DNA from: Polytrichum commune
Lineage: Eukaryota > Streptophyta > Polytrichopsida > Polytrichales > Polytrichaceae
NCBI GenBank assembly: GCA_950295325.1
Contig: OX485803.1
Coordinates: 17,484,001-17,548,000 of the forward strand
Reading direction: 5' to 3'
Length of the DNA stretch: 64,000 bases
Part shown: positions 1 through 64,000 of the stretch, piece after piece
Numbering within the stretch: the stretch's first letter is position 1
How the letters are laid out: each line of letters opens with the position of its first letter
The notes under the pieces: model-generated
What the model was told of the DNA's origin: nothing
The model's database searches: none
The model's input: the letters and a program-made list of their open reading frames with translations, nothing else
Program-made: the position numbers and the translations under genes

Positions 1-3000
1 TTTTGAGGGTGGGTCCAAAGGCCAGTGTATGTGGGAGCTGGTGTGCTCTTCCCGTTTTGGACGATACGGACTGTACACTTTTTTCGAGTGACAGCCATCT
101 GCGCCCAACAAGCCTTCGCAGAAACCTTATTAATTCGGGCAATGTGCCATATCTTCTCATTCACACGAGTCTCCTCCACGGCCGTCACCCGTCCAATATC
201 TATGCCAGTTGAGGCAGGGGGCTGTGCTGGGCGTTCCACTTCCACGTGAACTTCCTCATGGATGGTACTCAAATTTTGAGCACGAGCACGTGTCACCCTC
301 CGACCCACTCGAGGACGTGAAAAATTAACAGTGTCTGGCCTATGAGTTTCTTCTTTGGCGCCAAGGGGAAGATCCGGCTTCCGTTTCCTCGACCCAAAAA
401 CCTCAGCTCCTTCGAGGTGTGCGTTTCGAGTACAGAAATCTTCGGTTCCGGGCATGTTCAAGACGGCTGTGTTCAGGGTAGTCGGATCCCCGGTTCGGTG
501 AGCTCGGCGTTGGGCTGTGCGAAGTCGAAGTTCTTCTCTCGAGGGTCCAGAGCCTCCCGCTCCACCTTTGAGGTATTGATAGTACCCCACCACTTGCAGG
601 AATGCTCTAACGTAATCGTCGACGGCTGCCACGTAGAGATCGCCACCCCTATTGCCGGACGCTTGCAACCATTTGTTGTGAACGGTCTCAGCAAGGTTGC
701 AAGAGGGCATTTCAGCTAGTTCATCCGGAGAATATTTCTTCTCCTGTACGAAGGCAACTGTTTAGAAAATGTTCGGAAACTCAAGTGAGCAAGGAGTAGT
801 CGTGGTGGGCCATGCCATTTAAAAGCAAAAGATTTAATATTGTTTAGATACTACATTAGACGCAGAGAAAAGAATGCAAACTTAAAGAATTAAATAATTT
901 GAATGAAAGAGTGTATACTTACCAGTTCCATGAATCCACCCCACTACCTGTATCGGAAATACCAAAACGCAAGCCAGTGGTTCAAATGGTGGAGGCCAGC
1001 GTCAGAGGTGGCACCCGAAGATGTCCACCAGGCTTTGATTGCCAAGTAACGTGTTTCAGCCTTTGCCACAGACCGTGCATCTTTGTACTGCATACACAAT
1101 TTCTTGTGTTGATCTTGCAATTCGTGCACGATGTATTGTTTGGTGTGTTTTTCTAGGGATTGCGCCTAGTGGAAATAACACGTTCGCTCGCAGCCTTCCA
1201 TGGGTATCTTTGGGTCTCCGGATCCGTAGATGATGCGCACAGCGTTCCAATTGGCTTGCGCACTATCAGCCATGAAACCTTTGAACTGCGGCTTGTGTAT
1301 TCCATGCCTACCCATGACATGGTTAAGGTTCTTCCAAAAAACGAGTTGAGCATCTTTGTCCTCAGACTGGAAATCACAGCAAGCAATGGTGAGTACACGT
1401 TGGTAAGAGGAGTCGTACACGTAGCAGGCCATGGTGGTCCAATTGGCAACTCGTTTGACGTGGTCGAACATCATCCAGGGGTGCTCTAAATCGCCGCTAG
1501 GTTGCATTCGGCGGACAAGGTCAACACCGCTGCCAGGTCCCACCTCGGACATCTTGAATATGAAGACCTTGTCGGAGTCGTCACCTTGGCCTGGAAACAT
1601 GTTTCGTTGCACGTAGGCCCAATTGCTAAGCCCTCTGAGCTTAGTGATGCCATCAAGAACGCCATATATGCGCAAATACTTGAAACTGTAGACACGGTTT
1701 TTTAAGTTAGGGGAATTGAGCTCCTTGCAGCATTGGAAGATAGGCTCTAGCTGTTCGAGAGAAAGTAAGGTGGGAGGATCGTCTTCTTCGCGGAGCAAGA
1801 CGTTACCTAAAACATCCTTGGACGTTTCCAAGACTATTTTGGAAATGGTAGCCTGCGGGTTGCGCTCAACATGTTGTTCGATAAAATCGTCGATTATCTT
1901 CCGCGTGCCCCTATAGTCTCCTACCTTGACAGGATGTTTATGGTTGCCTACATGGACGCAAGCACGCTCTTGCGTATCATCTCCAAAAACGTAAAAGATT
2001 TTTGCATCACAAGAAGCTACACAAATAGGAGGTTCTTTACAGATCTTACAGACTAATGTTGAAGTTGGAGGTGGAGCGTCTGCAACAGGAAAAACATCTT
2101 TGGAAGAACCTTCGAACTCGACCTCGTTCACTCCATATGCGCGTTCAGGCCGCTGCAAAAACCCACATGTGGGATTGTGGCATTGAAGATGACCTACACA
2201 GTTAGACGACCGGAATGACAGCCCCAGCGTGTTACTGATGTTAGTAGTCATAGTCTTTGTCCATATATGGCCATCGTAACGTTTGTCCATACCTTCCATA
2301 GATTTAGCATTCTTATGGAGGGCAGATGGAAGTGTGGGAGGAAGAATGAAGATTACATCCCCATTGAACGACGGTGGCAGGAAATCTACAATCTCAGTAC
2401 GGATGGAATCATAATTCAGCTTTTTAAGTACTGACTTGCTTCCAGGCATACTACCCAGGGAACGAAGGGAGGGAAGAATGTTTATGAGTTTAGTAGTTTG
2501 CGAAGGTATAAGGGAAGGAGTAGTCCTACGTGAATCTTGAGAAGATGAGGGAGATGGACGCTTAGCACTAGACCGGATTGATGGATGGAAAGGCCTCCCC
2601 TCTTCATCAGAAGAATCAGACAAATCGATGCTAACGCGGAGACCTGGTTCGATCTTGACACGAGACAGTAAGGGGGCTTCAGTGCACAGTGTGGAGGAAC
2701 TGCGAGGAGTGAGTAGGACTGTAGTCGCATTCATGGACTCCGACAAGCCAAAGACGCGATACCTTCCGGGCTTGAGTTTCCAAACGCGAGCATTATTGTC
2801 TAACGTTACGGGCTGGACGTATAAGGAATAAAGGACATTTCGAGTATCCGGATCGACAACATCTGTCTCTAACCACAAGCTATCAACATCGAAACCATAA
2901 CGAATGGATAGCCACTGGGGAGTGAGATCAGCGGTTCCATCAGGGCCAGGAGGTATGCATGTAGGGATAAGAGATCCAGGAGAAACAAGTTCGATGACAT

Positions 3001-3034
3001 CGACGAGTGGAGCTTGGAAAGCAGCGGAAGACAT
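1..3034 (-). pseudogene. MULE transposase, two exons, two in-frame stops, 3' end outside window
   Basis: The coding exons are complement(923..3034) and complement(<1..743), joined in phase 0 across a 179-base intron. The start is taken as the ATG at 3034; the longer frame beginning at 3112 starts inside a TATA box. Residues about 279-367 hold a Cys/His cluster (C279, H282, C285, C290, CxxC at 329-332, C338, C342, H361, H365, H367) that looks like a GCM/WRKY/FLYWCH-type DNA-binding domain. The DDE core follows: first Asp in MMFDH (D524), second Asp in FMADS (D590), then the MULE CxxH signature CYFH (619-622). Codon 623 is TAG, where a Trp would fit, and codon 697 is TAG, where a Gln would fit; translation is otherwise open through 704 codons of exon 1 and at least 247 of exon 2. 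Exon 2 starts EKKYSPDELAEMPSCN and remains open to the window edge. This is a near-intact but inactivated DNA-transposon gene. Confidence 0.85.
744..922 (-). other. Intron of the MULE transposase gene
   Basis: On the minus strand the donor reads CTG|GTAAGT and the acceptor TTCGTACAG|GAG. Joining them keeps phase 0 and links FMEL to EKKYSPDEL. A second acceptor 15 bases upstream would break the frame, so the downstream one is preferred. Confidence 0.7.
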
Positions 3035-3093
3035 TGAGAAACAATTTGACAATATAATGGGAGAGGGAATTTGCAAAAGAGGGATCGAAAAGA

Positions 3094-3112
3094 AACAATG
3101 GGATATATACAT
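3094..3112 (-). promoter_or_regulatory. TATA box of the MULE transposase gene
   Basis: The minus strand reads GTATATATCC about 65-70 bases upstream of the ATG at 3034, so transcription would begin near 3075. This decides the start: the apparent upstream Met-Tyr-Ile-Ser codons are the TATA box itself. Confidence 0.5.
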
Positions 3113-3227
3113 GAGAGGTTGATGAAGACGTTGGACATCCCAGACATGTACAGAATGTAGTCAGAAAATGTTTGGTTAAATATGAGAAATAATAATAACC
3201 TGTATGAACAGGATTGTGAACAATAAA

Positions 3228-3659
3228 TCATGGAGTGCCAGACGAAAATGGGGCCTTTGCCATATGGGGCCCTTTGCCATATTTGTCACCGTCATGTTTA
3301 TGACAATGGTCAATCCCTAAACTACGAACTGCAGTGCATCCTGCGCAATCGAGTTTCTGACCTTTGGCACTCTTGAATATGGATCTAGAGTAAGTGCCAG
3401 GTTTAATAACACCTGCTCTAGAATATGCATGAATCTTGAAAGTAGACTTGTTTTGTATCAGTGTTGCATCAACTGCCTGCAAAGATGGAGTCTGTGGTTT
3501 AGGAATGACGACCGCCGGAGTAACTGAGGAGTCAGGTGGGTTGAGAATCTTCAGGTTGTTGACGCCTGGAGAACCATCGAATGAAAACGTGGTGTGAATT
3601 TGCGATGAACTAGGAGCACCTAATGGAGCAAAGCTTGGGAGACGTGAGTCAGTACCCAT
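3228..3659 (-). CDS. Small Cys/His-rich ORF of the MULE block (143 aa)
   Basis: I do not recognise the family. The frame starts at ATG 3659, about 50 bases downstream of a TATA box, and ends at 3228, about 190 bases before the transposase start. The N-terminal two thirds are Ser/Pro-rich and low in complexity. The C-terminal part has a tight metal-ligand pattern, DCAGCTAVRS followed by DHCHKHDGDK (CxxC then CxHxxH), which resembles a short zinc-binding motif. The last residues contain a small repeat in which a Gly-Pro/Met-Ala-Lys stretch is doubled at DNA level. With its own TATA box it is probably a separate accessory gene of the element rather than an exon of the transposase, since no splice pair joins the two in frame. 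A zinc-dependent nucleic-acid-binding role is only a guess. Confidence 0.5.
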   Translation of the reverse strand: MGTDSRLPSFAPLGAPSSSQIHTTFSFDGSPGVNNLKILNPPDSSVTPAVVIPKPQTPSLQAVDATLIQNKSTFKIHAYSRAGVIKPGTYSRSIFKSAKGQKLDCAGCTAVRSLGIDHCHKHDGDKYGKGPHMAKAPFSSGTP

Positions 3660-3705
3660 TGGAGAAGAATATGATGAGATGACATGAAAGAAAGGGTACC
3701 AATAA

Positions 3706-3722
3706 TCGGGTATTATATATAC
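3706..3722 (-). promoter_or_regulatory. TATA box of the small Cys/His-rich ORF
   Basis: The minus strand reads GGTATATATAATACCC about 50-60 bases before the ATG at 3659. It forms the left half of a divergent promoter pair with the plus-strand TATA box near 4170. Confidence 0.5.
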
Positions 3723-4278
3723 CTTGGGTAGACACCAATACCCAAATACATGACAACCTATTAGATCAATTAATAATCAATATTTATTCATGTCAATTCT
3801 AGACAACATGTTTCATGTAGGATTATAATGTACTCCAGTAATAGTCATTACCTTATGGCCCCTAAATATGATACATGTCAGTATAGACTAATTTTCCTAC
3901 GAACTAAAAAATAACTCATTCTTGATAACCTAATATATGCTACGCTGAAATGATGAAGGTAAACCCTAAAGGTGTATGAACCTTTTATGGAAACATATGA
4001 TAATTTGAAAATTTATGGAGGCCGTCATTGTCAAGGGAGATGCGTAAATATATCGACAAATTCAAAATAGATTAGTAACCGATGTCAGTGTTGTCAGTGA
4101 CCTAATCTCGGATACCGCGTTTTATTAAACGCGGGATTATAATTCGATGACGTAGCTTCCTAGAAATTAAATATAAAGGAAAGGGATTCGGTGGACTAGG
4201 TCATTCAAATACAAGTTGTGTTGTAGTTCGGTTTAGGGTGTTATCATTGTTCTACAAATTTGTGTAGTTTGATCAGCT
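3723..4278. promoter_or_regulatory. Divergent intergenic promoter region of the MULE block
   Basis: This stretch separates the minus-strand genes from the plus-strand genes. It is A+T-rich, has no sustained reading frame, and ends on the plus side with AAATATAAAGG (about 4170), a good TATA box roughly 105 bases before the ATG at 4279. In the middle lies a short inverted motif, CGCGTTTTATTAAACGCG (4117-4134), a perfect 7-base-arm palindrome around TTAT that could be a regulator site. Confidence 0.45.
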
Positions 4279-5267
4279 ATGGAGCCAACTATGGAGGGTA
4301 CGAGTAGTAAAACAAACAAAGTGAATGAGGGAGGGCGGGGGAGGAAGAAGAAGAGAGGTGGTATAAAATTCAATGGAGCCAAGGCTTTGCGACGGAACGC
4401 GTTGCGGAAGAGGGATGCCCCGGGTTCTTGCGAAGACGATCGAATAGTAGATGAAGTAGATAAGAACGATGAGGACGAGCTAGGAATGTTTAGAAAGACT
4501 ATCGAGATGCGGCCGTTGAACTTGGATGCTGTTGTTGAAAATGTTGATGGTGAAGACGAAGACGATGGAGGGGAAAAGGACAATGAAATTGAAGAGCAAG
4601 AATGTAGAAGGCCCTCATCATCGAGGAGTGATTCTTTGGGATTCGAACATGACAGTGACGAAGAAGGGATCGATAAAGTTGTAAGTTCCAAGACCCTAAA
4701 GCCTTGAAAGATGAGTATTAAACCTAAGTCATATTCTACCTTGCGTTGATGTGTATAGTACGAAGAAAGTGAGACACTGGTTGGTGAAATTTTTGGGCAG
4801 CAAGACGAGCACGGAAGTGCTGCAATTGAGGGCGCACCCAACGAAGATCAAGTCGAAGAACGCGATGTGATGGACTGCAAGAAACTAGGAGAGGAAGAAG
4901 AATTAGATGAAGGATTCCTGGTACTTATCCCAAACCCTGGAAATTCGATGTTTATGATAATTTGATGATGGATTAGGAACACATGTTGGGTAGATGTCAT
5001 AAGGATATATTACGATTGTTTATATCGATTGTTGGTCACCTGATTATAGATGTCTTTCTTAGGCAGTTGACGATGAAACGATGTTACTTCATTATTTGCA
5101 AATTTGACTCTATAAATGTTAACAGATGGAATACAACCATAATATGGATGATAAAAAGTACACATCCAGTAAAATCACATATGGTGATTGTGAGGGAGAG
5201 GATTGTGAGGTGGAACCCATTCCATCTTATAGTGACTTGCAATCTAGTTCTGGTAGCATTAGAAGGG
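4279..5267 (+). CDS. Spliced acidic protein of the MULE block
   Basis: The exons I can support are 4279..4680, 4759..4920 and 5126..5267. Donors are GTT|GTAAGT and CTG|GTACTT; acceptors are GTATAG|TAC and TTAACAG|ATG. All joins keep the frame, giving about 235 residues. Residues 1-50 are basic with a nuclear-localisation-like GRGRKKKRGG; the rest is strongly acidic, with runs of Asp and Glu and a DSDEEG motif. No enzyme motif is visible. A donor at 5268 (GGG|GTAGGC) suggests a further exon; joined to an acceptor at about 7481 it would end after four codons, but that join is speculative. A reading without the second intron would stop at 4965. The layout (nuclear signal plus acidic tail, divergent from a transposase) fits a chromatin- or protein-binding accessory factor of the transposon, which is inference. 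Confidence 0.5.
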
Positions 5268-5287
5268 GTAGGCATCTAGTTCTCTTG

Positions 5288-5739
5288 CTGCCTGCCCGGA
5301 GGGGCGGGGCAGGGTTCGGGAGACTTTGGAACTCAACCAGCTAAAATCCGGCCCTTCACAACTTATACCGGTTTTTTCAGAATTTGTCCGGTTGCAAACT
5401 TGTTGCCATTAATTAGGACTGGCCAATATCCTATAATTTTTTTTCGAGTGCCGGTTAATTTATTCTTCATTGTAATGACAACCGGCCAAAAACTTGGGCA
5501 TGTGTTAAGTAGGAGCAACACATGCCCAAGTTCTTGGCCGGTTGTCATTACAATGAAGAATAAATTAACTGGCACTTGAAAAAACATATTATAGAATATT
5601 GGCCAGTCCAAATTAATGGCAACAAGTTTGCAACCGGTCAAATTTTGAAGAAACCGGTAGATGTTGGGAAGGGCCGGATTTTAGCTGGTTGAGTTCCAAA
5701 GTCTCCCGAACCCTGCCCCACCCCTCCGGCAGGCGGCAG
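5288..5739. mobile_element. Foldback (snap-back) MITE
   Basis: The sequence is one long inverted repeat of about 225 bases per arm, centred near 5513, with roughly nine in ten positions matching. Outer ends read CTGCCTGCCCGGAGGGG on the left and, as complement, CTGCCGCCTGCCGGAGGGG on the right. The inner stem ends ACTTGGGCATGTGTT with a loop of about ten bases. No clear target duplication is seen. It lies just past the third exon of the acidic gene, so it may sit in an intron of that gene. Confidence 0.75.
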
Positions 5740-5756
5740 TGTCCCAACTCTGTTTG

Positions 5757-5876
5757 GGAGTTCGGGACGAGGGAGGCCGAGGGAAGTGGAGGTAAGGCGA
5801 AGGGAAGTCGGAGGAGGGAGGCGAGGGGACATCGGAGGAGGGAGGCCGAGGGGACGACGGAGGAAGGAGGCCGAGG
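5757..5876 (+). repeat. GA/G-rich minisatellite
   Basis: About four imperfect copies of a 24-25 base purine-rich unit built on CGGAGGAGGGAGGCCGAGGGG lie between the foldback MITE and the 167-base satellite. They open several frames on both strands that I regard as meaningless. Confidence 0.6.
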
Positions 5877-7380
5877 TTAGATTTTTCAAAAATGGAGAGA
5901 CCAGAGGTTAGATTTTTGAAAACATTTTATTTTGCTTCATTTTTTATTTGCAATTTCAGTAGGGTCCTGATGTTAGGTCAAGTAGGTTCATGAGCTGCAA
6001 TGGGTTTTTTTTCTGGGTTCCAGAGTTTGCTCTTGAAAATGGAGAGACCCCTGCGCTGGCGCAGGGGTCCTTATGTTAGATTTTTGAAAACATTTTTTTT
6101 TTCTGCATAATTGATTTGCAATTTCAGTAGGGACATGAGGTTAGGTCCGTTAGGTTCATGAGCTCTAAAGGGTTTTTTTTCTGGGTTCCAGAGTTTGCTC
6201 TTGAAAATGGAGAGACCCCTGCGCTGGCGTAGGGGTCCAGAGGTGACATTTTTCAAAAAGCTTTTTTTTTGCTTGATATTTGATTTGCAATTTCAGTAGG
6301 GACATGAGGTTAGGTCAGGTAGGTTCATGAGCTCCAAAGGGTTTTTTTTTGGGTTCCAGAGTTTTCTCTTGAAAATGGAGAGACCCTGCGCCAGCGCAGG
6401 GATCCTGAGGTTAGATTTTTGAAAACATTTTTTTATTGCTTGATATTTGATTTTCAATTTCAGTAGGGTCCTGATGTTATGTCATGTAGGTTCATGAGCT
6501 GCAATGGGTTTTTTTTCTGGGTTCCAGAGTTGCTCTTGAAAATGGAGAGACCCCTGCGCCAGCGTAGGGGTTCTGAGGTTAGATTTTTGAAAACATTTTT
6601 TTTTTGCTTGATATTTGATTTTCAATTTCAGTAGGGTCCTGATGTTAGGTCAGGTAGGTTCATGAGCTGCAATTGGTTTTTTTCTGGGTTCTAGAGTTTG
6701 CTCTTGAAAATGGAGAGACCCCTGCGCTGCCGCAGGGATCCGGAGGTGACATTTTTCAAAACGTTTTTTTTTCTTCATATTTGATTTGCAATTTCAGTAC
6801 GGACATGAGGTTAGGTCAGTTAGGTTCATGAGCTCCAAAGTGTTTTTTTGGGGGTTCCAGAGTTTCCTCTTGAAAATGGAGAGACCCTTGCGCTGGCGTA
6901 GGGGTCCTTATGTTAGATTTTTGAAAACATTTTTTTTCTTCTGCATAATTGATTTGCAATTTCAGTAGGGACATGAGGTTAGGTCCGTTAGGTTCATGAG
7001 CTCTAAAGGGTTTTTTTTCTGGGTTCCAGAGTTTGCTCTTGAAAATGGAGAGACCCCTGCGCTGGCGCAGGGGTCCTAAGGTTAGATTTTTGAAAACATT
7101 ATTTTTTGCTTGATATTTGATTTTCAATTTCAGTAGGGACATGAGGTTAGGTCAGGTAGGTTCATGAGCTCCAAAGGGTTTTTTTTTGGGTTCCAGAGTT
7201 TGCTCTTGAAAATGGAGAGACCCTGCGCCAGCGCAGGGGTCCTGAGGTTAGATTTTTGAAAACATTTTTTTTTTGCTTGATATTTGATTTGCAATTTCAG
7301 TAGGGTCCTGATGTTAGGTCAGGTAGGTTCATGAGCTGCAATGGGTTTTTTTCTGGGTTCCTGAGTTTGCTCTTGAAATT
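5877..7380 (+). repeat. Tandem satellite, about 9 units of about 167 bases, with repeated GC palindrome
   Basis: Each unit contains, in order, TTAGATTTTTGAAAAC, a T-run, TTTGCAATTTCAGTAGGG, GAGGTTAGGTCAGGTAGG, TTCATGAGCTCCAAAGGG, TTTGCTCTTGAAAATGGAG and then a GC palindrome. The palindrome is GACCCCTGCGC-TG-GCGCAGGGGTC in its perfect form (near 6046 and 7047), and diverged versions occur at about 6214, 6382, 6549, 6718, 6885 and 7218. Unit starts are spaced 165-170 bases apart. Two unit subtypes alternate in part (TTAGATTTTTGAAAAC against TGACATTTTTCAAAA). The array fills the gap between the acidic gene and the ParB-methyltransferase gene; no further copy was seen in the window. Open frames inside it are by-products of the repeat. 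Confidence 0.9.
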
Positions 7381-7623
7381 GTTGACTTTGCTCTTGAAAT
7401 TTGTGTATTTATTTGTGATTTCATGATGGCGTATTTTTTCTAATCTATATTCGTTTAATTCTTATGTGCATGCTTCTATAGATAGAGTGCTTTGAGCGGA
7501 GAATGACTACAACATTGTGTTCTCCAAGTTGCTTCGCCGTTTTTCCACTTTCTTAGCTAGTCGTCGTTTATACTACTTCATACTTTTTCTAAGTGTTTTG
7601 TGTTTCGTTTACCTACCTTCCAG
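7381..7623 (+). promoter_or_regulatory. Leader/promoter region of the ParB-methyltransferase gene
   Basis: The stretch between the satellite and the ATG at 7624 has no strong TATA box. It ends in a polypyrimidine tract and a splice-acceptor-like TACCTTCCAG|ATG directly at the start codon, so a 5' untranslated intron is likely. A second acceptor-like TTCTATAG lies at about 7481. An alternative GTG 24 bases upstream is in frame but not needed. Confidence 0.35.
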
Positions 7624-10600
7624 ATGACACTATCCGATGTGCCCATGCCTGATCAAGTCCCACCTCCGTCGATAGATTCCGTGGAGGAGGATTCTAGCAT
7701 TCCCCTGGACAGTCAACATTCTCGAAGCCCAGATGTTGCCGAAGTGGAAGAGGATGTTCCTCCGAATGTCCCATCCTCCGATCATCACACTTTCGATATT
7801 AGCCATCATGTGGCGGAAGCCGATACCATACAAGATGCCACTCAAGAAACGCCTGATTCAAGCGACAAACGCTCGGGTAAACCCTTACTTCCTCATGGTG
7901 GTGTTGAACTTGGCATTGTTCACATGCCCCCTCATCTGCAGGACAAGGACCCCATGTGGAGCGCAAATGAGATGAGATTGCTGCAGAAGAGTGACTACAA
8001 TAGCGTCATCTCCAGTCTTCGCACCAAACCCATTAAGAAGTCTCGATTCCTAATTCCTCTGTGTCGTCTCAAGACCTACCCGAAAGTTCGTCCAATTGTC
8101 GATTCGGACGTCGAGATGTTGGCGAACGAGTTCGTCAAAGGGTATCGAGAAGGAGATCGAGTTTTGTATGTGTCTCCTTTCAATATCACGGACAAGGACC
8201 TTGTGGTTCGAGTGAATGACGCCATCTGGTCTAACCCGCTATGTAAGGCTGCTAATGATGAATTCGAAGAGTACTTGTCCTCTGATACTGATCTCCATCA
8301 GTTTCGGAATAAATATTTTTACGTTTACGAAGGCAATCACCGCGTGACGGCGTGGATGGGTTATATCCACAAGTAACATTCCAATAATCTTGACTGGTAC
8401 ATTTCTGCTGACTGTATTGTTCTCGACGCACGTGGGGAATGCTCAAGGCTCCTCAACGCCATGAACTATATCAACTGGTACGTATAGTTCCAAATCCATT
8501 TGAATTAATTTCATATTGCATTTATTCATGGAAGCCTTGTTTTAATACTCATATCGTCATTCACAGGTCGACGGAACATGATCATGTTCAAGACAGTACT
8601 ATTGCCAAGTTGCAAAGAATTCGAACCTTCGGCGCATTCAAACTTTCTCATTTTAAAGGTCTTATTAGCAAAGAGGACATGGCTATTTGCGAGGCTTATA
8701 AACCCCGTGTACCGTCATGGTATCCACTCACCATGGACATTTTCGTGAAATTCCTTCACGCGGTAAGTTTTCTAAAGTTATGTGCTTATCGTTTTCATAT
8801 TATGAATTGCATCATGCGTTTCTTGCATCTCAATTATTTTCGTACAGAAACAATGCGCTGTTGCATCCGACGCTGCTTGCTCGAACTATTACGAGACCGT
8901 GCCCGAGAATGAAAGGACTGGGCCTAGAGTCTGGAGCGCGATGAACAATGTCATCACGAAGTGTGTCAAGTATTGGCGCAGCCAAAGGTTCGACAAGATG
9001 GTTGCAATCGCCAACCCAGCCAATAGAGAGTTATTTGAACAAGAGGTATTCTCAACTCTCAACTCTCAACTATCAACTCTCATCTCAACTTTCAACTCAA
9101 CTTTCAACTTTCAACTTTCAACTATCAACTCTCATCTCAACTCTCAACTCCCAACTCTCAACTCTCAACTCAACTCTCAACTCTCAACTATCAACTCTCA
9201 TCTCAACTATCAACTCCCAACTCTCAACTCTCAACTCTCAACTCAACTCAACTCTCAACTCGCAAATTTTCTTATATAAATATTCATTTTCCACCCAGCT
9301 CAATAAACACTATACTAGCGGGAAATCATTGGACTTGACCGTTGAGCGTCTTCATAAAATTGCAACCACCAAGGTCCATCCAGACTTCAAAGGAAAATGG
9401 TTGCAATTGTGGAACGGAACGGACGAGGAACGAGCAGCCTACCGATTTCCTCTAGATCGTCCAATGAAGGACAAATTCCTCGACGCCTGGTTGCCAAGGG
9501 CTTCTCTCTGGTCTCAGGTATGACGATATTTACTTCTTCTAGGCTCTTCATTTTTAATCCGTTGTAATCGTCGTTACTTCTAACACCCATCGTTTCATAA
9601 TGTATGTCAGTTGTCTACTTTCCTTAATAACCACATCGACAACTATGTCGCTAAACTTAAGATCAACATTGAGTGGAGCTCCGTTGTTCTCAAGCCGGCG
9701 GAATACGTGGAGAAATGGAGGTCTCTATTGTGGAAGAAGGCTTTCCCCTTCTACCTCTCGGAAAATGCAAGCCCAAGGTTTTTGAAAGGTTCAGACCTCC
9801 TAAAGATTGAAGGTGGAATTTTAGCAGGCCGCTTGTTTTACAGGTTTGTATGATTTGACTTCTTGTTTGATTCAGTGTTCTCTTTGTCTCTATCACCCTT
9901 ACTAAATGTAACGCATATATGCAGGTACATGAAGCAAGAGCTCATCGCCAAACGTGCTCTTGCGGCTTGGGAAGTTCCGGCTCATGTTGAGCTCAAACCG
10001 TCTACCCAAACGCCTATTGATGAACTTTGGACCAAAGACCAACGCAATCGATTTCCCAATGATGTGTTGCTCACAGGTGGTTGGTTCCTCGAGTGCCCAC
10101 CGAACTTCGTTCCTGAGGAGGAGAAACACCTCGTCCCTGTCCCGGAACCATCTGCAGGAGGAGCGGCTCCTATGGTCACTGACTTAAACGACGACGACGA
10201 AGAGGAGGCAATTCAGCCTGAACCTGCTCCGAAGCCAAAAGTTCAACGTCGAGGGAAGGTTCGTTATCGCGACGGTTCCGTTGTGGCAGCCCCACCTGCA
10301 GGAGTTCAAATTCCGGCGGGACCTCCTTTGGCTTCGACTCACACTTCGCAACGCACGGTTTCTAATCCGCCATCACCTCCACGTTCCAACTTGGATGTTC
10401 AATCTAGCCAAACTCTTCATGTCACACACTCTGGCCGTGGTGTACCACCCCCGAAAGGTGTAGGTGTCATTTCGTCTTCGCCGTTTAAGACGACCCTGCC
10501 GATGTTTCTTGAGCATGGAAACTTTTGTGCCTTGCTTAACCAGTCTGAACACCAGAAATTCATGGATCGACAACTTGTCCGTATCGTAGACCACATTATC

Positions 10601-11996
10601 AAGGTCACACAATCCCATATCTCACTAACACTATCAATTTGAAAATTGTCTTGGACTATTGAGGTTTTTTATTTTCGGTAACTCATACTTTCTACTACTC
10701 TTATTCATATAGATCGGGGTCGGCCGTACTTATCCTTGTGAATCGATGCAAATGCGGCCTAGGCATCCTGGAATTGATCTCGTGATTGTTGACGCTCCAG
10801 AAGACTTGGTCGTGCCTGTCATCTCCCCCATGTCTGTACCATCGTGGAACAAGCGAGAGACAGACTACTTTGACCAACTCTTCGCCTTCGCAGATTGTCA
10901 CTTGACCGATGACGGAGTTGTTCTACTCTTCCATCCCAAGGACCGTCGAATCGAGAAGAAATTAGATAGTAAAATCAAAATCTATGATTTTACGATTGTC
11001 CGGGATTGGTGGGGCTATAATCCCATTCCCATGGCCTCCTCCCTTTCACACCAGAAAGAGGTATTATCTTTTATGTTCATAATTTGAATTTCTCAATCCG
11101 ACAATCAGTTTCAAAACCCTCTAATCCTTGAGGTTGTCTTACAGACCCATAACATCAACATTAAGGTCTTTGCACGCCTTAGTTCCAAGTTCCGTACTCG
11201 CCGATTGCGACCGCAGTTCGTACAAATGGAGATCCTTCCCGAAGAGCGCGATGACTTGACGAACTTCACGACAACCGAGTCCCAGCTTCTACGCCATACT
11301 GGACTTCCTTGGCATGGCTCGCGTGAGAAGGACCCATCCTTTGTTCAGTGCTTCATCGAGTGTCTTACAGACGAGCGTGATATCGTCTACGACTGGAGCC
11401 CTAGTACAGGTTCTCAATCTCTCCATTCATCGTTTACAACAGCTAAAATTGAATTCCACTTTCTAATTTCCGTTTTCCAAACTGCAGGTGCTTCTGTCAT
11501 TGCTTGCCAACGTTCGAACCGACACCTCATCGCGTTGGAGCCGGATTCAGAAATCTTTGAGGCGCTTCTCAAGCCTTACGTGGATGCAATCCCGCAACCA
11601 GAAGAGCGCGCGGATTCAACCACAGACTCTGATTCTGAGGAAGACATTGCGCCAAAGAAGAAGAAGGGTCGCAAGTATTGCGGTGTGTCTTAACTGCATG
11701 TCTTAAGTCTCTCAAACATTTAATGTATTCATATAATTTGTCATGCTGACTTTGTTTTATTATTTAGTGACGCAAGTCTCGCACGACGTTTGATCCGCCA
11801 CGCTGATGTCTACATGAGTCCTCCTACTTCGTTCGCCTTACCTTCATATGCCGAACGTATAGCACAGGAATTCATATGCGCCCCATCTCCAATCCTTTCA
11901 GATTCTCCACGTCAAGTTTTCAACCCTACAGTGCTTAGATACATGGATGTCGAGGCTGATCAATGTGACGAGAGTTTCGATGCTGGTTCACCTTGA
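7624..11996 (+). CDS. ParB-like domain fused to a degenerate beta-class DNA methyltransferase, ten exons, one in-frame stop
   Basis: Exons: 7624..8477, 8567..8762, 8848..9045, 9299..9517, 9611..9843, 9925..10603, 10713..11060, 11145..11409, 11488..11674, 11768..11996. All nine introns are GT-AG and every join keeps one frame, giving 1,136 codons with the final stop. Residues about 142-285 form a ParB-N-like domain: IPLCRLKTYPKVRP, ANEFVKGYREG, the GNHR box (237-240; family pattern GxHR) and a C-terminal stretch like the family's acidic-to-ENLN end. Codon 251 is TAA inside this domain. A low-complexity linker (about 600-740) follows a middle region of unknown fold. The C-terminus has beta-class methyltransferase order: motif IV IDLVIVDAPE (820-823, family DPPY), then a late motif I DWSPSTGAS (992-1000, family DPFxGSG) followed by LIALEPD. 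The catalytic Pro and aromatic residues are replaced, so methyl transfer is doubtful. ParB-methylase fusions are known from prokaryotes and phages. Confidence 0.8.
9046..9298 (+). repeat. Intron 3 filled by a TCTCAAC minisatellite
   Basis: This intron is 253 bases against 78-109 for the other eight. From about 9050 to 9262 it consists of imperfect 5-7 base units of the form CTCAAC, TCTCAAC, TTTCAAC and TATCAAC. The splice sites (GAG|GTATTC and CCACCCAG|CTC) are outside the array and intact, so the expansion has not damaged the reading frame. Confidence 0.85.
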
Positions 11997-12075
11997 TCAA
12001 GACTATCCATATGTTTGTTTCTTTTCTCTCGCCACGTGCATAATGTAGCCATTTGAAATGGCCATTTATTTTTAT

Positions 12076-12081
12076 AATAAA
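12076..12081 (+). terminator. Polyadenylation signal of the ParB-methyltransferase gene
   Basis: An AATAAA hexamer lies 80 bases after the stop codon at 11996, in an A+T-rich 3' region. Confidence 0.5.
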
Positions 12082-14550
12082 ACTTTTACAAGTTTATTTG
12101 TGTCATAGTTATAATTCTAAACTTCTCAAAAAAGTTCAAAGAAGTTGAAGTTTGAAAGTTTGAGTGAAGCCCTTTGCACTGAAATGCATGTGCACACTTC
12201 AAACTTGAACACTCAAGTGAATCTATTCGACAAAACCTAGTAAGGACATGTCTTCCGTTTTTATGTCGAATTGTATATAAATTGTTGAAGTGCATTTTGT
12301 TTATTTTAAAGCTTAGAAATATATACATATATATTGTATTCTTCCATAAATGCTACCGTAGTTGAACCCTAGTTTCAACTTATTTCTTCAATTGGATAAT
12401 CTCACTAGAAAGACAATGCATTTCCTTCAATGGTTATTTTGCATTTTTAAAAATATGAATAGCAGTTTAACACACAAAAATAAGTTTTATTGCCTCCAAA
12501 CACCTGTGGGGCGTTTGGTTATGTTTATGGGCTCATGCTGCCAATTTTAATTGCAGCATTGTACTAACTGAAAAAGCTGAATGATTGCCAACCCTTAAAA
12601 GTTGCCTAAGTTCAGAGGGGGCCTTGGCGAGAATAATAATGAAAATTCTTGTTTATACTCCATCTTTAGTCGTTTCTTAAAGAAGCAACATGTCATAGAA
12701 TATTTTAATCTCCTTAACGAGGTAAATTCTCCATTTAAGTACTAAGTTGAAGTCCATATTTATGGTGTAAATATGGTCAAGTGCATCATATAATTTAGCA
12801 TATAGTTCTAGCATCAATGTCAAAATTTGTGATGTATGGGAGGGAATTATGAAAATAAGGAGTGAGAATTAAAACTCAAAACATCCATTCTTTAGGGTTT
12901 TGAGATATAAGAAGCAATGTCAATAAGGAGGTTAATACAAGAGACTTTATAGTATATTGCATGGGAGAGTCAACAATTTAAATAAGTTACATTGGAGTGT
13001 GTTATTTGAATACATTTTTTTCGAGGTGGCACCTATTCATAATTAGTTTGTATAGTCTAGATAATGTATGGATGAAAGTTATGCTCGTACGTGATAATCA
13101 CCCTTTTCTAGCCACTTCAAAAGAGCCATGTGTCAAGAGGTTTTGGACTTAAAGTAGACGTGCTTAATTCAGTTGCTTATCTTAATGAACACCTATCTTT
13201 GAGTGGTATGTGGTTAGATGTAGCTACAAAAATGGAAACCCAAACAAATAAAAAAGATCGGACTATATACTCTATAGTATGATCCCCATCCTAGACGCAA
13301 TACCTAATGAACATATTTGAGGGGACCTACCTACATGACCGATTAACAAGCACAAGAATATTCACTTGTTGGATTGTATAAACTTCCCCATTTAAATTAT
13401 TGTTTCGAGGATGCCAGCCCTAATTACGCCCTTAGCCTTAAACACTAAAACAAATTTGTGAATTAATTAAAACACAATTTCATTTCAACCTTGAACGGTC
13501 CTCATTTAAAACCCCCTTTCATATAAATGATGACGTCAGCCCTAATTTCACTATATATATAATAACAAAAATTTGCAGTAGGACCCCTTCCACGGATTTG
13601 GGGTACTCTTTTCCCTTAAAATATACATTTACAATTTTCTCCGGACCAAATTCAGTGGTAATAGGATCCTTATGTTTCAATAAATTTTTTAAAAGCGAGC
13701 GGAGAAATTCACGAAAACATGACGCTCACCGCTCTACGCTCATGCTGTAACTTTCCCCCCTCCGTAACCGTTCAGATTCCGTTGCAACCGTTCGGGTTCC
13801 GGTGTAACCGTTTTCCGGACCGGACCGTTTAAAAACAGTCTCCCTGGATTAAGTTCCGGTCCATCCAAAGTGTCCGTTCTAACCATTTTAACGCGTAAGG
13901 CGGATGCTTAGAACCTTATTTCATAAAACAACTAACCTACCCTAGAAAACCCTACTTTGAGACCAATACCAGGGTATTATCCGGATATTAATCCGGTTAG
14001 GAAGCCAATCCGGACTTCCGTGGATTTTTGGGCTCCCACACCACGTACGTGAGACTAACAATGAGTTAGTTTTGCAACAATGTTAAGCACACATGGCTAT
14101 CTAGAGCAGACAAACCTATTTCCGTGAACTTACGCAATTTCTCATAAGTGTAGTACATGTGTGATATTGAGGTGATTTTTCAGAAGTTTGGAATTTGATA
14201 TCACAACGTTTAACAACAAAATAATAATAATAATAATAATAAATCACAATTAATTTCCAAGTTTTGAAATTATTATAAATGCTCAAAGGCAAGATTCCCT
14301 CCCAACCCATATCCATAGCATAGGTCGACTTATTTCCCACTTGAGTACAACTAGTGCCCTTTTCAAGGAACCCACATCCATGCCTTTTGAACTTGTTTTT
14401 TTCCATCATGCGACAGCTAGACTACATGTGTGTTTCTTCATGGCTTTCTCCATCATGTTAGAAAATGAATGCTACATGTGTGGAACCTCATGACTTTAAG
14501 GGACTCGACATATCAAGATTAGGGGGAGGGGGTATCGGAAATGGGTTTGT
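12082..14550. other. Gene-free A+T-rich tract with possible MULE right-end sequence
   Basis: No gene is visible. A fragment at about 12840-12945 matches the pogo-like MITE that is complete at 49510-49983. From about 13600 to 14040 the DNA becomes richer in G+C and repeats the motif AACCGTT or its close variants (for example CCGTAACCGTT, TGCAACCGTT and TGTAACCGTT within 13770-13820). That could be the subterminal part of the MULE, but no matching left terminus is available to test it. An (AAT)n run is at 14221-14242. Confidence 0.4.
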
Positions 14551-14569
14551 TTACTCTTGTACAAAAACC

Positions 14570-14960
14570 TCACAAGCTTAGATGTACTACACATGACTAC
14601 CAATGTGAATGGTTATGGTAGAGGCACCTATTCCCGATTAGGACCCCATCAACAATCTATAGGATATCGGAGTTTTGATCACACCGAAACCAATAATGCC
14701 ACAACACATGTCATGGCTTTGAGTGCTAAAGGGAGGCGGAATGAGCAGTTATGGTAGACCCTACACATGGTAATGTGTTTGGGCCAACTTTTGGCTTCAA
14801 AATTTCATAGTAACTTCAATGGAAGGAAGAAAAAAAACTACTATTTTTTTTACAGTCCTCCTTATTTCTATCTTCCTACACATGAAAATTTGACACTACT
14901 TTATGCTTCTCCATATTTGGCACATAATCTCTTAAGTGATCAGTTATGGGCGCCTCCACT
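14570..14960 (+). repeat. Dispersed repeat, copy 1 of a direct pair
   Basis: About 390 bases recur in the same orientation at 18490-18905. Shared landmarks are GACCCCATCAACAATCTATAG (variant in copy 2), ACACATGTCATGG, GTGTTTGGGCCAACTTTTGG, TTCTATCTTCCTACA and CACATAATCTCTTAAG. The copies are clearly diverged with several small gaps and carry no intact frame. Confidence 0.7.
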
Positions 14961-15429
14961 CAATGTGTTGTTGGAATACAATTTGGTGTCTCGACAAAGA
15001 GTGTTGAGTATCTTGAATGAGCTAAAGTAGAAATGGATATGCCTCCTCCCCCTCCCATGCCATTTAGTGGATAAGAGGATTGCACATGTTGTGTTGCATT
15101 CTTTTGGGTGCACATTTGCTAACTTTTTGACACCATTCGCTTGAAAATCCAACACTACAATAGGGCCACGGAGTTGGAAGTGCCCCAATAGGCACACAAC
15201 CCTTACATATTGTATACAATTTGTTCAATGAACTCCATAGGAAGAATAAGGGTTCTTTTTTCTTCAAGGAATTTCAATATGCAACAGAGCTACTTTGAAA
15301 CTACATAACATTTTAAGGTATCCTATTTAGGTGCAAATGCAATTATGACATAATTTTTAGGTAATCCGGATAACCTACAAATATTCCCTTGGATATACAG
15401 CTCTTTCATTAAACTTCGGTAGATAGAAG

Positions 15430-15990
15430 AAGATTTTCATGCCATTACTCAATTTCTTGGTTGCGTTCTATGGGACTATGAATCTGGTGAGCGTAATATC
15501 CTTTTGATTATGAGATTCTCTTTTATGGAGAGCAATGAAGTTGTGTATGGTTACAACCTAACCTATGTAATGTCACTCCCTTTCTTATATCCCGAAAACC
15601 CTAGGAACGGATGTGTTCAGTTTAAATATCCCTCCTTGTTTTCACATTTTCCTCTCATATATCACATATTTTGACACTGACATAATCCAACAAAGAATTC
15701 AAAGCACACGCTTGCACGCATCACATTGTCATCATTGTCATTGTTGCATTATTAATTTTGTGTTATACGATAATGTCACAAACTGCACTAAATCTTTATT
15801 GTCACGCATCCACGTTAACATTGTAGACGTCCTTAATATCATTTGCACTTTCGTTGCCACACGCATGATGTTAGGGAGGATAGAGTGTATTTCATTGACA
15901 ACTCAAAGTTTTTTTTGATTGCAAGCTCTTTCTTGGAAAAGGGACCGCCGTCCAACTGCTTAATTAGTAATGTTATGTTGTGTCCAAGAG
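15430..15990 (+). repeat. Dispersed repeat split by insertion of a pogo-like MITE relative
   Basis: The outer parts (about 15438-15550 and 15899-15985) resemble the continuous sequence at about 45690-45920: CATTACTCAATTTCTTGGTTG with GGGACTATG, then CTCTTTCTTGG and TTAGTAATGTTATG. The middle (about 15553-15895) resembles the reverse complement of the MITE at 49510-49983, sharing CTTATATCCCGAAAACCCTAG-like and CACGCATCCACGT-like stretches. The simplest reading is an old nested insertion. Frames open through this region are not genes. Confidence 0.5.
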
Positions 15991-16269
15991 TATAGGCAAT
16001 GATGTAGTGTTGACTCATGAAAGCTTGCCAATTGACTATGGTCGGCTTTCATGCTTGTAACTTACTCAAGGACCTTGATTCTTGGAAATTTATGTTGAAG
16101 CTAGAAGAGAAGAGAATGCCCTCACATACGTTCAAGAGTGTTGTTCATAGACATAGCTTCGTAACCTCCATTCATGAAGGGTGCACTTGACTAGAGTTCA
16201 AACCTTGGACAACTGCCAAAATAATTATAGTTAATTAGATATTTTTCAATACATTTGAGGGGACAACTA

Positions 16270-17575
16270 CACCCTAACCTTGATAATGTCACACCCTCCG
16301 TTTCACCAAAAAGTGTGATATAAACAAGGTGTGACATACTTGATAATGTCACATTTTGTGCATAATGTGATATTATCAAAAAATACGTAGAAAATCAAAA
16401 TATAATTACAATTTAAAAAAAAACAAATACAAGACTTCAATGTTTTTGAATGTAAAATCTAATTCAAAATTGTGAATAATAACAAGAGCACATCACAATG
16501 TGTCATTGAGATCAGGTAAAGACCTCTCACTAGAGACAAAGAAGCTTCTAATGTCACATTGTTTTGTTGATGTTAAATGTGCAACACCAATTCTAATGAG
16601 TTTGTCATGGATTTTTTCCATTTCTAACAACTCATGAGTGCTGAAAATCTGAGAACCTTGGCTAGCCATAAAATTCAAAACATCTTTAGCATATTTTTGT
16701 GCATCGCTTAGCTTCACTACTTTAGACTCATCATCACTGCTATCAACAATCAATGGGTCCACTTCTATGGAATCAAGAACCTGTTCGCCATCGTGCACTA
16801 ATTGCACAAGCTCCTCAATAGAAAATTCCACCTCAAAATCATCTTCACCTTCCATGTTTATGTACTCCAAAGGACAAAGCTTTTCTACAGGCTTGCCTTC
16901 AACATCCAAACCCAAATTTAATGCGGCGATGAGTCTACCCAATTCCAAAGTTGCTTCCTCCATTTTGGACTTCATACGTTCATCAAGATTGTTTATATCT
17001 GCATTCCACTCTGCAAGCAATATGGCGGACTTTCTCCAACAATTTCTAATGGTTTGATCATCTAATTCATGCCATGCCGCCACACACCATAGCATAGCTT
17101 GAAATACTTCAACATTCAATTTCCCCAAATCTTCATTTGAGTTGTTATCAATTTGTTGCAAAGTCCAGCCAACAAGCTTGCGCTTGTAACACATTTTGAA
17201 TGCTGCAATCACTCCTTGATCCAAAGGCTGAACAACTGAAGTCACATTTGGTGGAAGGAACAAGATAGTGATATGGGAGAGTACAAAAGCATTAAACCCA
17301 TCTATAACTTTCTTGACCTCACCATGAATATCATGGCTTCCTGCATTATCCATAATAATGCAAATTATTCTGTCTTTCAATACCCACCCATACAATCCAT
17401 CCATACTTGATATTATCACATTTACACTACGGATTTTGCAAAAAAATAGTGACATTATCAAGGGTGATAGGGATAATAACGAGGGAGTTTTACACTATGA
17501 AAATCGGTTTCAAACTTTTAGGTGACAATATCAAGGTGTTCTATTAACAAGGGTGACATTATCAAGATTAGACTG
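16270..17575 (-). mobile_element. Internally deleted pogo/Tigger element (Tc1/mariner superfamily)
   Basis: The left end reads CACCCTAACCTTGATAATGT and the right end, as complement, CAGTCTAATCTTGATAATGT; both are flanked by a TA duplication (16268-16269 and 17576-17577). Further copies of TTGATAATGTCAC and its complement lie just inside both ends as subterminal repeats. The element is 1,306 bases, too short for a full pogo transposase gene, and contains only the C-terminal part of that gene. Confidence 0.85.
16493..17461 (-). pseudogene. Pogo/Tigger transposase, C-terminal fragment (DDE_1 type)
   Basis: The open frame of 322 codons holds IIMDNAGSH (second catalytic Asp, D38 of this frame) and LFLPPNVTSVVQPLDQGVIAAFK (third Asp, D81), which are diagnostic of the pogo/Tigger branch of Tc1/mariner. 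An acidic C-terminal tail with EGEDDFEVEF and SSDDES follows. The first catalytic Asp and the CENP-B-like DNA-binding domain are absent because the element is deleted between this frame and its right terminal repeat; the first 20 or so codons are read from that junction. The frame has no internal stop, so the deletion may be fairly young, but the protein cannot be an active transposase alone. Confidence 0.85.
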
Positions 17576-17577
17576 TA

Positions 17578-18489
17578 TAGTAAACTGGAAAAATTTCAGA
17601 CGTTCGTCTCTTGATTTGTTTCGGTTGAGGGTTTTTTAATATGCTCGGACCATTGAGGATCATCGTGAAACACCTTTATACGATCACTCATAGTGTTGGG
17701 CTCCAAAATAACCTCCATGTACACCACCAACACAAATAACACACTAAGGACACTACAACACTACAACATAATTATGTGAACATGTTAGGCTCAACTCTGG
17801 TGACCTACATATATATATATATATAGTTAACTACATGTTTTGGTAGGTTGAATCGTGAACAAAGATAGGTACGAAAGGCAACTAGTTAACTAATAGTTGA
17901 ATTAGTTAATTAGTTGTCCAAGGTCTGCTAGAGTTGTCTAAGATTCTATGCATGAAAAGCGTAATTGAACTTTGGGTCCCGAGAAATGATACTTTATTAG
18001 AGCTAACAAATTTAGTGAGCCACACTAATAATGTATACCTTCAATAGAGGCTTCATGGTGAGGAGCAGGGGAAAGGGGCTGGAATGTTCTTGCGCAATAG
18101 ATTATTATATATAGGGACTTCCACTTAGGAGGTCACTCCACTAAGGGTGAGTTTCCATGTAGGCCGCATGCCTACATGGTTTTAGATAATAATGGGTTGG
18201 AGGTGTTTGCATGTAGTTAAGCACAAACCGTCATCCAACCACATTTTGGCGGTCCGTTACAATGTGGAGGATTCCCCACATGGACATCAAAGTTTGGCAT
18301 CAAAGAGGTGAATTAGGAAGCACTTACAATATGTAATTTGGTGCCCTAGACAAGGCTCCTCACTCCTCAATTTATATCACTTTGACCATGTGATTTGATG
18401 CAATAGTGCAGTTAATGCACAACTACATCAAATGTTTTTAGTAGAGTGGTCTTCATAACTTGTCATGTAGCACCAAGTGTCATATGACA
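17578..18489. other. Gene-free tract
   Basis: The tract is A+T-rich with a short (TA)n run near 17810 and a TATATATA motif near 18107. I see no gene and no element boundaries. Confidence 0.4.
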
Positions 18490-18905
18490 CCTTATGTAGT
18501 TGCCACTCAATGATTACAAGACATTTATAGTCGAGGTGTCTATTCCTTGTCAGGACCCATCGACAATCTATAGGGTACCAGAATGTCGACGAGGCTGGGA
18601 TTGAATTTCGAATAGGTTGGAACCAATAGTGCCATGACACATGTCATGGTTTTGAGCGCTAAAGTGAGGAGGAATGAGTGGTTAAAATGAGCAGTTATGG
18701 CATACTCTAGACATTTGTAATATGTTCGAGCCAACTTTTGGCTTCAAAAATTCACAACAATTTGTTTAAGGAATAAAACTACCCTTTTTTTTCCGCAGTC
18801 CTCACGATTTCTATCTTCCTACATGGGAAAATTTTGCACCTCCTTTATACTTCACCAAATCTACCACATAATCTCTTGAGCTATCGGGTATGGAGCCTCG
18901 ACTCT
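18490..18905 (+). repeat. Dispersed repeat, copy 2 of a direct pair
   Basis: This is the partner of 14570-14960, about 4 kb downstream in the same orientation. It contains CATGACACATGTCATGG, GCCAACTTTTGGCTTC and TTCTATCTTCCTACA. The pogo element and other repeats lie between the copies. Confidence 0.7.
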
Positions 18906-19777
18906 AAAAAGAAACCCTAACTTTGTTCGCCTAAGAAATAGAGATCTCGTCCACGTCGGCATTAAATGACCCTTAGCGAGCGGCAATTAAATGGACCCGG
19001 TCGACTATAGATGTCTCGACCTTACGTACCTATCATTGTTCAAGATTGAAGCCTTCAATGCCCTTCAAACGTGATTTGGCCCTTCAAAACATACCTCTCT
19101 CAAAACAACCTTTCATAACGCAACCCCAAATTGAAAATGAAGACGTCACTTGAAGTCCTCACTCTCATCTACCCACCACAAGAACCAACAAACGTAGGGC
19201 ATTGTCACTACAAGAAGTGGAGTTAGATGGTTGATTCTTAACTCTCCACATTGTACTAGAAACATGTACTGTATAAATTCATGCACAAGTTTATCATAAG
19301 TTTTGTATTTCATTTCTATATTCTTAGATCGACGTCTTGGATTTGAACCAACCTTTCAACTAAAGGACTGAAACTCGAGAGCCCTTCAAAATGAAACTCG
19401 TATGAGGGCTTCAATCTCGATCACTGGTACCCATGAATTCCCGGCCATGCAGACCTGAGTGAAAAGCAACAACACACATGAAACTCACTTCACTTCACTT
19501 TCCCTTCCCTTCCTTCAAGTTACGGTAAGTCCTCAAGAGATAAGATAGATAATGGTTCATTCGTGTGTGGGTAAATGAAGGTACATGCGGACAGTGAAGG
19601 CGGCAGCACACATGAAACTTATGAAGTACTCGAGAAAGGGACTTTGGAGACCCCTCCATGGGACCCAACACTCCCCAAGTGATTTAGGGTTGGAGAAAAG
19701 TCGGAATCATGCGTCCAATCGGCAAAGGACAGCTGGCCATCCGCCTCGTTGGCAACTACGACACCCCCCAATAGACT

Positions 19778-19840
19778 TGTTGTTGTTGTTGTTGCGGTGG
19801 TGGTGGTGGTGGTGGTGGTGGTGGTTGTTGTTGTTTGTTG
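19778..19840 (+). repeat. (GTT)n and (GGT)n microsatellite
   Basis: A compound run of TTG, GGT and TTG triplets. It produces a Leu/Trp run in one frame, which is not a gene. Confidence 0.9.
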
Positions 19841-20528
19841 ATTGATTGCTGGTGAGGAAGTTTTTGTTCTTCAAAAAGGCTTGAGAGTCCATCATTACTT
19901 CTTGGCTCGGTTGAAGTTGTGTGTTGGTGACCTAATTGCCAATGAGCTCTGTCAAGTACACAACTTCAGCCACGGCCTTCTGTACATGCTTGCTTGCATG
20001 GGGAGAGTGAAGATTCTTTGGAATTTGAAGGAATTTCTGGGTCCAAGGACTCCTTATATCATTTGTCATATGTTTGTTGGTCACGTCCCCATCTCATGGG
20101 ATGGAGGCATTGTGGAGACTGCCTTTGAGTGGTAATAACAGGGTCTAGGTAATGCACGTCAGAACTGAGTGGACAAGGTTTGGTGAAGCTTTAATGAAAT
20201 TCTCAATTTTGATATGAAAAGAGCTCGTGGTTAAAAATATCGTGTCAAGATAGTGCCTCTCGTGGCACAGTCGCGTTCCCACGTTTGGTTGACGATACCT
20301 ATTTAAGTCTCTCAACATCTATGATCATGAGCCACTCACTTATCACTAACTTGTGATAAATGCCCACATGTGGGATGTAATACACTAATTAGGAATGGAA
20401 TATTGGGGGTGATGGAAGATTGCAAGGATGGATGTCCAAGACTAAGGAGCGTGGATGAAGAGAAGTCAATGAATGAGGAGTTGGATAATTATTTTCTATA
20501 TAGGAAAAAGAGTACCTTAAAGTGAAAT

Positions 20529-20530
<2 letters not shown>

Positions 20531-20580
<50 letters not shown>
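20531..20580 (+). repeat. (TC)25 microsatellite
   Basis: Fifty bases of perfect TC repeat in otherwise unique A+T-rich DNA. Confidence 0.97.
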
Positions 20581-20583
<3 letters not shown>

Positions 20584-22289
20584 GCCATACCATTAAAACA
20601 TTTGATTATAAACTCTTGCATTAATGTACCTAACCATTGTCTTCTTTATAAATAAGACGATTATGTACTCACGAGATCCTAAATATACAAACATGGAAAG
20701 TGGTCATACTTACCATGATGGAAATGCAACAAGGACATAGATGAATGGAGCAAAATAACCATAGTTACAAACGCAACCCACGTCTCTAACCCATGATAAA
20801 AATAGGGTTTTGAAGAAAACTTACCATAAGTAAGAACTCCAATATAAGCCCCTAACCCTAAAAAGAGCCTCCCTTTTTACCATTCACACAAGTGTGAGGT
20901 GAGGTTAGCTTTGTGCATACTCGCTGGAGTAGTAGATATGTGATAAAAGTGAGAGAAATTAGGGCTAATCACCAAGAGGAGTATTCTACTTGGAGTGACC
21001 CAATCATGTCCAAAGAACAAGTTTGAACACCCATATGCCATGTTGCTATGAGTGTTGTAATTTGAAATACTATCATGCATTTGATGTAGTTTAAATGTGT
21101 GCGACATGGATAACAACTAGGTCTTGCTATTATTTACCTCGTGTACGTCACCGATCCTCGAATGTTTGTCGGTTGGTTGCATGGGCATAGGTGAGGCATG
21201 CCCTTCACACCTTCAATACAATGAAGTATTGTGATTTTGACATTTTATCCATATTTATTGGCTGAAGTTACTAGGAACATTTCCCTTGTAAGTCCTCCAT
21301 ACATGTGGTGGATTAGCTATATGAACTATGAGGTAAAACAAGAAGATAGGTGATTAAACTTCCAAGGTATGGGACAGTCAAAACCAAACGTTTGTTGCTT
21401 GGATACCATTTGATATCGGATACCCTAAGTATGGTACATATTCTTGCAAAGCAAATTAGGTTATGACACAAACTGTCTATGATGTACAATACATCCAGTT
21501 TAGGCATAATTGCAAACAACTCTACTATGTAAAATATTATTGTGTTACCAAATAGGAAGATGCAAAAGAAATAGAAAGAGTCTTGTGGAAATTCCCACCC
21601 ACCCACCCTTGTATTGCAATGATGAGGAAGTTGAAGGATTTGGCCTCTAAAAAGAGGGAGTTCAAACTTTGTAAAAGTTTTGAAAAATCCTCTCTCTATA
21701 TCTATATCTATATATATAAAGAGACTTCAATGTTCATATAGTAAGACTTAAGATTTCTAAAAGTCATCTCTTAATACAATACTATGTTTAAAATAAGGCT
21801 CGGGGAAAAAAAACCATATGTGTTATGTTTTGTGGACTCTCCAACTTGGGAGGTGAGCCTTGAGGTCTCCATTATGATGAAAGATATCCCTTAAAGGACA
21901 TATGCTTTCCCGATACCACACCCAAAATATCTTTTAAAATTCATTTTAAGCATGATTAACCAATTAATTTACATAGGCTCTATTCTAAAGAAGTATAGAT
22001 CTTGCTAAGGTGCTCGATTTGGCATTCTAAAAACCCCATTTGGTGCAATGGAGTAGAAGTTTTGAACAAGATTCTCCCAAAATAATACCAAGCCCGTGGG
22101 GCAGCATTGTCCTTTAAGGGATATGTTACATGGGAAAAGACTGAAGAACTCGCTAATCAAAGGCCAGCCATTCTTGCTTGCCTTCATTCACAAGTTATTG
22201 TAGTTATCATTGAGAAAATTACAATCATTAGTAACTTAACCATTGAGGTGTCCCGCAAACAACCCTTAAAGCAATTTCATATACTTACG

Positions 22290-24130
22290 TTCCACTAGGT
22301 AGATGATAGGGTACACGTAGGGCTAGGTATTAGTGGTGTCCATGGAAGCCCATCCATTAGGAAGGCGTAAATGCAACGAACTATTTTGTAGTATGAAAAT
22401 AATTATTTTTAGATTGTCCGACTCCGAAAGTCCCTCATCCCAAGCCGGGTAGGTGGGGAGCTTTGTATCATATGTGTAGATCATTCATTGCACGTGCTAG
22501 ATAAAGGAGGTCCTTTCAAAACTTGTCCCTTAAGTTGGTGGTTATAGGTATACCGTTCCATTAGGTTTCACTAGACTTAGGTTTACATTGGGCCCAATTC
22601 ACACGACCGGAAGTTTTTGAAACATTGGGAGACCTATCATTGGTTGAGAGAGGTAAGTAGCTACCACGCGAGAGGAAGGGCAACAATGTGGCATCGATGA
22701 CATATCAATTCATTTCCTAATACAATTTAGGTACACAAATCTCATGTGGCACAACAACAAAAACTCAACAAAGGAGTGGCACTAGTTTGTGAAAATCCTA
22801 GAAATGTGGAGGAAGAAATAGGAATTGGAAGAGGGAAGTGTTTTCATTGGAAACTATACTTTATGATACAAACCCAGTTGCCACCGTAGTCGAAGAACGT
22901 CTCCTCTACCTTATGGTCATGTAGTTTGAGCTTTGGTGTCCAAGACCAAAGAAACTCTAAATCGAGCAATCTCATTGCTTAAGAGATAATTGTTAGACAA
23001 AAGGAGATTTCCATTAGGGTCCACATCCAATATATGAAAAGTAAATTAAGTGGGCTTATGTAACACCACTCTCTTGCCAAATTTTGGCAATCTCAACTCA
23101 AGGAAAAATTAGTCCACCCAAATTAAGAAACCAAACTTCATCAAAACTTGGGTCCAACCCTTGAGCCCAAAAGCAACCTCTATGAAGGGGTGCTTAGAAT
23201 CCCAAGTCTATTAGATGAGGACCCAATTGTAGAGCCACACGAAAGTAGTCACTTGGATGCTAAATTTGACATTGAGTCATGACATATCACCACATTTTCA
23301 CCCTCCTCCATATTACAAGAGATACTTACATGGATGTATACAAATGACTTTGTGCCCATTGCCCATGGCCAAGGCTTTGTGGTGTCTACGTAAACTCATC
23401 CTTAGAAAGGTGAAAGTGCAACAACCTATTCTATAGCTCAAAAGTTGTCACTTTCTAGATGATTGGATTCAAGAATTGGCTTCAAATCCCAAAATCAGTC
23501 TAGTGGTGGTAAGTTGAAATTAGTCAAACCTCAACATTTAGGGATCTTGTTTTTTTTACTAGAACCCCTTCATCTATAGACACTACAAACCTCCATGGGA
23601 GGGGAATTATTGCATACAAGTGAACCTCTCATGCATCCAACATCAAAACTTGAACCCCCCCCCCTTCCCCTATAGTAAGTTTGTGGTTGATTCATCTCAA
23701 GTGACTTAGAATAAACCAATTTGGATGTTCAAAGCTAATTCCGGTGTCAAATCAACCAACATAACATTATCTAGTTGAATATGTATGTTGGGTAGGACCA
23801 GATTTAACTAGATTCTATATGAAATTATGCTTTTGCTTATCCTTTCAACAAAGCACTCCACTAACATATTAAACTTCATAAAATCAGGTGAAACAATGTC
23901 ATTGATATTATTGGAATGAAACGGATGATAACAATTGAATAATGTTATAAAAGATCGTAACAATCAGGTTGCATACTCTATCAGCCCTTTTATGTCCGAT
24001 GAGTTTACCACTTGTATGCGATAATTCCCTCTCACCATGAACTCCAAGCCTTGGCCCCAACCAAAGAATACATCTAGTTAGGTATAATGTATCAATATGA
24101 ATACGTAACATGCTTCATTGTAACTCGTCC
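22290..24130 (+). repeat. Region of dispersed-repeat fragments shared with 39.9-40.2 kb and 43.4-43.7 kb
   Basis: At 22300-22450, 23370-23480 and 43460-43570 the motif TCCATTAGGAAGG...GTGAAA..GCAACGAACTATT and TTTTTAGAT..TCCGACTCCG recurs. At 23550-23720 ACTAGAACCCCTTCA and AAGTTTGTGGTTGATTCATC match 43635-43660 and 39975-40000. At 23985-24015 TATGCGATAATTCCCTCTC matches 40133-40151. These are pieces of one old, much-rearranged repeat family. I could not identify a protein in it. Confidence 0.55.
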
Positions 24131-25018
24131 ATTGTTGGGTAAGCACTTGCTAGTTGGTGCAACTTCCAAACGAGAAGAGCATAGCCTGGTGTAATAAAAG
24201 GCTCATACTTGTTGGTAATTGAGATATCTATAAGGTATGTGGGCCTTAGATTTGGGTGAACCAACCCATACACTCGTTCCTTGTTGGATGCCTAAACCCT
24301 TGCCTCCAAGGAACCAGTGTACGGGTTGTTTCGCCCCACTTGTGGGCCTTATGTCTCTTCTTAATTATATACCTATGTTAAAGTGGTAAAAGGTAAGTGG
24401 GCTTCCTTTGGTTGAGTGTTGTGTAATTATCTATGGATCTAAGAACAGACACCAAAATACATGTGTATAATAAAAGTTTGGACTATGTGCTCAAAATTTG
24501 TACACCATTCTAGCTTCAATTGTCTTTGTGTATGACTTTACTACAAGGGCATACAATGGCCATGTAATTATTTATGAACTAAACACAAGCCTTTATTGCG
24601 AAGATTTTTTTTTAGCAAAGTGTTGTCGTGATGTGTGCCGGTTAAAGGTCGAAACTTGGCAATTATATGAGTTGGTGGAGTTTTTATATGTTAGTAAAAT
24701 GATGTTAGTATGGTCATATTCTAGTTTGTAGTATTTGAAGATTGGTCATAGTTTGAAGACCGGTCATAGTTTAATAACTGGGTAGGGTAAAGTTAGGTTA
24801 GGGTGGATTAGGACTAAGCAGCGGCGGCGGCGGCCAAGCCTTAGCCGCAAAGGGGGTCTTTGTACCCTAACCCCAAAGGCTTTGTATTGGCCAAGGGGGT
24901 CCAAAGGAAGGGTATTTAAGGGAGGGAAGTTGGGGTGATTAGCATCTTTATTTTTTATTTATTTTTCTTCTTCTTGGAGGTATTCAGGTTTTAAAGCTTG
25001 GAGTGTGGGAGTTTCTTG
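24131..25018. other. Gene-free tract with a promoter-like segment
   Basis: No gene is seen. Near 24822 a (GCG)n stretch occurs, and at 24915-24930 GGGTATTTAAGGGAGG looks like a TATA element about 90 bases before the 24-base tandem repeats. No reading frame follows it, so its meaning is open. Confidence 0.3.
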
Positions 25019-25117
25019 AGAGTTAAAGAGTTGGACTTCTTTAGAGTTAGAGAGTTGGAGCTTTTTTAGAGTTAGAGAGTTGGACTTCTTTAGAGTTAGA
25101 GAGTTGGAACTTCTTGA
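25019..25117 (+). repeat. Four tandem copies of a 24-base unit
   Basis: Units of the form AGAGTTAGAGAGTTGGACTT with a CTTT tail follow each other with few changes; one has an extra base. Confidence 0.8.
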
Positions 25118-25544
25118 GGGTTTAAGAGTTTCCTTTAGTATTTCTAAGCACTAGGGAGCTTGAGAACGATGAGGTGAGTAGAAGACGTGTGAACAGACAC
25201 TTGAGGCATAGTTGCATTTCTACACTTTGTTTGATAGAGAGCATATTTTGAAACTTGGTTAACTTAGTTTATGCATGATTAGATTATAAACTTGATGTGA
25301 GAATTTAGAGAGATATTTGGTAAGGTACTTCATGTGTATGTAAGTTTCGAAAGATACTTGATAGTGAATGATGATAATTTTAAATGAAAGTTACTATGAA
25401 ACCTCCAACAACCTACCATGTCTAGAAACTTCGTGTTTTCCGGGCATCTCACAACAAATTACATGACAACGTACTAGGACATGGATTTAGCTCATGGTCG
25501 GTACCTTGATCATGTATTTAGTGTGTCAATTTCATTTAAGTCTA

Positions 25545-25712
25545 CCATAACATTATTAAGCAGTGTGCATTTGTTCATGTAGACCCTGAGAATATAAACA
25601 TGGAATGCCGCAACTAGTGCACATTCACATTGAATTTGCACTAGCTACGACATTTGTGAATATATTCTAAAGACCCACATGACCAAACACACACTACTTA
25701 ATAATGTTATGG
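25545..25712. mobile_element. Small palindromic element (hairpin MITE)
   Basis: Two arms of about 80 bases are inverted copies. The left begins CCATAACATTATTAAG and the right ends CTTAATAATGTTATGG; the arms include GTGTGCATTTGTTCATGT and its counterpart. A shorter hairpin with the same terminal motif lies at 38205-38307, which suggests one family. Confidence 0.65.
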
Positions 25713-26113
25713 GGTGTGATGATTTTGTTTAGCCTCTACCAAGGTCCAACTTACGGTTGGTATATTAGTAATGATTTTGCCTTTGTAGGATAATACGTCC
25801 CATTGCTATTTTCAGAAACGGGTTTGTATTACAACCGACAACTGCATTGGTTCAACCCACATGTGGCATTGCACATCCTAGATTGAACATTGAATTTCAT
25901 AGGGGATGCTCAAAAAAATAGTGTAACAACACACATCTCTGCTTACATATGGGCCCAAGGGGTAAGCTCTTCATACCACGTACACACTACTGTAAGTGTA
26001 AGAAGGGTTATTATTTGAGGCATTAGTGTACATAATATACCTAAGGGAGGGGTGTTATTTTTCTCGAGTGTGTACATTTAAGAAGGCTATTATGAATTTT
26101 GAAGTTAAAATTA

Positions 26114-27670
26114 CAAACAAAACTGAGTACATTGTACACAAACTCAACTTCGGCTCCCATTGTCAGCTAATTCAAATCAAAAAACAAAGTGATGAAGTGT
26201 TCAAAGTAAGAGTCCATGTAATCAATTACATAAATGTGAAACCAAAAAGTGAAAAGGGTTTAGGGTTTCTAAAATAAGAAATGTTGAAGTGGTCAGGGTT
26301 ACAATACTCAATTCTATTTGCCGCCATTTTTTCAACATAGACATCTTTGTGTGCATTGCGTAGTTGAGAACATTGTGAGATTCCTTGTGCATTGTGTAGC
26401 CTTGGTTTCATAGTACGTGAGGTGTAATTTGTAGAATCATTATAGCCGTATGCCTCCATTGTTTCAAAAACAGAAGCACTAAGCTTTGGTGCAACTTAGA
26501 AGCGGTGAATCTACTCGCACAATTGTCCTTTACTGGGCATGAGCCAATCTTCTATAGCCCATCTGAGGAAGGATGTAAGGGGCGAGATTGAGAAACAAAT
26601 AAGAGGCCGCCCAAAGCTTCTTGCAAACCAAGAGAAGAGGCGTTGTGTCACTCTTGTTACTAAAGGTCAACTTGGAACTGCATCTATGACAACAAAACAA
26701 CTTTGATATGAGATAGGTAAATTGTTTTCTGACATCATTGTGAGGCGTGCTTTGAGAGAAGTTGGATTGGGTGCACAAGTGCAGCAAAGGAAGTCGTTTA
26801 TGAGTCGTAAACATGTTTTTGCATGCATGAGGTCTGCTCAAAAGTATGAGAATTAGATCATTGATGATTGGAAAAGTGTAATTCTCAGTGACGAGACATA
26901 GATAAATAGGTTTAACTTCAATGGTAGGTTATGATGTTGGATTGGAGATGGAGAACGCGTTGGACCTCAACACGTCCATCAGACTGTGGAGCATGATGGT
27001 GGGTCAGTGATGATTTGGGGATGCATAATGGTTTTTGGGCCAGGAGTATGGTACATAATTGAAGGTTGGATAGATATGCATCTATAAATTTCTTGTGGTC
27101 CACTATATAGAATTACAATTTGGATCCAATTAGGTTGGTCTTTCAACATGATAATAATCCCAAGCACGCGAGCAAGATCATGCAAGAATGGTTGGCATCA
27201 CAACCATTTGAACTCCTTCAATGGCCTGCACAATCTCCACAACTTGAATCCCATTGAACACTTATGGGCACTTCTCAAACAACACTTGAATGAATTTACA
27301 ACACCTCCAAGAGGTATCCAAGAATTATGGGAATGTGTGTTCAGTGTATCCCACTTTCAATGAACATGATTGCATGGCGTTTTATGAGAGCATGCCAGGA
27401 AGAATTAACATTGTGTTAAAGAATAGGGGTTATTAGACCAATTACTAAAGATTTTGTTGGCAACTTGAACAAAACTGAGTATTTGTATATACTTTCTCAT
27501 TTGGCTTTGCAACATGTTTTTATTAGTATCAATGTAATTTGGAATTTTGCATACATGTGCACAGATTTGTGCAATATCATGTCCGATTTTAAATCTAAAA
27601 AATAATCTATGAAATTTTCATGGTTGTTTGTTGAAGATGAGTTTGTTCAAAGTGTACTTTGTTTTGTCTG
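26114..27670 (+). mobile_element. Decayed Tc1-type element (Tc1/mariner, DD34E type)
   Basis: The left end reads CAAACAAAACTGAGTACA and the right end, as complement, CAGACAAAACAAAGTACA, with ACAAACTCA and CTTC further inside both. TA lies directly outside each end (26112-26113 and 27671-27672). The 1,557-base size is normal for a Tc1 element, and it encloses a transposase relic in the expected place. Confidence 0.75.
26570..27363 (+). pseudogene. Tc1-type transposase relic
   Basis: One frame from about 26590 to 27090 reads RGRPKLLANQEKRRC (the GRPR-like motif between the two helix-turn-helix domains), WKSVILSDET (first catalytic Asp), GGSVMIWGCIMVFGPG and IEGWIDMHL, interrupted by stops at TTTGATATG (after KQL), after KYEN, after SDET, after NGRL and after DMHL. 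A second frame follows with VFQHDNNPKHASKIMQEWL (second Asp), and a third with NLNPIEHLWALLKQHLNEF (the catalytic Glu). At least five stops and two frame changes make it a fossil. DD34E Tc1 elements are typical of animals and fungi and less often reported in plants. Confidence 0.85.
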
Positions 27671-27672
27671 TA

Positions 27673-28354
27673 ACTATAGGTAATGTGTGTCATCTCACAT
27701 TTGCCAGGGACCCCTTGTATCCCACGTGGAAACTACATTGTGGCACATGCAAAGATGAAGTAGGGAGCCCTTTATGATAATCCTCAATGACTACCGTGCC
27801 CATTCTTGTTAGGGTTTGCATTTGAGATCTAGGTTTTTACAAATTGGAGGCTCTTGGAGTGCTCATAGGATCCCGTGAGTTTTGCTCTCGAGATTGTGCT
27901 ATTGTCAGGCTATTGTCTTTGTTTGTTTGATGCAATTGTTGATTCACAACCTTTGAGTGAATTTTTTATTTTATGACTTTCTCATGAGTAAATGAGAGTG
28001 GACTATATAATTTAGGCATTTTTTATTTCATACTTTCTATTTTGTATATGTAGTGAAGGCATTTATCAAACTAAATTGAAACGATCAGTATAACTACATG
28101 AGTACATTTTCTAGCTTGACATTAGAACGTATACATTTTATTCCTTCTATATTTATAGGGGATTCACTTTCATAGTGACCCATGCACATCATTTAGGTTT
28201 CCAATAAAGCAAAGTGTGAAGTAGTAATACATCCAAAGTCATTGCCTTCACGACCACAAATGTTTTACAAATAGACACTATTCACTTTGGCCCCTTATCG
28301 AGACTAGAGTTTTTCTTCTTCTTTCCAATTAAGAGTCCACCCTTGGGTTCTTGG
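27673..28354. other. Gene-free tract
   Basis: A+T-rich DNA between the Tc1 relic and the hAT element; no gene or repeat boundary is seen. Confidence 0.4.
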
Positions 28355-28362
28355 TTCCAAAC

Positions 28363-29281
28363 CAGTGTTGAACGGGTATGTTGTAAAGTGCATACAGGGG
28401 AGGCCTGGTTTTTGAAATTTTCTTGGAAATGTAGAACATCGAGGTATTGATATTACAAAGGTTTTGTATTTTCAAGGTAGGGTATGTGTATGTGGTCTTG
28501 TAAAATTTCTTGAATTTTAGGGTACGTGTTATGGTGTGATTTTTTTTCATATACCAGGGTGCCCAGTGCAAGGGTATGGTATGTCATTTTAAGGTTTTTA
28601 AGAGAGAATTTAATTAATTAATAATTTAATTTTTAAAAAAAAATCCAAAACAGATGAAGCATGAACTTGAGCAAACTGATCAAATTGAATCATGATTTGA
28701 ATTTATCAAATTGTCATGCTTGACTAAGTATTGAATCGGATCAACATGGACTACTTCGACCAACATCAGTTTAATCAAACAAAGTTGAATTGATAAAAAA
28801 CAATCAAACAATGCCCTCAAGCTAAATCTCACTCTAGCTCACCCGCTGCAATCAACTCCTCTTCACTAAACTTGTTTAGCAAACAGAAACCCTAGTTGTT
28901 ATATGAAGTTGGTGCTTCAAGCAAAGACAAAACGGAATTACCTCTTCTTGAAGGTGCAACACCCTCTCTCCCACATTAATCAACGTTGCTAGCTTAACCC
29001 CAGCAACAAAGCTCCACTACTTGTAGTATGCTGTGCACACAACAAACCCGTACATCGCCGGAAGCAGGCATAATGAACAAAGACGTGCATGTTTAAGGGT
29101 TTCCAAGCTCATTGTTGAGCAAGGTACGGGTTAGTGACCAGGTTTAGGGTTGGCAGTGAGTCCAGGGCCCGGGTATGAACCTGGTATTTGCGCACTGCTT
29201 GGTAGTTCAAGCTGGTATCACAAACCAGTGTACATACCCTTTTACAGACCCGTGTGCGGGACAGATACCCGTTCAACACTG
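28363..29281. mobile_element. Non-autonomous hAT element with perfect 8-base target duplication
   Basis: Terminal inverted repeats are CAGTGTTGAACGGGTA on the left and its complement on the right. The bases TTCCAAAC occur directly outside both ends (28355-28362 and 29282-29289), the 8-base duplication typical of hAT. The 919-base interior has no transposase frame. Subterminal sequence is also partly inverted (CATACAGG-like and GTACATACCC). The perfect duplication suggests a fairly recent insertion. Confidence 0.9.
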
Positions 29282-29289
29282 TTCCAAAC

Positions 29290-31474
29290 GAATGTAGTGA
29301 AGGCTTATTTTTATGTGTGATTTAGGGGGGAAAGGGGGGATCATTCAATAACAAGTTTTTTTTGGCTTTGATAATGAATAAGTCAATCATAGGAGCTTCA
29401 AAAAGTATGAGAAAAATGGCGTGATTGCATGAGGCTGATACTTAGTGCAACTTACAGAGGGCTATGTCCTATGATTATCCTTCACACATGGTCACTTCTA
29501 GTTGGTTGTTTAACCGAGGCCAAACATTAGCTCATGTCAAAAACCATTGCAAAAGGCAAAACCAATAATTCATTGCAGTGCGGTTCAGCCTTAAAGCAAT
29601 TTCATAAGCCATAATGCAAACATCTATACAAAAAATTGATACGAACTCAAAAGCAACAATAAATGCATTAATTGTGGAAGCATGAATCGATGACATCTCC
29701 AAACAAAGTGATGGAAAAGTATGAAAAAAAAGAAAAACAAATGTGCCAGCACCGAATTGCTAAAAAGTATACAATTTGTAGATGCCAACAAAACACCAAA
29801 CTCTCATAACAAAGCACCATGACCTAAACCGATCTCTTCCATGTTGCTTACCTAAACCCGTCATCCAATGTTCTTCAACCCATTTTTTCATTTGTTGACA
29901 AAGTTTCATCCACTATGGGCTGAATGGGAGAATGTATGTACTATAACCCTTTTGCAATTATTTTATACCATGGTATCTTAGAAATAATATAGATCTAATT
30001 TCATGGAATTAATAACACCCTACATTGTTTTCAATTCAAAATCACATATTTGCGTGGGGTCTATTTTATTTTAAAACCACTTCAATTATTTTGATACCAT
30101 CATTAAAAAAGACACTATCTTTGGCCACATGTCATTTCTAATTTTCAGGGAGTGTCGGTCTCATATGGCCATGATTTGGATATGTTAATCATCTCGCACT
30201 AATCGTGTGTTTCATATCCTAGGAGAAGTGGGTGTAAAGTTGAAAGTGTATGTTTTTGGCCCACTTAGGTTATGGCAAGGCTTGTAGTTATGAATGGACA
30301 CCACAAAGACACACACATGTTAAGACAAGATTGGATTGGATGCTCAAAGCATGCAAACCCATGGGCCATTATAGTTCACCAACGATCACTCAAACACAAA
30401 CGAGAAAGAGAAGCAATTTATAAGTGTTGCATCTTGATGCTTTGTGATTTGCAATTGTTAACATGCCCACTCAAGTGGGAGCTACACCTTTCACACTTAT
30501 TAATGTGGCTCATATAACTTGACATACCATGATAATTTTGGTCAATATAAATTTTAATCTAACCCATGCCATTTTTTAACCTAGAGTATTAAATGTTCAA
30601 AACTAAATATAAAGAATCATGTTTTACAAAACATGATTATCGTAGGTTGAAATTTAGTATCCGTATAGTATCAATATAAGATATCATTATTTTATGAACA
30701 TTTTATCATTTTAGACTACAATATTATATTTACTTCGATTCTGAACCAACCTGATACACTATATTATAACTCACACACATAATATAGTGTATCATGGTAT
30801 TCCCTACCCAATCTAACTTACAACTCACAATAAGAGGTGCCATGTCCCTGGCTCCCACCGAAATGGTGGCTATGCAAGGAGGGACGTAGCATATGGGTTG
30901 TTCAATAAATCGTTTTTGTAATGCATGCAACCCCTTTTGGGCAATGGGTGTAGAATGCATCAGAGAGGGGGCTCCAGGGCACTCAAGTGGGAAGAGAGTT
31001 CCCAATGGAGTTCCCTTCTTCTTGAGCACCCCTTGACCCCGCTCTCTATAAGCTAAAAGGATGAAGATTGCAAACAAACCGGAAAGAGCGTTGATGGCTA
31101 CTAGATGCTAGGTTCTAATCCTTGTGCTGCATGAGATGCGGGTTTAAATCCCCACCCGGACATCTTCATGCACTCACTTTTTTTTTTAATAGCGAAGTGT
31201 GGCTCTTGCAACTTAGTCCAAGTGGAGCTTAGTTCCAAGTTCATTGGAAACGCTTGAAGATCCATTTGTTGGGAACACCAATCTTGGATGGAATCCACGA
31301 ACTGAATAATTCTCAGGAAGCAGCGGATCGCCCTGAACTAAAAAAAGAGTACATCAATCTTAGCCCTACATATAGATCCGACGGCCCGGATCCCATGACC
31401 ATCCTTGCATGGAACACTCCTTTCGGTAGGAGCTAGGGACTTGGATAATACGGGTGTGAGGTGTAGATATAGCT
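29290..31474. other. Gene-free tract
   Basis: No gene is seen. A near-perfect hairpin with 15-base arms, GATACACTATATTAT and its complement, lies at 30753-30793. At 31090-31190 two box-B-like motifs (GGTTCTAATCC and GGGTTTAAATCC) are followed by a T-run, a weak hint of a tRNA-derived SINE. Confidence 0.4.
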
Positions 31475-31477
31475 TAA

Positions 31478-31847
31478 GGGCAAGCCCAGTGACCCTGCAC
31501 CTGCATCTGCGTGTGCGCTTTCTGATCCGCGATGCGAATGCAGATGCAGGATACTGGCCCAGTCACCCTGCTATACCCTAAAGTTGGATGTAAAGTAATA
31601 CAGGAAGTGCAGAACTCCCTGCATTTCAGCGAGATATGCAGGGTGCCTGCTATCAGCTAAGGACAAACAACTTCATGGCGGCCTTTAACTAAAGACAACT
31701 CAATATGGTAGGGCCGCAAAAAACTACTAATCATTTTAGAGGAAATTCTTTGGTAGTAAGATAGAATGAGTGGCAGTTTTGCCTGGATCTGCATTTGCAT
31801 TCTGGGTGGAGGCCACTTTTCATTCCCGGGAATGACTGGGCTTGCTC
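31478..31847. mobile_element. Tourist-like (PIF/Harbinger) MITE, TAA duplication
   Basis: The ends are GGGCAAGCCCAGT and, as complement, GAGCAAGCCCAGT. TAA flanks both sides (31475-31477 and 31848-31850). The 370-base interior has a second inverted pair built on CCCAGTGACCCTGC and CCCAGTCACCCTGC. It carries no frame. A TATA-like TATATAG begins five bases beyond its right duplication, close to the DUF506 gene. Confidence 0.85.
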
Positions 31848-31850
31848 TAA

Positions 31851-33490
31851 GTATATAGATTTCTGAAAGCACACGACTCGCCCTACCCTTCCTTCAACTA
31901 CGAATGGAGAGAGTCGTCAAACGTTCATCCTCAGACATGTCATCCATCCTTGTTCATATGTCGTCCATCAATTCTCATCCGTGGCGATGTCATCCATCCT
32001 TGGGTCAAAGTCGCCATCAGGCGCCCTTCTCTGTTCGCAACTTTAATTTGTTCCGTTTTGCTGAGAAAGTGCTCGGATGCGCTTTACAAGAAGCAAACAG
32101 GATTTCCTCTAAGTATGCACTGCAGATGCGTAGGCTTACTGTGGAGGATTTTGTGGCCGTAAGTACCGATAGAGGCGCAGACACGGAGAGAGAAACAGAG
32201 AGGCGCTTGTGAAGCTAATCGGTGAAGTGACGCCATTGCTGCTGCTCACAAAGCTGCCTTGTGTATATTGGTCTTTATTTATGTAAAGATTTTAATTAGT
32301 GCGCATCTCAGTGTACGTGAGTAGCAGTGAAGCAGCCGTGAAGGAAGGGTGAGGGTTACAGTGAGTAGGTTCACTGTGGCTTCTTGTGCATTGAGTCTGT
32401 ATGTATCTGTCGGGAGGTTTGCAGCTCAGATAGCAGAGCTGCAGTGGTTTTCTGAGGAGGATTAATGTGCGAGAGAGTTCAGTTGAAGTTATATTTCGCT
32501 CCACATTCGATTGGTTTTCCGGGAGTTAGCTTTGGGAGCGAGTTTTGGACAGGAGCCGAACGAGTCATTGAAGAGTGAGGAAGAAGTCGGTACGTGATTA
32601 TGCGCTCTCATTTGTGTTCTCGATTCGCAGCTGCACGACCTTGGAGGAACTTATATTCACATTGTTAATGAGAGTAATGAGCAGAGCAGACAACGGTAAT
32701 ATATAGCTTTGCTGATTAACCAAGTGTGAGAATATGAGCTCGGTGATCGGAGGCGTGTTTTCTGTTAGAAGGAAGGCGAGTCCAGGACAATTGGCACATC
32801 TTTGTATAAATTCTGTTCGAGTCGCGGAACATATAATCATTCCGTGGCTGAGCTGTTGTGTAACCGCTACTCATGTTTCTTCTGCTTGAGCTATTATTGC
32901 ACTGACATCGTTCTTGTTGCGTATTTCACGCAGGCATCGAGTTTGAGAAGGCCGCATCCATAACCACTTACATTTGAAACTCGAAAGCTTCCGACAGTCC
33001 TTTTGTGGAGAAGTCCACCCCGACTGTACTGTGACGTAATCTTGAGTGTCGATTTTAATTTCTTACTGTCTTGTGACAGTCGACCGTGAAAATCAGCAGT
33101 TATCAAGATAGATAGGCAGCAGGCCCGATTGAATGTGCAGTGGAAGGTTCTTGTACCACGAAAAATGACACATACTTTGTTCCTTACCATCGATCAGTTG
33201 CCTGCTTGAACGTATTTCTTTTCCTCATATGCGGATACTCGATCGGTTTCCAAGCTAACACTGTCCCACAGAGCCAATTTAAAGCTCAAATGTACAGTAA
33301 GTGACATAGATACATCCTCTACAAGCCAGCAGAATTCAATCTGCAACGAACTCTGGATAGTTTGAGGAGACTTCACACTTTGGGTATCTGGATACGTCAC
33401 TTAATTGCCTCTTTCTTAAGATCTCTTGACATATAGCTGTGAGCACCTGCTTCTGTAACAGCATTCAAAATTTCGACGCCTTCCGTAAGC
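31851..33490 (+). promoter_or_regulatory. Probable promoter and long 5' leader of the DUF506 gene
   Basis: The G+C content rises here and the DNA is free of repeats. AAGTATATAGATT (about 31850-31862) is a candidate TATA box. A frame with ATG at 31904 runs 85 codons to a strong donor (GCC|GTAAGT at 32158-32159), and an acceptor CTGTAACAG lies at 33453-33461, 29 bases before the DUF506 start. If these are joined the upstream frame stops before the DUF506 ATG, so it would act as an upstream ORF in a spliced leader; it could also be an unrelated small gene. Neither has protein support. Confidence 0.35.
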
Positions 33491-35516
33491 ATGCCTGGCC
33501 TCCGCTATCTCGGGCCAACGCTAACATCGACGCATCATGGAAGCCAGCCCCTGTTTCAACAAGATGTTTACTTGCCTATCGTCCCGGATTTTAAATGGGA
33601 CCTTAACGTAGATCTAAACCTTGTACAGCTACCAGTTGTAGACGAATTTCCTTTGGTCCCGAACAAGCACAAGGCATGTTGTCCCCCTCAGCTTCACAAT
33701 GCGTTGTTGAAAGGCAAGGGGAAAACCAGAGCTTGTATTACGAGTTCTTACTTCCCCCCTCATCAGTGCAATGGGGTCATCAATGATACTGAAGACCTGG
33801 CGGCTATGGTGCATGACTTCATTGAGAGCGGCTCACTCGACTTTCTCGACGGCAACGATGGTGATGGAGGACCTCCCAGTATTGCCAAGCTTTGCGAAAC
33901 CTTGCAGGTAGTTTGCAACCCGCCGCGTTGGTTGACGAAATTTAGGAAACAGTCCTGCTCCATAGCGTTGGACTAACAACGCACCATCGTCAATCTTGTC
34001 CTGTGTCACAGTTATTTACACGCAATTATACTTGGTTTTATGAACCAACTCTTAGAGGTCGAAGTATCAATAATAAGAATCAGGCTTCCTGTCCCTCACG
34101 GTTTCTAACGTCATTCCCTTCTTGGGTATCCTCTGCATATTTGCCAAAGCTTGCATTTCTTGCTCATTAGCAGCTCGGAATATTTTAGAATGAGCTCCCT
34201 GAAATCCTCATGTTAGTGCAAAACTATTTTTTCGTCGTTTTCGAGCATTGAAGTGAGTGGATAGAAATCTGTTAGGAATGCCTTTCTTCTTTCCGCAATG
34301 TGGTAAGGGTGTACATTTTGAGCGATGCGTGCTACGAACTGGACCTGAACAATTCCGCGAACGATTTGTGCACCTCGACTGGAGTACACGTGGTATGCGC
34401 TATGAGGTTTACTTAGTTTGTGCTATATATGGAACACGTGCTTTGGCCGTCTTCCTTCTGGGTTTCGGTGTCCTCACGTGAGACACTCGGATCTTTACGA
34501 AACAGTTTGGGGACGATGCCTCGAGTACTTCTGTGTGTTCGAGTGACTTACTGGATGCCAAGTTTATAATATAATCGGGCATCGCGTCTAATGCAGATCC
34601 TGACGTCTTCTTATGGAGGAATGGAGGGGAAACTCTTCCACGTGGTTCGGAGCGTTGTTCGGGAACTCAACGTCGACGTGGACTTGCTGGGAAGCACTGG
34701 AGGGAATTTGTGTAAAGAAGAGTGTACAAAGCATCTTCTAGTCCACAAATTGCGTGCTACAGGCTATGATGCGGCTGTCTGTAAGTCCAAATGGGAAAGC
34801 TCTTCGCGGCTTCTCGGAGGTAGTCATTTGCTCCGTTCCAATGTGTTTTTAATTACTAATTAATTTAATTGTAAGAATGGCAAATAAATGTTACTTCTTT
34901 TCCCTTGGATAACCTTTGCAGGTGTTTTATACATGTTAGCCCTTGAGTCCTAGTTTGTGCAAAATAACTGGAAGTACAAGTTCTTTAACGGCATCTTTCT
35001 CCAGATGCAATACATGCCGAGGAATACGAATACATCGATGTTGAAACCAGCCAAGATCAGGGCCACGAGCGCTATATAATAGATGTCAACTTTCGAGATC
35101 AGTTCGTTCTTGCGAGAGCAACTCCGCACTACGTCACGGCATTGAAGCTGCTCCCCACAGTTTTTGTCGGAACGACAAAGAGACTGGAGCAGATACTTGA
35201 AATCATGTCGGAGGCGGCCAAGCTCTCTCTTGAGCAAAATTCCATGCCGCTTCCCCCATGGCGCACTCTAGCCTTCATGAGCTCCAAGTGGCTTTCTCCT
35301 TATGAACGCACCGCCAATAGCGAGGATCCTTGCAGCCGGAGTCGGATTGCAAGACAATCAACCACACCTGAATTAACCAAGCAGTCATGTGGTGTACAAT
35401 TTCAACAGACGAATGAGTCACTCCACGAAGTGGTGAGAGGCTCGACGCTCGACGCCCTTGGACGGGAATTTAGACCTGACCGAGCACCGCGTGTGAAGCG
35501 ATTATGCAACCTGTGA
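33491..35516 (+). CDS. DUF506 family protein (PDDEXK_6, nuclease-like fold)
   Basis: Coding exons are 33491..33907, 34597..34819 and 35005..35516, with donors CAG|GTAGTT and GGAG|GTAGTC and acceptors TAATGCAG|ATC and TCTCCAG|ATG. The 383-residue product has the plant DUF506 order: LAAMVHDFIE (104-112), ILTSSYGGMEGKLFHVV (140-156), LRATGYDAAVCKSKWE (191-206), EYEYIDV (220-226), ERYIIDVNFRDQFVLAR (235-251) with the putative PDDEXK Asp at 240, LPTVFVG, LEQILEIMSEAAKLSL and PPWRTLAFMSSKWLSPY. The family is universal in land plants; its molecular role is not settled, although some members respond to stress and calcium signals. The product is probably soluble; no signal peptide or membrane segment is seen. 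A donor-like CTGTGAGT overlaps the stop, so a further 3' exon cannot be fully excluded. It is the only complete host gene in the window. Confidence 0.9.
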
Positions 35517-36933
35517 GTCTTTGGATCCAGAGGGCTTCCTACAGGTCATTCTTGAAGATCGATACAGTTTTTACTTGCGGCAACCTTGTTGGATTTAGAC
35601 TGGAAGCAATAACACATACTACCAGTTCATCGAGACAGGAGGTTTAGTTTCTAGGCCTCACGGTACTGAACTTAGTAATTGAGACCTCATTAGAGGTGTT
35701 TTTAGAATGCTCCATGGACATTCTGAGCTATTAATGCCACGTAAAGAAAGACATATTTATATATATATAAATACACATACTAATGTCTGCACATTGTAGA
35801 GCTGTGCCGACCTTTGTATGCATTTTAAACAGGTGACTGACTACCAAGCGGATATAAGCTTGTCACAGGAACTCAATATGTTGTTTTCTGGTGATGTGAA
35901 GAAATTGATTTCTCAGCAGCTCTTCGAATCCTTCACTCGTGACGCAGCATCGCCTCTTGATGCGAGATTTTGAATAGGAATCCCTCTTGTAGTACTCTTT
36001 TACATAATCCCTTGGGCATGCTGTTCGATTTCGGAAATGCAATAATCACCTGCGTCTCATCTCGGTGGAAGTAACCTGTCTTGTTTGTCTTTTGATGATT
36101 ATTAACATGTCTTCTATTCCTTCACCATTTAACATTTGGAACAAGAATCAAAATGGGCAGGACTCTCTGCCCTCAGCTTCTCATGATAAATCGCTTGTGA
36201 ACTACCAAGCAAATTCGAAGGGTTGCAAGGCTGGGTTGTTGTAAGGTTGTTGCAAGGATTCTTAAGGGTTGATCCCACATGTTTTGGAATTTTATAGCAA
36301 TAAGTGAACAGGTAGAAGGTGAGCAGTAGGGAGGTAATGCCATTGGAAGGCTGCAAGAGGTTGCAATGCACACATGCCCTTGAGGAGGTTGTCTTTTGCG
36401 AGGAGTTCGTGAAAACCTTCGAGAATGCAATTGGTATACACAGTACTTCCACATATTTTTATGCAATTCTTGGTGGGGAACGAATTAGTGTCTCTATATT
36501 TCATGTGGGTTGAAATGCCTTCAAAAGCTTAAGATATCTTCTCAATTTTGCAAATTATGGATCACTATGAAGATTCAATTCCAGTTAATGCTAATCTCCT
36601 TAGTCCTTGGCATGCCCCACAGGAACTGTGTTGAAAGCTGTCGTGAGCTACCCAAGGTTGAAGTGATAAGAACTCTGGCAAGTACCATCGCTTTACCATC
36701 ACTATGCTGTTTACATTCCAATTGTGTAGAAATGCTCTTGTTTATTGAACAACTTGAGAGGTGCTTACCTATGTAGTAACAAACTGCATAGGATGTGATG
36801 CACATATACTCTAGCCTAATAGGATTATCAACAAGTATTCAATTGAAATCGGACTTTTCAGTGAAAACTGAGCAAAACAATCTTCGACATCATTGTGACA
36901 TGCAATTGCCATTTATGCTCATGTTCGACTCTA
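35517..36933. other. 3' flank of the DUF506 gene and gene-free tract
   Basis: No gene is seen after the DUF506 stop. A (TA)n run at about 35755-35770 with ATAAATAC may lie in the 3' untranslated region. Open frames at 36129-36513 on both strands have no recognisable protein character. Confidence 0.4.
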
Positions 36934-36937
36934 TTAA

Positions 36938-37761
36938 CCCCTAAGTGCCCAAGCCTTTCGGAATGCACTTTTCCTAAGAAATATGTGCATGGCTTTAATA
37001 CAATCCCCAATGGAGGAATTTGTCTTTTATCCAAAATCTAACCGTATAGATGTTTAAAGAACTTGTTTATTAATATGCATACCAATTTTGAGACCAAGAT
37101 TGCATAAGAGTTGTGAGATTCAAACAAGAGAAATGTATACATTCTTTTTTTTGTATGCCGCCCCTCCCCACAATGTTGGTATGATTTGCTCATAAGTGTT
37201 TTTAGGAATTTGAGGTGACACGAACAACTCCAACATGTGAAAGAATACAAAAATGTGATTCCAAGGACCCTATGTATGCATATAGAGCTATCCCAATCAT
37301 TTCGCAATCCTCCTTGCAATTCTTGAAATGCATTTTCTTTATTTTAACACTCGACGATTTGATATTGCAAATTACTTCACATTGGTAATTGTGAATATAA
37401 TATTCGACGGTCAAAAATACGGAATTTTTTTACTCTTTCCACTACGACACTTTTCAAAAGAAATGAATAATGAGAACTCTTTGGATATCAAAAACAAGTA
37501 CAATAGTCCAATTAGCTGAAACATTGAGGAAATAGTAAAGCACTTCCTCCACCCATTCCCTACATCACGGACATACATGCCTTTGCGACCCTCTCTAAAA
37601 TCAAATATTTACTCTTTTTGGTCAAAAATGCCTCAATCCAAAAGTTGCCCTTCCATACTGCCCGCCAAAAAAATTTACGCGGTCAAAGGAATTTACCTGC
37701 CCCCACACAAACGAGCCGAAATTTTTGGTCAATCATATATGGTTGCTCGGGCACTTAGGGG
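36938..37761. mobile_element. piggyBac-like non-autonomous element at a TTAA site
   Basis: The ends are CCCCTAAGTGCCCAAGC and, as complement, CCCCTAAGTGCCCGAGC. TTAA lies directly outside both ends (36934-36937 and 37762-37765). A TTAA target with termini beginning CCC is the hallmark of the piggyBac superfamily. The 824-base interior has no transposase frame that I can recognise, so the element is a deletion derivative or MITE. Confidence 0.7.
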
Positions 37762-38204
37762 TTAAAGAGAAACTCCTCATGTACAGTGCAAGCATCAGTG
37801 AAGGGTACATATTTTGCACTTGTTTTTGCAACCATATGATGCATTTGTATCTTGCACATTTGAAATATACATTGATATTGTGACAAATTGATATATGTAG
37901 AGTACACACCCATCTTGAATATTGATATGGCAACATCACATGCCTCTGTACAAGCTCTTATGCATCGCATAGCAACTAATTGTCTACTTTAACGTATATT
38001 GTCTACCTGGTTGTGTAATTTGATGTGGACATGTAGTCAATACAATAGTTTTGTCGAAATGTCCATGTTATTTGAGCATGCAATGTGTAGTGGGAGCATT
38101 TTCAAACATGGGATGTCATGATAATAAGCACATGGAAAACAATGAATCAGTTTCTTGTACAATTACATGTTTTCTTCCAAAATGAATGTACAATCTTGTG
38201 TCAT

Positions 38205-38307
38205 ATCATAACATTGTTCAGATGCATAACAATGTTTTGTGGAGAATATTATGTGGAATACTCTGGGTCCCACAGAACATTGTTATGGATCTTAATAATG
38301 TTATGAT
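38205..38307. mobile_element. Small hairpin element, CATAACATT family
   Basis: The arms of about 38 bases begin ATCATAACATTGTTCAGAT on the left and ATCATAACATTATTAAGAT on the complement of the right, followed by CCATAACAATGTT. The terminal motif is shared with the hairpin at 25545-25712. Confidence 0.55.
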
Positions 38308-38519
38308 GCAGGTTTGGTTGCCATCTACAGCCGTGTGCATGTGCAATTGGTTGCAATAATAGAGAGTATTCGTGAGCCATGACTTGAGACTTTGTCACAA
38401 ACTTTTGATTGTGTCTCATGGGGGTTCCATCGAAGGTAGATGGGCCTTAAGTGGCTTAGTTTCTTGATTGGATCCCTATATTTGATTCGTATGTGGTTCA
38501 CTGAGGATCAAAGAGCAAA

Positions 38520-38815
38520 CATCATAAACACACATGTTTAATAGAGATTGGACCAGGTCTTCGGATATCAATAACTACTCCACACTCAAAAGTGAACATA
38601 ATTGGGATGGCCTATGTATCCGGTTAAGAAATCAACAAACATGCACTTCCAATAACCATAACTAAAATCAAGGGAGGTCTAATTATCAATCCAATTTTCT
38701 AGACATTTCATCCTAGATTTGCTAATTTGTTGTGTAAATCTAATTGGTAGAAGTTGGAGAACATGAAAAACAAATGAAATCACACCCACATACCTTATAC
38801 ACATGGAATTGTAGT
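38520..38815 (+). repeat. Dispersed repeat R3, copy 1
   Basis: R3 occurs four times: here, at 38930-39180 (same strand), at 49070-49440 (opposite strand) and at 63765-64000 (same strand, running off the edge). Landmarks are GGACCAGGTCTTC, ATTGGGAGGACCTATGTATC, CAACACATACCCACTTCC, GGGGAGGTCCGATTT and ATTTGCTAAT, each with changes between copies. A run of 29 A follows this copy at 38831-38859. Confidence 0.75.
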
Positions 38816-38830
38816 TTGAAAGTGGTAAGG

Positions 38831-38859
<29 letters not shown>
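38831..38859 (+). repeat. Poly-A tract, 29 bases
   Basis: Uninterrupted A run between R3 copies 1 and 2. It could be the tail of a retroposed fragment, but no coding or SINE body is recognised. Confidence 0.95.
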
Positions 38860-38861
<2 letters not shown>

Positions 38862-38929
38862 ATATTTGTTGCAACTTTGTCCCATTAGCCACATCCATGA
38901 GATATGCATGTATTATTCGGTTTTTACAC

Positions 38930-39180
38930 ATTTTTTAAGATATTGGACTGCATCTTAAAATTTTATTAAGTATTCCATGCTCAATAGTGCACAACAATCG
39001 GGAGGACTTATGTATTAAATTAAGGATTCAAAAAACACGCATTTCCAATACTCATAAAAACAATAGGGGAGGTCTGATATTCAGTCTTGTTTTTGTTGAG
39101 GTCTCATCATAGATTTGCTAATGGAACACAAATTTGAAGAAGTAAATTTGACCAATACAAGATGGAGACCAAGGAAAATG
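38930..39180 (+). repeat. Dispersed repeat R3, copy 2
   Basis: Same family and strand as copy 1, about 390 bases downstream, with CAATCGGGAGGACTTATGT, AACACGCATTTCCAATAC and GGGGAGGTCTGATATTC. Confidence 0.7.
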
Positions 39181-40720
39181 AACCACTTAACAAATGCATA
39201 CCTTATTCTCAATTGCTTGCATGGTTGCCTATGTGTGTTATGATCAACCCTATTGGTCTTTATGAGACACATTGCATGAGTAATTGATATAGTAGATAGG
39301 TCCCTCCCGCTACAACTTGGACATTGACTAGGATACATGTCAATGATTATGACTATAACCGATACGTGCAATCAGGTTCCCTTCAAAAATAAGTTGCCTC
39401 TTTACTCATGCAAATTATCTTGGGCAAGAACCAAATCACCAGAAATCATAACTTTCTTTATTCATGCATGTTTTAAAATTGTGGTAGTAAATATTCAAAA
39501 TAGTATGGAATGTGGATAAATTAGTGGGGGGCCAACCTAATTGCACACATCATTGTAGTCGGTGTTTCCCCTTAGGAATGGGGAGTTTGTGATCACTTTT
39601 CTATTTTTACCCGGTGAGGCCTTCCCAATATGCATGTGGATACCATTATTACATGTAAGTAATCTAATTTTTTAGTACATATTAGTATATATTGATGTAC
39701 ATATTAGTATAAAAATTTAGTAATATAATAAATTAATCAACATTATAATAATCATAACCATGAATATATATACATACTCATATTGATGTAGTTGAATGCA
39801 ATCCACACGATTTGTGAACCCACTTTTATTTTGTTCATATTTCATCTTTGTTGTGACACCAATTTTTTTTAAATGTAGGTAAATTCTAGTGTAACGTACG
39901 TGTCAGGAAGACATTCATCACATTCAAACATACCTCTCATCCATCTAAAATTTTTAAAAAAAGTGATCCTGTATAAGTTTGTGGTCGATTCATCTCAAAT
40001 AAAGTCAACTAACCCCAGTTTCGGGATTTTTGAAACGGATCCCATTGTCGAATCGACCGAGACCTCCAGACTGCATACCGATTTAGCACAATGTTCCGGT
40101 GGATAAATGAGAGGGAGAGAGAGATATGTTTGTATGCGATAATTCCCTCTCGCCAATCTAACTTACACGTCGACTTGTACACATTACTCAAGGTAAGCGA
40201 CTCGATTGGGCGTGCGCCATAAACAAACTACCATAAAACGAACGCCAGTAACTTAGATTTCCAACACCTTGGCAAGATCTTGGCTCGTGTTAAGGTGGTG
40301 TCCGTGCTTTGAATGTGCTAGATCTCCCACCGATCCATTGGTGACCGGCTCCACTTGAAACCTCCGGCCTCCACCATTCGTAGCTAGCCTGCTAGTACCC
40401 TAACTTCTTACCACCACCCTCCTCCTTTCTTCGTACCTGTCCTCACTCGAATGTAACTAACTCCATAGATTATAGGTTGGCAACGCAATAGCTGCTCTAA
40501 ATTTCTCACAGCAGGAGCATGCACAGACTTTAATGGATTGCAGGGGACGGGGAGTATTCGCTTAGGTCACCTGCATGCACTCCCTTGCACCAGGACACCA
40601 TTTGAATGCAAAGTCTCACAGCTGATGAACAAGTAAGTACACACAGGTGGTGCTAAAACCAACCTAGCTAGAACACTTTCCAAAGCACTCAGCACTATGT
40701 CCGGGAAGAACCGGCGGTTA
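39181..40720. other. Gene-free tract with old repeat fragments
   Basis: No gene is visible. The piece at about 39880-40160 matches the repeat fragments at 23590-24015 (ACCTCTCATCCATC, AAGTTTGTGGTCGATTCATC, TATGCGATAATTCCCTCTC). Confidence 0.45.
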
Positions 40721-40730
40721 TTTAGGTGCA

Positions 40731-41590
40731 GATGAACGAAGCAGTTGAGTTTGAGAAATAACCGGTCAAAGAATTACCGATCATTTTCGAGGAACCTGTA
40801 GAAGAATATACCTCCTCAAATGAATGAAAGCAAAACCCGGGAGGTGATGTCAACATGTAACCGGCTGGATTTAGAATCACATGGTTCTTTAGTTACAGAT
40901 GAGCTAACCAGTTGAGTTTGAGAAATAACCGGTTGAAGTTGGAGACTTCAGGAGAATTACCGATCATTTTAGATAGAGGAATCGATAGAAGAATATACCT
41001 CCTCAAATGAATGAAAGCAAAACCGGAAGATGATGTCAGCATGTAACCGGCTGGCTTTAGAATGACATGGATCTTGACCGACGACTCTGCCCAAAAACTT
41101 AAATTCTTCCCAGGCACTGCTCTAGAAGGCGTGGCGGCTGGCGAGTGCAGTAGATAGATTACCCGCCTGCCCGCCCGCCCGCCTGCTCTGCCAAATTATA
41201 CACAAGGCAAGGCAAGGCAAGGACACAGGCCTCTGCAAACGCAAGGCACTGGCTGGGCTGGCCTTGCTTGCTGACAGTTGCTGCTGGAAAACGGGGCCAA
41301 CCGCAATGCTATGCTGTGCGACTATGGTAGGGATCGTACTAATAACATGTCTTATACACAATGAACTGGGAGGCCTGACCGCTACTACTGTAGTTGTTAC
41401 AGATGAACCGGTCGAGTCTGAGAAATAACCGGTTGAAGTTCATCGAGACCTCGGGAAAAATGAATTACCGATTGTTTTAGATGGATTTCATAGAATCTAC
41501 CTCAATTTAATAAAAAAAATTGAATCAAAAGAAGAGCGTAACGTGCAGTTGGTTGGGCTTGGAAACACGAGGGTTTGGATCAATTATGCG
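40731..41590 (+). repeat. Three copies of a unit of about 180 bases
   Basis: Copies lie at about 40731-40890, 40905-41085 and 41395-41590. Shared landmarks are GTTGAGTTTGAGAAATAACC, ATTACCGATCATTTT, AGAATATACCTCCTCAAATG and CATGTAACCGGCTGG. The first two are adjacent; the third is about 310 bases away and more diverged, with a G+C-rich stretch between them. A related end (GACATGTGACTGGTTGCACTTGG) lies inside the hAT element at about 52917. Confidence 0.8.
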
Positions 41591-44500
41591 CAAATTAGGT
41601 GCCCGTGGACACTGTTCTGTGTAGCATCAGCGGTCTTCCATTCTTTCAGTCATCTCTTCACCAGCTCTGTAGTAGTGGTTTTCATTTCATAAGTTTCAAG
41701 TGAGGAGCATTGGTTACAACCATTGGAGTGATGAAGCCAATTGAACTTGAAATTTTAACCAATTCCACTCCGTGTTGTGAACAATTTCATGATTTGGTAC
41801 CCATATTCACAACTTCACAAAATCAATTTCATGATTTATGTAATTTTTTTTCGAGAATACATCATGTAGAAGATTCTCCTAATTTTTTTCAACAACTAGT
41901 GTACTGTCTCCAAGTACTTCCAATCACGAAACAAATAAAATAATGAATTGCTCACAACCGAAACCCTAACTAACACAGAACAAACGCTTCGAACACTATT
42001 GTATGGATCGCTTTCAAATCGATTCTAGTGTCAAACCTAGTTCTAAAATATTGTTTGGAGGCTCTCACCACGAACTGGATGCTACAACAACCAAATGCCA
42101 CACAACTAGATACCGCACTCCAAAGATGTTCAATGCTCTGCTCACATGGCCAACACTCGTCCCACAATCAAATCCACAATCACACTACACTCTCAAATCC
42201 ACGAGATTGCACACGTGGGGCACACTCCAACTACATTGGGTTTGTGTTGTTTGCTTCAATGCACAACTATCAAGGCCACAAAAGAGCCGGCGTTGCTTGC
42301 TCCTAGTTTTGACATACCGCAATGGAAGACCAATGAAGAATCATCAAGGCTCAAGGCTTCCAGGTAAACACAAAACAAAGAGACACCACTGAATAGCGAG
42401 AAGGCAAAGACTACGAAACGAGGAAGCGAGAAGTTCAGAATATGAGAACCACAAAGTGCAAAAAGGTTAATGAAATTGGTTTGGAAGAATCATAAAGTTG
42501 CTAAGGGTAAAGGTCCACTATCGTGAGTTTGAGGATGTCACATGTCAAGTCGGTTTAAAGGAATCACAAACTAATTTAGAAGGTTCATGAAATTGGTGGA
42601 ACACTATGGTAATATTGGCTGGAAGGTTCATGAACTAGCTTGGTACCTTCATGAAATCGATTTTGCACTTGTATGAAGCCATCTTACAAAAGGAGTAAGC
42701 AGCCAAATAAGGGTTGCTTACCTTCGGAGTTAAGATGTGTCCGGAAAAAAATGTTTGGTCACTTGGGTCTTTAGGGATCAAGGGACTTTATCCCAAAATT
42801 GTGTACCTAGACCTTAAACATTGCATTCCATTTTACACGGGTAACAATGTATCATAGTAATGACATATTAACTTTTACCCTAAGTACACCAAATAGTCCT
42901 CCTGATGTAGGTGGAAAATTAGTGTGGAAATAGTTGATGTGGACCACTCCAATATAATCTAGTTGAGATGAAAACAACATGTGGGTCTTCCCCTCATATA
43001 TACCACCTTGAGTTTTCCGACCCACACTTTACACGATATAAAATAACCACCTTCCACAAAAACTGGCATAAAAACAAAATGTTCACCCACAATCAATCTC
43101 CTCTCGATGTCCTAATTGAAAAAAACATTGAGTGCGGCCGTTCACACTACTTTTTAAACTAAAGATTTGGCATGGGTTGAGAATTAATGGGTGCCGTAGA
43201 CTAATAGGACTAGTTAGTGTACCTCTCAATGTCCTTTGGATGTCGAAAGATTGGAATCCAGAGCTGTATCAATGGAGGTCCTTGCTCTCGGCAATCATGG
43301 CAATGAATGCATGTCTCTGTGGCCAAGATTTTGCCAAATTTCTCCCACACTTACAATCACTCCACACTGCTCTCTTTTTGTTTGGCGAAATGGTAAACCA
43401 CAAAAACTAATAATGCACTTCCCAGTACGCATATTGACACCAACTCCTTGGTCGGGTAGCTAGCTAGGGAATCGTAAACTCGTCCATTAGGAAGGTGAAA
43501 ACGTAGTGAGCTATTCTAGGGTTTGGAGTTGAGTGTTTTTAGATGATCCGACTCCGGAAATAGTATCAGAGATCTTGAATTAGTCTAGTGAACTTTTATT
43601 GGAATGAAAAGGCGTTAAAACCCTATAGGAGGTGTGTTTCTACTAGAGCCCCTTCACGCATACTGAATGAGGTTATACAGATAGATGCCACGAACCCGAA
43701 GCCTAAGCACGCATCAACGATACGTTCTTGGAGCGTCCTCAAAGGTAGAGTATGTGCTGAATCTTGAAGGTTTATCCCACGAAGGGCATCTCCACTACTA
43801 CTGCAACATCTCTTTCCCATGTGGTGGTGGTGGTGGAGATACTTATGAACTATACTATGTATGGAAGAGTCTCAAAACTAAGCTTATAGTGGTGGAGGCA
43901 CCATATAAAGGCACAATATCAATTACTATTCTACACGTAATATTACAATTTTGAAATGTGTAAAGACAATAATGCATATGATAGACCAATAAACAATAAT
44001 GGTAAAGTGACCATGTAAAGTTTAATACCAAGCATGAAGAGAGCATTTTTTTATTAATATGAAAGAAGGTTGACCAGGGTAGAGGACCCACTATATATAT
44101 ACATTGTCACACCTTAATAAACCCCACTTTCCATTTTAGAACTTCTAGGTCTACGTTAATGAGCATAAAGAGATGTGGTGGGATGCAGTGGTGATCCTTC
44201 TGCTTCCGGTGTGTGGATTATGTTCTTCACGATATCACCTTTTTTTTATGATGATAAAAGTTGTAGCTGCGAATCGTGAATTTTACACGATTGAATTCCA
44301 ACCAAACACAAGATGTGTATAACCACAGAAGTTTCGACATGAGAGCTTAGCCTTCATTTGAAGTATCCGAAGTTAGAGCTTATCTAAAGCAAATAAACTA
44401 TAATGTTGGGTTATTTGTGTACAATGTGTGCGGACGGCCACATGAGAGAGAGGACTTTTGGAACACAACGATTGATTGCATTACGGTTACTAAATCTAAG

Positions 44501-44935
44501 GGTCGATTGCACATTAAGAACCTCAAATCATCACCCAAAGCTTATTGGAGGGACCACCTTTTAAGGACAATGAACATTTGCTAGTAAAGTCAACCGTTCA
44601 AATGGAATATATAGGCCCACCAAATTTGGGTACGTATGGTTGTATCTTAAGATGTATCTAGCTAACTACCGGGATTGTATGATTTTGGAGCACCATTTAT
44701 TAAGACAATGGGCAATGTACAAATAAGTACATCTGATTTGAAACTATATGCATATAGTTGATATGACGTTTCTCTCTTCCACAAGCCACATTGATTTGGA
44801 GTTTGAAGGCATGCATACGAAACTAGTAAATTATTGACCACCAACCACCGCTTGAAGGATTTCAGTTTAGATCTGGAATTTTAACTCAATAATAAACTGA
44901 ACTTGAGAAAAAAAAATAGTACTCCAATTATTTCT
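41591..44935. other. Gene-free tract with repeat fragments
   Basis: No gene is seen. The stretch 43450-43690 belongs to the fragmentary family at 22290-24130. A (TGG)n run of six units is near 43821-43836. Frames at 42003-42392 overlap in all three phases with no coding signature. Confidence 0.4.
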
Positions 44936-44939
44936 GCAA

Positions 44940-45272
44940 CCCTACTAGAAAACATTTCAAAAAAGAACCGCAGTCACTTTCCCATTGCGGTTCTTTTGAC
45001 CATCATGTTCTGCAATTGCTAAATGATTGTAGTTTTTTTTTTTGGTTTACCGACTAAGATTTTAGGAATTTGGGGGCTTGTAGTATACCGTTGGAAAGGC
45101 CTTGAAAATACCTTTCCAATGGTGTGTTACACGCCCCGAAATTCTTAAATTTTTAGTTGCAAAACAAAAAATGAGAAATTTGTAGTCGTTTAGCTACTGC
45201 AGATTAGGGTGGTCAAAAGAACCGCAATGGAAAAACAACTGGGGTTCTTTTTCGCATAGTTTTCTACTAGTG
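44940..45272. mobile_element. CACTA-type foldback MITE
   Basis: The right end, as complement, reads CACTAGTAGAAAAC and the left end CCCTACTAGAAAAC, which fits a CACTA terminus with one change. CAA flanks both sides (44937-44939 and 45273-45275), the 3-base duplication usual for CACTA elements. The 333-base body is a near-complete inverted repeat (for example CATTGCGGTTCTTTTGACCA in the left arm and again in the complement of the right), so single strands would fold over their full length. Confidence 0.85.
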
Positions 45273-45275
45273 CAA

Positions 45276-47395
45276 GCTTTGGAAAATTGGCTGAGACAAT
45301 TCTATTAATGATAGGTTCAAGGTGCTAGTTGAGGTTTTGACTACTTGGGTCACTTTGTAGAACGAGATAGGGTCCCCACCAAGAACCATATTTTGATCCC
45401 AACATGTACCATTTTGGGTGTGGTAAAAATTGGTCCCAATAAGTTTATTATGATTTGCACTAAAATGAATCTCAACATACTAATTCGATATCTTGAACCC
45501 CGATTTAGAGAATCCCTAGGCTAAATTTGAATCAAAAGTATAAATCCCCATGCTCTACATAGGAATCGGTGTCCTCGCCCTCCGCGACAGTAGGTGTTGT
45601 GAACATATATCAGGCCAAAAGTAAGGCAATATCCAATTCCATTGACACATGGAACACAACATAGGAAAGGAGATCGTTATGATGGGCTGTCATCGGGATA
45701 CCATTACATAACTCCTTGGTTACGTTCCGTGGGACTAGGTATCATACGAGCATGATTCTTCTTTAATTCCAAGATCCCTCATTTATTATGAGGAGCGAGC
45801 ACTCAAACTATGTACTGCGACCTTTTCGACAAATAAGTAGTTGTAGCATATTTGAATTATCTAATGACAACCTCTTTCTTTGGGAAGAGACCATCGTGTA
45901 GTCGCTTAGTAATGTTATGGGGGTGGGGGGGGGGGGGGTGCATGGCAAACATCATTGTTAGATAGTGTTTGTTGTTGAGAGGGGAGACTCCATGCATTGG
46001 TTCCCGTGTCGAGGGGGTGAATCACTTAAGTGCCAATCATGACCTCCAAATGTGAGTGAGGGCATGCTCATAATTAGAACGGCTATCATGGATTTAACTA
46101 CCTCTTGAGCACCACTATCCCCCATGCAATTCAAGTGTCAGATATCTTTTGTCACGCTACCAATGCATCTACGGTGTTTGGGCCTATAATGGGCACTACA
46201 ACTACTTTTGGCCATTGGATCGGGTCGTGGATTGAGGTTTCCGGTAAGTAGTTGTGAATCACAAAAATATGTGAAAAAGAGTAATTTTGCAAGACAACAA
46301 GCTATGACTATCTGCATCACATTCTACAAGTCACGTTGTACATATGGTCCGAATATTCGTACCGTGACCGTACCATGTATAATGAGAGGTCCGAATCGGG
46401 TTCCAAAAGCATTTAGAGGTTTGTGTGTGATGGCACTGTTATTGGGAATGGAGGCGCCTCTATGTTTGAAATAGGTGAGATGAAGCCCATTTTACTACTC
46501 TCTCCCATGTTTTTGTACCACTAGTTCGAGGGTGCTGAAATATTTGGTAACAAAGTTTGACTTCTGAAGGTCGAAGCAACAACTCTTCAAAATTGCCTAA
46601 AACAGTTCAGTCCAACTCAACTACTTAGTAAAGAAAACATCGCTTCTCGTATGATAAACCTACCCGTGCGGATGCCATCTCTGTGCAAGTTAGGATCACG
46701 CTCACAAATTTTGAACCGCCCACGTGTCCAAATTGAAAGATTATACTGTAAATGTGCACGCTAATAATTGGTAGTCATTCAGGACTGCCTAGACAAAAAC
46801 GTCCGCCTCGGGCTTTTAGGGTTCAAGATTAGAACTCGAGTTCATCCGTTTGAAACGCACTCGAAGGCCGGGTACCACCGATCTTTGTGCGCTCGTTCAC
46901 GACGAAACAAATATCTTTTGTGGAGGGAGTGCATGGAGGATCATCATTTGTTAGGCTTTGTGCACTCAAAGTTGTAACCTTTGGCACTTTTGGTGGGATA
47001 TTTCATGGTAACGTAACAGACACAGTGGAGTGTGTGTACAAGCAGAGGAGTGATCAGAATAATACTATGACGTGTAAGTTCAATGATCATAGCTTTCCGT
47101 TAACCCTTAAAAGCACCAAAGGGCCCGGATTTTGTCGAGGTAAATAGAGAGTTTTTTTTTAAAAAAAATTAAAATATTTTTTATAGTGTTGTCCTTTGAC
47201 AAGGGGGCCGCCATGATATCGTGCCATATACATAAAGGAATGCCTCTTGCCTTAGAAATTTGAACCTGAGGAAAGCAGTTGCAATGCCAGCTCTGTTTTT
47301 GACATGCAGTTGTGGGACATGTTCAAGAAGGTGGCCAAGACATGCACCAAAGCACAAGTGGTGCAAACTTTGGGTACCAAGTCGACAACGTGACA
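45276..47395. other. Gene-free tract
   Basis: About 45690-45920 resembles the repeat that is split at 15430-15990. A G-run of 13 interrupted bases is near 45926. No gene is recognised. Confidence 0.4.
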
Positions 47396-47399
47396 TTAA

Positions 47400-47800
47400 G
47401 GTAGACGGGTCTTAAACGGTTACCTTTTACGACTAGCCGAGTTCTCCTAGAATGTGAAACATGTGATTAGTATGAGATGGATACCTAGTTAGCGAATCTA
47501 AATCGCAGCCATAGTCACTTTCCTCATCGATTTTAGAGTTCATATGAATATCCGACTCATTTATGAAAGTGAAGATTCTCTTGCTCAATAAATGGTCATA
47601 TAGGTTTCTCTTGAATATTCTGACTATTGAGCTCTGTGGTAGTTTTCCTTTGTAATTTGGTTGAATGGTTATTGGTTATCATGTTTTGAGCATGCAATCC
47701 AATCGTTTTTTTTTTTTGAACGCGTGTCTTTTTGGTTTGCTCTTGGAGCCACATGGCCCACGTAGTGACTCAAATGTAGGTTGTCCTAAACAGGAAGGCA
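47400..47800 (+). repeat. Dispersed repeat R5, copy 1
   Basis: R5 also occurs at about 50520-50900 and 50980-51340. Landmarks are TCTCCTAGAATGTGAAACA, GAGATGGATA, CATATGAATATCCGACTCAT, AAAGTGAAGATTCT and AAATGGTCAT, then about 130 bases on a stretch like GAACGCGTGTCTTTTTGG and CTCAAATGTAGGTTGTCC. Confidence 0.6.
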
Positions 47801-48842
47801 AAATGAATAACAATCGTCTATCTTAGTGTATATATACTCTAGAATAAGGTGTATTTCTTGGACTTGGGGTTCGTAGTGTCTATGTAAACACTTTCATTGT
47901 GGATGAAGGGAATTAGTGTAAACAAGTCCTCTACAAGTTGGGGTTGGCTTATTGCGACTGAATTCCACTGGACTAATTCGGGTCTTTGATGCCATATTCT
48001 TGTTCCTCTTGTTCTTGTTCTTGTTCTTGTTCTCCTTTGGTGTGGTAGTATTGCACATGTAATAGTAGCAAATATGGCCACAATTTGATCATAATTATGT
48101 ACATTTTTTCTACATTGACCAACATAATGAATATTATGTAGGAATTTAGCTCCTATATTTTTTCATTGCACCTAAGTTATTAGAGCCATGTCAAAATGTA
48201 GGTGCCATGTTGACCCTATAAAACCACCAAAATGTTTAGTTGGAATGATAGTGTTTAAATTGGCTAAACACTTGGACAAGAAGGACATTGTCATGGTAAG
48301 GTATGAACCCCCAAAAGCAACATGAAACTTGAAACCAACACTATGCACCATCTAAATATAATGGAGCTCATTGTGGTGTTGGTGTTGGTGGGAGTCTATG
48401 AAAGATGGACACATGTCCAACCAACTTTCCAAAGACAAAAAGGCATCATGCCCAACATTTTTCCCCAAAACAAACATGTGACAAAAGAAAGAGGAAATGA
48501 ATGTGGAAAGGTGGGGACTACAAGCGCAAAAGGTGGTCATGGTGGGTTGTGGAACTAAAGGGAAGTGGATGGCATGGATCTAAGGTGGCGACATGGCATG
48601 GGCAATAGGATTGAAAGTAGGCCAATTTTTCAATATATATAATAGAATTGTTTTTTTCTTTGAGCACTCCAAGGGGCATGGTGGCAGGTCATGAGGGGCT
48701 TGTAAGCACGGACATACATGCATATGACGGGTAAGCATGGGTATGGGCATATGGTAGCATTGATGTATGGGGTTGAGTTTGTCCAAGATATTAAATCATA
48801 GGCACGAGTACAACAGGGTGGGAAGGCATGGATCCAAACTAC
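47801..48842. other. Gene-free tract
   Basis: A (TTCTTG)n stretch is near 47998-48032. No gene or element end is recognised. Confidence 0.4.
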
Positions 48843-49055
48843 ACTAATTATCCCAATTAGTGTGTGCTACTATTTGGAGTTACGGAGGGCAATAAACTCC
48901 TTACTCAAGAGTTCAATTTTTTACTAACAAAAGTTCAATAGGTCAGTCATACATTATAGAACATAAATGACTTTGCTTGGTAAAATGTTACATTCTCATT
49001 GAATACTTATACCACTGAATAACTCCGAATTGTAACACACACTAACTGGGATAAT
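48843..49055. mobile_element. Short inverted-repeat element (MITE candidate)
   Basis: Left arm AATTATCCCAATTAGTGTGT and right arm, as complement, GATTATCCCAGTTAGTGTGT continue into GGAGTTA on both sides, giving arms of about 38 bases around a 135-base centre. No clear target duplication was found, so the superfamily is not assigned. Confidence 0.55.
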
Positions 49056-49069
49056 CAATTTAATATCGA

Positions 49070-49440
49070 CACATTTGGGAGCTTCAAATTCATGATGATG
49101 GTACATACTAGTGCCATCGGGTAAGGTATGTGGATGTTATGTGGTTTCTTTTTCATGTTCTCCAACTCCTACCGATTAGATTTACAAAAAGAAAAAAGAA
49201 AAAAGAATTTTGCATTAACAAATCTTCGATGAAACATATGCAAAAACCGGATTGAAAATTAGACCTCCCCAGATTTAATCATGGTAATTGGAAGTGTGTG
49301 TTTGTTGATTTCTCAATAAGATACATAAAACCTCCCAATTGTGTTCACTATTGAACATAGACTAGTTATTAATATTTAAAGACATAATCCAACCTTTTTT
49401 AAATATGCATCTTTATGGTGTTTGCTCTTTGATCCTCATG
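49070..49440 (-). repeat. Dispersed repeat R3, copy 3 (opposite strand)
   Basis: The minus strand contains TAGGAGTTGGAGAACATG, GGGGAGGTCTAATTTTC, AACACACACTTCCAATTAC and CACAATTGGGAGG, in the order seen in the other copies. Confidence 0.7.
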
Positions 49441-49509
49441 GAACCACATAGCATTCAACTTCTAGGGGTCCATTCCAATTAAGAAAAGTAGTCACTTAAG
49501 ACCCATCTA

Positions 49510-49983
49510 CACTCTAAACTCCGTAGTATCACACCTGTGGCAACCAAAGTGCACGTGATACTATGGAGTTTTGTAGTCTTCACATGGATGCGTGATGCTA
49601 TAGAATCAGTGTAGCTTGTGACATTGTGGAATAACACAAAGGAGATGTGAGGACGATTTGAATTTGTTCTCCCGTCACCTACGCTAATGTGGTCCACTCC
49701 ACTTGGCCTTCCCAGATGATGTGGCATACGCATGCACCAACATTCAACAAGTGGCATAAGAAGAAGAAGAAGGTGACACTCCCACATGTTGACACATGGC
49801 ACAATGTGAAGGTGTGGGGTGACTTCTTGGGTGGTTTGCATTAATGACAAATTTTATGATATAAGGGAGAGCAATGTGACAATGAGGAGTGAGATTTGAA
49901 CTGCGAAGATCCGTTCCCTAGGGTTTTGGGATATAAGAGAGTGAGGGACATTATGGATGTTGATATTACGGAGTTTAGGGTGT
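49510..49983. mobile_element. Pogo-like MITE, TA duplication
   Basis: The ends are CACTCTAAACTCCGTAGTAT on the left and CACCCTAAACTCCGTAATAT as complement on the right, flanked by TA (49508-49509 and 49984-49985). The first bases, CACYCTAA, match those of the pogo element at 16270-17575, which could have supplied transposase in trans. Diverged relatives lie at about 12840-12945 and 15553-15895. A long minus-strand open frame inside it is not a gene. Confidence 0.75.
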
Positions 49984-49985
49984 AC

Positions 49986-50519
49986 TAATCTACCTTATCA
50001 TGCTTACCTTCATAATTTGATTCAAAGGGAAAGCCTATAGAAGTGTTCCATGGCAGGGAGAGAGAGGCCAGCAAGGTGTAAGTGTAAGTGTAATCACAGA
50101 TTGCCCCAATCTCAGCACTCAAGTGGGAAATGCATGGTACTTTGGAATTCCACAAAGGCAAGTGGCACTTCATTCACGCCCCGGCGGTGGAGTGGACTAC
50201 ATCAACTATGATATTTATTAGTGTGACTACCTATTTGGATTCACACGGTGCTATATCTTTTTACTGTTGAAATTAATTTTTTTTCCAAGTAAAGTTGTCG
50301 ATGTTCTATAATGTCCAAACTACCAAGTTATATTTGTGGGTAAAATATGAGATGTATAGTAAATAGATATAGCATTGCGTAATTCCAACGAGTAAGTCAC
50401 ACTAAATATCATTTTTAGTGTACTTATAATATGGACTACTTTTGTTCACTCCTCAGGTTGGTACCAGGTACTAGCCCCGCCTATGACTCCTAGTGGACAT
50501 CCACCTATTTTCGTGAAGG
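49986..50519. other. Gene-free tract
   Basis: A+T-rich DNA with no recognised gene or repeat end. Confidence 0.4.
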
Positions 50520-51340
50520 TAAGATGGCGCTAAATGGTCACTTTACTCTCTGCCCCCACTTCTTGTAAGTTATTAGTGTGAGATGATGATTGCCGTTTCC
50601 TCATCATGTCCGCAACTATTATTATTTTCATGGTTTTTGGGGCTCGTAAGAACATCTCATTCATTGTCAAAGTGAAAATTCTTGATGACATCAAATGGTC
50701 ATGTTGACAATTTGATGTCCTTTTCCCCCTCCCCCCCCAAAAAAGGTCACTATGGAGCTTAGAACAATGTTTTGAACAATTAGTCAAATCCCTTTGAAAC
50801 ACACGTCTTTTCATGTCCATTCTTGCATCCACACGAAACCACACTTTACTCAAATATAGTTGTCCAATTAGGAAGAATGACCATGAAAGGCTTGCTTACA
50901 TTACCTTCTGGATTGACCTCACACGGAGTCTCAAATCCCTCATGAATTTTTTAAGTAGGGGCATGATATACCTCTTGAGGGTAAGTGGGCCTAAAATGGA
51001 CACTTTAAGCTATGTGTCCACTTCTCCTAGGATGTTTCACACGCGATTTTGCGAGATGGATAGCAAAACCAAATCAAAGTTGTAGTCATTTACTTCATAT
51101 TTTCGGAGCTTGTATGAATGTCTTATTCGTTATCAATGTGAAGATGCACTTTCTTCTTAAGTGATCATTTAGGACCCACCCCCCAATTAGATGGACTTTT
51201 GAACCTAGAATACTCAACAAAAATTGGAACACGCAGTTCAATGGTCAATCTCTTTCAAACACATATATTCTTGGTGTTCGTTTGTAGATGCACACCTAAC
51301 CAAACATCACTCCAACATATGTAACCAAGTTAGGGCTTCC
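50520..51340 (+). repeat. Dispersed repeat R5, tandem copies 2 and 3
   Basis: Two copies start at about 50520 and 50980 in the same orientation. Both carry CCACTTCT, a TTTTC.TGG....GGGGCTCGTAAG-like or CGGAGCTTGTATGAATGTC-like stretch, TCATTC(G)TTATCAATGTGAAGAT-like and TGGTCAT, then CAAACACA and CACACGAAACCACACTT-like sequence. A run of eight C is near 50731. Confidence 0.6.
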
Positions 51341-51598
51341 AAGCGGCACATCCAAATCCAAGCTCGGTGCATGTCTTCATCAGAACATTTGTGTATGTGA
51401 GGCAATGGTTGGATGCATTGAGGTAGGCATACCAAAAACCAACACACATTAACCTCTAATCAACACTATGATTTGAAGCACTTAAATGTATGAGTGTGAT
51501 ACATAGTGTTAGATTTAGCCTTTGGGTGCAGTGTTTGTTCTAGGTATATGTATCTTAACCCTTGAATGACTGAGCACAAAGAAGCATAACAATAATAA

Positions 51599-51946
51599 GG
51601 GCGCTTTAGATGGGGGTCCATTGTTTAAGAACATAGGGACTAATGTGAAGCAATTTGAGGAAAATTGAGCCCTTGAATCGGACCCTCCCTTGGACCCTAC
51701 CTCCCATTTTGGTTCTCCAAAACATGAACTCTTTTTTTCATCTTAATTTCTTGGTTCAATCCATTAATGTTTGTTTCCCTCCAAAACGATGCCATGTAGG
51801 AGACACCTCACTTTGCCTCTTCTCGGCCTTGGACCCTCATCTAAAGACCTTCGGTCTAATTTCCACCTCTCAGCCACTAGGATTGTTCTATCTTGTTAGA
51901 CCCCCCCCCCCCTTCCCTTCCCTTGGATCCCCATCTAAAGCTCCCC
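51599..51946. mobile_element. Tourist-like (PIF/Harbinger) MITE, TAA duplication
   Basis: The ends are GGGCGCTTTAGATGGGGGTC and, as complement, GGGGAGCTTTAGATGGGGAT. TAA flanks both sides (51596-51598 and 51947-51949). The 348-base body contains a 12-base C-run near 51901. An open plus-strand frame that starts in it has no protein support. Confidence 0.8.
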
Positions 51947-51949
51947 TAA

Positions 51950-52649
51950 GCAAGGTTTTGGGATTCTATCTAAATTGGTCAAGCCTTGTTGCCAAGGTTT
52001 GGGCATACATGTTATGGGGGAGGGGTGTTGGACCCTTGTGTTAGTAGCTTGGCTCCAATGGCATAAAATGTGAGGCCACTTGGCACCCTCCTACCGAATT
52101 CAGTTTAACCTCCTACTCAACTTGGGACCTGACTAATGACCACCCCACTTACTATTTCCATTCCAATTGGTAGGTGCCATGCATCACGAACCATGCCCTT
52201 CCCATATTCATCAATGAATATGTGAGGTGGAGAATCCCAAGGACATAATGCCAAGATGTTTTGAAGGTCATTCCCAAGCCCAGGGGAACCCCATCCCCAT
52301 TGCGTAGTAATGTTATTGGTGCCTTGAACCCCATGCCTTAACCCAGATCCCATGGGAACTCATGAGATTAAGTTGCACATGGCTGGAATAGTTTTCAGAC
52401 GGGTAACGCTCTTAACACTTGAATTTTTATGCATGCTATGACCTACGATCCACCCAAGTATAGTGGAGACATCCAAATGAATTGGCTACTTCCAAGCGGC
52501 TATTATGAGAACCTACTTCACTCCAGTGGCAATATTAGAGTCCCCTTCTTTCTCGATTTGTAGTAAACTTACACATGGCGAGAGCAAGGAGCCGTGCTAT
52601 TTTAGTGTCCGGCTTTCACCCTTTGAATGGTCCCATGAAAGGGTTTTGG
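51950..52649. other. Gene-free tract
   Basis: No gene or element end is recognised. Confidence 0.4.
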
Positions 52650-52657
52650 CTTTGATC

Positions 52658-53348
52658 TAGGGCTGATTTTTCACAAAGTTTTTGCCCGTCCACATCCAAA
52701 AACCTTGAATTGAAAGGCAAAAAAAATTGCACCCCGTCCCAAAACCAGTCATTTCTAAACCAACCCGTCCATGGAAAGGTTAAAGAAAAAACAACCCGTC
52801 CCAAAACCGGTTTGAAAATGAAAAAACCCGTCCCGCAAGAGGTATAAATAAGTCTCTTACAATGTTGGTAAAAAATTAGGAAAAAAAACAAAAACAAAAA
52901 AAAAACCGAAAGATGTCGACATGTGACTGGTTGCACTTGGAAACAATAGGATCTTGACGAATTATGCCTTCAATGTTTGTCAGTTATCTGTCTTTTGTTG
53001 TCGATTCTCATCTTTCTAGTCCACCCCATTCTAAATTTTGTGGTTGATGAATTAATGTATGCAGGTGAATCAACCACTTCAAGATTGATATTTTGATTGG
53101 GTATTAGTGGTTTGATTGCATTATGCTTATATTCACATGTCATATATGACATAATGTAACTGATATTTGTACCATTTTTTTTGGAAGAAAATTATCAAAA
53201 AAAAGTTGTTATTTTTAGAACCCGGCCAAAATGAATTTGACACGTCCAAAAATTGGTTCATTTTCTAAGAACCCGTCCACTGGAAATGTTTTTTTTTTAA
53301 TGAACATGTCCCTGGACATGTTAGGGACCTTGTGAAAAATCACCGATG
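52658..53348. mobile_element. Probable non-autonomous hAT element
   Basis: The ends are TAGGGCTGATTTTTCACAAA and, as complement, CATCGGTGATTTTTCACAAG. The eight bases outside are CTTTGATC on the left and GTTTGATC on the right, one mismatch, as expected for an older hAT duplication. Internal AACCCGTCC motifs repeat several times (for example near 52763, 52795 and 52826). No transposase frame is seen. Confidence 0.55.
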
Positions 53349-53401
53349 GTTTGATCCTTGGGAGCCAAAAGCTTTGTCAACATCTGAAAGTGAGAGGATA
53401 A

Positions 53402-53900
53402 GGGCCACTTCACACACGAGCCAAGAGCCATGACCTGGAAATTGTGACAGCCTAAATGAAAGTCTCCAAAGGCCGTCCCAACACACCTCCAAAATCATGT
53501 GGTGTGGTCACGGGCTCGCAAGTGTAGTGTGACGTCATGTGTGACCGGACTCCCAACCAAATGCTATTTCAATGAAATTTGATTCATGCGGGTCCTCACA
53601 CATGATAAAATAGAATATACCAATGGTTGTGAGCGTTTGGAGTGCCATGGTGTCTGAGTTTTGAGCTAGGCCTACCTCCACGAAGTGGTTTGTGAAAATA
53701 GTCAAGTGATCATGAAACATGATCCATTTGATGCCATGCAGAAATCCATGTAGACTTTTACATCCATCTTCCATTCACAAACTCCGTTGGTCCCTCAAGC
53801 GTAGTGTGAAGTGAATTTGGACCGGCTTCACCTTTTCCACCAATGAGAATGCTTAAAGTGTAATGGTCACGGGCTCTCGGTCTCGTGTGTGAAGTGGCCC
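53402..53900. mobile_element. Tourist-like (PIF/Harbinger) MITE, TAA duplication
   Basis: The ends are GGGCCACTTCACACACGAG on both sides in inverted orientation, a perfect 19-base match, continuing with GAGCC and GTGACC. TAA flanks both sides (53399-53401 and 53901-53903). The 499-base body has no frame of interest. The well-kept ends suggest a younger insertion than its neighbours. Confidence 0.9.
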
Positions 53901-53903
53901 TAA

Positions 53904-56590
53904 GCACTTGTGAGCAAGGGGGCACGGCCGAAAGCCGGGGACTCCACTAACCAAAGTAACGCAACTTGGCATTTTTGCCTGCTACCAGGTTTGGACTTTC
54001 ATGGGGTTGCCGCGCTCATAAGCTCAAGCTTGCAAGTTCGATGGGCCAAGGTAAAAAGGATTCGAGCTCTTCTATGTGTTTAAAATGGCACAACTTAGTT
54101 TGGATTGATTTCCAAGTTTGAACTTCAACTTGAAAATGAGTCCAAAATGTGGAAGAACCAAAGCTTCGTCATTCTAGGCACATATTAGAGCATGAGCACC
54201 AACTCGCAAAAGAGTTGGCCGCAACAAAATTATGCCGGGCTTGGTAGTATCTATGGCCCATGCATTGGCCTAGAAATTAAAGCATGCATTGGCCGCAACC
54301 GAGGACATTGAATGGGGCCCCGCTCGACTATGTAAGCCAACTCCAATTGATTTGGTCCTTCCGCCTTGATTGCTCCCGGCTAGCATGGCATGCCACCTAG
54401 GCCTAGCAACTTGCCAACAAGGCTTAGCAAGGACCCCCCCCCCCATTGCCACATCGCTCATTGTCCCATGTAGCTAGTCCGAGCTTTGCCATAGCACCTA
54501 AACATCTAGCAATGACGTTGAGAAACATTATATTAGGTAATTTGAGATTTTTTCCGGCACTTTGAGACATTTACATATATACAAACATAAAAAAATGTCA
54601 TATAAATATTAGGGAAAGGTGTGTGAAACTCAAACATGCGAACATTCAAGAGTGGTGATCTACATCAATTCAATCCATGCACAAATGTAGGTGTAACTCG
54701 ATCAAGAAGCCATATTAAGGTGGTTTTGGTAGGAGAACCCAAACATGAGACAATCTTGGAAGAGGAAGGAGATATACATATTATGGGAAATAGAAAATCC
54801 AAGGTTTGGTCAAAGATATTAAGTAGCAGATGAGTGCCATGTAACCTTTATTGGAGAGTGTGACCTAAACTAAGCCTACTTATGTACAAAGTCTATGCTA
54901 ATTGTGGCCTTTCTTGCTTTGGCCGCCACTTTTATTGCTCGCATGGCCTCCACATTCTGGGAAATCTATGCTCCACGACTGTAGCCAAGGTCAGGATGAG
55001 GGCCCACCATGATAAATTTAGGAGGTTGATGAGAGCCCAATTTATAGGAGGATGAATTTGAATGGGATGTCAATTGGGAAGAAGATTCAATGGATTAGGA
55101 GCCTTTGGAATAGGTTGACATTGGATTGGATGCAACCTACAAACTGATGGAACATGTGAAAGGGGGGGGGGGGCATTACGTTGGGCCTGCTAGTAATCGT
55201 CCCCCACCATCTTTTCGTGTTGTAGTGGATTGTCATATAGGTTACATGCTCATATTGCGTCTTGGAGATGAGACATATGTTAAATTGGTTTGGGTAGCAA
55301 GATCTTTGTCTTAACAATATTTTGTAATTACTAGTCTGCATTTCCAACAAATTCAAGTGGAGTACTGCTGACCAACAACATGTACTGAAGATATGATCCG
55401 TCATTACACATGTTGGAATAAAAATCATAAATTTCATTAGAGGGTGGATTTTGAGCATGATCCAAGTTGGATAGACATAGATTTCATATTTATAGCATGA
55501 CAACCATAGAAGAATCATAATGAGTCACTATCCATCCTCAAAAGTACATAACATTTGCAAAAGACAACCTTGTTCACCTCGTGGGTGAATCAAGCCAATG
55601 AGATCTTGATAGAAGTCAAGTTACTTGGTTGTGAACAACCACCAATAATATCCAACATTTTTGTACTTGATCTATTATTATAAATTTAGCATGTTCAAAT
55701 TATAGGGTACCACTAGTAAGTCTATGTGCATTGTGTGTTCAAAACAATTTTGCTAGATTTTCGGTTACGTATGGATCCTATTATGTTTGGGTTTGGATGA
55801 ATATCCATAAATAATATCCAATGAATATTTTATTTTATTTTTTGGGACAAAACTCCTATGTTGCAAGCAATATTCACTTATTACACTCTAGTTGTGTACA
55901 TAACATTAAGTACTAATGCTAGCAGGGTATCATTTGAGTACCCACAATATTATCTCAACAAGAAAGGAAGAACTAATAGCTTCAAAAAACTTAATAAAAA
56001 TAATAGCTTCAAAAAGGTGTTGAAAATGTTTCCAATGCGGGTTTTGGAAGACTTTCCCAAAAGGTACAACTACATTTTTACCCCCACCGACTTTTCATGT
56101 TGCTTTATAGCTACTTAGATTGCTTTAGATTGTAATTTAGCCTAGAGTAGAACCTTCACTACCACTTGGCATTAGTTTTGTCTTAGAAACCAACATAATT
56201 AATTCTTAATAATGAAAGTAACTACCCAAATAGATGAAAAATAACCGAAGAAAACTCAAAGGTAGCCCCACCTTATCTTTGCTCGATCTCGAAAGAGTAT
56301 CAAACCGGTGCACGCCGGTTTGATGCTCTTTTGAGAAGGTCATTCCAGGCTTGTTAATTAATGTTGTGTAGGTTGAAGGATTTGAGGTTTGTTCTATATT
56401 CAATATGCATGTATTCCTTTGATTTTATGATGTAGTAGGTTTCAAGTGCTCTATCTAATGTGCTTATATTGGCCAACCATTAATTTTGGGATTGGACAAA
56501 TAATATATTTCTTGCTTATATAGTGTAGCCTATATTTAGGGTGACTTCATGTTTTGTCATCCATATATTAATCTGAGAGAATGAAAAGTC
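53904..56590. other. Gene-free tract with homopolymer runs
   Basis: C-run near 54431-54444 and G-run near 55161-55171. At 56292-56331 a stem of 17 base pairs (AAAGAGTATCAAACCGG with one G-T pair) closes a six-base loop. No gene is seen; the open minus-strand frame at 55087-55518 has no recognisable motif. Confidence 0.4.
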
Positions 56591-56599
56591 TCAAATTAC

Positions 56600-56890
56600 C
56601 TAATTTAATGTTTAGAGGAGTTCGATGCATCAAGGAGAAAAAAAAATTCTAGTTGCAAAGGAGACTCTTACTTGTTGTTCATACCTAACAATCTCACAAG
56701 GTCTTGTAACAAACATGCAATAGAAGAAGAAGATGCATCTTGGGTAAGGATCCAAAACCTTTGGAATCGTAGTCAATCATGTTCAATTGTAGAGAGGACG
56801 GCACGAAGCTTGGAGACAAAGCAAGGAGCAATCAAACACAATATACCCAAATTTCATGGGATCTATCTTGTAGGCAGGTTTTTGGATTGG
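56600..56890 (+). pseudogene. Myb/SANT-like protein relic (PIF/Harbinger-associated type)
   Basis: The plus strand reads, from about 56672, a stretch with EEEDASWVRIQNLWNRSQ, then IVERTARSLETKQGAIKHN and IPKFHGIYL. This matches the layout of the plant Myb/SANT-like domain found in PIF/Harbinger second ORFs and their domesticated relatives (FW.RI ... ERT..SL..RW..IQ...NKF.G.Y). The upstream Trp-containing part is not clear and a stop follows soon after, so it is a fragment. It could come from a host gene of the same family rather than a transposon. Confidence 0.45.
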
Positions 56891-59800
56891 GTTCCACTCA
56901 ACAAAACCACATAGGGAAGACTAAATAATTATTAGATTTTATATCTAAGTGTCATAATTAAATTAATTGATAGATATTGATGGATTCTAGATGGGAATTG
57001 TGTATCAAAACCTACAGTAGACTTTGTTTTATTTGATTTCCATAAATTAATTTAGGTTGATGGTGGATTACAAGGTCATTCAAAGCAATACATTCAGATG
57101 TGTGGTCTCTTCCTCACAACCATAGTCCAATAATAATGACTCACTAAAACCATGGATTGCAATGCAGGGAGTCACAACTCATCAATAGTTTTTTTGGAGT
57201 AACTGGTAACCATATATAATCAGGGCCAAGGGCACCTTGACACTTACCATGTTCTCTCATTGATGATTCAATAATTTAGTGGATTATGAAATACAATAGA
57301 ACCAGCCTTGCAGGTTGCGGCGTTTATTGATTTATCTTAGATTTTAATGAGTTTGGAAGACCATTGTCCTTACTTGGACTAGTTGAAGGACAACATCCTA
57401 TAAATTTCCAGAACCATAGGCCATAATAAGTTTGTATGCTTGCCTATGTCATGGTTCATTCCTCTATCTTAGTTGAATTGATTATACTTCATGGGGTTAT
57501 TTGATATATTGATGTGCGCTAATAATTCACATATGGATGGCTTATGTTCCTTTTGCATTGATCTTTTAACTATGTCAATTCTCCAGAGTTCATATTATGT
57601 TGGCAGATTTAATGTTTTTATAATATGCCTCTATATCCTTAAAAAGTTCTTTGATTGGAATAATTGCATTCGCATAATGTGCAAAAGACAATGGCCAATT
57701 TTTTGACCATTAATTCTTACTATAAAGTATCTAATTAAAGATGTCACTTGAGTTTGTATGTGTGGCCATGAGATGAGTCAGTAGACGATGGTCAATATGT
57801 GTCGTGGAATGGTCAAGTCTTGGAGACGTGTTACTTGTTGGTGACCCTTCCATTTGTTCTTTTTATGTGAGCTTTGACGATAGTTTCCCATTGTCATGGC
57901 ATAGTTTTAGCAGTCGAGATTGGTCATCTCTTCAACTTCTAGAGACAATGGTATTCCCTTGACCATGACTATCATCCTCGTTTATTTCTCAAGGATACAA
58001 ATAACAAGAAGTTTCACTCTTAATTTCCACAATTCTTAAAGATTATGGTGTTGAATCTATTACTTAATTTAAATATATTCCTTCCCTTTTCATGAGGCAT
58101 CTGATTCATTCGACACTCGACCATACTGAAGTTCAATCACAACACTATTTGTTTGCTTTGAACACAATGCAAACACTATTTGGTATTCTCAAAGAGCTTC
58201 ACACCCGATGAGTTTCCTTTTAATTATGGCCATCAATAATAATTCATACAAGGTTTGATAATTATCGTTGCAAGCACCAAAAGGTCTGGCCATACACGTT
58301 ACTAAGAAAATTTAACCAATTCAATTATGATTCAAAACTCAAACTCGAACCAACCTATAGCACCAAGTGAACTTTTAACTTTCAACTTTCAACTTATCTC
58401 ACTTTGACAATGGCCTTTAGCCAAAATGACGAACATGACAATTTCACTCTCTTCCCGAGAGTTCGATGCTTTGATTCACATGTACATTAAGCGAGTTGTC
58501 ACAATGAAAACTCCATATCAGACAATCATAATATTCGGTCACTAGATTTAATTACTATAAATACTTCTCGTAAGCCAAGACAATTGATTACACATTCTCG
58601 TAGAGCAAATAGTCACTGTGCTATATTACTCAAACACTTGATCTTACAAAAGGTATAGGGGTTTCACACCCAATTATTACACCAAGATTATGGCATTGCT
58701 CAATTTGATAATGGCAAAAAATCCATTTTCTTATCGAGAGGGATCTTAGTATGATATAAAAATAAATAAAAAAATCTTAAGTCTTTTGCGATTGTGTCTA
58801 ACTATCACCTACAAAGCTATATAGGAGAAGAACAAGAGACTCACCCTTCAATTGATGTGTCTATCCATAGCCAAGCTCACCAAAGGTTTTGTCATTCTCC
58901 ACATTTTGCACATGTCTATGGCCCTTAATGAGAACTCTCTCTATCTCTTGCTGATAGGCATAACCATTCTCTCATTTTGGCTTACTTATCCTCTATTTCA
59001 CTTAAAAACACTAATTTCAATGTTTTTTTTAGTAATTCAAAATTTTGAAAGAGTAAGAATCTCAATGAAAGTGGGAAAAGTGATGAGCATATCATTACAT
59101 AATCACATGAAATGTATAGGCTTAAGCATCTAAAGGGTTTAGATTTTGGGTATAAACATTGTTGGCATCTTTTGAGGGAGGTGCCAGATTGGTCAGAGCT
59201 TTGTAACAAATCAAGTGAAGAGTTTGGAATTGCCCAAGCACAACATGTGTGATGATGCATCAACCATTTGGTGGCAAGTTAGTTAATAGTTTCCTCAAAT
59301 CCTAATAGGGACCAATTTCTAGGTAACTTAGTCCAATGGCCATCTAATGACCTTGGTGGAGGGCTAATGTTGTCTTTGAGGAATTTAAGTGTGAAAAAAA
59401 ATTATATTGGAAATATTTGGAGGTGGTTATCTTCCAAATCAACACATTATTGCTTCATTCTCTTCAAGTTTTGTTGTTGATAGGTCTTTGTTGGAGTTCA
59501 GGAGATGATGCCTTGAAGGCTTAATATATTGATGTTAGTTTGCCAAATACCAGTGTGTAAAGGATTTTCCCTTGGAGGCTCTTCCTACTAGAGCAAAACT
59601 AGTTCAATTGAGATAAAGTAGGAGCGTAATTGAAGAAAAATGAAGTTTATGATTGTGTGACTTGAATTTCAAGTTGTTTTGTGCAAATTTCTTAAGATAT
59701 GAGTGAGATGTAATTATACAATAGTTTCTTGGTAGTGATATGCAGTGATGCGACAAATGCCATGGGTGGATAAGAGGATTTGACAATGAAGGGCAAGGTT

Positions 59801-61880
59801 GCAGATTACATCACCGAATCTTCAACGATTGAGTACCAAAAAAACCAAGGAGAAATCGGCTAATGAAAGGACTAAAGAGCAAGTGGCACATGCGGAAGCT
59901 CAAGCTTGATTGGAGATAATGCAAGCAACTCGCATGAAGGGTCAAATTTTGCAAGATACCGTCACATAACAACTATCTAGAACCAACATCAACGTTATAG
60001 CGGATCCCATGACATATGTGTATTACAACTTAAGGCAAGATGATGAACTTCTAATATTGAAAAACAAAAATGGATAGAAGTAACTTTGGTATTTTTTGCC
60101 ACATTTGGAACATACATCCTGGCTAATCATTTTCCACACTCACCTCCTACTCAAGACACTCAAATTTGGGTAAAAGATGTATTGAAACTCAAGGAGGTGA
60201 CTATGGCCAACATCATGTGTCTTTATTTGACATGAATCGTAGCTTGCTTTTATTGTTTAAGCTTATTTTTGTGGTATTCTCGTAGAATCTTAACTTACAT
60301 ATCACTCTAGTAGTAAGCAATTGGACAATCAAACTTCATGACAATCAAATCTTGGGTTGGGCGGTTGCGTGGAGAGCCGACGACTGTAATTTAAGGTTAG
60401 ACAAGCCAATATACTTAAGAATCTTACTAATAAAACACCCCTCAACTATTGAGTTTGCTACATGACAGGTGGTCATGCTCTAAGGCCCATATATACAAAG
60501 GATTGAAAATTTTCTCACCCTAGCCTGCCAAATTTGCAAGCTTGAGATTGAGCTCAAACTAGCCAGGTAACTTAGTTGGACCTTCAACGAGGGTTGGAAC
60601 AGGGGGACATGGAGACCAATATTACTTACGCCCTTGCTAACTCACCCGCTATAAAATTCATGTGGGTCTTGTCATTAGATTTCTTAAGATTAGCAGATTT
60701 CATGATCTACTACAATAGTGGGTTTTAGAATTAAATCTAGTGGAACAGAAGCAATGGGGAGACCTTACAATTTCAGTAGTGACCCCCCACCAGCAGGTTA
60801 CAATCTGGACACCAGCTGATTTATTACAAACATGAAGAAGGCATGTGTACAGTTTAGTTGAAGAACTAAACCCTAAAATCTCAACCCTAAACTTTAACCT
60901 CATGACACGATAGTTCCTACAGTTGAACCCAAAATTGTGCAGGAATGTATGGTAAACTGAGGCACCAATCTCCTATATATTGTGGAACTTAGGATTGAGT
61001 TGCATGCAACCTACCAGATCAATTTTGAGCATCAGTCAACATGCAACCTCTAGCAACCTATTTCATAATTGTACCCGTTGTTGACTCCATGATCAGCACG
61101 AGAACTGGCTCACATTCACGTCGGTGACGGAACACCAACATTTCTTTTTCTTTTCTTTTCTTTTACCCATTGTTGATCTACCAGTGTTGAGATGGATCTC
61201 ATGAATGATACACAACTGAATATATTCATGGTGAAAGACACATCCCATGCATGCTATTGTAAAATATTTTGGCGCACAAATGGAGCACTTCTTTTGTTCA
61301 TAAGACCAATATATAGCAACCAACTCCTGAGTAAGACAACTGCTTGAGGCACTACAGTATTGCTCCTACACTAGGACCTAGAACTACAGCTGCATGGCAA
61401 GCAACTGGGTTGATAAAGAACTTTCCCAGTTGCAATCCAACCCTATCTGCCCTGTTTCCAACTTGAAAACTATCCACCTGCAAATGTACTGTTCTCCAAG
61501 TCCAGAGTCATAAGGATGCATACTCAACGAGGTCATTGTTCTTGTTGCTAACAACCTCAGAGCTACAAAAGCACAAAAAGTATCAGGACCTCATAAGACC
61601 TAAAGATTTAAAGCAAAATGAAACAGATACGTGTGTGGGAACCCCCAAAAAGTGCTGCACCAGAAATAAATTCTTGTTTTCACTGCGTTGAGCACATGCT
61701 GGCCCATCTTTACTGTGATAAATCACCGAACCTAGATTCATGGATACCTCTTGACTCATACTCAAGAGGTCCAATTCAGTTTCTACGGCCGTTTACAGTG
61801 GTCATGAATATTGTACAAGACTGACAGAGTGCTCGTAAAAGTCCCTGACATGATATCTTGGCCAGAGATCATGGGCTGTT
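56891..61880. other. Gene-free tract
   Basis: About 5 kb of A+T-rich DNA with no recognised gene, terminal repeat or protein fragment. A short CTTTCAA repeat is near 58380-58393 and a (TTTTC)n run near 61140-61160. Confidence 0.4.
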
Positions 61881-62033
61881 CAGTGAGGTTTGACAGACAA
61901 GAATGTACAATTGGAGGAATGGCTTAGAGGCACTCCTGGTGATGCTTTGCCTGATGACTTCTTCTCAAAAGGGATGACATACATAGAATTGAAACCTCTG
62001 GCATATATTTGTCTGTTTCCCAAGGTGTGCATT

Positions 62034-62612
62034 CTATTGTTGTCCCTGACGGTTGCTCCGCGCAGCATACTTTGTGAATAAGAGTGTCAATAGTTCATCC
62101 CTCTTTTCGGCTCGAATTTCTTCCCTTTCTCTCCACTCTTCTTCCCGCTCCCTCCAGGCACGTTCCTTGGACAGTCGTTCATGTTCAATGTGTTCCATGC
62201 TGTTGGACAACTCCTGCTCCCAGATCCTCTGGTCAAGCTCTCTCTTGTCCAATACATCCCGCCAAAGAGCCTCAGTTTTGAGTTGCTGCTGGATGAAATC
62301 CTCCAGAACTTCTTGCATACTATTTGCCCGATACTTGTCGGCTGTGACTCTCTGCTTTTCTTTATCAGACTTTCGCTTGTTCCTGCGCACAAGCCGCTCA
62401 TCCTCACTGTCATCTTTGTTATCATCTTCTTCATCTGTGTCCTCGTCTGAAAGCTTGAGCTCCCCCCGCTTTGCCTTCTTCTTTGGCCTGGCTCCAGACT
62501 CAGATTCCAGTAACAACCTGTCCATGTTTTTCTCTCTCTCAATGAATATTGTATGGAGTTCATCAAAGAAAGGGCATTGTCGCCCATTATCAGGTTCAGA
62601 GGTCTCTTTGCC
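62034..62612 (-). CDS. Trihelix/Myb-SANT-like nuclear protein, last exon
   Basis: The minus strand shows an acceptor CCGTTTTGCAG|GGC at 62613-62615 and then 192 codons to a TAG at 62034-62036. The peptide has a CPFFDELHTIF motif, an ARPKKKAKRG nuclear-localisation-like stretch, an acidic block (SDEDTDEEDDNKDDSEDE), and a long charged coiled coil (LKTEALWRDVL, RIWEQELSN, ERAWREREEEWREREE) ending EKRDELLTLLFTKY. A coiled-coil tail ending in a REEEW...ERRDxLL-type segment is usual after the trihelix or Myb/SANT-like DNA-binding domain of plant GT factors. The DNA-binding exon is not in the window, or lies beyond the R3 repeat at the right edge, so the assignment is by the tail only. A NAM-associated-type protein is the alternative. 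Confidence 0.6.
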   Translation of the reverse strand, partial: GKETSEPDNGRQCPFFDELHTIFIEREKNMDRLLLESESGARPKKKAKRGELKLSDEDTDEEDDNKDDSEDERLVRRNKRKSDKEKQRVTADKYRANSMQEVLEDFIQQQLKTEALWRDVLDKRELDQRIWEQELSNSMEHIEHERLSKERAWREREEEWREREEIRAEKRDELLTLLFTKYAARSNRQGQQ

Positions 62613-62615
62613 CTG

Positions 62616-63764
62616 CAAAACGGAAAAAATCCTTGTCTCAGCTCATTGACAATTCCTGGTATCAAACCCAGTGTCTTTAGAAACTCTATTTAATTGTTTA
62701 GGTGGGACCTTTCCTCAGGCTCTGGTTTTATATTCAAGTCTAGCAGAGAGTGCAAAAGGAGTGCCACCATCCTGCATGCATCATATAATGTCACCACCTC
62801 ATTGCTTTTGTAATCAAGCCCACCAACTAATTAACCACCAATCACAGCTGGAGGAAGATATAACGAGCATATCAACACAGTTCCAACATATCAATACCGC
62901 ATACACATTTCAGGTACTATGATTTCATGATCAGCTAACATTCATAAACGTGACCTCCTACATCACACTTCTACGTTAATGAAAAACCACCTAATATCAG
63001 TGTGGGAATCTGAAGATTATTAAGACAAGGTAGCATTTTGTGAAATGAGAGAAAGGATAAATCCTATATTCTTGTGTCTGTAGATTGTCATGGCTGCAGT
63101 TCACCTGCTGTTGATGCCCCATATGAAGAATGACATAAGAAATCCGTGTTATACATCCAGAAATATAAAATAAATTGCAGCCATGAGGTATCGTTTAAGC
63201 CCAACACCTTGTAATGCTGTCAGAATTAAGATAATAAAACTACCAAACTAGGTTGATGAAACATGAGTTCCTCATATCTACTAATGTACTATTTTGCTTC
63301 TGATTTGTTGTCTTCATGGGAACCAATCCATATATTTGCACAGGTCAATATGTAGGTACAGTGATATGCCCTCCTGATGACCAAAGTTCCATTTAGAAGT
63401 GATGAAGATACCACCTTGCAGATAGGTGGATAGTGAAATCCAATCACCACATGAGGCGGGATCTTGGCCACCAGAAGTCAGCCCACCAGCACACTAAGCA
63501 GCAAACTCTGGAGCTTGAAGTTTTTGGCTACCAGGAGAAAGCCAAAAATGTAACATGAGACCACATCTTTCTGGCAGCAGATTAAAATTTGCTGAATTTT
63601 CTCCATAATTTTGACAGCCCATTGTCAAAAGCAGAACGATGAGGATTTTCATCCCCTCCAGAAGACAAAATGCCAAAAGGCAATGACCCTAAGTGATACC
63701 GATAAACATTTATAGATGTCCACATATCAAAATCAGCAATTTCCTTGTACGCCATAAAGACAAA
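62616..63764 (-). other. Upstream intron of the trihelix-like gene
   Basis: The stretch upstream of the last exon on the minus strand has no recognisable coding exon down to the R3 repeat. It is probably intron, at least 1.1 kb long. Confidence 0.35.
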
Positions 63765-64000
63765 GATGTCTAAAAGAGAATGGACTAGGTCTTCAAAATT
63801 TATTAACTACTACACACTCAATAGCGCACGCAATTGGGAGGACCTATGTATCCAGTTAAGGAATCAACACATACCCACTTCCGATAGCCATGACTAGATA
63901 ACCATGACTTCATAAGGGGAGGTCCGATTTTCTATCCCGAGTTCGTTGATATTTCACCACGAATCTAATAATGCAACACAAATTTCACGACGTACTTAAA
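63765..64000 (+). repeat. Dispersed repeat R3, copy 4 (cut by the window edge)
   Basis: It contains GGACTAGGTCTTC, CGCAATTGGGAGGACCTATG, TATCCAGTTAAGGAATCAAC and GGGGAGGTCCGATTTTC, the best-preserved forms of the R3 landmarks. Confidence 0.75.

Follow-up and report, generated by a model that had tools for sequence, protein, structure and literature searches.

A large MULE-like DNA transposon in a moss genome with divergent transposase and ParB-methyltransferase genes

Four coding features are packed into the first 12 kb of the window, which is the whole stretch of 64,000 nucleotides that was analysed. These are a transposase, a small Cys/His ORF, an acidic ORF and a protein that joins a ParB-like part to a methyltransferase part (ParB-MTase). 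Do they belong to one mobile element, and what would a ParB-MTase do there? An earlier note on this DNA proposed a four-gene Mutator-like element (MULE) at 1-12081. All four features were found where they had been placed, and one element encloses them all. It is longer than proposed, extending over window positions -1188 to 13758 (G000:C1:17482812-17497758; 14,947 bp). These edges come from copy comparison, with the left edge common to four other copies and the right edge to three. The best explanation is that the window holds one copy, now decayed, from a family of large MULE-like DNA transposons, here called family A (Table 1).

Table 1. Features of the family A element in the window.
Feature	Position	Strand	Remarks
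Family A element	1..13758	.	last 13,758 of 14,947 bp; left end outside window
Transposase exon 2	1..743, leftward beyond window to about -723	-	candidate catalytic Glu (CNLAETVHNKW); SWIM-like CxC...CxH
Transposase exon 1	923..3034	-	N-terminal domain, Cys/His region, two candidate catalytic Asp
Small Cys/His ORF, 143 aa	3228..3659	-	open in 4 of 5 family A copies
Acidic/basic ORF, at least 3 exons	about 4279-4680, 4759-4920, 5126-5266 (4279..5266)	+	splice sites read by eye
Near-perfect inverted repeat	5286..5738	.	457 bp aligned, 91%
Tandem array, 168-bp unit, 8.8 copies	5904..7378	.	upstream of ParB-MTase gene
Palindrome GACCCCTGCGCTGGCGCAGGGGTC	6046..6069	.	exact repeat 7052-7075
Imperfect palindrome repeats	starts 6214, 6549, 6717, 6883, 7218	.	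family A window copy
ParB-MTase exon 1	7624..8477	+	ParB-like motif EGNHRVTAW; TAA at 8374-8376 in window copy
ParB-MTase exons 2-9	8567-8762, 8848-9045, 9299-9517, 9611-9843, 9925-10603, 10713-11060, 11145-11409, 11488-11682	+	from copy alignment
Motifs of exons 2-9	within 8567..11682	+	motif IV VDAPEDLVVP; motif I region DWSPSTGASVIAC..RHLIALEPD
Probable last ParB-MTase exon	11768..11996	+	splice junction and frame provisional
Right terminal inverted repeat region	13720..13758	.	...CTACGCTCATGCTGTAACTTTCCCC; then target site duplication 13759-13768

The window copy is flanked on both sides by the exact 10-bp target site duplication (TSD) CCTCCGTAAC, and its right and left ends have GCATGAGCGTAGA in common. 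The terminal inverted repeats (TIRs) of family A are short and imperfect. MULEs have a TSD of 8-11 bp and, in many families, TIRs; both features are present in families A and B, with a TSD of 10 bp. Genome-wide, ends could be paired for 26 family A copies, and 24 of these enclose a ParB match as well as a transposase. An exact 10-bp TSD was found in 19 of the 24 end pairs checked. The proposal of a multi-gene transposon is supported in this respect, with the ParB-MTase lying within shared terminal repeats and 10-bp duplications. A consistent absence of the ParB-MTase from other copies, or terminal repeats around the transposase alone, was sought and not found. The two end-to-end copies without a listed ParB match are C2:48.05M, where the ParB-MTase part is gone from the stretch read, and C3:16.2M. 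The C3:16.2M end pair spans 42 kb. A listed ParB match lies no more than 30 kb away for 90 of the 133 transposase matches listed, against a mean of 2.8 and a maximum of 9 in 200 shuffles, and 86 of these 90 pairs are divergent. This is an element with two conserved genes, transposase and ParB-MTase, arranged divergently inside short TIRs with 10-bp TSDs in families A and B.

The bacterial-looking ParB-MTase gene has nine introns, and exons 1-9 encode 1,061 aa. Splice-site pairs were GT..AG in 35 of 36 cases in the four family A copies with the gene; a fifth aligned copy is without it. The remaining pair is the last one in C1:1.53M, with a gap at the acceptor. The frame of the last exon is provisional. 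Exons 1-9 are open in one of the four family A copies read. Within family C, dN/dS was 0.165 for the MTase exon and 0.248 for the ParB exon, and the ParB exon gave 0.229 between families B and E, from 11 changes only. Purifying selection acts on the ParB-MTase between family members. The label ParB rests on motifs, because PF02195 has no match in the elements (its four matches in the genome are all on small contigs) and AlphaFold gives a poor model for this exon of the gene (ParB exon, pLDDT 41.8). GNHR..AW and P..KS....PL.R......VRP are invariant in all eight ParB-exon rows. The first is a GxxR-type pattern, which we take to be the ParB active-site motif. A ParB profile gave 30 pattern matches in viral contigs, with none confirmed.

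Families B and C are deeply diverged and keep the same divergent transposase/ParB-MTase pair. A family B element has TIRs of 42 bp at 95% and the TSD AGAAACTCGG. Family C, known here without mapped ends, has a transposase that is 54-55% identical in the Cy locus. Since this gene pair recurs in sister elements within one genome, the ParB-MTase gene is a standing part of this type of transposon. Selection and repeated co-occurrence show that it belongs to the element. Families have exchanged transposase and ParB-MTase modules, and modules are swapped while the ends and the transposase stay. This exchange is new here.

The spacer of family B holds 29 copies of one 22-bp palindrome, of which 25 are exact and four have one mismatch; none has two to four. 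Column conservation is 99.4% in the palindrome versus 67.4% in the flanks. There are 1,903 exact sites genome-wide, and the reversed control has 0. The conservation of this palindrome within the spacer is new here. The case is weaker in family A, where conservation, measured on 15 units from two copies, is 91.4% in the palindrome versus 93.5% in the rest of the unit, and 108 of 144 windows score higher. In two of four family A copies, recognisable palindromes are found at only one and two sites. A palindrome array is also present in DNA beside the C6 copy, outside assigned elements. The element ends carry a repeated motif, GAGCGKA, that is different from the palindromes.

It is possible, with a probability of roughly 0.42, that the ParB-MTase is a DNA-binding regulator that is encoded by the element, specific to its family and self-binding. 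The ParB-like part would bind the family-specific palindromes in the non-coding spacer of its own element. The conserved palindromes are a concrete candidate binding site, and it might instead be the transposase or a factor of the host that binds them. The methyltransferase part would retain its fold and perhaps AdoMet binding. Because its amino-methylation motif is lost, it would be a scaffold or reader and not a writer of methyl marks. An occupied spacer between the two genes could keep both open against host silencing, by analogy with VANC in VANDAL, and/or the bound ParB-MTase could mark the DNA that the transposase acts on. As the palindromes differ between families, each protein could then work for its own family. 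In these ways the ParB-MTase may help the transposon to act on its own DNA. Possibly, the families have built private ParB-and-site systems. A ParB-like protein with a disarmed methyltransferase would then load and spread on a private array of perfect palindromes and shield the element against silencing, and the cassette would be exchanged. We regard this as unlikely.

The ParB-MTase could also act in transposition itself, through target choice, end synapsis or ParB-like nicking, comparable to MURB of maize. It usually lies beside the transposase under purifying selection, and the available part of one report describes nicking by the ParB domain-adenine methylase fusion Bce_0392 (PMC5512222). 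However, the palindromes are mainly in the internal spacer and not at the element ends, which bear GAGCGKA. In addition, no tight fit of the ParB-MTase to the ends is suggested, because modules swap while the ends and transposase stay. A role in transposition is rather unlikely.

The window copy is dead, with two in-frame TAG codons in transposase exon 1, further in-frame stops in exon 2 and the TAA in the ParB-MTase. Exon 1 is open in three of the five family A copies read, and none of the family A copies listed has both exons open. In a family B copy, both exons are long open frames. With no match to any Pfam transposase model, the label MULE is based on structure, motifs and analogy. The claim of a Mutator-like element stands for the TIRs and the 10-bp TSD and is weakened for formal membership. 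Pfam transposase models matched neither the six exon-1 rows scanned (two partial) nor the exon-2 proteins, and the exon-1 scan gave nothing beyond weak hits to unrelated families (FERM_M the best, with E 0.0081 in one row). Among 150 of the 271 candidates for MULE PF10551 listed in the genome, none overlaps a listed transposase and the nearest is 3.5 kb off, a null in which the sensitivity of the profile may be limiting. Comparison with PDB sequences found no relatives of the transposase; a further PDB sequence search gave three matches (best E 0.27), none useful. These results would fit an undescribed non-Mutator superfamily that likewise makes 10-bp duplications. However, the 10-bp TSD fits Mutator. 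The CxC...CxH lies close to the C-terminus, where MULE transposases often but not always have a SWIM zinc finger, and has a weak match to SWIM PF04434 in the family C transposase (E 0.12, below the cut-off; none in A or B). CNLAETVHN of exon 2 resembles the Glu motif of MULEs. The AF2 model of exon 1 is poor (pLDDT 43.5); three strands and a helix make up its low-confidence core, and the first Asp (524) falls within strand 1, but the second (590) lies off the predicted strands. An undescribed superfamily seems to us improbable.

An N6_N4 (beta-class) amino-methyltransferase fold is predicted for the element protein through one relative only, L035. This relative matches PF01555 (N6_N4_Mtase) with 32.4 bits against a cut-off of 26.7 (positions 1-216, E 1.2e-7) and aligns to residues 521-1061 of the family A protein (541 residues, 4.7e-28). 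Compared directly with PF01555, a family B piece is sub-threshold (E 0.12) and family A is unmatched. L035 had no match in phage by tblastn. Sub-threshold hits to PHROG DNA methyltransferases were found for L035 (phrog_67, E 0.015) and L029 (phrog_498, E 0.34). The catalytic motif of beta-class amino-methyltransferases is [DNS]PP[YFW]. None of the five groups of elements that were read (A, A', B, C and D) has it; there the position is D-x-P-[ED] (DAPE, DVPD, DIPE, DLPE) and the aromatic residue is lost. Because of this, the ParB-MTase is probably not an active amino-methyltransferase, and methylation as the mechanism, suggested earlier, is weakened. If the protein were instead an active enzyme that methylates adenine or N4-cytosine in the DNA of its own element, as Dinatale et al. 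(2025) suggest for the algal proteins, this would agree with the link of the fold to N6_N4_Mtase, with the glycine-containing motif I region and following R-H-x-x-A-x-E-x-D stretch that the families keep, and with D-I-P-Y, kept only in L035. Against the altered motif in every group read, this reading is improbable. MULEs are known to capture genes. An accidental neighbourhood, a nesting of elements and the capture of a host gene (Pack-MULE) are nevertheless refuted, since 24 of 26 copies have the pair between the same ends and it recurs in diverged families, and also by selection, ends and TSDs.

To our knowledge, neither a ParB nor a methyltransferase domain has been reported in VANC, and mudrB is not a ParB-MTase. 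ParB-methylase fusions of bacteria and phages are presumed to be active enzymes. The moss element resembles them in placing a ParB-like domain and an amino-methyltransferase fold in one protein, as outlined for Bce_0392 (PMC5512222, in part). It resembles MuDR of maize (mudrA/mudrB) in having two genes in one MULE and in its 9-10-bp TSD class, according to the text available (PMC6446971), and differs from it in its short, imperfect TIRs. As far as the accessible text describes VANDAL21 and VANDAL6 of Arabidopsis (PMC10398659), they likewise combine an accessory protein gene (VANC) with non-coding tandem repeats that bear family-specific short motifs, which expand, contract and diverge. By analogy, the earlier proposal of a multi-gene transposon of VANDAL-like design appears to hold, with a putative accessory DNA-binding protein and tandem repeats with family-specific motifs.

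Dinatale et al. (2025; PMC12477816), in the portion available, describe a ParB-like and N4/N6-type methyltransferase protein on the strand opposite to a Sola1 transposase, cite red and green algal cases and propose that these proteins attach to the transposon that encodes them and modify it. The Ectocarpus element, Sola1-1_Ec32, is also a giant DNA transposon, and its protein combines both domains in 1104 aa (1,061 aa here). Unlike Sola1-1_Ec32, the present element is MULE-like, in a genome with plant-type NB-ARC/LRR genes. It is set apart from algal ParB-MTases, compared here by description only, by the lost catalytic motif, the palindrome arrays and the module exchange. Thus, transposon genes of this kind are already known in brown, red and green algae, as far as that source describes them, and it is the moss variant that is new. 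No report of a ParB-MTase in a MULE or in a land plant was found in the open PMC literature. With this genome and its plant-type NB-ARC/LRR genes, the range of such accessory genes now reaches beyond algae, and the result argues against the current reading of these proteins as DNA methylators.

The four genes do not hold together as the unit that had been proposed, since only two are clearly common to the families. The small Cys/His ORF has a PF02945 match below threshold (E 0.064), and families B (best E 0.27) and C yield no clear counterpart of it. For the acidic ORF, the matches outside family A are weak, including one family C locus (E 0.005, 26%). The two small ORFs do not form a core shared between families. 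The proposed divergent layout around one promoter region holds only in part. The acidic ORF diverges from the leftward ORFs at about 3.7-4.3 kb, whereas the start of the ParB-MTase lies another 3.3 kb away, beyond a tandem array of 168-bp units of its own. The inverted repeat at 5286..5738 is present, whole or in part, in all four other family A copies compared.

The genome of Polytrichum commune contains a real transposon, present in multiple copies and multiple families, with a conserved ParB-MTase gene. The encoded protein has a ParB-like exon-1 domain and a methyltransferase-like C-terminal half. The window occupies G000:C1:17484001-17548000 of this genome, which measures 408 Mb in 64 contigs, seven of them large. 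A genome search with transposase exon DNA yielded 43 matches. Of the exon's 1,963 bases, 22 of these matches span 1,887 or more at 94-100% identity, and the rest are fragments or near 70%. Five copies of this family, family A, share a single long common block with sharp edges, the left in all five and the right in four. The copy in the window begins with GGGCGTTGCTAGGGCATGAGCGTAGA, ends with CTACGCTCATGCTGTAACTTTCCCC and is flanked by a 10-bp duplication, CCTCCGTAAC. An earlier note had placed a four-gene Mutator-like element at window 1-12081; its gene list stands, and its coordinates were short on both sides. The right end was matched at 31 places and the left end was kept at 29, with 26 left-right pairs in matching orientation and no more than 60 kb apart. 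A full or partial transposase match lies within all 26 pairs and a ParB match within 24. Target duplications were examined in 24 pairs, with C4:44.03M and C6:5.30M outside the count: 19 have an exact 10-bp duplication, one matches at 9/10 and four have none clear. Six of the 19 were called by eye because those copies begin GAGCGTTGC. MULE duplications are given as 8-11 bp in PMC6446971, and the words "moss" and "methyltransferase" are absent from its main text. The 26 spans range from 10.8 to 43.4 kb, and the long ones must hold additional sequence.

Positions of the features discussed (G000, the assembly; C1, C2 and C6, its contigs)
Feature	Position	Content
Family A element, window copy	G000:C1:17482812-17497758 (window -1188 to 13758)	14,947 bp
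Near-perfect inverted repeat	window 5286-5738	457 bp
TCTCAAC minisatellite	window 9050-9265	
Pogo-like element	window 16268-17577	
Inverted repeats of pogo-like element	window 16268-16292 / 17553-17577	short
L035	G000:C1:9661201-9663400	577-aa open frame
C6 palindrome array	G000:C6:9543575-9544151 (calculated manually)	10 perfect palindromes
C2 palindrome array	G000:C2:69440179-69453046	12.9 kb

Related elements are present elsewhere in the genome. Family B (L027 and L028) has the divergent gene layout of A, a 42-bp inverted repeat at its ends (95%) and a 10-bp duplication, AGAAACTCGG. Its transposase is 58% identical to that of A and its ParB-MTase 27-46% over aligned pieces. Family C has the gene pair at two loci with unmapped ends, Cx, with an interrupted transposase, and Cy, with a transposase 54-55% identical. 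For groups D and E (L033 and L034), the analysis covered just the ParB-MTase gene, in which E is close to B. A first look across the genome gave 1,800 transposase candidates, 1,073 ParB-exon candidates and 2,348 candidates of the methyltransferase half, so that the listed counts are lower bounds. For 90 of the 133 listed transposase matches, one of 150 listed ParB matches is no more than 30 kb away (86 divergent, four otherwise); 200 shuffles averaged 2.8 such cases, with 9 at most. The other 43 are no proof that a partner is absent, because three A copies among them had a ParB match in a further search. The heptamer GAGCGKA recurs in the terminal 60 bp of A and B, at either end of the element. 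Three A copies have one internal heptamer each, B has none inside, and 50 kb of window flank has three; the heptamer is a candidate transposase binding site.

The two genes do not always agree in their relationships, a sign of module exchange. Subfamily A' (ten ParB genes at 95-100%, L036 being the one read) resembles A in its transposase (95-98% identity) and in its right end, which aligns at 92% over 426 bp. Its ParB exon is only 48-49% identical to A and is nearer B and E (61%, tblastx). Family C is the converse, with near-identical ParB-MTase and transposases with saturated synonymous sites (dN 0.283). Within the elements, then, the transposase and the ParB-MTase have had separate histories. 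The Cx-Cy comparison gives dN/dS values of 0.165 for the MTase exon (dS 0.165) and 0.248 for the ParB exon (dS 0.299). For B against E, the ParB exon has a value of 0.229, from only 11 changes. Within family A, the values are 0.38-0.80 for ParB-MTase (four copies) and 0.35-0.96 for transposase exon 1 (five copies), a range expected for copies decaying after insertion. In the small ORF and the acidic ORF, changes are too few for judging selection.

The exon-1 domain has the motifs P..KS....PL.R......VRP and GNHR..AW in all eight rows, which we take to be ParB/Srx-like; Pfam PF02195 has no match in this domain. The C-terminal half belongs with the beta-class amino-methyltransferases through a two-step sequence link via L035, a relative elsewhere in the genome. 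L035 matches PF01555 at positions 1-216 (E 1.2e-7), and its alignment with the A protein scores 4.7e-28; equally long frames are at C4:44111740 and C5:16865322. Scored directly with PF01555, the A protein has no match and a B piece is below threshold (E 0.12), and motif-I exons of several elements are among weak genome-wide matches. The canonical amino-methyltransferase motif is DPPY. At the corresponding place, A has VDAPED, A' has VDVPDN, B and D have ADIPEN, and C has ADIPEN or ADLPEN. Among these groups and L035, only L035 (VDIPYG) has an aromatic residue at the catalytic position, which makes amino-methylation by the element proteins unlikely. Most of ParB-MTase intron 3 is occupied by the TCTCAAC minisatellite. 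Small contigs C10, C12 and C23 have above-cut-off PF02195 or PF01555 matches, with both together in C12 and C10 (frames of 501 and 722 aa) and PF02195 only in C23. They probably represent bacterial DNA contaminating the assembly and carrying bacterial-type ParB-methylase fusions.

Palindromes are also found in the elements. In family B, GAGGCCTCGGATCCGAGGCCTC has 29 copies between the two genes, 25 exact, four with one mismatch and none with 2-4; a further five matches, at 5-7 mismatches, either overlap at an offset or are located apart. Mean majority frequency is 0.994 in the palindrome columns versus 0.674 in 90 flanking columns, so the sites are retained while the repeat units diverge. There are 1,903 exact sites genome-wide and none for the reversed-pattern control. 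Among the 50 distinct sites listed of these, all on C1, 29 are 3.8-8.7 kb from the transposase at C1:2249067 with no ParB match listed less than 30 kb away, 20 have a listed ParB on one side and a listed transposase on the other, and one is near neither. Cx has two longer copies of this palindrome and two with core CGGATCCG and different arms; Cy has a single, unrelated one. The family A palindrome, GACCCCTGCGCyrGCGCAGGGGTC, lies in 168-bp units, the remainder of which is no less conserved. It has 65 exact sites genome-wide, those listed all being within two A elements. Four A copies contain 2, 5, 0 and 0 perfect palindromes. In flanking DNA such palindromes are few, at 0 (window 14-64 kb), 1 (18.8 kb) and 0 (24 kb), except for 12 in 26 kb beside the C6 copy. 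Ten of the 12 form a single different array, GGTTTGGGTCG..CGACCCAAACC, beside the A element, possibly belonging to a further family. One A element on C2, whose ends are 41 kb apart, has a strongly expanded array, with exact palindromes spaced at multiples of about 169 bp.

We infer a mechanism in which ParB-MTase would bind its own element through the palindromes, with its methyltransferase part putatively disarmed. In the relevant passages of Dinatale et al. (2025, PMC12477816), an accessory protein of this kind is described in Sola1-1_Ec32, such proteins are proposed to bind and modify their own transposon, and a 2011 work and Petroll et al. (2025) are cited. The 2011 work is reportedly by Iyer and colleagues. 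VANDAL elements, as treated in part of PMC10398659, are the closest functional model for the moss element.

The element is called MULE-like because Pfam transposase models match neither the exon-2 proteins nor any of six exon-1 rows (two of them partial), none of 150 listed PF10551 matches (271 candidates) overlaps these transposases, and the AlphaFold transposase model is poor. PF10551 does detect other MULEs in the genome. The poor model has a core with three predicted strands and a helix. The first candidate catalytic Asp falls in the first of these strands and the second coincides with none, a placement that slightly raises the still low probability of a transposase other than Mutator. The element also contains the 457-bp inverted repeat, which recurs entire or in part in all four other A copies compared and could give a hairpin RNA and small RNAs. 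The window also holds a short pogo-like element, set between short inverted repeats, with a 322-aa frame on the minus strand (PF03184 DDE_1, E 1.3e-18).
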